Source: Desulfobacterales bacterium
GTDB lineage: Bacteria > Desulfobacterota > Desulfobacteria > Desulfobacterales > JAFDCJ01
DNA length: 36,299 nucleotides
Reading direction: 5' to 3'
Assembly (NCBI GenBank): GCA_030066155.1
Contig: JASJCE010000020.1
Coordinates: forward strand, 1 to 36,299
In this document: positions 1-36,299 of the stretch, piece after piece
Numbering within the stretch: the stretch's first letter is position 1
Layout: each line of letters opens with the position of its first letter
Position numbers and translations under genes: made by a program
The notes under the pieces: model-generated
Seen by the model: only the letters and a program-made list of their open reading frames with translations
What the model was told of the DNA's origin: nothing
The model's database searches: none

Positions 1-120
1 ACAACAGATCCCGGATCATTAACCGATTTTCCGGCCTGGGCCAAAACAAGCGGCAATGAAATTGTAAAAACCCACCAGGAAGATAAGCTGATCAAGTTTT
101 ACATCAAACGTCTGGCCTGA
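1..120 (+). pseudogene. 3' part of a second tusA-like copy, cut by the window edge
   Basis: The first 39 codons, open from base 1 and ending in TGA, encode the C-terminal half of a TusA-family protein (TTDPGSLTDF ... IKRLA). The stretch is an inverted copy of the 3' end of the complete minus-strand tusA and I see no base difference over about 116 bp. The N-terminal part, with the CPxP cysteine motif, would lie outside the window. I therefore cannot tell whether this is an intact second gene facing the first, a broken copy, or a foldback assembly artefact. The sequence after the stop is also related to the other copy, but with several substitutions. Confidence 0.6.
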
Positions 121-123
121 TTA

Positions 124-190
124 ACAGCAGAGGGCAATGGGCAAAGCGCATAGGGCAAGTAGCAGAGGGCAGGGAGCACAGGGGAATGAG
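124..190 (+). repeat. Heptad array, GGGCAnA class (left arm)
   Basis: Degenerate 7-bp units (AGCAGAG, GGCAATG, GGCAAAG, CGCATAG, GGCAAGT and so on) run in one register directly after the stop of the left tusA copy. The array is the inverted counterpart of the array at 336-392. The stretch between them (191-335) is unique sequence holding a 10-bp palindrome, ACCACGTGGT, at 321-330 and no gene that I can support. Confidence 0.8.
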
Positions 191-335
191 CCCATCTGGC
201 GTTAGCATCGGGCAGGCATAATGCCGGCGGCTTTTTTAGCGGGGTTAAAAACCCGACTATTTCCCATTCTTTCGTGGAAATATACGAACTGATTTATGCC
301 CATCTGCTGATGCAATCTGCACCACGTGGTTTACA

Positions 336-392
336 CTCTGCCCCATGCCCTATGCTCTTTGCCCTATGCGCTTTGCCCTTTGCCCTCTGCTT
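336..392 (-). repeat. Heptad array, GGGCAnA class (right arm)
   Basis: Eight or so 7-bp units (TCTGCCC, CATGCCC, TATGCTC, TTTGCCC, TATGCGC and so on, read on plus) end 4 bp beyond the stop codon of tusA. It is an inverted match of 124-190. Aligned to its partner there are around nine substitutions and no indel, so the heptad register is kept. Confidence 0.8.
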
Positions 393-396
393 GTAA

Positions 397-639
397 TCAG
401 GCCAGACGCTTGATGTAAAACTTGATCAGCTTATCTTCCTGGTGGGTTTTTACAATTTCATTGCCGCTTGTTTTGGCCCAGGCCGGAAAATCGGTTAATG
501 ATCCGGGATCTGTTGTGTGTGCTTCTATGACTTCGCCCACTTCAACTTCCTTGATACCTTTGCTGATTTTTACAACCGGCATGGGACATGCCAGGCCTTT
601 TAAATCAAATACCTTCGCTACTTGAACATCATCACTCAT
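397..639 (-). CDS. tusA: TusA-family sulfur carrier protein
   Basis: An 80-residue protein of the TusA/SirA fold. The family carries sulfur as a persulfide on the cysteine of a CPxP motif; here it is in GLACPMPVVK near the N-terminus. In dissimilatory sulfur metabolism TusA-like proteins pass sulfur to or from DsrE/rhodanese partners, which fits the DsrE-like gene just upstream. The ORF track starts at 711, but the ATG at 639 is preceded by a good GGAGG (about 646-650), the protein then has normal family length, and the longer start would run into the upstream gene. The Shine-Dalgarno overlaps the stop of the DsrE-like gene, so the two are probably translationally coupled. A heptad array begins 4 bp after the stop. 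Confidence 0.9.
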   Translation of the reverse strand: MSDDVQVAKVFDLKGLACPMPVVKISKGIKEVEVGEVIEAHTTDPGSLTDFPAWAKTSGNEIVKTHQEDKLIKFYIKRLA

Positions 640-649
640 TTTATTCCTC

Positions 650-1201
650 CTAAATAAACAATTGGACTTTGGCATTTTGGGCTTCGGCCAGGAAGGTTGC
701 AACACCGGCAAAGCCCAGATCCTTGTAGTCGATAAATTCGTCGCGACTGAAACCCATCAGGTCCATTGACATCTCACAGACGTAAATCTTCACGCCCAAT
801 TCTTCCGCCAGGGCCAGCATTTCTTCAAGAGACGCCACGTTTTTCTTTTTCATCAGAGACTTCATCATGGCTGTACCCATACCGCCCATATTCATGTTGG
901 ACAGCTTGACATCGCCGGTACCGGTGGGCAGCATGGCACCGAACATTTTACCCATTAGGTCTTTGCCGCCCACCTTCTTCTGCTTGTCCCTCAGAACCGG
1001 CGTACCCCAGAAGGTAAAAAACATGACAACTTCCATCCCCATAGCGACGGCCCCGGTGGCGATAACAAAAGAGGCCAGCACCTTGTCCATATCACCGCTG
1101 AACACGATCATCGCCAGCTTGTTTTCGGCAGTTTTCTTGCTGACCGCTTCAATCTGGGCCTTAAGCTCCTGCAGTTGAGTTTCAATATTTTGCATATCCA
1201 T
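650..1201 (-). CDS. DsrE/DsrF-like (DsrE2-type) family protein
   Basis: A 183-residue protein. It opens with a short amphipathic helix (about residues 5-25), followed by a DsrE-like fold beginning LAMIVFSGDMDKV, a hydrophobic stretch (AMGMEVVMFFTFWG), and a cysteine in KIYVCEMSMD that aligns with the position usually conserved in this family. DsrE-like proteins are thought to take part in sulfur-transfer relays; the exact reaction of the DsrE2 type is not established. It lies directly upstream of tusA (10-bp gap, overlapping Shine-Dalgarno), a pairing common in sulfur-metabolizing bacteria. The start has GGGGG about 8 bp upstream. A CRP/FNR-like palindrome lies about 46 bp before the start codon. 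I am confident of the family, less of the precise subtype. Confidence 0.85.
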   Translation of the reverse strand: MDMQNIETQLQELKAQIEAVSKKTAENKLAMIVFSGDMDKVLASFVIATGAVAMGMEVVMFFTFWGTPVLRDKQKKVGGKDLMGKMFGAMLPTGTGDVKLSNMNMGGMGTAMMKSLMKKKNVASLEEMLALAEELGVKIYVCEMSMDLMGFSRDEFIDYKDLGFAGVATFLAEAQNAKVQLFI

Positions 1202-1240
1202 AGCATGCCCCCTTCAGTTAGTTGCTCCGCCCTTAAATGT

Positions 1241-1254
1241 CTGATCTCGATCAA
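1241..1254. promoter_or_regulatory. Possible CRP/FNR-family operator upstream of the dsrE2-like/tusA pair
   Basis: On the minus strand the sequence reads TTGATCGAGATCAG, which matches 9 of the 10 specified bases of the FNR-type consensus TTGAT-N4-ATCAA. It is centred about 46 bp upstream of the start codon of the DsrE-like gene. Such a site would suit anaerobic or nitrosative control of sulfur-transfer genes. No regulator of this family is in the window, and a single palindrome of this kind can occur by chance. Confidence 0.4.
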
Positions 1255-1424
1255 TAACAAGGTCACCGGTACGGGCAGCCATAGATCAGACCGGTTTGGT
1301 TGACACGAAAAAAGGCGGATAAATTTACGAATAATTAAATATGCTGGATGGAAAGTCTCCAGTTATCGTCCCAATAATAGTTTACAATATGAACTTTTTG
1401 GCAAGCGGTTTTGGATTATTAGCA

Positions 1425-1916
1425 TTATGGCGTTGCCGTCTCCATGGACTCTTTAACGGCCTCCAGGGACGCTTTAAGGATGTCCAGATTCGTCAACATC
1501 GCCTGCCGTTGGTCGGGTTCCATCAGGGACAGTACCTGACGATGCAACCCTTTTAAAAAAGTATTTATTTCAGATAGCTTGTGTTGTCCGGCAGGTGTCA
1601 GGCTGAGCAAACTCACCCGGGAATCCTCAGGATCTTTAATGCGTTGAATCAGATCTTTGCGAATCAGACCTTCGATGATCTTCGATACCCGGCTTTTGAC
1701 GACGTTCATTTTGATGGCTATTCCCTTTGCCGTCAGATAGCGTTCCTCTCCAAAAAGGCTTAAACATCGGAGCTCGGCATCCGGCAGTTGAAACCGTTCG
1801 CATTGAAGCTGCACCCGCTCCTGGCAGCATTGAAACAATTTCGTAATCAGCTCTTGAAATTGTACCAATTGATATTCGGTAACCTCGGAACTATATATCG
1901 GTTCAAAATCGTTCAT
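1425..1916 (-). CDS. MarR-family transcriptional regulator
   Basis: A 163-residue winged-helix repressor of the MarR type. The recognition region reads LTAKGIAIKMNVVKSRVSKI (around residues 62-81), followed by the wing signature DPEDSRVSLLSLTPAG. Helices at both ends would form the dimer interface. MarR proteins often sense small phenolic or oxidized molecules and repress neighbouring genes. The nearest target is the co-oriented DsrE-like/tusA pair 223 bp downstream, or the gene itself. There is no Shine-Dalgarno before the ATG, and a TTGACA/TATAGT promoter ends only a few bases before it, so the transcript may be leaderless. Ligand unknown. Confidence 0.9.
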   Translation of the reverse strand: MNDFEPIYSSEVTEYQLVQFQELITKLFQCCQERVQLQCERFQLPDAELRCLSLFGEERYLTAKGIAIKMNVVKSRVSKIIEGLIRKDLIQRIKDPEDSRVSLLSLTPAGQHKLSEINTFLKGLHRQVLSLMEPDQRQAMLTNLDILKASLEAVKESMETATP

Positions 1917-1923
1917 GTCAAGA

Positions 1924-1951
1924 ACTATATTAACAAAGATCCGGATGTCAA
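1924..1951 (-). promoter_or_regulatory. Sigma70-type promoter of the marR gene
   Basis: On the minus strand TTGACA (1946-1951), a 16-bp spacer and TATAGT (1924-1929). The -10 box ends 8 bp before the annotated ATG at 1916, so transcription would start at or next to the start codon. A second TTGACA overlaps the start codon and could pair with TATATA inside the gene; in that case the true start would be further downstream. Confidence 0.55.
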
Positions 1952-2053
1952 GTTCATATTCCTATTTTTTACTTCGACACCTGATTCAGAATCCATTGAC
2001 ATGCACGCGTCCGCTGGCTGCGAGCGTTCAGTCTGATTGGAAAGGAAACTGAT

Positions 2054-2300
2054 GAACGTCCAACATCGAACGTCCAACGCCCAACGTCGAATAATGTATT
2101 TTATCAATTTAAAATGAACAACGTGCGGCGCCAGGGTTGTTCCAGCGAAATTACCTTTGAGAATTCGGTCCGACTGCCATTTAATAAGCTCGGGCGCAGG
2201 CACCTCAGAGGCATTAATGGACTCATAAATTAAAATCGATAAAGCGCAGCGTCCTCCACATTGGACGTTCGATGTTGGACGTTGGACGTTCGACGTTCAA
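2054..2300 (+). repeat. Composite dispersed element copy 1 (heptad arms around a core)
   Basis: The left arm (2054-2091) consists of GAACGTC/CAACATC-type heptads and the right arm (2257-2300) of their inverted counterpart (TTGGACG, TTCGATG and so on). The core between them is related at both ends to the element at 8905-9169: both contain TATTTTATCAATTT(T)AAAATGA and GGCGCC next to the left arm, and CGCGTC/CAGCGTC plus TCCACATTGGACGTTCGATG at the right arm. The middle of the core differs. No ORF that looks real lies inside. It fills the 538-bp gap between marR and pal (1917-2454); the rest of that gap holds the two promoters and nothing else I can name. Confidence 0.75.
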
Positions 2301-2398
2301 TCTTTTTCCAATTTACGCTATACGAAGTTTCATAAAAAGTCGAAGACATTGAGCAGGGGCTGCATCATCCTCTAACCCTCGAAGCTTCCTATAAAAAT

Positions 2399-2427
2399 TT
2401 TACAATAACCGGATATTATACTATAAT
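2399..2427 (+). promoter_or_regulatory. Sigma70-type promoter of pal
   Basis: TTTACA (2399-2404), a 17-bp spacer and a perfect TATAAT (2422-2427) lie 27 bp upstream of the pal start codon, leaving room for a short leader with the Shine-Dalgarno GGGAGG. Confidence 0.7.
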
Positions 2428-2454
2428 TGTGGAATAAAGATCAGGGAGGATAAT

Positions 2455-3009
2455 ATGGGCAAAAAGCTTCAATTTGTGATCATTCTTTTCGCGTTAATTC
2501 CGCTTCTGTCATTGTTGCCGGCCTGTTCCAAAGAGAAATCACCGACTGTACCCACTGAATCCGCGGTGCAGGAAGAGGATTTAGAAGCACAGAAAGTTAG
2601 AGAGCAGTTGGAAAAGGAACAGCAGGAACGCGAAGCCAGAGATCGTGAATTCAGAGCGGAAAAAATTAAATTCATGTACGAGGACATCCATTTTGAAAAG
2701 GGAAGCTATGAGCTGATGCCGGCGGCGCAGCAATTGCTTATCCAAAAGGCTCAATGGCTGCAAAAAAATTCAAATGTCAGGGTTATCGTTGAAGGCCACT
2801 CGGACGAAAAGGGATCAAAAGAGTACAATTTTGCCCTCGGTGATCAGCGGGCCGGTGCTGCGAAATCATTTCTGATCGGTCAGGGCATCCAGTCATCGCG
2901 TCTAATAGCCGTCAGCTATGGAAATGAACAGCCGATCGACACCGGCCTTACGGAAGCTGCGAAGTCCAAAAACCGCCGGGTACATTTCGTGGTCGAGGAG
3001 TCGCATTAA
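2455..3009 (+). CDS. pal: Peptidoglycan-associated lipoprotein (Pal/OmpA-like)
   Basis: A 184-residue lipoprotein. A signal peptide ends in the lipobox LLPAC (Cys 24), followed by a charged, probably coiled-coil segment rich in E, Q and R (about 40-75) and then an OmpA-like peptidoglycan-binding domain. The domain motif is seen in VRVIVEGHSDEKGSKEYN and RRVHFV near the end. Pal anchors the outer membrane to the cell wall and belongs to the Tol-Pal system; no tol genes are in the window, so the orphan location is notable. GGGAGG precedes the ATG by 6 bp and a strong promoter lies just upstream. Its stop codon overlaps the stop of the convergent regulator gene by a few bases. Confidence 0.92.
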   Translation: MGKKLQFVIILFALIPLLSLLPACSKEKSPTVPTESAVQEEDLEAQKVREQLEKEQQEREARDREFRAEKIKFMYEDIHFEKGSYELMPAAQQLLIQKAQWLQKNSNVRVIVEGHSDEKGSKEYNFALGDQRAGAAKSFLIGQGIQSSRLIAVSYGNEQPIDTGLTEAAKSKNRRVHFVVEESH

Positions 3010-4178
3010 ACCTTAACGGTTTTGGTTATCTCTCCGAAAGTTTTTATCTCTGAAGGCAAATCATCGAGTTCAATGGTCAAATTAACCCTGAGAGCAAAGG
3101 CTCTTTCGATTACATTCTCCAGTTGAATAACATTGCCGGGCCAGTTGTATCGCAGCAGCACATCGAGAGCATCCGGCGATACGTTGAGCACTTTATTTTC
3201 ACTTTTCTGACTGAATTTATTTAAATAGTGGTTTATCAAAAGACAAATATCTTCCTTGCGGTCCTTTAAAGGCGGTATCTCGATCTGAACATCGTTGATA
3301 CAGTTAAAAAATTCTTCGTTAAAAAGCGATTTGCGGGTCGCTTCAACCAGATTGCGGTTGGTAGCAGCCAGAATCCTCGCACCGCTTCCCGGGTTACCTT
3401 CGGCAGCCGCCTGATCAAGGCTGTACGCCTTAAATGCCCGGCTGATCTGGGCCTGGACCTTCGGATCTATTTCGGCTATTTCATCAAAAAATACCGCTCC
3501 ACCGGCGGCAGATTGAAATAGATCTATGGTGTGATCGTGCAGCTGATCATCGGAGATTCCTCTTCCAAAGCTTTTGCAATTCAACGACTTAAAGGGTTTT
3601 TCCGCTCTCCGGCTGTTGCGATGAATGACACGTGCCGTCAGTGCTTTGCCGGATCCGCTCTCTCCCTGTATCAAGACATTGGGACTGCTATTTTTCATCC
3701 GATCGATCTGCTCATAGATCTCACGCATTTTGAGGCTGATGCCGACCAGATCATCGTATCGATGCCACTCTTTCAGACGGGCTTTTAGTTCGATATTCTC
3801 CTGTTTGAGCTTCTTAACCTCTATGATTTTATCAATTAGAATTCTCAAAACATCCAGTTTAAAAGGCTTTTGAATGTAATCATAGCTGCCGAATTTCATG
3901 GCCTGAATGGCGGATTCCATGGTTCCGTGACCGGTAACCATAATCACTTCGGTTGCCGGACGGTATTCCTTGATCACGCTCAGCAGCTCAAGACCGTCGA
4001 TGTCCGGCATTTTAAAATCGGTAAAGACAACATCAAAATCTTTTTCCTTAATCAGTTGAAGAGCCTTGAGACCGTTATCGATTACCGTGATTCTATAGTC
4101 GAATGCGGTCAAATACTCCTCGACCAGCGAAAGAATCGTTCGATCATCATCCACAAACAAGATTTGAAACTCTTTCAT
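3006..4178 (-). CDS. Receiver-AAA+ regulator with a degenerate sigma54 domain
   Basis: A 390-residue protein. The start at 4178 is chosen because GGAGGG precedes it and the receiver begins at once; the track start at 4211 has no such signal. Residues 1-120 are an intact CheY-like receiver: DDD pocket, phospho-acceptor Asp in VFTDFKMPD, VTGHG and the lysine in QKPF. A NtrC-type AAA+ domain follows with Walker A GESGSGKA, Walker B AVFFDEIAEI and sensor I ATNRN. The GAFTGA loop is absent, the FREDLYYRL arginine-finger segment is replaced by FNEEFFNCI, sensor II GNVREL reads GNVIQL, and there is no Fis-type DNA-binding domain at the C-terminus. It can hardly activate sigma54 polymerase itself. 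It may be a phosphorylation-controlled partner of the AAA+ regulator encoded 33 bp upstream. The function is inferred. Confidence 0.85.
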   Translation of the reverse strand: MKEFQILFVDDDRTILSLVEEYLTAFDYRITVIDNGLKALQLIKEKDFDVVFTDFKMPDIDGLELLSVIKEYRPATEVIMVTGHGTMESAIQAMKFGSYDYIQKPFKLDVLRILIDKIIEVKKLKQENIELKARLKEWHRYDDLVGISLKMREIYEQIDRMKNSSPNVLIQGESGSGKALTARVIHRNSRRAEKPFKSLNCKSFGRGISDDQLHDHTIDLFQSAAGGAVFFDEIAEIDPKVQAQISRAFKAYSLDQAAAEGNPGSGARILAATNRNLVEATRKSLFNEEFFNCINDVQIEIPPLKDRKEDICLLINHYLNKFSQKSENKVLNVSPDALDVLLRYNWPGNVIQLENVIERAFALRVNLTIELDDLPSEIKTFGEITKTVKV

Positions 4179-4211
4179 GGTTCCCTCCACCACAGCTCGC
4201 CGGCATTTCAA

Positions 4212-5249
4212 TTATTCGGAATCATCATTTTTTCCCAAGTTATAGCGCTTTATTTTTTCAACCAGAGTTGTTCTCTTTATCTTAAGCAGCTGAGCAGCTT
4301 TGTTTTTGACCCAGTTGGTTTTCTCCAGGGCACTGATGATGAGCGCTTTCTCAAATTCACTGACGGCAGTGTTAAAAGAGATGCCGTCGCTGTCCACTTC
4401 CACTTTGCCGCGGGCCTGATGGCCGCTTTTGGCAACCAGGTTTTCAGGCAGATCTTCAGGCTGGATTTTCTCGCCCTCGTTCAGAACGACAATTCTTTCG
4501 ATTAAATTCCTGAGCTCTCTGACATTACCCGGCCAGGAATAATTTACCAGTATTTTCATGGCATCATCGGATATCTTGGCCGGCACGGCATCTTTTTTTC
4601 GACTGAATTCCTTGAGAAAGTAGGAAACGAGGTAGGGGATGTCATTTTTGCGTTCTTTGAGCGTCGGCAGCAAAATCGGGATAACGTAAAGGCGGTAGTA
4701 GAGGTCTTCGCGAAAATTTCGCTTTTGGACTTCCTCCTCCAGATCCCTGTGGGTTGCAGCAATAATCCGCGCATCCGTCTTAATGGTTTCATGGCCGCCG
4801 ACACGCTCGAATTCCCCTTCCTCAAGGACTCTGAGAACTTTAACCTGAAGATCGGCACTCATATCACCGATCTCATCCAAAAATATGGTTCCGCCCTTGG
4901 CCATCTCAAATTTGCCGGGCTTATCTGCAGTTGCACCGGTGAAGGCGCCCCGCCGGTAGCCGAAAAATTCGCTTTCGAGCAATCCCTCCGGGGTGGCCCC
5001 GCAATTGATCTGGACAAACGGTTTGTCGTTGCGGCCTGAAGCCATGTGAATTGCCCTGGCAATCAATCCTTTTCCGGTACCCGTTTGGCCGTTGAGCATA
5101 ATCGTCGTATCGCTGTCGGCCACCTTCTCCACAATTCTGAATATTTTCTGCATGGCGGACCCATGGCCGATGATGTCTTTGAAGATCACTTGAGGCGGTA
5201 ATTTGATCGGGATAACCTTATCTTGACGCTGAAGATGTGGATCAGTCAT
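4212..5249 (-). CDS. Sigma54-dependent enhancer-binding protein, no receiver domain
   Basis: A 345-residue AAA+ activator of sigma54 RNA polymerase. After a 25-residue lead it has a slightly unusual Walker A GQTGTGKG, the sigma54-contact loop RRGAFTGA, Walker B GGTIFLDEIGDM, arginine fingers in FREDLYYRL and sensor II in WPGNVREL. A Fis-type helix-turn-helix ends the protein (NWVKNKAAQLLKIKRTTLVEKI). There is no N-terminal sensory or receiver domain, so its control must come from expression or from a partner protein. The adjacent downstream gene encodes a receiver-bearing but otherwise degenerate relative, which would be the natural partner. GGGGG precedes the ATG by about 10 bp. Targets are unknown; no clear sigma54 (-24/-12) promoter was noticed in the window. 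Confidence 0.92.
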   Translation of the reverse strand: MTDPHLQRQDKVIPIKLPPQVIFKDIIGHGSAMQKIFRIVEKVADSDTTIMLNGQTGTGKGLIARAIHMASGRNDKPFVQINCGATPEGLLESEFFGYRRGAFTGATADKPGKFEMAKGGTIFLDEIGDMSADLQVKVLRVLEEGEFERVGGHETIKTDARIIAATHRDLEEEVQKRNFREDLYYRLYVIPILLPTLKERKNDIPYLVSYFLKEFSRKKDAVPAKISDDAMKILVNYSWPGNVRELRNLIERIVVLNEGEKIQPEDLPENLVAKSGHQARGKVEVDSDGISFNTAVSEFEKALIISALEKTNWVKNKAAQLLKIKRTTLVEKIKRYNLGKNDDSE

Positions 5250-5572
5250 AATGTGTTTCCCCCGATTATATAAAGATGCCTTTGGAGATTGGCATTCAGA
5301 TCCAAGGTATATTTAGCCCTCTGATTTCATTACTAATGTACCTTTATTGTGTTAAAGTCAAGGCAACATTACGATATATGGAGATTTTTTCAACCCAACA
5401 ATCCCGAGTCGATATCTTTACCATTGCCGTTTTTTCTGCTAATTATCCCGGGCTACAAAATCCGCCCGATTAACAACAACAAGATCACTTACGTGACTGC
5501 GGCTCCAGGGTGGCAGATTAAACCGTGCCCTGCTCTCTTTCAGGGCAGCGCGATTATTGAGATAATGAAATT
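5250..5572. other. Divergent intergenic region with a small hairpin
   Basis: The region separates the minus-strand regulators from the plus-strand helicase. The clearest structure is a perfect 7-bp inverted repeat, TGCCCTG (5526-5532) and CAGGGCA (5541-5547), 25 bp before the helicase start. It is not followed by a T-run on either strand, so a terminator is unlikely. Short ORFs here (5276-5473, 5349-5576) have no recognisable features. Confidence 0.4.
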
Positions 5573-7936
5573 TTGAAGAAAAAACTCAAAATAGCCGTAC
5601 GCGATCTGGTTGCATACGTCCTGCGCTCCGGAGACCTGGCGTTTGAGTTTTCGTCTGCTGCCCGACCACTGGACGCGATCCGCATTCATCGGAAAATTCA
5701 ACAATCTCGACCGCCAAGTTATCAATCGGAAATTCCCGTATCCCATCAGATTGAGACGGAATTGCTGACCTTGATCATTGGCGGTCGCATTGATGGGATA
5801 TATCCGGATTCCGACCCGGTGTTGATTGAAGAAATTAAGACCTCGTCCCTCAGCCTTGATCACCATAAACGCAACGAAAATCCAGTTCATTGGGGACAGG
5901 TTAAATGCTATGCATACATATTTGCCAACTCCCACGGTCTTGATAAAGTCGACACCTGCCTGACCTACTATCAGGTGGACTCGAACGAAACCATTCGTTT
6001 TCACAAACACCACACGGCCGAGGAATTGTGCGTATTTTTTGATGACCTCGTATCCAGATATATCGAATGGGCCGAGACCATTGTGAAGTGGCACACCCTG
6101 CGGGACCATGCCATCCGCGATATAGAATTTCCTTTTGCCGCATATCGACGGGGCCAGCGCGAGATGGCAGTCAACGTTTACCGTGCCATAAAAGATGAAC
6201 GACAGCTGCTAATTCAGGCCGCCACCGGCATCGGTAAAACCATGGCGGCTGTTTTCCCTGCGGTGAAGGCCATCGCTGAAGGCATCTGCTCCAAAATTTT
6301 TTATCTGACGGCTCGTACCACCGGCCGCATCGCTACGGAAAAAGCACTGGATCATCTACGGCGGGATAAACTGAAATTGAAGTCACTGACGATTACCGCC
6401 AAAGATAAAATCTGCTTTAATCCGGATGCCGCCTGCAATCCGGAAGAATGCGAATTTGCCCGCGGTCACTTTGACCGGATCAACGCTGCCGTGAAGGACA
6501 TATTCCGCCGGGATGCTTTTACCCGCGTGGCCGTCGAAGAAGTTGCCACCGCTTACCGCATTTGCCCCTTTGAATTTTCCCTTGAATTGTCCCTGTGGGC
6601 AGATGTCATTATCTGCGACTATAATTACGCCTTCGACCCGAGAGTATTTTTACGCCGATTTTTCCTGGAAGAAGATGGTGATTACACGTTTCTCGTCGAT
6701 GAAGCCCACAATCTGGTAGACCGCTCTCGGGAAATGTTTTCGGCCGAAATCTTCAAGCAACCGATACTGGATGTGCGCCGGGCCATTCACCGCAAGTTGC
6801 CTCAAATTTACAAAAGCCTTGGAGAAATAAACGCCTGGATGGTCAGGGCCAGAAAAAAATGTGAAGAATTCGGCGCAGAACGGCACGAAAACGTGCCGCC
6901 GGAAGACCTAATCCCATTGTTACGCGCATTTTTAATAACCACCGAAAATTGGCTGTCCCGCAATATCAAAACGCCCTTCAGAGAAGCGCTGCTGGACCTT
7001 TATTTTCAGATAGCGGGGTTTGTGCGGGTGGCGGAACAATTCGACGATAGTTATGCGACCTGTTTTGCACAACATAAAACAGATCTAAAGGTCAAGCTGT
7101 TTTGTATCGATCCGTCCATCCAGTTGAACACTGCTTTAAAACGCTGCAAAGCGGCGGTTTTTTTTTCAGCCACCATGACCCCCATGGCCTATTTCCAGAA
7201 AATCCTGGGTTGCGATGCAGATGCGGCAACTTTGGAGCTGGCCTCACCTTTTCCGACCGAAAATCTGCGACTGCTGATTTCCGACGGTATTTCGACTTTG
7301 TATCGCCAACGGGAACTGACCAAGCATCAAATCGCCGGCACGATTCGCACCCTGGTCGAACAAAAAAAAGGCAATTACCTGGTTTTCTTTCCTTCCTATG
7401 CCTACATGCAGATGGTTTACGACAGTTACCGTCCCAATGTTGCGGAAAGCGAGCTTATTTGCCAGACGCCGTTTATGACAGAAAATGAACGGCTTGATTT
7501 TTTGGCATTGTTCAAGCAGGACAATCCCCGATCACTGGTAGGCTTTGCGGTAATGGGCGGTATATTCGGGGAAGGGATTGATCTGGTGGGTGAGCGATTG
7601 TCGGGTGCAATAATCGTCGGTGTCGGACTTCCCGGAGTTTCACTGGAGCGGGATTTAATACGGGACTATTTTTCTGAAACCATCAATGCCGGATACGAAT
7701 TTGCCTACCAGTATCCGGGCATCAACCGGGTGCTTCAGGCAGCCGGCCGCGTGATCCGCAGCGAACACGACCGCGGCGTGGTTTTATTAATTGACCGGCG
7801 ATATGCAACAGGCCGCTACCGCTCGCTGTTGCTGCGGCAATGGACAACCGTCACGGTGCGCCACAATCGCCAACTGGTTGAGGAATTGGCGGACTTCTGG
7901 GGGCAAAGGGCAGAGGGCAAAGAGCAAAAGGCATAG
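5573..7936 (+). CDS. XPD/DinG-like DNA helicase with N-terminal RecB-type nuclease domain
   Basis: A 787-residue protein. An N-terminal PD-(D/E)XK domain shows Asp 74 in GGRIDG, EIK at 87-89 and a QxxxY motif at 109-113 (GQVKCYAY), the layout of RecB/Cas4-type nucleases. A superfamily 2 helicase follows: Walker A ATGIGKT near 215-223, four cysteines typical of an XPD/DinG 4Fe-4S cluster (about 280-330), DEAH near 375, and motif VI QAAGRVIR near 722. It probably unwinds and cuts damaged or branched DNA 5'-3'; its cellular role is not known. The start is TTG with only a weak Shine-Dalgarno; the nearby ATG at 5565 is out of frame. The last codons (GQRAEGKEQKA) and the stop lie inside a heptad repeat array, so the tail is repeat-derived. 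Confidence 0.88.
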   Translation: MKKKLKIAVRDLVAYVLRSGDLAFEFSSAARPLDAIRIHRKIQQSRPPSYQSEIPVSHQIETELLTLIIGGRIDGIYPDSDPVLIEEIKTSSLSLDHHKRNENPVHWGQVKCYAYIFANSHGLDKVDTCLTYYQVDSNETIRFHKHHTAEELCVFFDDLVSRYIEWAETIVKWHTLRDHAIRDIEFPFAAYRRGQREMAVNVYRAIKDERQLLIQAATGIGKTMAAVFPAVKAIAEGICSKIFYLTARTTGRIATEKALDHLRRDKLKLKSLTITAKDKICFNPDAACNPEECEFARGHFDRINAAVKDIFRRDAFTRVAVEEVATAYRICPFEFSLELSLWADVIICDYNYAFDPRVFLRRFFLEEDGDYTFLVDEAHNLVDRSREMFSAEIFKQPILDVRRAIHRKLPQIYKSLGEINAWMVRARKKCEEFGAERHENVPPEDLIPLLRAFLITTENWLSRNIKTPFREALLDLYFQIAGFVRVAEQFDDSYATCFAQHKTDLKVKLFCIDPSIQLNTALKRCKAAVFFSATMTPMAYFQKILGCDADAATLELASPFPTENLRLLISDGISTLYRQRELTKHQIAGTIRTLVEQKKGNYLVFFPSYAYMQMVYDSYRPNVAESELICQTPFMTENERLDFLALFKQDNPRSLVGFAVMGGIFGEGIDLVGERLSGAIIVGVGLPGVSLERDLIRDYFSETINAGYEFAYQYPGINRVLQAAGRVIRSEHDRGVVLLIDRRYATGRYRSLLLRQWTTVTVRHNRQLVEELADFWGQRAEGKEQKA

Positions 7937-7970
7937 GGCAGAGGGCAGAGAGCAGAGGGCCTAAGGCAGT
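7910..7970 (+). repeat. Heptad array, GGGCAnA class, overlapping the helicase 3' end
   Basis: Units GGGCAAA, GGGCAGA, GGGCAAA, GAGCAAA, AGGCATA, GGGCAGA and others run in a single 7-bp register. The helicase stop codon (7934-7936) is inside one unit. It is the same class as the arrays beside tusA and at 9269-9318. Confidence 0.8.
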
Positions 7971-8035
7971 ACCACTTCATTTAAACAGTTAATTGCTTGG
8001 ATTATATAGAGTGACTCGCTTATCAAAATCATGAA

Positions 8036-8206
8036 AATTCCAAGCACCAAAAAACAAATCTCAAATAAATACCAATGACCGAAATTCAAAATTCAAAACA
8101 AACTAAACAAATCGAAAACTCCGATAAGTGATTGTATTGTTTTGATCATTGGAATTTGTAATTTTGATATTGTTTGTAATTTGAGTATTGTAATTTGGGA
8201 TTTTAG
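8036..8206. repeat. AT-rich heptad inverted-repeat element
   Basis: The left arm (8036-8119) has CAAATCT/CAAATAA/CAAAATT-like heptads; the right arm (8129-8206) has the complementary TTTGTAA/TTTGAGT/TTTGGGA units, with almost no spacer between. The two arms could form a long imperfect hairpin. The rest of 7937-8372 holds the G-rich array above and the promoter below. Confidence 0.75.
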
Positions 8207-8290
8207 TGACATATCCTGCAAGACAAATCGCTTCTATCCAAATCAGTTAGAGTTGACTTTGAGGTTTCCCTGCCTATTCCATTTAGCTGT

Positions 8291-8319
8291 TTGACAGGAC
8301 CCGGATATATCAATATAAT
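8291..8319 (+). promoter_or_regulatory. Perfect-consensus sigma70 promoter of the DUF4124 gene
   Basis: TTGACA (8291-8296), a 17-bp spacer and TATAAT (8314-8319), exactly the housekeeping consensus. It lies 53 bp upstream of the GTG start, so the gene is probably well expressed and independent of the upstream helicase. Confidence 0.8.
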
Positions 8320-8372
8320 TCTACTATAAGCTTGAATACCGGTAATTCTGTCCGGCTACCGGAGGTAACGCT

Positions 8373-8894
8373 GTGAAACTAAATATTCTGTCAATAGTTT
8401 TCCTCACCACTGCAATCGGTGTTTCTTCGCCCCACGCCCAGCAGATTTATACCTGGACGGACGAAAATGGCGTCATGCACATGTCCGATCAGGCACCGCC
8501 GCAGGGCGTTGAGGTCGACGACGTTCTGAAGTATTCGGAAAAAACACCGCAGGAACAACAAGCGATTGAACAGAAAATTGAGCAGCAACGCCAGCGCCTT
8601 GATCGCCAGAACCGAATCGACGCTGCTCAACGTGCCGAGCTGGAAGCCCGCAGAGCTGAAGAGAAGGCGCGCCAGGCAAGGGCTAAAGCCGAAGAAGAAT
8701 TGCGTACCAACCAGGAATACGTCAGGCAGCTGAGCACCAGACGATGGAAGCGGCGAAAGTTCAAAAAACGGATTGAACGGATCAAAATTGAAACCGAAGC
8801 CTCTCTGGCCGAAGCCGAGGCGGTTGAACAGCAGGCTGCGGAGGCTGCCCGAGAAGCCCGCCAGGCCGCAGCCGCAGCCGGGGAAACGCAGTAG
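8373..8894 (+). CDS. DUF4124-domain secreted protein with coiled coil
   Basis: A 173-residue exported protein. The signal peptide probably ends after SSPHAQ, giving a mature start at QQIYTW. A DUF4124-like domain follows (IYTWTDENGVMHMSDQAPP), known from many periplasmic proteins of unknown role. The remainder (about residues 58-170) is a long Q-, E-, A- and R-rich segment that is almost certainly a coiled coil, interrupted by a basic patch (RRWKRRKFKKRIER). The start is GTG, fixed by GGAGG 7 bp upstream. A perfect sigma70 promoter drives it. The composite repeat element begins about 10 bp after the stop. No function can be assigned; a structural role in the periplasm is a guess. Confidence 0.82.
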   Translation: MKLNILSIVFLTTAIGVSSPHAQQIYTWTDENGVMHMSDQAPPQGVEVDDVLKYSEKTPQEQQAIEQKIEQQRQRLDRQNRIDAAQRAELEARRAEEKARQARAKAEEELRTNQEYVRQLSTRRWKRRKFKKRIERIKIETEASLAEAEAVEQQAAEAAREARQAAAAAGETQ

Positions 8895-8904
8895 GACTGC
8901 AGCC

Positions 8905-9169
8905 CGAACGTCCAACGTCCAACGTTCAACATCGAACGTCCAATGTGGATGACGCGATGCTTTAAAAGTTATATCTTAGTATGGATCATAGCCTGTGAAT
9001 TGCTCCCTCCGACAGGCTTAGCACTGAGCTTTTCGAACGGCGGGCTGATTAATTTCACAAGAATATATTCGTTGGAGCAAAATAGGCGCCTTATGTAATT
9101 CATTTTAAAATTGATAAAATACCATATTCGAAGTTGGACGTTGAACGTTCGATGTTGGACGTTGGGTTG
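8905..9169 (-). repeat. Composite dispersed element copy 2 (inverted relative to copy 1)
   Basis: Heptad arms at 8905-8946 (GAACGTC/CAACGTC units) and 9127-9169 (TTGGACG/TTGAACG units) enclose a core whose two ends match the element at 2054-2300 on the opposite strand. The middle of this core carries an extra imperfect palindrome (CGACAGGCTTAG ... CTGAGCTTTTCG, about 9010-9035), resembling REP-type sequences found in many genomes; copy 1 lacks it. The element lies between the DUF4124 gene and the prenyltransferase gene. Confidence 0.75.
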
Positions 9170-9268
9170 TTTCTTTTTTGATCGAATTGGCTGCCTCCGG
9201 CGGCCAGCGGCGGGGCTGACACCTGATATTGTCCGATTTTGGTCCGGTTGCCTTCAACATACCAAACT

Positions 9269-9318
9269 CCATGCGCTCTGCTCTCTGCACCATGCCCTCC
9301 GCGCTCTGCGTATCGCTT
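9269..9318 (-). repeat. Heptad array, GGGCAnA class (complement strand)
   Basis: Units such as CCATGCG, CTCTGCT, CTCTGCA, CCATGCC, CTCCGCG and CTCTGCG run in one register. On the complement they resemble the arrays at 124-190 and 7910-7970. The array lies between composite element copy 2 and the prenyltransferase start; otherwise 9170-9425 shows nothing I can name. Confidence 0.7.
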
Positions 9319-9425
9319 CCGACCGCCAACTTCCCTGCCTTTCCCCTTGACAACAGATTCGACAAATTCTATTTTTCCTCCCTGCGCAATGATTTTCTAA
9401 TCCATCTGGAGTCAGCATTTAGATT

Positions 9426-10313
9426 ATGAATATTTATCGAAACTGGTTTCTCGCCAGCCGGCCCTGGTCATTTACCATGACGGCCATATCCGTAAGCGTC
9501 GGCAGCGCCCTGGGAGGTATCGATGGTGGTTTTTCCTGGGCTTATTATTTTGTCGCCCTGCTGGCATCTATTTTATTGCATGCAGCGACCAATTTGATTA
9601 ATGATTACTACGATGTCAAAACCGGCGTCGACACCAGGGAGGTGGCAACGGCGCAATATCGACCCCATCCGCTGGTTGAAGGCAAACTGCCCGGTCAACA
9701 GGTAAAACTGGCCGCTTATATCCTCTATTTGCTGTCCATCCTGATCGGACTATATCTGGCAGCAACCCGTGGCTGGATTCTGCTGTGGATCGGTTTGATC
9801 GGTACGTTTGCCAGCTTAACTTACACGGCCCCGCCCCTGAAATATAAATACAGCGCATTGGGAGAAATATCCGTCTTTCTGATGTGGGGGCCACTCATGG
9901 TTTCCGGTGCGTACTTCGTCCAACGCCAGGCATTCAGTCTGAATGCCCTCTGGATTTCCATCCCCTTCGGTGCTCTCGTTGCCCTGGTTCTATTGGCAAA
10001 CAACATCCGCGACATCCATCATGACCGCGATAAAGGAATTCTAACCCTGGCAATCATTTTGGGGCAACAAAAAGGGCTTAAACTCTACAGGTGGTTGATA
10101 ATACTGGCTTATCTGGCAATTTTATTGATGTCTATTTTTGGACCGTTGTATATCTGGTCATTAATTGTTCTGCTGTCCCTGCCTCTTGCCCTGCGCCTGC
10201 TGCGTCAAATGCTGAAACAGGTGCCGGCAGACGCGGATGCCCGTACCGCACAGCTGGATACCGCATTTGGTGTTCTATTGGTTCTATCCCTGGTTCTGGA
10301 AGGTGTATTTTGA
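9426..10313 (+). CDS. UbiA-superfamily prenyltransferase (MenA-like)
   Basis: A 295-residue integral membrane protein with about eight or nine hydrophobic helices. The two Asp-rich motifs that bind prenyl diphosphate through magnesium are visible: NLINDYYDVKTGVD near residue 57-70 and NNIRDIHHDRDKG near 190-203. The arrangement resembles 1,4-dihydroxy-2-naphthoate polyprenyltransferase (MenA), which makes demethylmenaquinone, consistent with a menaquinone-using anaerobe. No other men genes are nearby, so the substrate is inferred. The stop overlaps the TTG start of the following CPBP gene (TTGA), suggesting coupling. There is no strong Shine-Dalgarno before the ATG. Confidence 0.85.
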   Translation: MNIYRNWFLASRPWSFTMTAISVSVGSALGGIDGGFSWAYYFVALLASILLHAATNLINDYYDVKTGVDTREVATAQYRPHPLVEGKLPGQQVKLAAYILYLLSILIGLYLAATRGWILLWIGLIGTFASLTYTAPPLKYKYSALGEISVFLMWGPLMVSGAYFVQRQAFSLNALWISIPFGALVALVLLANNIRDIHHDRDKGILTLAIILGQQKGLKLYRWLIILAYLAILLMSIFGPLYIWSLIVLLSLPLALRLLRQMLKQVPADADARTAQLDTAFGVLLVLSLVLEGVF

Positions 10314-10936
10314 GTAGAACTCAATTTCGGCCGATACCGCTGATCGGCACAGTTTTGCTGGCATCCATTTTATGGCTCATCACCTTTTATCTCGGCTGGT
10401 CGGTATTCTGGATTAAAATTTCATTTTCAGCCGCCAGCCTCGCAATATTGTCGTTCTGGCTGCAGCCCGATATAAAGGAGCACCTCAAGTTCAGCGCCAG
10501 GGCCATCTGGGTCGGGTTATTGTCGGCTGCAGTCCTGTACTTCATTTTCTGGACCGGCAAGGCGGTTTCTTCCCTGATACTGCCCTTTGCCGGACAGCAA
10601 ATCGGTGGAATATATGCGAAGGGGACCGGCACATCGATGTGGGTAATTGCGCTGTTGCTGTTTTTTATCACCGGTCCGGCCGAAGAAATTTACTGGAGAG
10701 GCTATCTGCAGAAAAACCTAATGGGTCGTTTTGGCCCGTGGCAGGGGTGGCTGCTGGCAACCATCATTTATGCGGCGGTTCACATCTGGTCCTTTAATTT
10801 CATGCTGATTGGTGCGGCATTTGTAGCGGGCGCCTTCTGGGGAGCGATGTACCGATACTTCAAAAACCTGGCGCCGGTCATTATCTCTCACTCGGTCTGG
10901 AGCATGGTCGTTTTCGCCGTGTTTCCGCTGCACTGA
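10310..10936 (+). CDS. CPBP-family intramembrane metalloprotease
   Basis: A 208-residue membrane protein of the CPBP (CAAX protease/bacteriocin-processing, Abi) family. The family motifs are visible: EEIYWRGYL (EExxxR), then YAAVH, and HSVWS in the last helices, which together coordinate the metal within the membrane. The ORF track starts at 10091, but its first 73 residues are a shadow of the prenyltransferase. The TTG at 10310 overlaps the prenyltransferase stop by TTGA and has GGAAGG a few bases upstream, so I take it as the start. Substrates of most bacterial CPBP proteases are unknown; coupling to a prenyltransferase is suggestive, because the eukaryotic relative Rce1 acts on prenylated proteins, but that link is only inference. 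Confidence 0.82.
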   Translation: MSRTQFRPIPLIGTVLLASILWLITFYLGWSVFWIKISFSAASLAILSFWLQPDIKEHLKFSARAIWVGLLSAAVLYFIFWTGKAVSSLILPFAGQQIGGIYAKGTGTSMWVIALLLFFITGPAEEIYWRGYLQKNLMGRFGPWQGWLLATIIYAAVHIWSFNFMLIGAAFVAGAFWGAMYRYFKNLAPVIISHSVWSMVVFAVFPLH

Positions 10937-11043
10937 TTAATGATCTGGTTTTCCGCTGCAGGCGGTTCAACATGCGATAACTCAGGGATTTAGGCATTCA
11001 AAATTTTGTAAATAAGATCGGCAGAATACGTTAAAGTTCCGAG

Positions 11044-11466
11044 CTACTTAGCGTATTCCATTAGTCCCTTAACGACATCCAGCATGGGCGGTTTCAAGGC
11101 ACGCCATTTGGGCTGAATGGCTTTGTCATCGTGCCAGTTAAAGTCAACCAAGTCATATTTTTCTTCGATCACCTGGTCACCCTGTTCACCGTAGACTTTT
11201 CGAGGATAATATTCTATAAACATCATGCGATCCGGCTTGAAGTTGAACTTCCGGGCGACACTGGTGGCAATATGGCCGCTGCAGCTGCGTACGGACATCC
11301 GGCTGTCATCGACGTCCGTGGCAATGACGATAATCGGTTTTAAATGCGCAAGTCCGTTCTGCTTATTCTGTTTCAGGTCAAATATCCGCAGATGGCATTT
11401 TCCGCTGGCCAAGCGCAATATGCCCCCGAAGCCCTCCCAGGCAAACTTGTCATCGTAAATCAGCAT
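11044..11466 (-). CDS. Conserved-looking protein of unknown function
   Basis: A 140-residue protein that I do not recognise. It has GGAGG 7 bp before its ATG and is convergent with the CPBP gene and divergent from the TraB-like gene, so it is very likely a real single-gene unit. There are no signal peptide, membrane segment or recognisable domain. Visible features are a compact beta-rich N-terminal half (LRLASGKCHLRIFDL, KPIIVIATDVDD), a segment SCSGHIATSVARKF, and a C-terminal half rich in aromatic and charged residues (EYYPRKVYGEQGDQ, FNWHDDKAIQPKW). Two cysteines and a few histidines are present without a clear metal pattern. It appears cytoplasmic. Confidence 0.75.
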   Translation of the reverse strand: MLIYDDKFAWEGFGGILRLASGKCHLRIFDLKQNKQNGLAHLKPIIVIATDVDDSRMSVRSCSGHIATSVARKFNFKPDRMMFIEYYPRKVYGEQGDQVIEEKYDLVDFNWHDDKAIQPKWRALKPPMLDVVKGLMEYAK

Positions 11467-11487
11467 CTAAAATCCTCCGGTTTCATC

Positions 11488-11517
11488 TTGCCATACTGCA
11501 CCGGTATGTAATATAGT
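11488..11517 (+). promoter_or_regulatory. Likely sigma70 promoter of the TraB-family gene
   Basis: TTGCCA (11488-11493), an 18-bp spacer and TATAGT (11512-11517), 36 bp before the start codon. Confidence 0.5.
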
Positions 11518-11552
11518 TTATAATTCACCATATAAAGGAAAAATACGAGCAA

Positions 11553-12737
11553 ATGTCAACAGCTGAAAAAATAGAGTCCTTGTATCATCTCGAGAATGGA
11601 GATAAATCCGTCATTCTGATCGGCACCGCCCATGTTTCCAAAGAAAGCGCCCAACAGGTCAGAGAAATCATACAACAGGAAGAACCCGACACGGTCTGCG
11701 TCGAATTATGTGCGTCCCGATATCAATCAATTCGGCAAAAAGAGCGCTGGCAGCAAACGGATATCGTGAAAGTTATCAAGGAGAAAAAATCTTTTTTGCT
11801 CCTGTCCAACCTGCTGCTGGCATCGTTTCAAAAACGGATTGCCAAACAGTTTGACATCAATCCCGGTGCCGAAATGATAGAGGCCATTCAGACCGCCGAA
11901 GCGGTCGGAGCAGGAATTCATCTGGCAGACCGCGATATTCGCACCACCCTTTCGCGAACCTGGCATTCCATGGGGTTATGGAGCAAATTCAAACTCATAT
12001 TCCAGTTGGTCATGTCCATGGGGGAAGTTAAAGATATCAAGGCGGAAGATATCGAAAAAATGAAACAGGAGGATGTGCTGGAGTCTCTCCTGGCGGAAGT
12101 CGGAAGGTCATTGCCCGCGTTGAAGAATATCCTGATAGATGAACGGGATCAATACCTGGCAGAGAAGATCAAAGCAGCACCCGGAAAAAAGATCGTGGCC
12201 GTCGTTGGAGCTGGACATGTTCAAGGCATTCAGAAATACTGGCTCACGGACATTGATCTCCAGGCGCTTGAGGAGCTGCCGCCCCGCAAGAAGATGACCG
12301 GCCTGCTAAAATGGCTTATTCCGGGGGTCATCTTGGCCATGTTTATTGCCGGTTTTTTTTATGGTGGAGCCAAGGCCGGGCAAGATATGCTGGTCTGGTG
12401 GATTGCGGCCAACGCCATATTGGCCGGTCTGGGTGCGATCATTGCCCTGGCACACCCGGCCACCATTATTTCTTCGATGCTGGCGGCGCCATTGACCTCG
12501 TTGAATCCGATGATTGCCGCCGGATGGGTCTCCGGGTTGGTGGAGGCCTTTTCCCGTAAACCCAAAGTGAAGGATTTAGAAACATTACCGGATGATATCC
12601 TGTCCGTACGCGGTTTTTGGCGGAATAAAGTGACCCGAATTTTGCTGGTCGTGGTGTTCACAAATTTGGGTAGCTCTATCGGTACGTTTGTTGCCTTCCC
12701 GGTAATTTTAAAAACTTTAATCGGTGTCACACCATAA
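11553..12737 (+). CDS. TraB/PrgY-family membrane protein
   Basis: A 394-residue protein. The N-terminal domain (about 1-240) has the TraB signature: GTAHVS near residue 25, VCVELCASRY near 48 and VVGAGHVQG near 220, a set of conserved Gly, His and Glu residues shared with proteins proposed to be membrane-bound metalloproteases. The C-terminal part has four or more hydrophobic helices (from LLKWLIPGVILAMFIAGFFY onward). Enterococcal TraB/PrgY limits a peptide sex pheromone; the chromosomal bacterial and archaeal homologues have no established role. It is followed 9 bp later by a lipoprotein gene and may be co-transcribed with it. Its Shine-Dalgarno is weak and distant. Confidence 0.87.
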   Translation: MSTAEKIESLYHLENGDKSVILIGTAHVSKESAQQVREIIQQEEPDTVCVELCASRYQSIRQKERWQQTDIVKVIKEKKSFLLLSNLLLASFQKRIAKQFDINPGAEMIEAIQTAEAVGAGIHLADRDIRTTLSRTWHSMGLWSKFKLIFQLVMSMGEVKDIKAEDIEKMKQEDVLESLLAEVGRSLPALKNILIDERDQYLAEKIKAAPGKKIVAVVGAGHVQGIQKYWLTDIDLQALEELPPRKKMTGLLKWLIPGVILAMFIAGFFYGGAKAGQDMLVWWIAANAILAGLGAIIALAHPATIISSMLAAPLTSLNPMIAAGWVSGLVEAFSRKPKVKDLETLPDDILSVRGFWRNKVTRILLVVVFTNLGSSIGTFVAFPVILKTLIGVTP

Positions 12738-12746
12738 TCGCACTGC

Positions 12747-13562
12747 ATGGCATCTTTTTTTTGGATCAACCTTACCCGTCTAAATCCACTTAGAGAAAAC
12801 CATTGCGCATATCTTCTGCTTTCTGCGGCCCTGCTTGCAACCCTGTTCGCCTGGGGGTGTACCGGAAGAACAACCAAATCTTGGGAAAAATCACAGCCGG
12901 CAATCCAACACCAGCTGCCCCTCATGCGTTACACCATTCAGGTCGGGGCATTCTCAAATATGAACAACGCCGTTCGGCTGACCGAAAAGCTGCGCACCAA
13001 GGGTATTAATGCCTATCATTTTAGGCATGCTTCGGGACTCTACAAAGTGCGCTTTGGCAATTATGCTTCCCGCAATGAAGCCCGCAGCCGGGCCCAAGAA
13101 TTAAAAGCCATCGGAGCAATTGAGGAGTTTTACCTTGTTGACCCGAGGGAATTCGCCGCCCACAGACAGCCGCTGAATGGCCGTAAACACATCCGGCATG
13201 AAATCGTCGAGACGGCGAGGCAGTACATTGGTGTCCCTTATCGCTGGGGGGGCCAATCACCGCGAACCGGATTTGACTGCAGCGGTCTGACAATGGTCGT
13301 TTATCGTTTGAACGGTCTCGATCTCCCACGATCATCGCGTCAGCAATGGCAGGCTGGAACCGCTGTCAGGCGCCGTCAGCTGGAGAAGGGTGACCTGGTG
13401 TTCTTCGCTACTTCCGGTGGCAGAAAGGTTTCCCATGTTGGCATTTATATCGGAAACGGCAAATTCATTCATGCACCCAGAAGAGGTCAGAACATCAAAA
13501 TCTCCTCCCTGTCAGGCAAATACTACAAAGCTCGATATGTCGGAGCCCGGAGCTACCTTTAG
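12747..13562 (+). CDS. SPOR-NlpC/P60 cell-wall hydrolase lipoprotein
   Basis: A 271-residue predicted lipoprotein. The hydrophobic signal ends in LFAWGC (Cys about 38). A SPOR domain (about 57-128; RYTIQVGAF ... GLYKVRFGNYAS) should bind denuded glycan strands at division sites. The C-terminal NlpC/P60 cysteine peptidase (about 150-271) has Cys in FDCSGLT, His in SHVGIYIGNG and a third His in FIHAPRRG, and probably cuts peptide stems of peptidoglycan. It starts 9 bp after the TraB-like gene with no clear Shine-Dalgarno, and converges tightly on purN (5-bp gap). The SPOR-plus-NlpC order points to a septal hydrolase, though the actual bond cut is not evident from sequence. Confidence 0.9.
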   Translation: MASFFWINLTRLNPLRENHCAYLLLSAALLATLFAWGCTGRTTKSWEKSQPAIQHQLPLMRYTIQVGAFSNMNNAVRLTEKLRTKGINAYHFRHASGLYKVRFGNYASRNEARSRAQELKAIGAIEEFYLVDPREFAAHRQPLNGRKHIRHEIVETARQYIGVPYRWGGQSPRTGFDCSGLTMVVYRLNGLDLPRSSRQQWQAGTAVRRRQLEKGDLVFFATSGGRKVSHVGIYIGNGKFIHAPRRGQNIKISSLSGKYYKARYVGARSYL

Positions 13563-13567
13563 TTTGG

Positions 13568-14365
13568 TCAACCGTCTTCTTTTTTAATCTCCACAATCCG
13601 GCGCGTCACCGTTTTTCCCTTGCCCAGCTGATATTCCCGGCGGACGACCCTCATGCGTCTCTGCGCAAAAAGCTGGATACAAGCCGGATAGAGTTCCCAT
13701 TCAAGCTTTAGCCCTTTTTGGCGGATTAAATCGAGAGTATCATCCGGTTGAATCTGAAATGCCCGCTGGCCGATAATCGGTCCGGTATCTTCGCCGTAGT
13801 CAATGAAATGAACGGTGCAGCCGCCAACTTTACATCCATAGCGAAAGGTATCGCCGTATCCGTCCACGCCGGCAAAGGCGGGCAGGAGCGCCGGGTGAAT
13901 ATTCATAATACGGGGGCGGTCTCGATCGATATTGACGCGATCGATAAAATAAGGGGTGAGAACCCGCATAAATCCGGCTAATATCAGAAGATCAAAGGGA
14001 TAGTCATCCATAGCCTCAAGCAGCCGGGCTTCGGCTGTTATGCGTCGTAATAAAAAGGATCTGGCCCCGTCAGGGTTATCCCGGAAATTAAACAGTCTTT
14101 GTTTGACAAGCAGGTCATCAATGTCGAGATCATCCGGGGGATTAACGTTCCCGGGTTCCGGGTCCGATTCGAGCGCACGGTAGTCTACGACGAATGTCGG
14201 AATAGCGGCCTTCAGGGCTCTATCCAATCCGCGCGCATCCCGTTTGTCCGATCCGACAAAAACGATGCGGCCATCAATTGCGCCCTTGTTGCAGGCTTCG
14301 ATAATCGCCTGCAGGTTCGTACCGCTTCCCGAAACCAATGCGCCAATTCGGATCTGCTCGGTCAA
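13568..14365 (-). CDS. purN: Phosphoribosylglycinamide formyltransferase (PurN-like, enlarged)
   Basis: A 265-residue enzyme of the formyltransferase fold; PurN uses 10-formyl-tetrahydrofolate to formylate GAR in purine synthesis. The family signatures are present: VSGSGTNLQAII at the N-terminus, the catalytic Asn and His in MNIHPALLPAF, and the Asp in IDYGEDTGPIIGQ. It is longer than the usual 190-220 residues because of an insertion of about 50 residues (PEPGNVNPPDDLD ... FLLRRITAEARLL) between the substrate-binding strand and the core, and a basic C-terminal tail (RRMRVVRREYQLGKG). The start is TTG, fixed by GGGAGGA 7 bp upstream. No other purine genes adjoin. The insertion makes a divergent substrate possible. 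Confidence 0.82.
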   Translation of the reverse strand: MTEQIRIGALVSGSGTNLQAIIEACNKGAIDGRIVFVGSDKRDARGLDRALKAAIPTFVVDYRALESDPEPGNVNPPDDLDIDDLLVKQRLFNFRDNPDGARSFLLRRITAEARLLEAMDDYPFDLLILAGFMRVLTPYFIDRVNIDRDRPRIMNIHPALLPAFAGVDGYGDTFRYGCKVGGCTVHFIDYGEDTGPIIGQRAFQIQPDDTLDLIRQKGLKLEWELYPACIQLFAQRRMRVVRREYQLGKGKTVTRRIVEIKKEDG

Positions 14366-14697
14366 TTGTAATCCTCCCTCTGTCTGAGGCGATTTGCGGC
14401 AGCACTATAGCGGTTGTCAGCCTAAGATGGAAAATAGCGTTATCGAATGACGACGCTCTCTTTCGAAGGCTGGATCAAGCGGAACACATTTATGACAACC
14501 GATATAAATTGAAGAAAAACTCCGGTAAAAAAATGCCAGAATCACGGTCACAAATCAATGTTTAATTTTTGTTAAGCGCTCTGTATTTTCAAGTCTTTGC
14601 GGTCGGCCGGCTCAGAGTGATGCAAGGTTGACAATAGTCATTGCCATCACTATAATGGGGCCATTGTATCATTCTCACAGTGAAAGGATATTGAGAT
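14366..14697. other. Divergent intergenic region between purN and trxA
   Basis: It contains the perfect trxA promoter (separate entry). A short plus-strand ORF (14338-14565) spans part of it but has no Shine-Dalgarno and an unconvincing composition. I see no RNA gene or repeat in the rest. Confidence 0.4.
14628..14656 (+). promoter_or_regulatory. Perfect-consensus sigma70 promoter of trxA
   Basis: TTGACA (14628-14633), a 17-bp spacer and TATAAT (14651-14656), 41 bp upstream of the trxA start codon. It may also drive the downstream bamD. Confidence 0.8.
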
Positions 14698-15024
14698 ATG
14701 TCAGATGGTATTATGGAAATAGATGACGGTAATTTTGAGTCCGAAGTTTTAAAAAGCGATAAACCGGTTCTTGTCGATTTCTGGGCACCTTGGTGCGGGC
14801 CCTGCAAGGCGATTGGTCCGGTTGTGAAAGATCTCGCCAACACTTTTGGTGAGCAGATAAAATTCGCCAAATGCAATGTCGACAATAGTCCGGTAACACC
14901 CGGAAAATACGGAATCAAAGCCATACCGACCCTCATCTTTTTTAAAGAAGGCGATGTGGTTGAACAGATCACCGGGATGGTTGCCAAATCCAAACTGGAA
15001 GAAGCGATTAATAAGCTGTTGTAG
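14698..15024 (+). CDS. trxA: Thioredoxin
   Basis: A 108-residue thioredoxin, the usual length. The redox site WCGPCK is at about residues 32-37, the buried Asp is in VLVDFWAPW, and the cis-proline is in KAIPTLIFF. A further cysteine (KFAKCNVD) is present, as in several anaerobe thioredoxins. It reduces protein disulfides in the cytoplasm using thioredoxin reductase; no reductase gene is nearby. AAAGGA lies about 11 bp before the first ATG, while the second ATG (codon 6) is less well placed. The promoter is a perfect sigma70 box, in line with high expression. bamD follows after 47 bp without a visible terminator. Confidence 0.95.
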   Translation: MSDGIMEIDDGNFESEVLKSDKPVLVDFWAPWCGPCKAIGPVVKDLANTFGEQIKFAKCNVDNSPVTPGKYGIKAIPTLIFFKEGDVVEQITGMVAKSKLEEAINKLL

Positions 15025-15071
15025 CCAAATATAGGCAGTCTGCCCTGACCGAAATTGATCCTTCTCTGCAA

Positions 15072-15803
15072 ATGCTCAAGCTTTCAGATATGCCCTCACA
15101 CACGATTCACAGCTCAAAACTGGGTCGCCTCATAGCGGTTGCCAGCCTCATCCTGATCGTCGGCTCAGGTTGTTCCTCCCTGAAAAAAACATGGAATGCG
15201 ATCATCGGCAAGGATGATACCGGAACGGCGCAGGAACTGGCATGGGATGGCATGGATGCTTATGAAGACGGCAATTACAAAGATTCCATTGAGCATTTCC
15301 AGAAGCTGAAAGACTGGTATCCATTTTCTAAGTATGCCATCCTGGCCGAGCTGAAGATCGCCGATGCCCACTATCATCTGAAGCAATACGAAGAAGCGAT
15401 ATTCGCCTACGAAGAGTTTGAGAAGCTGCATCCTCGCAACGAAGCCATTCCATATGTTATTTATCAAATTGGTCTTTGCTACTATGAGCAAATCGATACC
15501 ATTGATCGAGATCAGACCTCTGCGCGCAAAGCGCTTGAAACATTTCAGCGGTTGCACAAACAGTTCCCTAATGACAAGTACGCAAGCAGTGCCAATGAGC
15601 ACATACCGAGATGCTTAAAGAGCCTGGCCGGAAATGAATATTATATCGGTGTTTTTTATTATAAATCCAAACATTATCCGGCGGCTTTGCAACGCTTTAT
15701 GTCAGTTCTCTCCAATTATCCTGACGTTGGCTATCATCAAAAAGCGCTGTCCTATATCGCAAAATGTGAGGCCTCGATAGCAAAAGAGAATGAGGCCGAA
15801 TAA
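15072..15803 (+). CDS. bamD: Outer-membrane assembly lipoprotein BamD
   Basis: A 243-residue lipoprotein. The signal sequence ends in the lipobox IVGSGC (Cys about 34). Five TPR-like helical repeats follow, including DAYEDGNYKDSIEHFQKL and DAHYHLKQYEEAIFAYEEF, the hallmark of BamD/YfiO. BamD works with BamA at the inner face of the outer membrane to fold beta-barrel proteins. The length fits the family. No clear Shine-Dalgarno marks the start; the ATG at 15090 is a possible alternative. It is preceded by trxA and followed by rpmB after 90 bp; none of the other bam genes is present here. Confidence 0.9.
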   Translation: MLKLSDMPSHTIHSSKLGRLIAVASLILIVGSGCSSLKKTWNAIIGKDDTGTAQELAWDGMDAYEDGNYKDSIEHFQKLKDWYPFSKYAILAELKIADAHYHLKQYEEAIFAYEEFEKLHPRNEAIPYVIYQIGLCYYEQIDTIDRDQTSARKALETFQRLHKQFPNDKYASSANEHIPRCLKSLAGNEYYIGVFYYKSKHYPAALQRFMSVLSNYPDVGYHQKALSYIAKCEASIAKENEAE

Positions 15804-15893
15804 AAAATCCTTTACACCCGCCTGATATTCGTGTACAGATTCAGGTTTTCTGAAATCAATAACCAACGTTGAATAAAGACGAGGAGAATTAAG

Positions 15894-16085
15894 ATGTCCC
15901 GGATGTGTGAAATATGTGGCAAAAAACCAATGGTTGGCAATAATATCAGTCACGCCCACAATGTAACCAAGCGCAGGTTCAATCCAAATTTGCAGCGAGT
16001 GCGGACGCTCTCAAATGGCAGAGTTAAAAAAATGGTCGTTTGTACCAGTTGTATTAAATCCGGATCGGTTGTTAAAGCACCATAA
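15894..16085 (+). CDS. rpmB: 50S ribosomal protein L28, zinc-ribbon form
   Basis: A 63-residue L28 with the family signature [16 protein letters not shown]. Two CxxC pairs (CEIC near the start and CTSC near the end) make this the zinc-binding C+ form. GAGGAG precedes the ATG by about 9 bp. Bacteria with both C+ and C- paralogues often control the C- version by zinc through Zur; only this version is visible here. A small heptad inverted repeat starts about 7 bp after the stop and separates it from the convergent rel gene. Confidence 0.95.
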
Positions 16086-16091
16086 GAAATG

Positions 16092-16189
16092 TAGAATGAA
16101 AATTGAATAATGAATAATTAAGGTATGTTGTCTATTTATAAGATAGAATTCCACAATTATTCAATCTTCAATATTCAATAGTCATTTGT
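16092..16189. repeat. Heptad inverted repeat, ATTGAAT class
   Basis: Left units (ATTGAAT, AATGAAT, AATTAAG; about 16092-16123) and right units (AATTATT, CAATCTT, CAATATT, CAATAGT; about 16154-16189) are inverted copies around a 30-bp spacer. The element lies between the convergent rpmB and rel genes, where a two-way terminator would be expected, but lacks the usual GC-rich stem and T-run. Confidence 0.7.
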
Positions 16190-16194
16190 AAAAC

Positions 16195-18339
16195 TCACCC
16201 CACCCTTCTGACATCCTGCACCAGCTTGACCTTCCGGACCGCGGACAAGATTTTGTCCAGGTGGTTGGTATCTTCCACGCCAATGGTAAAATAGCTGTCG
16301 ACCATTTTGTTTTCCCGGGTCTCTGAACTCGCGTTAAGAATATTGGCACCGTATTTGCTGATATTGCCAACCACATCCGCCAGCAAGCCAACTCGGTCAT
16401 GTGAGATGATTTGGATCTTGACCGGATAGGTTTCAGCGGCTCCCTGATTCCATTCGACTTCGATCTGGCGCTCTGGATTCATACGCAACGCGTTGGTGCA
16501 ATTGGTTCGGTGGACGGTGACCCCATACCCCCGGGTAATATAGCCGATAATCGAATCACCGGGTACCGGCTGACAGCATTTGCCGAACCGGATCAAAATA
16601 TCATCGACACCCTTGACGAGTACACCGTCTTTGAGCCTTTTTTTGCGGGTTACGCGACCGACGAGTTTATTGAATATCGATTCCTGACTCGTATCGGGCT
16701 CCTCTTTGGGTGCGATTTTACGCACCACCTGCAGCGGAGTAATTTTTCCGTACCCGACATTGGCCATTAAATCTTCGACGGATTTAAATCCGAAATGGGA
16801 CCCGACGTCCGCCATCTGCTCGGTTTTCATATACGCATTGAAATTAAGTCGTTCCTTGCGGAATGCCTTTTCGAGCATTTCGCGGCCCAGACTGATACTG
16901 CGCTCTTTTTCCTGGGTTTTAATCCAGTGTCGTATCTTGGAGCGCGCCTTGACGGTTTTGACGAATTTTAGCCAGTCTTTGCTGGGGTGGTGATTATTCG
17001 TGGTGGTGATTTCAACGATATCACCGGTTGCCAATTGATGTGACAACTGCACCAGCTGTCCGTTGACTTTGGCGCCGGTACATTGATTGCCAACCTCCGT
17101 ATGGATCATGTACGCAAAGTCAACCGGGGTCGCACCGTTGGGCAGGGTTTTTATTTCGCCCCGGGGTGTAAATACGTAGACCTCATCCTGAAACAGATCG
17201 ATGCGAACATTTTCAAGAAACTCGCCGGGGTCCAGAAAATTCTCCTGGTTTTCAACCAGATCCTGAATCCAGCCAATCTTTTCACCGACCTGCTCATCAA
17301 TGCGCTGGCCTTCTTTATAGCTCCAATGGGCAGCAATCCCCGATTTCGCGACACGATCCATATCCCAGGTTCTGATCTGGATTTCCATGCGTTCACCATA
17401 GGGTCCGATGACAGTCGTGTGCAGGGACTGGTACATGTTGGGTTTAGGTCGAGCCACGTAATCCTTGAACTTATGATCGATCGGCTTCCACATGGAGTGG
17501 ATCAAACCCAACGCTTCGTAACAATGGGAGATGGAATCCAATATAATCCGAAAGGCAATGATATCATAAATTTCTTCAAAGGGAAGATTCTGCGAAATCA
17601 TCTTGTTAAAGATGCTGAAATAATTCTTATTGCGCCCCAACACCTCGCAGCTCAGATTGGATTCATCCATCTTTTTTTGAATGAAGTCTTTGACCGTTTG
17701 CATGTACTTCTCGCGCTCTGCCCTGGATTTGGCCACCAGATTTTGAATGCGCGTATATTCGTCGGGTTGCAGGTGTTTAAATGAAGTTTCCTCAAGTTCA
17801 TTCTTGATCCAGTATATACCAAGGCGGGCGGCAATTGGGGCATATATGTCCAGTGTTTCTCTGGCGATCTTTTTGCGTTTATTGGGTTTATGGAATTCTA
17901 GCGTCCGCATATTGTGCAGACGGTCGGCCAATTTGATCAGTATAACCCGGATATCATCAGCCATGGCCAAAAACATTTTGCGGAGACTTTCAGCCTGGCG
18001 GGCCCGGGAGCTGTGGAAGGTTAGGCTGCTGAGCTTGGTCACACCGGATACGATATGACGCACTTCGGGACCGAATAGCGCTTCAATATCCTCCGGAGCG
18101 GCGTGGGTGTCTTCAATCACGTCGTGCAGAAAACCGGCTGCGACACTGATGGCATCCAGCTTCATATCGGTCAATATGCCGGCCACTTCGAGGGGGTGGG
18201 ATAGATAGGGTTCACCGGATAGCCGGACCTGCCCCTCATGAACTCTGGCGGAATAAATGTAGGCGCGCTCAATGATACCCAGATCGGCTTCCGGATGGTA
18301 TTCACTGATTTTGTCTATGACATCATTAACACGAATCAA
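16195..18339 (-). CDS. Bifunctional (p)ppGpp synthetase/hydrolase (Rel/SpoT)
   Basis: A 714-residue RelA/SpoT homologue of full length. The N-terminal HD hydrolase domain has its metal residues intact (YLSHPLEV, FLHDVIEDT, KLADRLHNMRTL), so it should degrade (p)ppGpp. The synthetase domain (about 235-350) shows AFRIILDS and PNMYQSLHTTV; the usual Gly of NGYQS is Met here. A TGS domain (about 388-448; VYVFTPRGEIKTLPNGATPVDF) and a C-terminal ACT domain (about 640-714) complete the ribosome-sensing part. A single bifunctional Rel is usual in this phylum. The start is TTG with a poor Shine-Dalgarno (GAGTG). It is the last gene of the ispG-proS-rel series. Confidence 0.93.
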   Translation of the reverse strand: MIRVNDVIDKISEYHPEADLGIIERAYIYSARVHEGQVRLSGEPYLSHPLEVAGILTDMKLDAISVAAGFLHDVIEDTHAAPEDIEALFGPEVRHIVSGVTKLSSLTFHSSRARQAESLRKMFLAMADDIRVILIKLADRLHNMRTLEFHKPNKRKKIARETLDIYAPIAARLGIYWIKNELEETSFKHLQPDEYTRIQNLVAKSRAEREKYMQTVKDFIQKKMDESNLSCEVLGRNKNYFSIFNKMISQNLPFEEIYDIIAFRIILDSISHCYEALGLIHSMWKPIDHKFKDYVARPKPNMYQSLHTTVIGPYGERMEIQIRTWDMDRVAKSGIAAHWSYKEGQRIDEQVGEKIGWIQDLVENQENFLDPGEFLENVRIDLFQDEVYVFTPRGEIKTLPNGATPVDFAYMIHTEVGNQCTGAKVNGQLVQLSHQLATGDIVEITTTNNHHPSKDWLKFVKTVKARSKIRHWIKTQEKERSISLGREMLEKAFRKERLNFNAYMKTEQMADVGSHFGFKSVEDLMANVGYGKITPLQVVRKIAPKEEPDTSQESIFNKLVGRVTRKKRLKDGVLVKGVDDILIRFGKCCQPVPGDSIIGYITRGYGVTVHRTNCTNALRMNPERQIEVEWNQGAAETYPVKIQIISHDRVGLLADVVGNISKYGANILNASSETRENKMVDSYFTIGVEDTNHLDKILSAVRKVKLVQDVRRVG

Positions 18340-18421
18340 TTTAATTCACTCGCTACCCGACAGTAGCCACCGATATCAGCTTTATTATTCTAATTACAGA
18401 ACCCCTCAGTTAATAATAATC

Positions 18422-18449
18422 GACATCCATCATCCAGTATCCAGCATCC
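18422..18449 (+). repeat. Short heptad array, nATCCAn class
   Basis: Four units (GACATCC, ATCATCC, AGTATCC, AGCATCC) end 9 bp beyond the proS stop codon. They belong to the same class as the array at 24539-24587 at the nusB 3' end. There is no inverted partner. Confidence 0.55.
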
Positions 18450-18458
18450 GGCCAAAAG

Positions 18459-19979
18459 TTAATATGCTTTTGCAAAAATCGCCTGGCAGGTGCCTGGCTT
18501 GCCGCAGCAGATACAGGGTCCTGGATTTCCCTCCTGTTCAAAGGGTATACAACGGATGGTTACGGTCAATTTCTCTTTTATTTCAAGCTCGCAAGACGGA
18601 TCGCCGCACCATGCAGAAAGCGCAAAGCCACCGTGTATCTCAGGCTTTTCGGAGTTTTGCGGTGTAAAAAATTCAGAAAATTTATCTTTTTCAGCGATAC
18701 TGAGCGTATGGTCTTTACGGAAGGCATCCGCCCGTGCAAACAGATTCTGCTGGATCTCATCCAACAGATCCGGAATTTCGACAACGAACTGATCGGTCTG
18801 AACCGAGGTCTTTGCGTTGTGAGGATGATCACGTCGTGCAAAGTAGACTGAATCCTGAGCAATATCGCGAGGTCCGATCTCGACCCGCAGGGGAATTCCC
18901 TTTTTAATCCAGTCCCAACCGCGTGCTCCGCCGGTATCGCGATCGTCAATTTCGACAACGATCTTGCGATGCTGGTAGTAAATGTCTCTCAAGCGCGCGG
19001 CCAGTTTCTGGACGTAGGCCATCACCTGCTCGCGCTCGCCTTCTTTTCGAATAATCGGCAACAGTACGACGTGGGCCGATGCCACCCGCGGCGGCAGAAT
19101 TATGCCGTCATCATCACCGTGAATCATGATCACCCCTCCAATCAAACGGGTGGATGATCCCCAGGAAGTGGTCCACACGTAGTCTTCAGTTTCTTTGGCG
19201 GTTTGAAACTTGATCGCCGATGCCCTGGCAAAGTTTTGTCCGAGAAAATGGGATGTTCCGGCCTGTAAGGCCTTGCGATCCTGCATCATGGCCTCTATGC
19301 AGAGTGTATCAACCGCACCGGGAAATCGCTCGGCGGCGCTCTTGGCGCCGCGAACGACCGGCATTGCCAGGTGCTCTTCGGCCATCCGGGCATAGACATC
19401 GAGCATCAGCCTGGTGCGTTCGATGGCCTCATCGCTGGAGGAATGGGCGGTGTGGCCTTCCTGCCACAGAAATTCACTGGTTCTCAAAAATATACGGGTT
19501 CGCATCTCCCAGCGGACCACATTGGCCCATTGATTGATCAGGATGGGCAAATCACGATAGCTGCTGACCCACTTTGCGAATGAATCCGCGATAATCGTCT
19601 CCGAAGTCGGCCGAACCACAAGCGGTTCGGTCAGAGCGCCGGCCGGCAGCAAAGTTCCGCCGGTGCTTTTTTCCAGCCGGTGATGGGTGACCACGGCACA
19701 CTCTTTGGCGAAACCCTCCACGTGTTCGGCCTCTTTTTCCAGAAAACTCAAAGGGATGAACAACGGAAAATAGGCATTTTTTACGCCTGTCGCCTTAAAC
19801 ATATCATCCATAACCCGTACGATATTTTCCCAAAGGGCGTATCCCCAGGGTTTTATAACCATGCACCCCCTGACCGGTGAACGTTCCGCCATATCCGAAG
19901 CCTTGATCACCTGCTGATACCATTCCGGATAATCCTCTGCTCTGGTTGGTGCAATTGCCGATTTAATTTTGCTCCCCAT
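18459..19979 (-). CDS. proS: Prolyl-tRNA synthetase, archaeal/eukaryotic type
   Basis: A 506-residue class II synthetase that charges tRNA-Pro. The class II motifs are visible: RPTSETIIADSF with VRWEMRTRIFLRTSEFLWQEG (motif 2 region), and GGVIMIHGDDDG near motif 3. The length, the lack of the bacterial editing insertion, and the C-terminal cysteine-rich zinc region (CGDPSCELEI ... CICCGKPGTC) identify the archaeal/eukaryotic-type ProRS also found in some bacteria. The track begins at 20039, but the ATG at 19979 has GGAAGAAA right before it and the extension would overlap ispG. It lies 26 bp after ispG and probably in one transcript with ispG and rel. Confidence 0.93.
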   Translation of the reverse strand: MGSKIKSAIAPTRAEDYPEWYQQVIKASDMAERSPVRGCMVIKPWGYALWENIVRVMDDMFKATGVKNAYFPLFIPLSFLEKEAEHVEGFAKECAVVTHHRLEKSTGGTLLPAGALTEPLVVRPTSETIIADSFAKWVSSYRDLPILINQWANVVRWEMRTRIFLRTSEFLWQEGHTAHSSSDEAIERTRLMLDVYARMAEEHLAMPVVRGAKSAAERFPGAVDTLCIEAMMQDRKALQAGTSHFLGQNFARASAIKFQTAKETEDYVWTTSWGSSTRLIGGVIMIHGDDDGIILPPRVASAHVVLLPIIRKEGEREQVMAYVQKLAARLRDIYYQHRKIVVEIDDRDTGGARGWDWIKKGIPLRVEIGPRDIAQDSVYFARRDHPHNAKTSVQTDQFVVEIPDLLDEIQQNLFARADAFRKDHTLSIAEKDKFSEFFTPQNSEKPEIHGGFALSAWCGDPSCELEIKEKLTVTIRCIPFEQEGNPGPCICCGKPGTCQAIFAKAY

Positions 19980-20005
19980 TTTCTTCCTTTCAATTGTGCC
20001 GGTTG

Positions 20006-21094
20006 TTATAAATCGGTTTGTGAAAAGCTGCGTTCGCAAGCTGCCACCTCAGCCATTAAGACCTCAACCAGTTTTTCCTGTGGAAATTTTTTTACCACTT
20101 TACCCTTGCGAAACAAAATTCCGGTTCCATCGCCGCCGGCAATTCCAATATCGGCTTCACGTGCTTCACCGGGACCGTTCACGACGCACCCCATAATTGC
20201 AATCTTTATCGGTGTAGCCGTTGACAGCAGTTCTTTTTCGACCTGGTCGACGATATCAAACAGAGCGATGTTGCAACGACCGCAGGTGGGGCAGGAGATA
20301 ATCTCCGGACCCCGTTGTCGAATGCCCAGTGCCTTGAGAATCTCGTAGCCAACCCGCACTTCTTCGACGGGATCCCGGGTCAGGGACACGCGAATCGTGT
20401 CTCCAATACCCTCTGCCAGCAACGTTCCGATGCCCATGGCCGATTTTACGATCCCGGAGTACAGGGTACCGGCCTCGGTTACGCCCACATGCAACGGCAG
20501 ATCGGTCCTGGCAGACAACAATCGGTAGGCATCCACCGTTCGAGGGACATCCGATGCTTTTATTGAAACTTTTACGGCGTGAAAGTCAAGGGATTTCAGA
20601 AGATCAATATTTCGCAGGGCACTATCAACCATGCCCCGGGCCGTTACCCCGTCATACTTTTTGAGGATGTCTTTTTCAAGTGAACCGGCATTTACGCCGA
20701 CACGTATGGAAATTCCGTGATCCCTTGCGCAATCGACAACCGCCTTAACCTTATCCGCACTGCCGATATTGCCGGGATTAATTCTGAGGGCGTCAGCACC
20801 TGACTTTAACGCGGCAATCGCCAAGCGGTAGTCAAAATGAATGTCAGCAATAAGCGGAATGCTAATTCGGGATTTAATACTGGAAATGGCCGCTGCAGCA
20901 TCCATGTCCGGCACTGCCACCCGGATAATTTCACAGCCGGCTTTTTGCAGTCTCTCGATTTGAGATACTGTCGCCTCGATGTCCGAAGTCGGGGTGTTGG
21001 TCATGGACTGGACTGCAATGGGCGCCATATCGCCCACAGGCACATGACCCACCATGATCCGACGCGTTTTCTTTCGATCGACGATCATAGACAT
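20006..21094 (-). CDS. ispG: 4-hydroxy-3-methylbut-2-enyl diphosphate synthase (IspG/GcpE)
   Basis: A 362-residue enzyme of the non-mevalonate isoprenoid pathway, converting MEcPP to HMBPP with a 4Fe-4S cluster. The cluster cysteines are seen in SCPTCGRCNIALFD and in IMGCVVNGPGEA; the TIM-barrel part begins VGHVPVGDMAPIAVQSMTNT. The length is that of the bacterial two-domain type without the plant insertion. AGGA lies about 8 bp before the ATG. The likely promoter on the minus strand (TTGACC/TATCAT) is back-to-back with one for the opposite gene. It is the first gene of the ispG-proS-rel series. Confidence 0.96.
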   Translation of the reverse strand: MSMIVDRKKTRRIMVGHVPVGDMAPIAVQSMTNTPTSDIEATVSQIERLQKAGCEIIRVAVPDMDAAAAISSIKSRISIPLIADIHFDYRLAIAALKSGADALRINPGNIGSADKVKAVVDCARDHGISIRVGVNAGSLEKDILKKYDGVTARGMVDSALRNIDLLKSLDFHAVKVSIKASDVPRTVDAYRLLSARTDLPLHVGVTEAGTLYSGIVKSAMGIGTLLAEGIGDTIRVSLTRDPVEEVRVGYEILKALGIRQRGPEIISCPTCGRCNIALFDIVDQVEKELLSTATPIKIAIMGCVVNGPGEAREADIGIAGGDGTGILFRKGKVVKKFPQEKLVEVLMAEVAACERSFSQTDL

Positions 21095-21157
21095 ATTGGA
21101 ATTCCTGCCTTACCGAAGTTAAATTTGCCATACGGCGGCCTTGACATATCGGATGCG

Positions 21158-21187
21158 ATGATAGTCGGGCAACCGGCCGGCGGTCAA
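21158..21187 (-). promoter_or_regulatory. Likely sigma70 promoter of the ispG operon
   Basis: On the minus strand TTGACC (21182-21187), an 18-bp spacer and TATCAT (21158-21163), about 64 bp before the ispG start codon. Confidence 0.45.
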
Positions 21188-21217
21188 TTGCAAACAAACG
21201 CCAAACTATGGTATACT
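21188..21217 (+). promoter_or_regulatory. Possible sigma70 promoter of the CQLG-module gene
   Basis: TTGCAA (21188-21193), an 18-bp spacer and TATACT (21212-21217). Its -35 box touches the -35 box of the minus-strand ispG promoter, so the two could be co-regulated. The leader would be about 200 nt. Confidence 0.35.
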
Positions 21218-21419
21218 TAGCCAGAAATCACCATAAATTACGGGATTTAAAGCCTATAAGACTATCAAACAAGCGAATTATATTCAAGCCTGGAATTTTT
21301 GATACGATTTCTAAATACCCTCAAATAATTTTGATTCAATTCGTTGTTGTCAATGGACGGCAACGGTGCAATGATGGTGGTGCCGAGATTTTAACTGCAG
21401 AAAAAAGGAGACTTAGTCG

Positions 21420-21854
21420 ATGACAAGGGACAAAGGACAGAAATTCTCGGACAAGCACGGTCCGGATGCTCAGGCGGATCCGGATATTAAAGAAAAAATT
21501 GTCGATAATGTCAAGGACGGGGAGCTGGCATGTGCCGTGGCGTTTAAAATTGCCGCAGAGCTGGATGTCTCGCCGTCTGAGATCGGTAAAACCGTAGATT
21601 TGCTCGATCTGAAATTAAGCAAGTGCCAGTTGGGACTATTCGGCTATAAACCCCATAAAAAAAAGGTCACCGCCCGGAAAACCCAAAATGAACAGATGGA
21701 AGCATCAATCCGGGATGCCCTGGTTGACGAAAAACTTGCCTGCCGCGATGCTTGGGCTATTTCGGAACACCACAATGCTCGGAAAATGACCGTAAGCAGC
21801 GCATGCGAATTTCTCGGCATCAAAATCAAACCCTGCCAGCTCGGAGCGTTTTAG
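21420..21854 (+). CDS. Small protein with two CQLG-F modules, function unknown
   Basis: A 144-residue cytoplasmic protein with an internal duplication. Each half begins with an acidic-lysine stretch and LAC (DGELACAVAFKIAAELDVSP; DEKLACRDAWAISEHHN), continues with helices resembling a helix-turn-helix (SPSEIGKTVDLLDLKLSKC; TVSSACEFLGIKIKPC), and ends in CQLGLF or CQLGAF. Each module has two cysteines, so a metal or redox role is possible, as is DNA binding. I do not know a named family for it. AAGGAG lies about 9 bp before the ATG, so expression is well supported. It precedes an MltF-like gene by 81 bp. Confidence 0.8.
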   Translation: MTRDKGQKFSDKHGPDAQADPDIKEKIVDNVKDGELACAVAFKIAAELDVSPSEIGKTVDLLDLKLSKCQLGLFGYKPHKKKVTARKTQNEQMEASIRDALVDEKLACRDAWAISEHHNARKMTVSSACEFLGIKIKPCQLGAF

Positions 21855-21935
21855 CAAAGAGCTTGGGGCAAAGCACGTGAAGACTGCAAACTGAAATATC
21901 GATCATAACGGTCTCAAAAATCTCAACCAACAGCG

Positions 21936-23366
21936 ATGATTCCCTCTGCAATCGAATATTTTTTCCGTAAACGGCGGTCCATTCAATTTATCATTGTCAT
22001 ACTTTGGATCCTTGCCGTTGTCTACCTCTTGAATCCGATTGTTGAGAATCATAAGTTCAGTACCCTGCACAAAATAAGGAAGGACGGGCATATCACGGTC
22101 CTGACCCGCAATACACCCCACTGTTATTACCTTTATCGCGATGAACCCATGGGCTTTGAATTCGAGCTGGCCAGGGAATTTGCAGACTATCTGGGCGTTG
22201 AGTTGAAAGTCAATATTGCCGAGACCTGGGAAACGATGATCCCCGCCTTGTACGACGGAGCCGGCGCCTTAATTGCGGCAGGGATGACCATCACGCCCAA
22301 AAGACAAAAACAGGTGTCTTTCTCAGATGGATATATGGATATTCAACAATATCTCATCGCCTATCGCAACGGTCCTAAAGTCAAGAAACTGGCGGACCTC
22401 TCCGGCAAAACGATCCACGTGCGGCAGGCCACGTCCTATCAAGACCGACTTGAAGAACTGCAGCACGAGGGAATGGAGCTATCCATCACGCTTCACCCCG
22501 ATATGCCGACCGAAGAGCTGATTCAGCAGGTCTCAACAGGTCAGATCGAGTTCACAATTGCCGACAGCAACATCGCGCTGCTCAATCAACGCCATTACCC
22601 GGGGGCCGTAATGGCCTTGCCGGTCAATGACCAGCAGGTCCTGGGCTGGGCCGTACATCCCCAAGCCCGACATCTCAAGAAAAGGATAAACGCCTTTTTC
22701 AAGGCTATCAAAGAAACCGGCAGGTTCGATGAGCTTTACAATAAATACTATGGCAGCATTACCAGCGTTGACTATGTCGACCTGAAAGCATTCCACCGCA
22801 ATATCAAAAAGCGACTTTCCCGCTACAGCCCATTTATAAAGGCGGCCGCCAAAGAACATGGTTTCGACTGGCGTCTGATTGCTGCCCAGATCTATCAGGA
22901 ATCGCATTTAAACCCCCGGGCGAAAAGCCGGGCCGGGGCGCGGGGCCTGATGCAGCTGCTTCCGAGCACAGCCCGCAGCCTCGACATTACCGATATCTAC
23001 AATCCGGTTGAAAATATTAACGGCGGCGTACGTTATTTAAAAAAACTGTATGATCGATTTGATAAAGCGGACGAAAATAATCGGTTGCTAATTGCCCTGG
23101 CCGCCTACAATGCCGGACAGGGGCATGTTCAGGATGCCCGCAAGCTGGCGCGAAAAAAGAAACTCGACCCAAATCTGTGGGAATCGTTGGCCAAAACACT
23201 GCCGTTGTTAAGATACCGCAAATATTACAAGCATGCCAAGTATGGCTACTGCCGTGGTACCGAGCCGGTGCGGTACATTAAACAGATTATGATATACTAT
23301 GATATTTTGAAGCGGCAGGGAATCGAATACGGTGAAGTGCAGGCTCGACTCAGAGATGAAGGGTAG
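21936..23366 (+). CDS. MltF-like membrane-bound lytic transglycosylase
   Basis: A 476-residue envelope protein. An N-terminal hydrophobic anchor (about 17-34) is followed by a periplasmic solute-binding (SBP_bac_3-like) domain (about 48-275) and a C-terminal soluble-lytic-transglycosylase domain (about 295-470). The catalytic Glu is in YQESHLNPRAKS; the companion motifs GARGLMQLLPSTA and ALAAYNAGQGHV are intact. This two-domain layout is that of MltF, which cleaves the glycan backbone to form anhydromuramic ends. In E. coli MltF the binding domain regulates activity. No clear Shine-Dalgarno precedes the ATG. Heptad arrays start about 20 bp after the stop. Confidence 0.93.
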   Translation: MIPSAIEYFFRKRRSIQFIIVILWILAVVYLLNPIVENHKFSTLHKIRKDGHITVLTRNTPHCYYLYRDEPMGFEFELAREFADYLGVELKVNIAETWETMIPALYDGAGALIAAGMTITPKRQKQVSFSDGYMDIQQYLIAYRNGPKVKKLADLSGKTIHVRQATSYQDRLEELQHEGMELSITLHPDMPTEELIQQVSTGQIEFTIADSNIALLNQRHYPGAVMALPVNDQQVLGWAVHPQARHLKKRINAFFKAIKETGRFDELYNKYYGSITSVDYVDLKAFHRNIKKRLSRYSPFIKAAAKEHGFDWRLIAAQIYQESHLNPRAKSRAGARGLMQLLPSTARSLDITDIYNPVENINGGVRYLKKLYDRFDKADENNRLLIALAAYNAGQGHVQDARKLARKKKLDPNLWESLAKTLPLLRYRKYYKHAKYGYCRGTEPVRYIKQIMIYYDILKRQGIEYGEVQARLRDEG

Positions 23367-23386
23367 GATTGAGGGGGGCTGGCAGT

Positions 23387-23513
23387 GTTCAGGTTTCAGG
23401 TTTCAGCACGCTTAAATTTAGGGATTAAGGAATTGAGGCATCAAAGGATTAAATCAATAGCAAGATAAAATTCGCACAATCCCTAAATTCCTTAATCCCT
23501 AAATTCCCAAATT
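23387..23513. repeat. Heptad arrays: GTTCAGG units and a TTAGGGA inverted pair
   Basis: First come three TTTCAGG-like units (23387-23407). Then a left arm (about 23412-23455: TAGGGAT, TAAGGAA, TTGAGGC, ATTAAAT) and a right arm (about 23473-23513: TCCCTAA, ATTCCTT, AATCCCT, AAATTCC) are inverted around a short spacer. The element lies between the convergent mltF-like and MBL-hydrolase genes. It is followed by GACGGTCTCGTAAAAAGTC, a stretch of a kind often repeated in Desulfobacterota genomes as far as I recall. Confidence 0.7.
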
Positions 23514-23659
23514 TGACGGTCTCGTAAAAAGTCAGAATTCTCGAAATTTGGTCTCGTAACGCGTTGAAATTATTTATTGCGAGTTTTAACTTTGGTGCCT
23601 TTTGCGCTTTTTTGCGGCCATATCAATATTAATAAATAAGATTGACAGAATACCTTAGT

Positions 23660-24295
23660 TTAATAAACGGCTCGCTCGCCCACAAACGGATTGGTCCGTT
23701 TTTCCGTTCCGATGGTCGTTGGATTGTTGTGACCCGGATACACAACAAGGTCCTCATTCAGCGTAAACAACTTCTGCTGAATACTATTCTTAAGCGTTTC
23801 AAAACTGCCCCCTGCAAAGTCCGTACGCCCGATAGATCCCGCAAACAATGTATCCCCGACAAACACTTCAGTATCGGTGTAGAGTGAAATCCCACCCGGA
23901 GTGTGTCCCGGCGTGTGCAGCACGGTCAGGGTGATGTCACCGAAATTCACCTGATCGCCGTCTTCAATCTCCCGATCCGGGGGCGGTGAATTTTCGGCTA
24001 CCATGCCCCAAGCCGCAGCACTACTGGCTAGCTGGCTGAGCATCGGCGTATCAAGGGCGTGGATTAAAATTGGGGCCCCGGTAGCCTCCTTGAGCTTCCG
24101 GTTCGCGCCCACATGATCAAAATGTCCATGGGTATTGATAATGAGTTTGGCGGTCAGGTTATTATCAACCAGGGTTGCAAGGATCCGATCCGGTTCATCA
24201 CCCGGGTCAATAACAGCAGCTTCGGCGGTGTTCTCACAACCCAGTACAAAACAGTTTGCCATAATCGGCCCTACGGCCAGTGTCTTAACGATCAC
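23660..24295 (-). CDS. MBL-fold hydrolase, glyoxalase II/YcbL type
   Basis: A 211-residue metallo-beta-lactamase-fold protein. The metal-binding signature THGHFDH is followed by the downstream histidines and aspartate in LHTPGHTPGG, VFVGDTLF and VVYPGHNN, a complete dinuclear site. The size without a C-terminal extension fits the YcbL-like group, which often hydrolyses thioesters such as lactoylglutathione; the true substrate is not evident. The track starts with TTG at 24310, but codons 2-3 of that frame are AAGGAG, a Shine-Dalgarno 6 bp before GTG at 24295, so I place the start there. A long heptad array lies immediately upstream, from 24313. Confidence 0.87.
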   Translation of the reverse strand: MIVKTLAVGPIMANCFVLGCENTAEAAVIDPGDEPDRILATLVDNNLTAKLIINTHGHFDHVGANRKLKEATGAPILIHALDTPMLSQLASSAAAWGMVAENSPPPDREIEDGDQVNFGDITLTVLHTPGHTPGGISLYTDTEVFVGDTLFAGSIGRTDFAGGSFETLKNSIQQKLFTLNEDLVVYPGHNNPTTIGTEKRTNPFVGERAVY

Positions 24296-24312
24296 AATAA
24301 TCTCCTTCAAAT

Positions 24313-24455
24313 TCAGATGTCAGATATCAGAAGACAGAAGACAGATGTCAGAAAACTGAAGACAGATGTCAGAAAACTGAGGACAGATGTCAGAAAACTG
24401 AAGACAGAAAACTGAAGACAGAGAATAGAAGGCGGATGTCGAGAAGCAGAAAACG
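24313..24455 (+). repeat. Long heptad array, CAGAnGA class, with 21-bp higher-order unit
   Basis: About 20 units (TCAGATG, TCAGATA, TCAGAAG, ACAGAAG, ACAGATG, TCAGAAA, ACTGAAG and so on). A 21-bp triplet of units (ACAGATG TCAGAAA ACTGAAG) recurs three times. The array sits just upstream of the Shine-Dalgarno of the MBL hydrolase. The same class recurs at 28786-28867. Confidence 0.85.
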
Positions 24456-24503
24456 AATGTGCCCTTTCAATTTTTAATGACGGAGCAAAGCGACATCTAC
24501 CAA

Positions 24504-24587
24504 ACTTCAATAATCAATTTTCAATCTTCAATTCCGGCCTATCCAGTATCAAGCATCCAGTATCCAGTATCAACTATCAGGTTTCTG
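24504..24587 (+). repeat. Heptad array running from TTCAA into ATCCA units over the nusB stop
   Basis: Twelve consecutive units in one register: ACTTCAA, TAATCAA, TTTTCAA, TCTTCAA, TTCCGGC, CTATCCA, GTATCAA, GCATCCA, GTATCCA, GTATCAA, CTATCAG, GTTTCTG. The stop codon of nusB (complement of 24577-24579) is inside the eleventh unit. Confidence 0.8.
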
Positions 24588-25038
24588 TCACTTCACGATC
24601 CATTTCTGCCGCGTTCAATTCAAAATTTCCCTCTTTTTCCAAAGCATTCCGGATGCTGTCCATGATTCCATTTATAAAAGCGCCGGATTCTTCGGTACCA
24701 AATTTTTTCCCAATATCAACTGCTTCATTAATCGTCACCTTTGGCGGGATATCATCGCAAGAAGTCAATTCAAATACAGCCACTCGCATCACGTTGCGAT
24801 CAACGCACGACATGCGGCTGATTTTCCAATTTTTGGAAAACCGCTCAATAACCGCGTCGAGTTTATCCCTGCCGTTTATGACGCCGTTGACCAGAGTCAT
24901 GAAAAATGGTCTGGCTTTTTTAGGTGGTCGAAAATTTTCACAGAAGCTTTCCAGCATCCTGGCCGATACATCACCCCGCATATCCATGAAGAAGAGCGCC
25001 TGCATGGCGAGTTCCCGCGCCTGGCGACGAGTGCCCAT
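24577..25038 (-). CDS. nusB: Transcription antitermination factor NusB
   Basis: A 153-residue all-helical NusB. The family pattern is clear: GTRRQARELAMQALFFMD at the N-terminus, then DRNVMRVAVFEL and VTINEAVDIGKKFGTEESGAFINGIMD. NusB binds boxA RNA with NusE/S10 during rRNA transcription. The track start at 25044 is a TTG; the ATG at 25038 starts the protein in the normal place. No Shine-Dalgarno is visible; it lies 8 bp after the ribH stop and is probably coupled to it. The ribH-nusB order is widespread. The last codons and stop are inside a heptad array, so the tail (after EMDREV) may be repeat-derived. Confidence 0.95.
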   Translation of the reverse strand: MGTRRQARELAMQALFFMDMRGDVSARMLESFCENFRPPKKARPFFMTLVNGVINGRDKLDAVIERFSKNWKISRMSCVDRNVMRVAVFELTSCDDIPPKVTINEAVDIGKKFGTEESGAFINGIMDSIRNALEKEGNFELNAAEMDREVTET

Positions 25039-25046
25039 AATCAAAT

Positions 25047-25514
25047 CTAATCAATAATATCAAATAAGTTTGCCATCTCTACCGCTGCCATAGCCGCCTC
25101 CCACCCTTTGTTGCCGGCTTTGGTGCCTGCGCGTTCAATTGCCTGCTCGATGGTATCAACGGTAATCACACCGAAAATAACCGGAATGACAGCCTCGACA
25201 CTGACCGATGCAACACCTTTCGACACTTCAGCGGCTACATAGTCAAAATGCGGCGTGGAGCCGCGAATGACAGCGCCTAAACACACAATCGCATCAAATC
25301 GATTCGCCTGGGCCATTTTTTTTGCCACAAGCGGGATTTCGAACGCACCTGGCACTCTTACAACCTCGATATCAGAATCTGAGGCACCGCTGCGAATCAG
25401 AGCGTCAAGGGCCCCGCTTAACAATTTCTCCGTAATGAAGTCATTGAAGCGGCTGACGACCAGCGCGAATTTTTTCCCCTCGGCAATAAGTTTCCCTTCA
25501 TGAAATTTAGGCAT
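25047..25514 (-). CDS. ribH: 6,7-dimethyl-8-ribityllumazine synthase
   Basis: A 155-residue lumazine synthase, which condenses the ribityl-pyrimidine with 3,4-dihydroxy-2-butanone-4-phosphate in riboflavin synthesis. The family motifs are visible: [32 protein letters not shown], and [21 protein letters not shown] with the catalytic His in TPHFDYV. The length is typical. AAGGAA lies 6 bp before the ATG. It is the fifth gene of the nrdR-ribD-ribE-ribBA-ribH-nusB series. Confidence 0.96.
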
Positions 25515-25574
25515 GAATGTTCCTTCCCTGGTTGCGTTTTAGTTCATTGAAATCGTAGAGATGGCTAAACCACA

Positions 25575-26789
25575 TCACGGCGCTGCATCGATATTGAGCG
25601 TATGTCCCATCTTAAGCTTTTTGCATTCCAAGTAACATTTGTTGTATTCGTTCGGCGCAACCTCGATCGGGACCTGCTCGATGATACTGAGCCCGTATCC
25701 GTCAAGCCCGACCATCTTCTTGGGGTTATTGGTTAAAAGCCTCATCTTGCGCACCCCAAGATCAACCAGGATCTGAGCACCGATACCGTAATTGCGCATA
25801 TCCGGTTTAAAGCCTAATTTTTCATTGGCCTCGACCGTATCAAATCCTTCGTCCTGAAGCGCGTAGGCCTTGATCTTATTCACCAGCCCGATTCCGCGGC
25901 CTTCCTGCCGGATATAAAGCAAGACACCACAGCCTTCCTCTTCCATTTTAGCCATCGCCTTCCGCAACTGGGGCCCGCAATCGCACCGCATGGAACCAAA
26001 AATGTCGCCGGTCAGACATTCGGAGTGAACCCTCACCAAAACCGGTTTTTCAGGATCGATTTCACCTTTGATCATCGCGATATGAAGCAGGTTGTCCACG
26101 TCGTTTTCGAAGACAACCGCCCTGAAATCACCGGCAATAGTTGTGGGAATTATGGTCTCCGCTGCCCGTCGAATGAACAATTCGGTTCGCATACGATATT
26201 CGATAAGATCTGCGATGGTACAAATGCCAATGCCGTGTTTTTCACTAAATTTCTCCAGCGCCGGCATTCTGGCCATGGTACCGTCGTCGTCCATGATTTC
26301 GCAGATCACACCGGCCGGAATCAAACCGGCAAGACGGGCAAGATCGACGGCGCCCTCTGTTTGACCGGCTCTTACCATTACCCCGCCATCCTTGGCTCTG
26401 AGGGGGAAAATATGTCCGGGTCTGACGAGATCGCGTGGTTTAGCATCTTCGGCAACGGCCGTTAAAATAGTGGTTGCGCGGTCGGCGGCTGAAATACCGG
26501 TGGAGACGCCGCAACGGGCTTCTATCGAAACCGTGAAACCCGTACCGTAAGGGGACGTGTTGTTGTCCACCATCAACGGCAGCTCCAGGGCGTCGATTTT
26601 ATCGGCAACCATTGGCATGCAGATCAGTCCGCGGCCGTATTTGGCCATAAAATTAACGGCATCGGGCGTCACCTTCTCAGCTGCCATACACAGATCGCCT
26701 TCATTTTCACGATCTTCATCATCCACGAGGATGATCATCCGGCCTTCTCTGATATCTCTGATGGCTTCTTCTATCGATAATAATGGCAT
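25575..26789 (-). CDS. ribBA: Bifunctional DHBP synthase / GTP cyclohydrolase II (RibBA)
   Basis: A 404-residue fusion protein. Residues 1-200 are 3,4-dihydroxy-2-butanone-4-phosphate synthase ([46 protein letters not shown]), which acts on ribulose-5-phosphate. Residues 205-400 are GTP cyclohydrolase II with its zinc cysteines in [17 protein letters not shown] and the catalytic RQEGRGIGL segment. Both active sites look intact, so this gene alone supplies both precursors. GAGGAAAA precedes the ATG by 4 bp. I see no FMN riboswitch upstream. Confidence 0.97.
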
Positions 26790-26844
26790 TTTTCCTCTTC
26801 GAAACCTTGAATTATCTGAGGCTTCCGTCCCTCAAATCTAAGCG

Positions 26845-27513
26845 TTATTTCATAAAGCCCGTTTTGACCAAAAACTCGGTATCAAGACCGGATTTTTCGG
26901 AACTATTGCGGTTCGCCTGATGCGGCGACCCGGATAAAAACCGTTCCACGTATTTCCCAATCATATCGGTTTCGATATTGACGCGATCACCTTGACTTTT
27001 AAAACCAACCGTTGACCATTTGGCCGTATGTGGGATGATACTAACGCTAAAACTACTTCGTTCACAGGCATTGATCGTCAGACTGGTGCCGTCAACGGCA
27101 ATTGATCCCTTGACAATCATGTAACGGGTCAACGACTCCGCGACCTCAATATTCACAATGATCGCGTTGCCGACTGTTTCCCGCCGCTTAATCATACCGA
27201 TTCCATCGATATGACCGGAAACCAGATGTCCGTCAATACGATCGGAGAAACGCATGGCCCGTTCCAGATTAACCCGATCACCGATTTTGGCTTCAGCAAG
27301 AGTGGTCGTTCTGAGGGTTTCAGGCGAAACGTCGACCTCGAAACGCCGATCATCCAATTTGACGGCAGTCAGGCAGGCGCCGCTGACGGCAATACTGTCG
27401 CCTATTTTTGTGTGGTCCAGCACAAAATCAGAGTCGATCGCAAAGCGGCTGCCCTGACCGGTCGACCGGATAGCCCCAATTTTGCCGAAACCTTCTATGA
27501 TACCGGTAAACAT
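26845..27513 (-). CDS. ribE: Riboflavin synthase alpha chain
   Basis: A 222-residue riboflavin synthase made of two similar lumazine-binding halves (MFTGIIEGFGKI ... and GHIDGIGMIKRRE ...). It dismutates two lumazine molecules to riboflavin and a pyrimidine. The track start at 27597 adds 28 residues foreign to the family; the ATG at 27513 gives the standard MFTGIIE beginning, although no good Shine-Dalgarno precedes either. The C-terminal tail (SPHQANRNSSEKSGLDTEFLVKTGFMK) is somewhat extended. A 156-bp gap separates it from ribD. Confidence 0.94.
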   Translation of the reverse strand: MFTGIIEGFGKIGAIRSTGQGSRFAIDSDFVLDHTKIGDSIAVSGACLTAVKLDDRRFEVDVSPETLRTTTLAEAKIGDRVNLERAMRFSDRIDGHLVSGHIDGIGMIKRRETVGNAIIVNIEVAESLTRYMIVKGSIAVDGTSLTINACERSSFSVSIIPHTAKWSTVGFKSQGDRVNIETDMIGKYVERFLSGSPHQANRNSSEKSGLDTEFLVKTGFMK

Positions 27514-27669
27514 AATATCAAGCGTTTTGTTGGTTGGGCACGTTGAGATAGTTGTGATGGTTGCACTACTATGGAGTAACTGAACCCTCACAACCATATT
27601 AACGATCTAATCCAACCTGACCATCCCAAGGGAGAAAGTTAATTACTAATTCTGATTTTACAACCGGGA

Positions 27670-28779
27670 TCAATTATCCGGTAGCGGCGCGAGATAGCCT
27701 TCTATCATGACATCATCGCCGAACCGATGAACACTGATGTCTTTGACAGGGATGCTCTGGCTCATCAAATCCGGCCCCGGTCCGCTGCAAATGGGAATAC
27801 CGTCATCTCCCCCCAGAATTTTGGGAGCATAAAAGAAAAAAACCTTATCGACAATACCGGATCTGAAGGCCGAACTTAACACCCGGCTGCCACCCTCTAT
27901 CAGGATGCTTGTTAATCCGAGCGCCCCGAGTTGATCCATGAGTGCGTCCATTTCGATCAGGCCGTTTTTCAGCTCGGAACGCAGTACGCTTCCGCCCATT
28001 CTTTCCAGGGCGGCAACCTTTTCCGATGCAGGATCCTGGCCGGTTACCACGATGGTCTCGGAATCCGAGGCTTGCTGTAGTAATTTGGCCCGGGGCGATA
28101 TTGTCAGATGAGTATCCAGAATAATCCTGACAGGATCTTTGCCATCGACGTCCGGCAACCGGGTGGTTAAACTCGGATTGTCGAGGCGGACGGTATTGAT
28201 GCCGACCAGAATGCCGTCGACTGCATGACGCAGGCGATGGACGAATTGTCGGGCTTTTTCGCCGGTAACCCATTTGGCGTCACCGCTGCGGGCGGCTATG
28301 CGTCCATCAAGCGTGCTGGCACATTTGACAAAAATGTACGGCCGCCGGGTGCGGATGAACTTGATAAAGACCTCGTTTATTTTACGGGCCTGTTGCCTGC
28401 AAACGCCGGTCGTAACCGGAATTCCCTGCTCCGACAAAAACTTCGCTCCGCCGCCGGCAACATGGGTATTCGGATCCATCATGGCCACGACGACGCGCCT
28501 TATACCGGCTTCGATTATCTTTTGGGTACAGGGCGGCGTTCGACCCGTGTGATTGCATGGCTCAAGAGTCACGTAGAGAGTGGCTCCGTTGGCCTGCTCG
28601 CCGGCAGCCTCAATCGCATTGACTTCGGCGTGAGGACCGCCGACCATCTGGTGATAGCCGCTTCCCACCAGACGGCCGTCCTTGACAACAACGGCACCCA
28701 CCATGGGATTCGGTGACGTACACCCAATGCCCTTAACCGCCAAATCAAGGGCCATTTTCATGAAGTATTGATCATCCAT
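27670..28779 (-). CDS. ribD: Bifunctional pyrimidine deaminase/reductase RibD
   Basis: A 369-residue two-domain enzyme. The N-terminal deaminase (about 1-145) has the zinc motif PHAEVNAI with Cys residues in EPCNHTGRTPPC. The C-terminal reductase (about 148-365; RPYIFVKCASTLDGRIA, GSRVLSSAF) uses NADPH. Together they carry out the second and third steps of riboflavin synthesis. The ATG at 28779 has no Shine-Dalgarno; a heptad hairpin ends only about 8 bp upstream. Its expression may rely on coupling or on this structure. Confidence 0.96.
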   Translation of the reverse strand: MDDQYFMKMALDLAVKGIGCTSPNPMVGAVVVKDGRLVGSGYHQMVGGPHAEVNAIEAAGEQANGATLYVTLEPCNHTGRTPPCTQKIIEAGIRRVVVAMMDPNTHVAGGGAKFLSEQGIPVTTGVCRQQARKINEVFIKFIRTRRPYIFVKCASTLDGRIAARSGDAKWVTGEKARQFVHRLRHAVDGILVGINTVRLDNPSLTTRLPDVDGKDPVRIILDTHLTISPRAKLLQQASDSETIVVTGQDPASEKVAALERMGGSVLRSELKNGLIEMDALMDQLGALGLTSILIEGGSRVLSSAFRSGIVDKVFFFYAPKILGGDDGIPICSGPGPDLMSQSIPVKDISVHRFGDDVMIEGYLAPLPDN

Positions 28780-28785
28780 AGCTAT

Positions 28786-28867
28786 TCAGAAATCAGAGGA
28801 CAGACGACAGAGGACAGAATTCTGATCTCTGTCTTCTGTCGTCTGTCCTCTGTCTTCCGTCATCTGC
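28786..28867. repeat. Heptad hairpin, CAGAGGA class, between nrdR and ribD
   Basis: A left arm (CAGAGGA CAGACGA CAGAGGA CAGA) and a right arm (TCTGTCT TCTGTCG TCTGTCC TCTG) match over about 25 bp with a single mismatch and a loop of about 9 bp. It could form a strong hairpin. It is followed by a separate short palindromic module at 28879-28905 (CTCGAC-GT-GTCGAG). Confidence 0.8.
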
Positions 28868-28935
28868 CTGCCGCGGCGTAGCTCGACGTGTCGAGTCGTA
28901 GCTGAAAGCGAAGCCTGAAGAGCGAAGACGGGTCC

Positions 28936-28973
28936 TCAGCTATCTGCCTCCTGCCCTCTATCCTCTGTATTCT
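28936..28973 (-). repeat. Heptad array inside the nrdR 3' end
   Basis: Units CAGCTAT, CTGCCTC, CTGCCCT, CTATCCT, CTGTATT (plus-strand reading) encode the last residues of NrdR ([12 protein letters not shown]) and its stop codon. They are the same class as the hairpin at 28786-28867. Confidence 0.7.
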
Positions 28974-29427
28974 CGTTGCCGCTCAGAAGACTTTTCAACT
29001 CCGAAACAAAATCATTTACATCCTTGAATTCCCGGTATACGGAAGCAAATCGAACATAGGCCACATCATCCAGTTCGTGGAGTTTAATCATGATTTTTTC
29101 TCCAACAACGGAGGCCGAAAGCTCCTTTTCACCCATTTCACGCAAGTCACGTTCCAGGTCATCAATAAATTCTTCGATAATATTCATACTGATGTCGCGT
29201 TTTTGACACGCTTTTTGAATTCCGCTGCGAACTTTCTCCCGATTAAAAACCTCCCGGCGACCATCTTTCTTGATAATCATAATCGGGATTTCTTCAATGT
29301 GTTCGTAGGTGGTGAAGCGACGGCTGCAATCGATACATTCCCTGCGTCGACGGATCACACTCGCATCCTTGCTTAACCTGGAATCAATAACCTTGTTGTC
29401 AATCTCCCCGCAAAAAGGACATTTCAT
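28936..29427 (-). CDS. nrdR: Transcriptional repressor NrdR
   Basis: A 163-residue NrdR. A zinc ribbon ([15 protein letters not shown] ... [17 protein letters not shown]) is followed by an ATP-cone domain ([24 protein letters not shown]). NrdR senses dATP/ATP and represses ribonucleotide reductase genes. No nrd operon or NrdR-box pair is visible here; the location in front of ribD is common in bacteria. AGGAA lies about 6 bp before the ATG. The C-terminal tail after SLLSG is encoded by a heptad repeat array and is probably not part of the conserved protein. Confidence 0.96.
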
Positions 29428-29618
29428 CTGCGTTCCTCTCGCCTGTCGAAGTCTGTTTGTTGTCAGCCAGCGGATTCTGCGTCGTAGCGGACGGCCTTAA
29501 TAATTGTAAGCTCCGATAATATATACCAATTCCAATAACCGCAAGTAAAAAATGGCTGGGCATCAAGGTCGGAAGCGGAACGGTGGCAGGTATGCAGGAA
29601 ACGACTGAAAATTACAAA

Positions 29619-30860
29619 TCAGGATTTGTATTTTGACAGAATCAAGGTTCCATTGGTACCGCCGAAACCAAAAGAGTTGGTCATTGCATTCTCAACCTTG
29701 GCCTCGCGAGCGGTATTGGGGACATAATCCAGGTCGCACTCCTCGTCCTGATTCTCATAATTGATGGTCGGAGGGATCAAGTCGTGGTAAACCGTCAGAG
29801 CCGTGAAAACCGTCTCCACTCCACCGGCGCCGCCCAGCAGATGGCCGGTCATTGACTTGGTTGAACTGACGGCCAAGGAATACGCATAATCCTTGAAAAC
29901 GGATTTGATGGCACGGGTTTCATAGAGATCGTTTAATTCAGTGGAAGTGCCATGGGCATTGATGTAGTCAATTTCGTCTGCTTCGAAACCGGCATCCTCG
30001 ATGGCGGCCTGCATGCAGCGGACGGCACCATTGCCGTCCGGAGGCGGTGAGGTCATGTGATATCCATCGCCGGTCATACCGTAGCCGGTAACTTCGGCAT
30101 AGATTCTGGCATCCCGGGCGAGAGCGTGGTCAAGGGCCTCTAAAATTAATATACCACCGCCTTCTCCCACGACAAAACCATCCCGGTCGCGGTCAAATGG
30201 GCGGGACGCTTTTTCAGGTTCATCGTTACGGGTGGAAAGCGCTTTCATGGAATTAAAGCCGGCCACGCAGGAAGGGCTGATGACGGCCTCGGTGCCGCCC
30301 GTAATCATCGCATCGGCCGCTCCATTCTGGATGAGTTTAAACGAATTGCCAACAGCGTGGGTTCCAGCGGCACAGGCGGTCGCCAGAGAGGAATTCGGAC
30401 CCTTGGCGCCAAAAAGGATAGAGATCATGCCGGGGGCCATGTTGCCAATCATCATGGGGATAAAAAAGGGACTGACCCGCTTGGGTCCCTGATTGGAAAC
30501 CCGCAATACCGTATCTTCCATAAATCTCAACCCGCCAAGACCACAACCGGTTATGGCGCCGATCCGGTATTCATTGGAGCTATCAATAACGAGGCCGGAA
30601 TCATCAATAGCCATGCGGCTCGCCGCCAGGGCAAAAGCGATAAACGGTTCGACCCGTTTGGCATCTTTTTTGGGCATGAAATCCTCAGGGTTAAAATCCT
30701 TGACCTCGGCGGCAATTTTCGTTTGATAGTCAGTCGTGTCAAAACGGGTAATTTCGGCAATGCCGGATTTACCGGCGCACAGAGATTTCCACGTTTGCTC
30801 AACACCGATGCCCACAGGGGTAACAAGCCCCAGACCTGTTATGACAACCCGTCTATTCAA
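29619..30860 (-). CDS. fabF: Beta-ketoacyl-ACP synthase II (FabF)
   Basis: A 413-residue condensing enzyme that elongates acyl-ACP with malonyl-ACP. The Cys-His-His triad is intact: Cys in ATACAAGTHAVG, His in NAHGTSTELND and His in STKSMTGHLLGGAGG. The length is typical for FabF. The start is TTG (30858-30860) with GAGGAAA just upstream. It is the last gene of a minus-strand fab series (fabG, acpP, fabF), and nrdR follows after 191 bp in which I see nothing distinctive. Confidence 0.96.
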   Translation of the reverse strand: MNRRVVITGLGLVTPVGIGVEQTWKSLCAGKSGIAEITRFDTTDYQTKIAAEVKDFNPEDFMPKKDAKRVEPFIAFALAASRMAIDDSGLVIDSSNEYRIGAITGCGLGGLRFMEDTVLRVSNQGPKRVSPFFIPMMIGNMAPGMISILFGAKGPNSSLATACAAGTHAVGNSFKLIQNGAADAMITGGTEAVISPSCVAGFNSMKALSTRNDEPEKASRPFDRDRDGFVVGEGGGILILEALDHALARDARIYAEVTGYGMTGDGYHMTSPPPDGNGAVRCMQAAIEDAGFEADEIDYINAHGTSTELNDLYETRAIKSVFKDYAYSLAVSSTKSMTGHLLGGAGGVETVFTALTVYHDLIPPTINYENQDEECDLDYVPNTAREAKVENAMTNSFGFGGTNGTLILSKYKS

Positions 30861-31051
30861 ATTTCCTCACTTTCAGCCAGAACTAAAATCCATCTGAGAC
30901 CAACATGCATGTGATCAATAACCGCAAACCGGCAGTGCCAAAGAATGAACGCCTATGCCCATCCTGACGGTCAACCGGTTTGACGCGACCCGGCTGCGTC
31001 ATCATGCCTTGTCAACTCGCCGGACCCAATGCTCCCGGCGAGGCGCCAATT

Positions 31052-31279
31052 CTAATGTTCGTGTACGTAAGCGATGGCGTCTTTGACAGTTGCGATTTTT
31101 TCGGCATCTTCATCCGAAATTTCCACATCGAATTCTTCTTCCATGGACATTATTAATTCGACCAGATCGAGAGAATCCGCCCCCAGGTCATCCACAAAAG
31201 ACGCTTCTGGAACCACTTCTTCCGGATCCACACTCAACTTTTCTGCAATGATCTTCTTAACTTTATCTTCTATCGACAT
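31052..31279 (-). CDS. acpP: Acyl carrier protein
   Basis: A 75-residue acidic acyl carrier protein. Ser in [10 protein letters not shown] is the site for 4'-phosphopantetheine. It shuttles growing acyl chains between the fab enzymes. It has the expected length and a strong Shine-Dalgarno (GGAGG) upstream. It lies between fabG (106-bp gap) and fabF (191-bp gap), the classical order. Confidence 0.97.
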
Positions 31280-31385
31280 TCGCCTTGCCTCCTCCCCCGG
31301 ATACCTCCGGAAATAATAGTTGTTGATTATTTTTTGGTTAAATTGGTTTCAATCGTTCTAAACGGACTCGACCCTCACAATCATC

Positions 31386-32132
31386 TCACATATACATGCC
31401 GCCGTTCACCTGTATCACCTGGCCGGTTATGTAAGCTGCTTCATCGGATGCGAGGAAGACAACCGCTGCCGCAATGTCTTCCGGCGTCCCGACCCGACCG
31501 AGTGGTATCTGGCTGATCATCATCTCCTTGGCCTTATCGGCAAGGCCCGTGGTCATATCCGTATCCACATAACCCGGCGCAACCACATTGGCGGTGATAC
31601 CCCGGGATGCCAACTCTTTGGCAACGCCTTTGGTCAGGCCGATGATGCCGGCTTTTGATGCGACGTAATTGGCCTGACCTGGATTCCCGCTCATCCCTAC
31701 CACGGAAGAAACGTTGACAATACGGCCCGATCGCTGCTTCATCATGGTTTTGGTGACTGCTTTTATACAGTTGAAAGTTCCCTTCAGGTTAATATCGAGG
31801 ACATCGTCCCAGTCAGCTGATTTCATCCGGACGATCAGCCCGTCTCGGGTGATGCCCGCGTTGTTGACCAGAACATCGATGCGTCCGGTTTGATCCAGGG
31901 CCCGCCCGACAAATTCGGCAACATCTTTTTCGTCGGCAACATTCACCTGAAGGCTGGTCGCACTTCCGCCGGCTTCGGCCACCAGTCTTTCCGTTTCAAC
32001 CGCAGCCCCGGCCGCCGATGAGTAATTAAAGTAAATTCGGTTTTCGGGTCGGGCAAACGCTTTGCAAATCCCTCTGCCGATTCCCCGGGATCCACCCGTT
32101 ACCAGGATCGTCCGCTTGGCGTCGTCTGTCAT
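31386..32132 (-). CDS. fabG: 3-oxoacyl-ACP reductase (FabG)
   Basis: A 248-residue short-chain dehydrogenase. The NADPH-binding motif is TGGSRGIGRGI at residues 13-23, and the catalytic Ser-Tyr-Lys set is seen in VSSVVGMSG and NYVASKAG. In fatty acid synthesis it reduces 3-oxoacyl-ACP; the acpP-fabF context supports that role. The Shine-Dalgarno (GAGAGG) lies within the end of the upstream acyl-CoA dehydrogenase gene, two bases before, so the two are almost certainly translated in a coupled way. Confidence 0.94.
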   Translation of the reverse strand: MTDDAKRTILVTGGSRGIGRGICKAFARPENRIYFNYSSAAGAAVETERLVAEAGGSATSLQVNVADEKDVAEFVGRALDQTGRIDVLVNNAGITRDGLIVRMKSADWDDVLDINLKGTFNCIKAVTKTMMKQRSGRIVNVSSVVGMSGNPGQANYVASKAGIIGLTKGVAKELASRGITANVVAPGYVDTDMTTGLADKAKEMMISQIPLGRVGTPEDIAAAVVFLASDEAAYITGQVIQVNGGMYM

Positions 32133-32134
32133 TA

Positions 32135-33802
32135 TTACCTCTCAAAAACCATGTCGGCCAGTTGATCCATGTCCGGTATCCGATTGCACATACCGGTTGC
32201 CAACTCGTTGTGGGAAATCTTCGCCAGAAATTCGGCGGTCGCCGCCCCATCGAATTGACCGCTGCCGACGACGATGTCGAGGATTTTGTGGTAAACAACT
32301 TGCGAAACCTCGCCGGCAAAAAGCCTGGCGATAATCTTTAGCTTATCAGCATCGGAATCACCCCGTTCAATAGCCCGGCGGGCTTTGCGTGCCAGGCTGG
32401 CGCCGATCTCGACATGTACCGCCATGTCCGCCAGTGCAAACATAATGATCTGCTGGCGGGTTAGGCGATTGTCATTGACCAGAGAGATGACCTGATTCAA
32501 TGCGTCAGCCGAGAGGGCGTAAGGTCGACAGCCCAGATCAGCAGATTCGGCATGCAGCTGATTCATTTCGTCCCTGATGGACTGATAAAATTCACCTTTT
32601 GTTTTGCGGGTTTTCTTCCAGCGCATGGTACTGATCAGGGTTTGCTGAATTTCGCTGGTGCCTTCGTAAATGCAGGTAATACGAACATCCCGCTTGATCT
32701 TTTCAACCTCATATTCAGCAATGTAGCCATATCCTCCCAGAGCCTGCATGCAATCCTCGGCCGCCTTATTGGCGGTCTCCGTGGCGTACAGTTTGGCAAT
32801 GGAACCTTCAACTTCGAGATCCTGCTCGCCTGCATCCAACCGTTCAGCGACCTCCTCTATGTATGCGTCCACAGCGGTCAGCCGGACCACATGCGGCACA
32901 ATCAATTTGTGTGTGTAGCCCTGCTTTTCGGACAAAGTCGTTTTAAACTGAACTCGTTCTTTGGAGTAAGGAATGGCAATTTCGAGGGCGGCTTCTCCGC
33001 CGCCCAGGGCCATAGCTGCAACCATCAGGCGGGTATAGCCGAAAACCTTGCTGGCCTGTTTGATACCATGCCCCGGGACGCCTCCGATCAGGTTTTTAAC
33101 CGGCACGAATACATCGGTGAAGGTTAGCGGGGAAGTGTTTGAAGCCCGGATGCCATGTTTCTCTTCCCCTTTACCGGCAACATAGCCTTCGGTGCCTTTT
33201 TCCACCACGAAAAAAGTAGCCCCCTCGGGCGTATTGGCCAATACTGTGATGTAATCGGCATACAGACCGGTGGAGATAAACTGCTTGCTGCCGTTTATAA
33301 CATACCCGGTGATCTCTCCGGCATCGTCTGTGATTGGATCGGCCTTGGTTTTGATGGCCACCAGATTGCTGCCGGCATCCGGCTCGGTCACGGCATAAGC
33401 GACCAGGGTGTCGCCTTCGGCTATGCGGCCAAGCCATTTCGCTTTCTGTTCTTCCGTACCACCGACAATCAACGGATCGGCCCCGAGCTGTATGGCAAAA
33501 AAGGCGGTTGTAACCCCCAGACAGATCTTTGCCATTTCACGCGTAATGGCACAGCTGTCCCGGGCACCGCCTCCCATACCACCGTATTCTTCAGGAATCA
33601 TCAACAGCTGCAGCCCGATCTCGGGCCCCAGCATCTCACGAATCGTATCCTCCGGAAAAATCTCGTCTTTGTCATACTCTAGAATTTTATCCTTGGTTAA
33701 AAGCCTTTTTCTAAGCTGACCGATAGTGTCGAGAACCATCTGTCTGGATTCGAAATCCAAACCTGTCAGTTCGTTAGCCCCGGAAGTAAAATCTGCTGCC
33801 AT
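32135..33802 (-). CDS. Acyl-CoA dehydrogenase family protein
   Basis: A 555-residue FAD enzyme of the acyl-CoA dehydrogenase superfamily. The fold is recognisable from YAVTEPDAGSNLVAIKTKA (flavin and substrate region), GSKQFISTGLYADYI, and QALGGYGYIAEYEVEKIKRD followed by CIYEGTSEIQQ, where the Glu in YEGTS is at the usual catalytic-base position. A C-terminal extension of about 150 helical residues is typical of a long subgroup. It would oxidise acyl-CoA to enoyl-CoA and pass electrons to ETF. Its coupling to fabG (2-bp gap) is unexpected for a beta-oxidation enzyme. AAGGA lies about 10 bp before the ATG, inside a 16-bp sequence repeated within the coding region. Confidence 0.92.
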   Translation of the reverse strand: MAADFTSGANELTGLDFESRQMVLDTIGQLRKRLLTKDKILEYDKDEIFPEDTIREMLGPEIGLQLLMIPEEYGGMGGGARDSCAITREMAKICLGVTTAFFAIQLGADPLIVGGTEEQKAKWLGRIAEGDTLVAYAVTEPDAGSNLVAIKTKADPITDDAGEITGYVINGSKQFISTGLYADYITVLANTPEGATFFVVEKGTEGYVAGKGEEKHGIRASNTSPLTFTDVFVPVKNLIGGVPGHGIKQASKVFGYTRLMVAAMALGGGEAALEIAIPYSKERVQFKTTLSEKQGYTHKLIVPHVVRLTAVDAYIEEVAERLDAGEQDLEVEGSIAKLYATETANKAAEDCMQALGGYGYIAEYEVEKIKRDVRITCIYEGTSEIQQTLISTMRWKKTRKTKGEFYQSIRDEMNQLHAESADLGCRPYALSADALNQVISLVNDNRLTRQQIIMFALADMAVHVEIGASLARKARRAIERGDSDADKLKIIARLFAGEVSQVVYHKILDIVVGSGQFDGAATAEFLAKISHNELATGMCNRIPDMDQLADMVFER

Positions 33803-34086
33803 CTGTCTTTATCCTTGGTTAAATTTCAGCACTCGGATACTGTCATCCGACCGAAGTATCGTTGATATGTTGGTTAATACTGGGATTCCGTCAAAAGTTG
33901 ATTTTTAGAATGGGAAAAGGTGGATATCCTAAAAAGTCATTCGAGACGTCGATTTCATATTCACTTGAAGAATTTTGCAGCATAACCGGAAATAATGGAG
34001 TTGTGCATTTCTGAATCAGCTTGGACTTATTTAAGATTCGGATTCTCACTACTGCGTTGAATAAAGGTTAGAACCATTTCTAACGT

Positions 34087-34269
34087 TTAATTCTCGTCTG
34101 TTGTTACAACAGTGCGACCTCTGTAGGAACCACAACTTGGACAGGCATGATGCGGCAGCGTCGCTTCACCGCATTCAGGACAGGTCGAAAGATTGGGTGC
34201 TGCCGCTTTTTTGTGGGTTCTTCGCTTGTCACGCTTCGATTTCGACGTTTTTCGCTTCGGGACCGCCAT
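34087..34269 (-). CDS. rpmF: 50S ribosomal protein L32, zinc-ribbon form
   Basis: A 60-residue L32. The basic N-terminus [17 protein letters not shown] is followed by a zinc ribbon with CPECG and CPSCG pairs, making it the zinc-binding form. TAGGAG lies 7 bp before the ATG. In many bacteria rpmF leads a plsX-fabH-fabD-fabG operon; here plsX, fabH and fabD are missing and an acyl-CoA dehydrogenase follows after 284 bp. A TTGACT about 90 bp upstream on the minus strand may belong to its promoter, but no convincing -10 box follows. Confidence 0.95.
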
Positions 34270-34727
34270 AAGTAATCTCCTAACTATCTAATATATTTAT
34301 AAAATATTGTTTAAAAAGCGCTAACTGAAATGATGCGTTCTAGTAATTTAAATTAAACATAAAGTCAAGCAATTTTCGCACGGTTATTGAAATTTGTATG
34401 CTTGTGCTGTTTTGCCTTCTATGTTATGGAATGGTCCCGTTTGATAGCAAATACTATATTATAACCGATTAATATCATTTGTCAAATTTAATTGGTGCCA
34501 TGGTTTGATGACATTTGTTTTTTTAATAAGTGCAGGATCTTAGGAAAATGGAAACTGCGATAGTGATCCGTAAAATATCCATTATCTCAATAAATCTTTA
34601 CTTAATATTTACTCAAATGAGCTATTTCTAGTAATTCAGAAAAAAAGTTATTTAATATAATTATAATAGCTTATCAAATATTCTGGGAGCCGGGATTAAC
34701 TTTTTATCAAAATAGATAGGCAAAATT
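34270..34727. other. AT-rich divergent region between rpmF and gltX
   Basis: This region is distinctly richer in A and T than its surroundings. It should hold promoters for both rpmF (minus) and gltX (plus), but I cannot fix either with confidence. No ORF with a Shine-Dalgarno, no heptad array and no RNA gene was recognised in it. Confidence 0.45.
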
Positions 34728-36149
34728 ATGCAAAAAATTATTACAAGATTTCCCCCCAGCCCGACCGGCTATCTGCACGTCGGCGGCGCTCGAACGGCGT
34801 TGTTCAACTGGTTGTACGCCCGTCACAGCCAGGGCGAATTTATCTTACGCATAGAAGATACGGATATCAAGCGATCGACCCAGGCATCGGTAGATGCTAT
34901 TTTTGAGGCTCTTGAATGGCTTAAGATAGATTGGGACGCGGGGCCTTTTTTTCAATCCCAACGTTTCGACATTTACCGCGAGTATATTCAAAAGTTGATC
35001 GATTCCGGTAACGCCTATCACTGTACTTGCACTCCGGAAGAAATAGAAGCTATGCGACAGAAGGCTATGGCGCGCGGAGATAAACCTCGCTATGACGGTA
35101 CCTGCCGGGAAAAGGGATTGGGCAAAACGCCGGATGCGGTGGTGCGCTTCAAAGTGCCACAAAGGGGAACCACCGTGGTCGAAGACGTCATCAAAGGTAA
35201 TATCGCGTTTCAGAATGATGAGTTGGATGATTTTGTCATCTGCCGCAGTGACGAAACGCCCACCTATAACTTCGTCGTGGTCGTTGATGATATTACCATG
35301 AACATCAACACCATTATCAGAGGCGACGACCACGTGATGAATACACCCAAGCAGATTTTGCTCTATCACGCTCTGGGAAGTCCGCTGCCGACATTTGGTC
35401 ATGTGCCCATGGTGCTCGGCAAGGACAAGGCCCGTCTGAGCAAACGGCACGGGGCCATGTCGGTGACCGCTTACCGCGATATGGGCTATTTGCCCGATGC
35501 CTTCATCAATTATCTGGTTCGGCTCGGCTGGTCCCATGGTGACCAGGAATTCTTTACCCGCGATGAACTTATCCGCGTCTTTGACATAAAAAATATCGGC
35601 CGTTCGGCCGGTGTGTTTGACATCGAGAAACTCCAGGCCATCAATGCCGACCATATCCAGGCTGCCGGTCCAGGCGACCTGGTAGAACCGCTAAAACCGT
35701 TCATGAAAGAACTTGGAATCGAGATAGAAGCTGGTGATTATGTCGATCGCGTCATCAAAACCCTAAAGCCCCGCAGCAAGACCCTGGCCGGCATGGCGGA
35801 TGCGTCCCTGTTCTACTTTAAAAATGACATCGTTTATGAAGAAAAAGCGGCCCGCAAATTCCTGAAACCGGCCGTTCTGGAACCGCTGCGATTGCTGGCC
35901 GAAGGGCTCGCGTCTTCCGCCGATTTTAGCGAAAAAGCCCTCGAAGACGTGTTTAAGTCGGTAATGGATTCAACCGGGTTGAAACTGGGTAAAATCGCCC
36001 AACCGGTGCGCGTCGCGCTGACCGGAAAAACCGCCAGTCCGGGTATTTTCGAAATTATCGCCATCATTGGCAAAGATCGCGTACTGCAGCGCCTGGATAA
36101 GGCAGTTGCGTTTATTGAAGGCAAAGCAGAGTCGACTGGCAGGGGATAA
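34728..36149 (+). CDS. gltX: Glutamyl-tRNA synthetase
   Basis: A 473-residue class I synthetase. The HIGH-like motif is in PSPTGYLHVGGARTALF, the KMSKS-like motif in KARLSKRHGAMS, and a zinc site appears as CTCTPEE with a later YDGTC. The C-terminal anticodon-binding region has the bacterial GltX form. A tRNA-Gln gene follows 84 bp later; in bacteria lacking GlnRS a non-discriminating GluRS charges tRNA-Gln with Glu for GatCAB to amidate, but the window cannot show whether this enzyme does so. The upstream Shine-Dalgarno is weak (ATAGGC). Confidence 0.96.
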   Translation: MQKIITRFPPSPTGYLHVGGARTALFNWLYARHSQGEFILRIEDTDIKRSTQASVDAIFEALEWLKIDWDAGPFFQSQRFDIYREYIQKLIDSGNAYHCTCTPEEIEAMRQKAMARGDKPRYDGTCREKGLGKTPDAVVRFKVPQRGTTVVEDVIKGNIAFQNDELDDFVICRSDETPTYNFVVVVDDITMNINTIIRGDDHVMNTPKQILLYHALGSPLPTFGHVPMVLGKDKARLSKRHGAMSVTAYRDMGYLPDAFINYLVRLGWSHGDQEFFTRDELIRVFDIKNIGRSAGVFDIEKLQAINADHIQAAGPGDLVEPLKPFMKELGIEIEAGDYVDRVIKTLKPRSKTLAGMADASLFYFKNDIVYEEKAARKFLKPAVLEPLRLLAEGLASSADFSEKALEDVFKSVMDSTGLKLGKIAQPVRVALTGKTASPGIFEIIAIIGKDRVLQRLDKAVAFIEGKAESTGRG

Positions 36150-36232
36150 AAAATAGAAGGTGAGAAGGCGAATGCCGAAAAAAATCTTGACCCCATAAAA
36201 AATATTTTGTAATAAATAAGGTTACCAAACAC

Positions 36233-36299
36233 TGAGGGATCGTCTAGCGGCAGGACGACGGGTTCTGGCCCCGTTAACCCAGGTTCGAATCCTGGTCCC
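36233..36299 (+). tRNA. tRNA-Gln (anticodon CUG), 3' end outside the window
   Basis: The cloverleaf can be drawn by eye: acceptor 5' strand TGAGGGA, D stem GTC/GAC, anticodon stem ACGGG/CCCGT with loop TTCTGGC (anticodon CTG, reading CAG), and T arm CCAGG-TTCGAAT-CCTGG. The window ends after TCCC, so the last three acceptor bases and the discriminator base are missing. Confidence 0.9.

Follow-up and report, generated by a model that had tools for sequence, protein, structure and literature searches.

A high-copy family of intergenic elements with heptad-array arms in a Desulfobacterales genome

Two related segments and their surroundings

The window, i.e. the whole 36,299-nucleotide stretch of Desulfobacterales DNA that was analysed, carries two related segments in opposite orientation, A (2054-2298, plus strand) and B (8906-9164, minus strand), placed as the original prediction had them. 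Copy A lies between divergent ORFs, 1425-1916 (minus) and 2455-3009 (plus). The following features were distinguished:

2001-2053, plus strand: copy A, accessory left unit P, a palindrome-like remnant ending GGAAACTGAT, conserved left of many copies
2054-2092, plus strand: copy A, left arm, GAACGTC CAACATC GAACGTC CAACGCC CAACGTC plus GAAT, in the order of most of 56 copies
2093-2259, plus strand: copy A, core of 167 nt with conserved edges, left AATGTATTTTATCAATTT and right AAAATCGATAAAGCGCAGCGTCCTCCAC
2260-2298, plus strand: copy A, right arm, ATTG plus five inverted heptads
2326-2339, plus strand: copy A, right outer motif AGTTTCATAAAAAG, of the AGTTTCAYAYRAG type
8906-8944, minus strand: copy B, right arm of inverted heptads that starts 11 nt past the stop codon of ORF 8373-8894
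8945-9125, minus strand: copy B, core of 181 nt
9126-9164, minus strand: copy B, left arm, heptads
9165-9222, minus strand: copy B, accessory unit P with a heptad-like GTGTCAG start
7901-7969, 9269-9309, 16087-16187, 18424-18451, 24293-24579 and 28787-28866: heptad arrays of other families

The alignment of A and B runs through both arms and core, with a mean column identity of 79% when the flanks are included in the aligned stretch, and the core edges named beforehand, TATTTTATCAATTT(T)AAAATGA, GGCGCC and TCCACATTGGACGTTCGATG, were found in both. After removal of the arms the cores still align in 113 of 165 columns (68%), with a local score of 48, where the highest of 500 dinucleotide shuffles reached 30; the similarity is therefore no by-product of the heptads and, as had been claimed, goes beyond simple repeat expansion. 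In many copies the conserved unit reaches past the arms, to the P unit on the left and to AGTTTCAYAYRAG on the right.

Arrays of other heptad families (GGGCAGA, CAGAAGA, TATCCAG, TTGAATA), some of them in inverted pairs, are present as well, and the 36 kb hold about ten arrays. The element on the tusA side, to which the same architecture had been ascribed, is indeed built similarly, but it lies at the end of the contig and runs on into an almost exact inverted copy of the tusA 3' region. The contig starts with this inverted region (window positions 1-516), in which 1-120 and 397-516 match in all but one base, while the heptad arms adjoining the inverted tusA copies show 11 differences in the remaining 66 positions. 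Such a start may reflect a genuine tail-to-tail duplication or else a fold-back introduced by assembly where the contig ends.

Copy number, modular anatomy and distribution

Elements were counted by pattern searches in the host genome, a draft of 6.66 Mb in 543 contigs that is 87% complete. Copy A used as a query retrieved dozens of copies that are complete or almost complete. The right-edge pattern GCGTCATCCACATTGGACGTTCG matched 65 times and the left-edge pattern GTCGAATAATGTATTCTATC 81 times, with 0 matches for the reversed control of each, and a related anchor, GATTGAGCGAAGCGACTTCCACC, matched 37 times (control 0). Merged by position, the edge and anchor matches make up 128 distinct elements, a figure that describes the wider family including exchanged right arms, the A-type right edge being present in 65 of them. 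Hence the claim of two copies was wrong, there being at least 128, and these many copies support a non-autonomous dispersed unit.

The elements are scattered between genes, at unlinked sites. For 31 copies the ORF context was convergent in 10 cases, tandem in 19 and divergent in 2, as counted by a rough ORF-length rule that required ORFs on both sides and used neither a gene caller nor a genome background; the left neighbour of copy A was missed in this table. Most copies measure about 240-300 bp from arm to arm and lack coding capacity, and the indels separating them have lengths other than multiples of three. The left arm usually consists of five heptads whose order is fixed, GAACGTC CAACATC GAACGTC CAACGTC CAACGTC, followed by GAAT, and the inverted right arm reads ATTG GACGTTC GATGTTG GACGTTG GACGTTC GACGTTC; the heptads are position-specific across copies, with one order in most of the 56. 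Between the arms lies a core of 118-297 nt with AATGTATTCTATCGATTT as its left and AAAATCGATAAAGCGCAGCGTCATCCAC as its right edge and a middle that varies by subfamily. The 17 copies of one subfamily are 72-97% identical (mean 82%), the non-repetitive core included, and this core recurs at many unlinked loci.

Further palindromic parts accompany the unit. In some copies an extra palindrome, CCTCCGGCTCGTAGG..CCTACGCCTCGGAG, is inserted in AGC^GTCATCC. The palindrome-like P unit, AGTTTCATATAAGCGCC..GGCC..GGCCAGTCTGATC..GAAACT, also read as AGTTTCATATAAGCGCCGCC..GGCC..GGCCAGTCTGATC..GAAACT, was detected by loose patterns to the left of about 31-33 of the 53 copies having enough flank, and 34 of 56 copies have AGTTTCAYAYRAG at most 60 nt from the right arm. 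At one contig start (L029/L158, G000 C425) a solo form was seen, in which the P unit and the left arm run straight into the right outer flank, the junction lying at the palindrome GAACGTTC; core and right arm look as though they had been lost by a deletion across the hairpin.

Twenty loci having the left edge without the usual right edge were read. Many of them begin with the usual left half and a short core and continue into a different right heptad family: ATTCGTC/AATCTTC (family B), CTTCGACATTCTGCGG (family C) or AATCCGC/AAATCTA (family D). Reading of 30 anchor loci revealed that the combination of A-left and B-right is a well conserved second element type. Since left halves are joined to foreign right arms, the arms behave as exchangeable modules, and matching arms are common yet not obligatory. 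A further repeat, TGCCATGCATAATG..GGCATTGCGGGCAGGTC, abuts heptad arms directly at L126, L129, L130, L144 and L148 (G000 C275, C430, C442, C52 and C417) and seems to be an additional module.

The family extends through the order. Six of seven genomes of the same genus gave matches, mostly to both edges with the middle unmatched, and at 20 same-genus loci the shared edges enclose different middles. A degenerate edge pattern matched the Olavius sp. associated proteobacterium Delta 1 (G005), a species of the same genus, as well as MAGs labelled Desulfobacterales or Deltaproteobacteria; scanning the named genomes with an exact 25-mer gave no match. Other families of the order hold a compact form, e.g. 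AAAAAGAGATGAACGTCGAACATCCAACGTCCAACGTCGAATTTTGAATAAGGTATTCTACCAATTTATAAACTGGCAGAGCGAAGCGATTTCATC followed by the inverted arm. In one genome of another family (G029, 2.7 Mb) 11 inward-facing arm pairs of 110-287 bp were found, where random placement would give 0.026, and outward pairs numbered 0. The plasmid and GenBank phage collections gave no match. Nine viral contigs of IMG/VR (L262-L270) hold A-type heptad arms, mostly single and between genes, with short-loop inverted arm pairs in some (L269); the core anchor matched two more (L271, L272), and no viral contig combined the anchor with B heptads.

The genes flanking A, B and two further copies (C354, C256) were found together in the Olavius Delta 1 symbiont, and all four orthologous intergenic regions lack the element, although the family is present elsewhere in that genome. 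Absence at these sites fits gain in one lineage and loss in the other alike, and the intergenic DNA of the symbiont is too diverged to reveal a precise empty site or any duplication of the target. Inspection of the flanks by eye revealed no target-site duplication; AGTTTCAYAYRAG stands on both sides in places, but it is a conserved motif. At some of the element-free sites further short arrays, inverted in whole or in part, were noticed by eye. Both further copies and element-free orthologous sites, on whose absence the original prediction was to fall, were thus found, which favours it.

Candidate enzymes and the possibility of RNA structure or in-place origin

With inverted arms able to form hairpins, the elements resemble REPINs, which are inverted REP pairs and likewise miniature, non-coding, intergenic and present in many copies (PMC3116915). 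They might accordingly be moved by a Y1 transposase of the host (RAYT or TIRYT) via a single-stranded hairpin intermediate, and the host genome does have 10-12 matches to Y1_Tnp (PF01797). However, REPIN ends are short palindromic REPs tied to a specific RAYT (PMC3116915), a REP being a 20-40 bp palindrome with a GTAG or CGTC tag (PMC3733652), whereas the ends seen here are heptad arrays with no linked RAYT. A heptad arm is not a single REP. The P unit has a palindrome-like form and, in the loci read, sometimes reads GTAGTTTC. Eleven Y1 loci were examined, and the ORF was recovered, and the flanks were readable, in seven. Five of these seven are bordered on one side or on both by GGGGACGT/ACGTCCCC, which resemble the GGGGWSAS termini described for TIR-associated tyrosine transposases (PMC3733652), and element heptads occur near one of the seven. 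Y1 genes bracketed by this pair, with ends resembling those of TIRYTs, are L045, L046, L047, L048 and L233. No RAYT gene flanked by the repeat of the element was found among the seven. Moreover, 52 of 58 genomes of the order possess Y1 genes, with or without a detected element. Because the Y1 genes mostly possess termini of their own and occur in nearly all these genomes, we do not assign the element to the REPIN/RAYT class and regard mobilisation of this kind as unlikely. Nor was a linked transposase or an autonomous partner with the same ends found, either in the fetched loci or by arm spacing in G029, where arm pairs are never spaced widely enough to enclose a gene.

The segments had been described as a mobile or RNA-structured unit. 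The first half of this description, a non-autonomous dispersed element, is supported by the copies and the element-free sites, while the second is not. A selected structured RNA or bidirectional terminator would agree with a long intergenic hairpin flanked by A and T runs, with the position of some copies immediately after a stop codon or where genes converge, and with the T-run after the right arm, a terminator-like pattern having been found in copy A. Single sequences also fold far better than their shuffles (z of -5.7 and -5.2), but any long inverted repeat would fold so. The covariation expected of a conserved fold is absent: the RNAalifold covariation term is +0.31, and across copies of the whole element 3 pairs have changes in both partners, compared with 3.6 in shuffles. 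The two arms of a copy match each other no better than shuffled partners (23.16 against 23.30, p = 0.76), as is expected of inherited ends and unlike a maintained stem. The short core hairpin gave a borderline p = 0.047 for covariation in a set that was filtered after a first attempt with misaligned anchors. GCGNAGC is able to form a very stable DNA mini-hairpin. A scan against Rfam matched a tRNA only. Moreover, copy A stands between divergent ORFs, the sites are unconserved in the sister species and elements with mixed arms are unable to form the full stem, so a role as functional RNA or terminator appears quite improbable for the family, though individual copies may have been co-opted later as terminators.

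Polymerase slippage combined with inverted template switching, producing heptad arrays in place without any transposition, is very unlikely, because one non-repetitive core is repeated at many unlinked loci and the heptads are position-specific, unlike a fresh expansion, even though in many genomes no long simple repeats are commoner than heptads, with slippage proposed as their origin (PMC4679880, PMC4692102), other heptad families abound in the window and other short inverted arrays (by eye) occupy some element-free sister sites.

A MITE-like reading and its relation to known repeats

In our opinion the family rather probably consists of non-autonomous, MITE-like elements with heptad-array ends that are mobilised in trans by a putative enzyme. 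Like bacterial MITEs, the elements are short, non-coding and dispersed, and they are present or absent at orthologous sites; inverted terminal arms are found in A-type copies and in other families, along with the mixed-arm elements. Mobility is suggested by the dispersal and by the orthologous sites free of the element, and the mechanism outlined below is inferred. The MITE-like reading is favoured by the 17-copy subfamily, the at least 128 elements at unlinked sites, the four element-free sites out of four, the arm pairs facing only inwards in G029, the low number of copies between divergent ORFs (2 of 31) and the lack of co-evolution between the two arms of a copy. Counted against it are the lack of a visible target-site duplication and of a partner or linked transposase in our searches, and the arms of different heptad families within some elements, which are odd for transposon ends.

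On the MITE-like reading the long terminal inverted repeats would be arrays of about five degenerate heptads enclosing a core that keeps its two edges and has a replaceable middle. A putative trans-acting enzyme may recognise the arms, either as repeated binding sites or as the cruciform they form, and would move or copy the unit into intergenic DNA, often beside another repeat (AGTTTCAYAYRAG or the P unit). The mosaic of cores and arms could then result from recombination between heptad arrays and from the nested insertion of other palindromes. We also considered a more radical version, to which we give little credence: a modular system of a small conserved core (hairpin-like TTCTRTC..GAYAGAG plus the AGCGNAGCG motif) and interchangeable heptad arrays of several sequence families, in which a dedicated enzyme not yet described, and not slippage, would write or copy the heptads, and which would constitute a new class of prokaryotic mobile DNA.

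Differences from bacterial MITEs are the heptad-built ends, the exchangeable arms and the target duplication and parent transposon that were not found here. The GGGAATC heptamers of Xanthomonas are degenerate, mostly intergenic and scarcer between divergent ORFs, with convergent close array pairs in 70 and 75 cases in two species, and Nostoc has GGGGAYT repeats (PMC4692102). The arrays described here are similar in their degeneracy, intergenic location, convergent pairing and rarity between divergent ORFs. Nevertheless, the Xanthomonas heptads are rich in G and adopt quadruplex structures in vitro, and the section consulted describes no conserved core (PMC4692102), while our elements have a recurring one, and their heptads (GTTGGAC, GTTCGAT etc.) are devoid of the regular GGG tracts of the Xanthomonas-type quadruplex. 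The TAACTGA arrays of marine Beggiatoaceae are also numerous intergenic heptamers in an uncultured marine sulfur-cycle bacterium (PMC4679880). They are, however, mostly direct and located just upstream of start codons, with one inverted case and no core described (PMC4679880), in contrast to the inverted arms around a core observed here. In our incomplete coverage of the literature we met neither a description of elements that combine heptad arms with a conserved core nor one of any heptad-armed elements in Desulfobacterota.

Heptad repeats, the most frequent long simple repeats of several bacterial genomes, are usually attributed to slippage (PMC4679880). Their occurrence here as paired ends of a high-copy element makes their spread and their exchange between elements traceable and testable. 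If mobile, the family would be a source of intergenic change in an order of sulfate reducers that includes animal symbionts.

Follow-up and report, generated by a model that had tools for sequence, protein, structure and literature searches.

A conserved receiver-bearing pseudo-AAA+ protein of sigma54 activator descent in Desulfobacterales

Introduction

What function is left to a protein that has the receiver and ATP-binding motifs of a sigma54 activator and lacks the GAFTGA loop, both arginine fingers, the sensor II arginine, and the DNA-binding domain? The question is raised by a gene, denoted P1d, in a 36,299-nucleotide stretch of Desulfobacterales DNA (termed the window). Among kinases and in some AAA+ machines, it is well established that pseudo-enzyme subunits can steer their active paralogues. 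In the sigma54-activator literature cited here, no conserved receiver-bearing pseudo-ATPase of this class is found.

Anatomy of P1d

Translation of P1d begins at an ATG at 4178, and a GGAGG-type ribosome site lies immediately 5' of this start. Its parts are as follows.

3006..4178, minus strand: P1d, a receiver plus pseudo-AAA+ protein of 390 aa (translation, Pfam, 43 distinct homologues).
3840..4163, minus strand: receiver domain with D10, D11, D54, T82, and K104 all present (Pfam; conserved in 43 of 43; median dN/dS 0.03).
3642..3665, minus strand: Walker A, GESGSGKA, with K178 invariant in the family (alignment).
3527..3528, minus strand: T217/I218, the junction of an exact 11-residue deletion that removed the GAFTGA loop (alignment, model).
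3480..3491, minus strand: Walker B, FFDE, intact in the window and drifting in some homologues (alignment).
3300..3320, minus strand: former arginine-finger motif RxDxxxR, now NEEFFNC (alignment).
3126..3128, minus strand: former sensor II Arg, now Ile351 (alignment, column conservation).
3018..3041, minus strand: conserved C-terminal tail where the HTH was, in the region of consensus EIxTFGxISK (alignment, column conservation).

Pfam matches cover Response_reg (residues 6-113, 104 bits), Sigma54_activat (145-300), and AAA_lid_14 (305-381), and the AAA+ part scores 93.7 bits against PF00158, for which the cut-off is 20.2. By descent, P1d is a sigma54 activator of the Sigma54_activat family, AAA+ clade 6. 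It is not to be filed as a working activator, because four defining functional features were tested for and are lacking. No named-regulator label (AtoC, NtrX, NtrC, or PEP_resp_reg) is given, since the NCBIfam equivalog matches fall far below their cut-offs.

The receiver is intact, as a preliminary description had it: the phosphoacceptor Asp and the DD, T/S, and K positions expected of a two-component response regulator are all occupied. Among the window genes scanned, no histidine kinase lies beside P1d. The ATP-binding motifs, also described as intact, are so with one reservation. GESGSGK and FFDE are present, but Ala takes the place of Glu (PspF E43) directly behind the Walker A lysine, both in the window protein and in the relative closest to it, and the ATP site thus departs somewhat from the canonical form.

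Missing elements were called by alignment with working activators. The loss of GAFTGA, of both arginine fingers, and of the sensor II Arg, each named in the preliminary description, is borne out, and so is that of the DNA-binding domain: a Pfam profile search finds no HTH_8 match anywhere in P1d, and the protein ends ~10 residues past the lid. The further claim that loss is confined to residues for oligomer ATPase work and polymerase contact comes close, but the losses extend to the DNA-binding domain and to the second pore loop, L2, as well as to Walker B and sensor I in part of the family. Judged by its sequence, P1d has no arginine fingers to offer, no means of contacting sigma54, and no HTH with which to bind DNA; it can still provide a receiver open to phosphorylation and a pocket for nucleotide.

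In an AlphaFold monomer model (mean pLDDT 83.9, pTM 0.62), a single unbroken helix, residues 210-223, spans the GAFTGA deletion, and the helix linking the receiver to the AAA+ part is long. The closest structure found by Foldseek is NtrC1 (PDB 1ny5, E 2e-33, 39% identity over the aligned part). NtrC1 of Aquifex aeolicus is likewise a receiver-AAA+ protein with a long linker helix, but unlike P1d it is a working sigma54 ATPase with all motifs present.

A deletion of the same kind occurs in the GAFTGA-less NtrC proteins of Rhodobacter capsulatus and Caulobacter, which are receiver-AAA+ proteins with a deleted L1 loop (PMC10274813); VpsR also lacks GAFTGA. These regulators keep DNA binding and control sigma70-type promoters, whereas P1d is without HTH, fingers, and sensor II and stops shortly after the lid, which makes it extremely improbable that P1d is a DNA-binding, sigma70-related regulator of their type. 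The enhancer-binding proteins (EBPs) tabulated for Desulfovibrio vulgaris all have some form of GAFTGA (PMC4641369), so none of them is a counterpart of P1d.

At its 3' end, P1d overlaps a convergent OmpA/Pal-like gene (2455-3009, plus strand) tail to tail by 4 bp (3006-3009). The surrounding DNA also holds two copies of a ~247-bp element (2053-2299 and 8904-9166) in opposite orientation and 71% identical. Its ends are ~40-nt inverted sequences built of AACGTCC-type heptamers. The draft genome holds about 40 copies, of which roughly half are near full length, and the element looks like a MITE-type dispersed repeat.

The P1d family and selection

Homologues of P1d are present in five of seven same-genus genomes, at 67-86% identity, and in numerous Desulfobacterales, Desulfosarcina alkanivorans and D. 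widdelii among them. Of 292 genomes sampled evenly from the order, 36 have the gene, and further copies lie on other contigs; the genome-wide counts for P1d and for its neighbour P2 rest on sequence searches of this genome set. At least 43 distinct degenerate proteins were compared with 18 intact relatives.

The reading frame is open at full length in all 43. Without exception (43/43), the homologues conserve the five receiver residues and, in Walker A, the glycines and the lysine. Walker B retains its Asp in 39/43 (D to N in 4/43) and its Glu in 40/43 (E to D in 3/43), and the sensor I Asn is kept in just 12/43. The 11-residue GAFTGA deletion is found in every degenerate homologue and also in a related protein, L031. 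Arginines survive at the first finger in 2/43 and at the second in 1/43, and the sensor II Arg is Ile in 43/43; the intact relatives have Arg at all three positions in 18/18. Losses shared by 43 of 43 homologues of one clade are well beyond chance.

Purifying selection on P1d is strong. Across 36 close pairs, dN/dS has a median of 0.12 for the whole protein, 0.16 for the AAA+ part, and 0.03 for the receiver; for the window protein and L026, dN is 0.087 and dS 1.61. Intact relatives, with four qualifying pairs only, have no receiver/AAA+ contrast of this kind.

Column conservation separates the parts that the family has kept from those that it has given up. It is at least as high in the degenerate proteins as in the intact ones for the receiver (0.66 vs 0.57), Walker A (0.89 vs 0.87), the pre-lid segment (0.77 vs 0.63), the lid (0.47 vs 0.40), and the helix from WPGN to sensor II (0.88 in both). 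The new C-terminal tail is conserved at 0.54, against 0.08 in intact relatives. Conservation has fallen, relative to intact proteins, in the L1 stump (0.23 vs 0.83), L2 (0.16 vs 0.66), the finger helix (0.29 vs 0.73), and Walker B (0.49 vs 0.85). Retained are the parts for signal input and for nucleotide binding and the surface that takes a neighbour's arginine fingers; lost are the sigma54 contacts and the parts that reach into the next subunit.

Random decay into a pseudogene is ruled out by the 43 open homologues, the dN/dS values, and the single ancient clade described below, and the earlier argument for a changed function stands. A milder form of decay, in which P1d is a degrading duplicate kept by chance or as a phosphate sink for its receiver, fits the stepwise loss of catalytic parts and the AAA+ dN/dS, five times that of the receiver. 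It is nevertheless very unlikely: all homologues are open, Walker A and lid are kept as in intact relatives, the change of the sensor II Arg to Ile is fixed, a new conserved tail has arisen, the origin is one and ancient, and a pure phosphate sink would have no need of an AAA+ part.

Origin of the P1d lineage

All degenerate proteins form one clade nested within an intact receiver-AAA+-HTH family. With the motif columns left out, the clade has support 100/97 (bootstrap 100), and the clade together with L031 has 99/96. The next branch outside is the intact L141, from the same organism as L031 (support 99/89). Grouping by shared motif loss was rejected as a cause, since the clade holds with the GAFTGA, finger, sensor I/II, and tail columns removed. 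Relatives with normal motifs thus exist, but as an outgroup to a lineage that split once, and they are not scattered among the degenerate proteins.

L031 is an intermediate: GAFTGA is deleted and the HTH gone, while both fingers (RKDLFYR) and the sensor II Arg are retained. L035 and L036 keep the first finger and nothing else of the arginine set. From these states it follows that the GAFTGA loop and the HTH were lost first, and the arginines later. On either side of the L031 gene lie genes for an HDOD-HisKA-HATPase kinase and for a CheX-CheX-FliN fusion (L031:7669-9192 and L031:3093-4763).

Flagellar genes are frequent neighbours of the intact relatives. The intact gene of G042 has a GAF histidine kinase on one side and P2 on the other, with CheX after that; the intact gene of G096, a genome that harbours both the intermediate and an intact relative, precedes P2, an FlrC-like regulator, and flgBC-fliEF. 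Among neighbour names, only FliF, CheX, HDOD, and kinases were checked with profiles; flagellin, FlbT, FlaF, flgB, flgC, fliE, fliG, and FlrC-like were read off translated sequences. The P1d family has a single origin, derives from a flagellar-region sigma54 activator, and is maintained by selection.

The neighbouring activator P2

Directly upstream of P1d, on the same strand, is a gene for a second protein, denoted P2.

4212..5249, minus strand: P2, a receiverless sigma54 activator with GAFTGA, arginine fingers, sensor II, and a Fis-type HTH, upstream of P1d (Pfam, P2 tree).
4179..4211, minus strand: gap of 33 bp between P2 and P1d, 5-134 bp at other branch loci with both genes on one contig (sequence).

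In the window's branch, P2 precedes P1d on the same strand, 5-134 bp apart, at 20 of 20 loci with both genes on one contig; two further loci, interrupted by contig ends, stand outside the 20. The pairing spans at least six family-level groups. P2-type activators usually reside in a flagellar cluster, with flagellin and FlbT/FlaF-like genes on one side and FlrC-like and flgBC-fliEFG genes on the other. The window's genome has one P2-type activator in that cluster (G000:C360:276-1229) and a second copy, P2, with P1d. The P2 copies beside P1d group into a single clade of 18 rows (SH-aLRT 98), distinct from the flagellar copies of the same genomes, denoted P2b; one long-branched pair, in G020, falls outside it. 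P2 is a duplicate of the flagellar-locus activator, placed in an operon with P1d. Between P2 and P2b, the recognition helix hardly differs.

P2 has no NCBIfam equivalog above cut-off; it and G000:C360:276-1229 share a clade with unnamed flagellar-cluster regulators of Desulfobacterales. No sigma54 promoter was found 5' of the P2-P1d operon, and a scan of the whole window gave 21 matches against 18.9 expected, which is chance level.

Distances among P1d proteins correlate with those among P2 proteins beyond the species divergence measured by P2b (partial r 0.71, permutation p 0.0002, n=14). With G036 and G095 removed, the partial r drops to 0.46, no higher than with P2b, and the signal arises mainly from shared acceleration in these two genomes.

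P2-type activators occur in 32 of 36 P1d genomes and 31 of 256 others, a co-occurrence inflated by ancestry because the genomes are not independent. These counts, the descent from a flagellar-region activator, and the near identity of the P2 and P2b recognition helices are what might be expected if P1d were a trans-acting anti-activator of sigma54 activators generally (P2b, FlrC-like), with P2 as one client. The role would resemble that of FleN in Pseudomonas aeruginosa, a nucleotide-binding partner that restrains the sigma54 activator FleQ (PMC10723142), although FleN belongs to the ParA/SIMIBI-type ATPases and has no kinship with AAA+ receiver proteins such as P1d. Given the inflated counts and the persistence of P1d after loss of flagella, a general anti-activator is improbable.

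The sister branch

In the Desulfosarcina/Desulfatitalea branch, P1d lies away from P2 and mostly directly 5' of a B12-binding radical SAM gene. One such gene, just downstream of P1d, is at L043:6177-7793, with equivalents through most of the branch; downstream of the L036 gene are instead another kind of radical SAM protein and a hybrid of receiver and kinase. In G035, no radical SAM gene adjoins P1d, yet P1d is kept.

The presence of P2 in this branch tracks flagella. P2 and FliF both went undetected in six P1d genomes (G035, G099, G107, G109, G206, and G284, all drafts), and a universal dependence of P1d on P2 is rejected on this ground. FliF is present and P2 undetected in G108 and G302. 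No partner common to the whole P1d family was found.

The six genomes bear on the idea that P1d is a stand-alone, non-transcriptional response regulator, in which phosphorylation and ATP binding would alter the lid and tail so that these dock on a non-sigma54 target (chemotaxis, motor, or metabolic), and the link to P2 would be an inherited operon of one branch only. The usual position of the radical SAM gene directly 3' of P1d points the same way, as do the HDOD histidine kinase and CheX-CheX-FliN fusion beside the L031 intermediate and a tail and lid conserved at least as well as in intact relatives. However, a partner for the whole family is wanting, P1d survives in G035 with no radical SAM gene beside it, and the fixed order of P2 and P1d and the separate P2 clade are left unexplained. 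This account is possible but somewhat doubtful.

Proposed role and known systems

The leading explanation for the window's branch is that P1d associates with P2 and gates it, as a pseudo-ATPase subunit under the control of phosphorylation, a reading that the sequence evidence and the comparisons below leave about as likely as not. The receiver would be phosphorylated by a kinase and, together with ATP binding, would set the shape of the AAA+/lid domain, which would then dock on the arginine-finger face of P2. Because P1d cannot hand fingers to the next subunit, its insertion would cap the P2 assembly or leave one dead site in the ring. The activity of the receiverless P2 would thereby become signal-dependent. 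We infer the binding to P2, its dependence on phosphorylation, and the sign of the effect, for which gating or inhibition is mildly favoured over co-activation. P1d could also act alone, for example as a receiver-linked dimer, and this would count against the P2-subunit model. Where P2 lies elsewhere or may be lacking altogether, as in the sister branch, this P1d domain would have to act on another partner.

The P2-subunit model is proposed because of the pattern of conserved and lost parts, the behaviour of finger variants of PspF, and known hetero-oligomeric activators (FleQ/FleT, HrpR/HrpS, VnfA). The constant order of P2 and P1d, the separate clade of P1d-adjacent P2 copies, the correlated distances, and the shared recognition helix of P2 and P2b speak for it as well; the six genomes with neither P2 nor FliF, and the weight of G036/G095 in the correlation, speak against it. 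In PspF, R162/D164/R168 variants are without ATPase activity but assemble constitutively into hexamers, and subunits with a defective Walker B are complemented by R162/R168 variants (PMC3419264). HrpR/HrpS of Pseudomonas syringae and VnfA1/VnfA3 of Azotobacter are interacting paralogous sigma54 activators that form hetero-oligomers (PMC9542535). HrpR/S have no N-terminal regulatory domains and VnfA proteins have GAF domains, whereas P1d combines a receiver with a disabled motor.

In Cereibacter (Rhodobacter) sphaeroides, an HTH-bearing sigma54 activator, FleQ, works with an HTH-less AAA+ paralogue, FleT, in flagellar regulation (PMC7277832, PMC7175178). P2 and P1d resemble this pair as a DNA-binding receiverless activator and an HTH-less AAA+ protein of flagellar descent, and paralogue and HTH-bearing partner again stand in one genome, with P2 adjacent. 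Judged by domain content, FleT has neither receiver nor HTH, whereas P1d has kept its receiver and has lost GAFTGA, fingers, and sensor II.

For the family as a whole, it may tentatively be suggested that a sigma54 activator lineage was turned stepwise into a general phospho- and ATP-gated adaptor, whose lid and tail output would be non-transcriptional or directed at several AAA+ partners and which outlasts P2 and flagella. The family is an ordered record of losses, with the GAFTGA loop and HTH gone first and the fingers and sensor II afterwards. Since an intermediate survives beside an intact relative in G096, these ordered losses provide a natural test system for the number of armed subunits that a sigma54 ring requires and for how a receiver may be supplied in trans to a receiverless activator.
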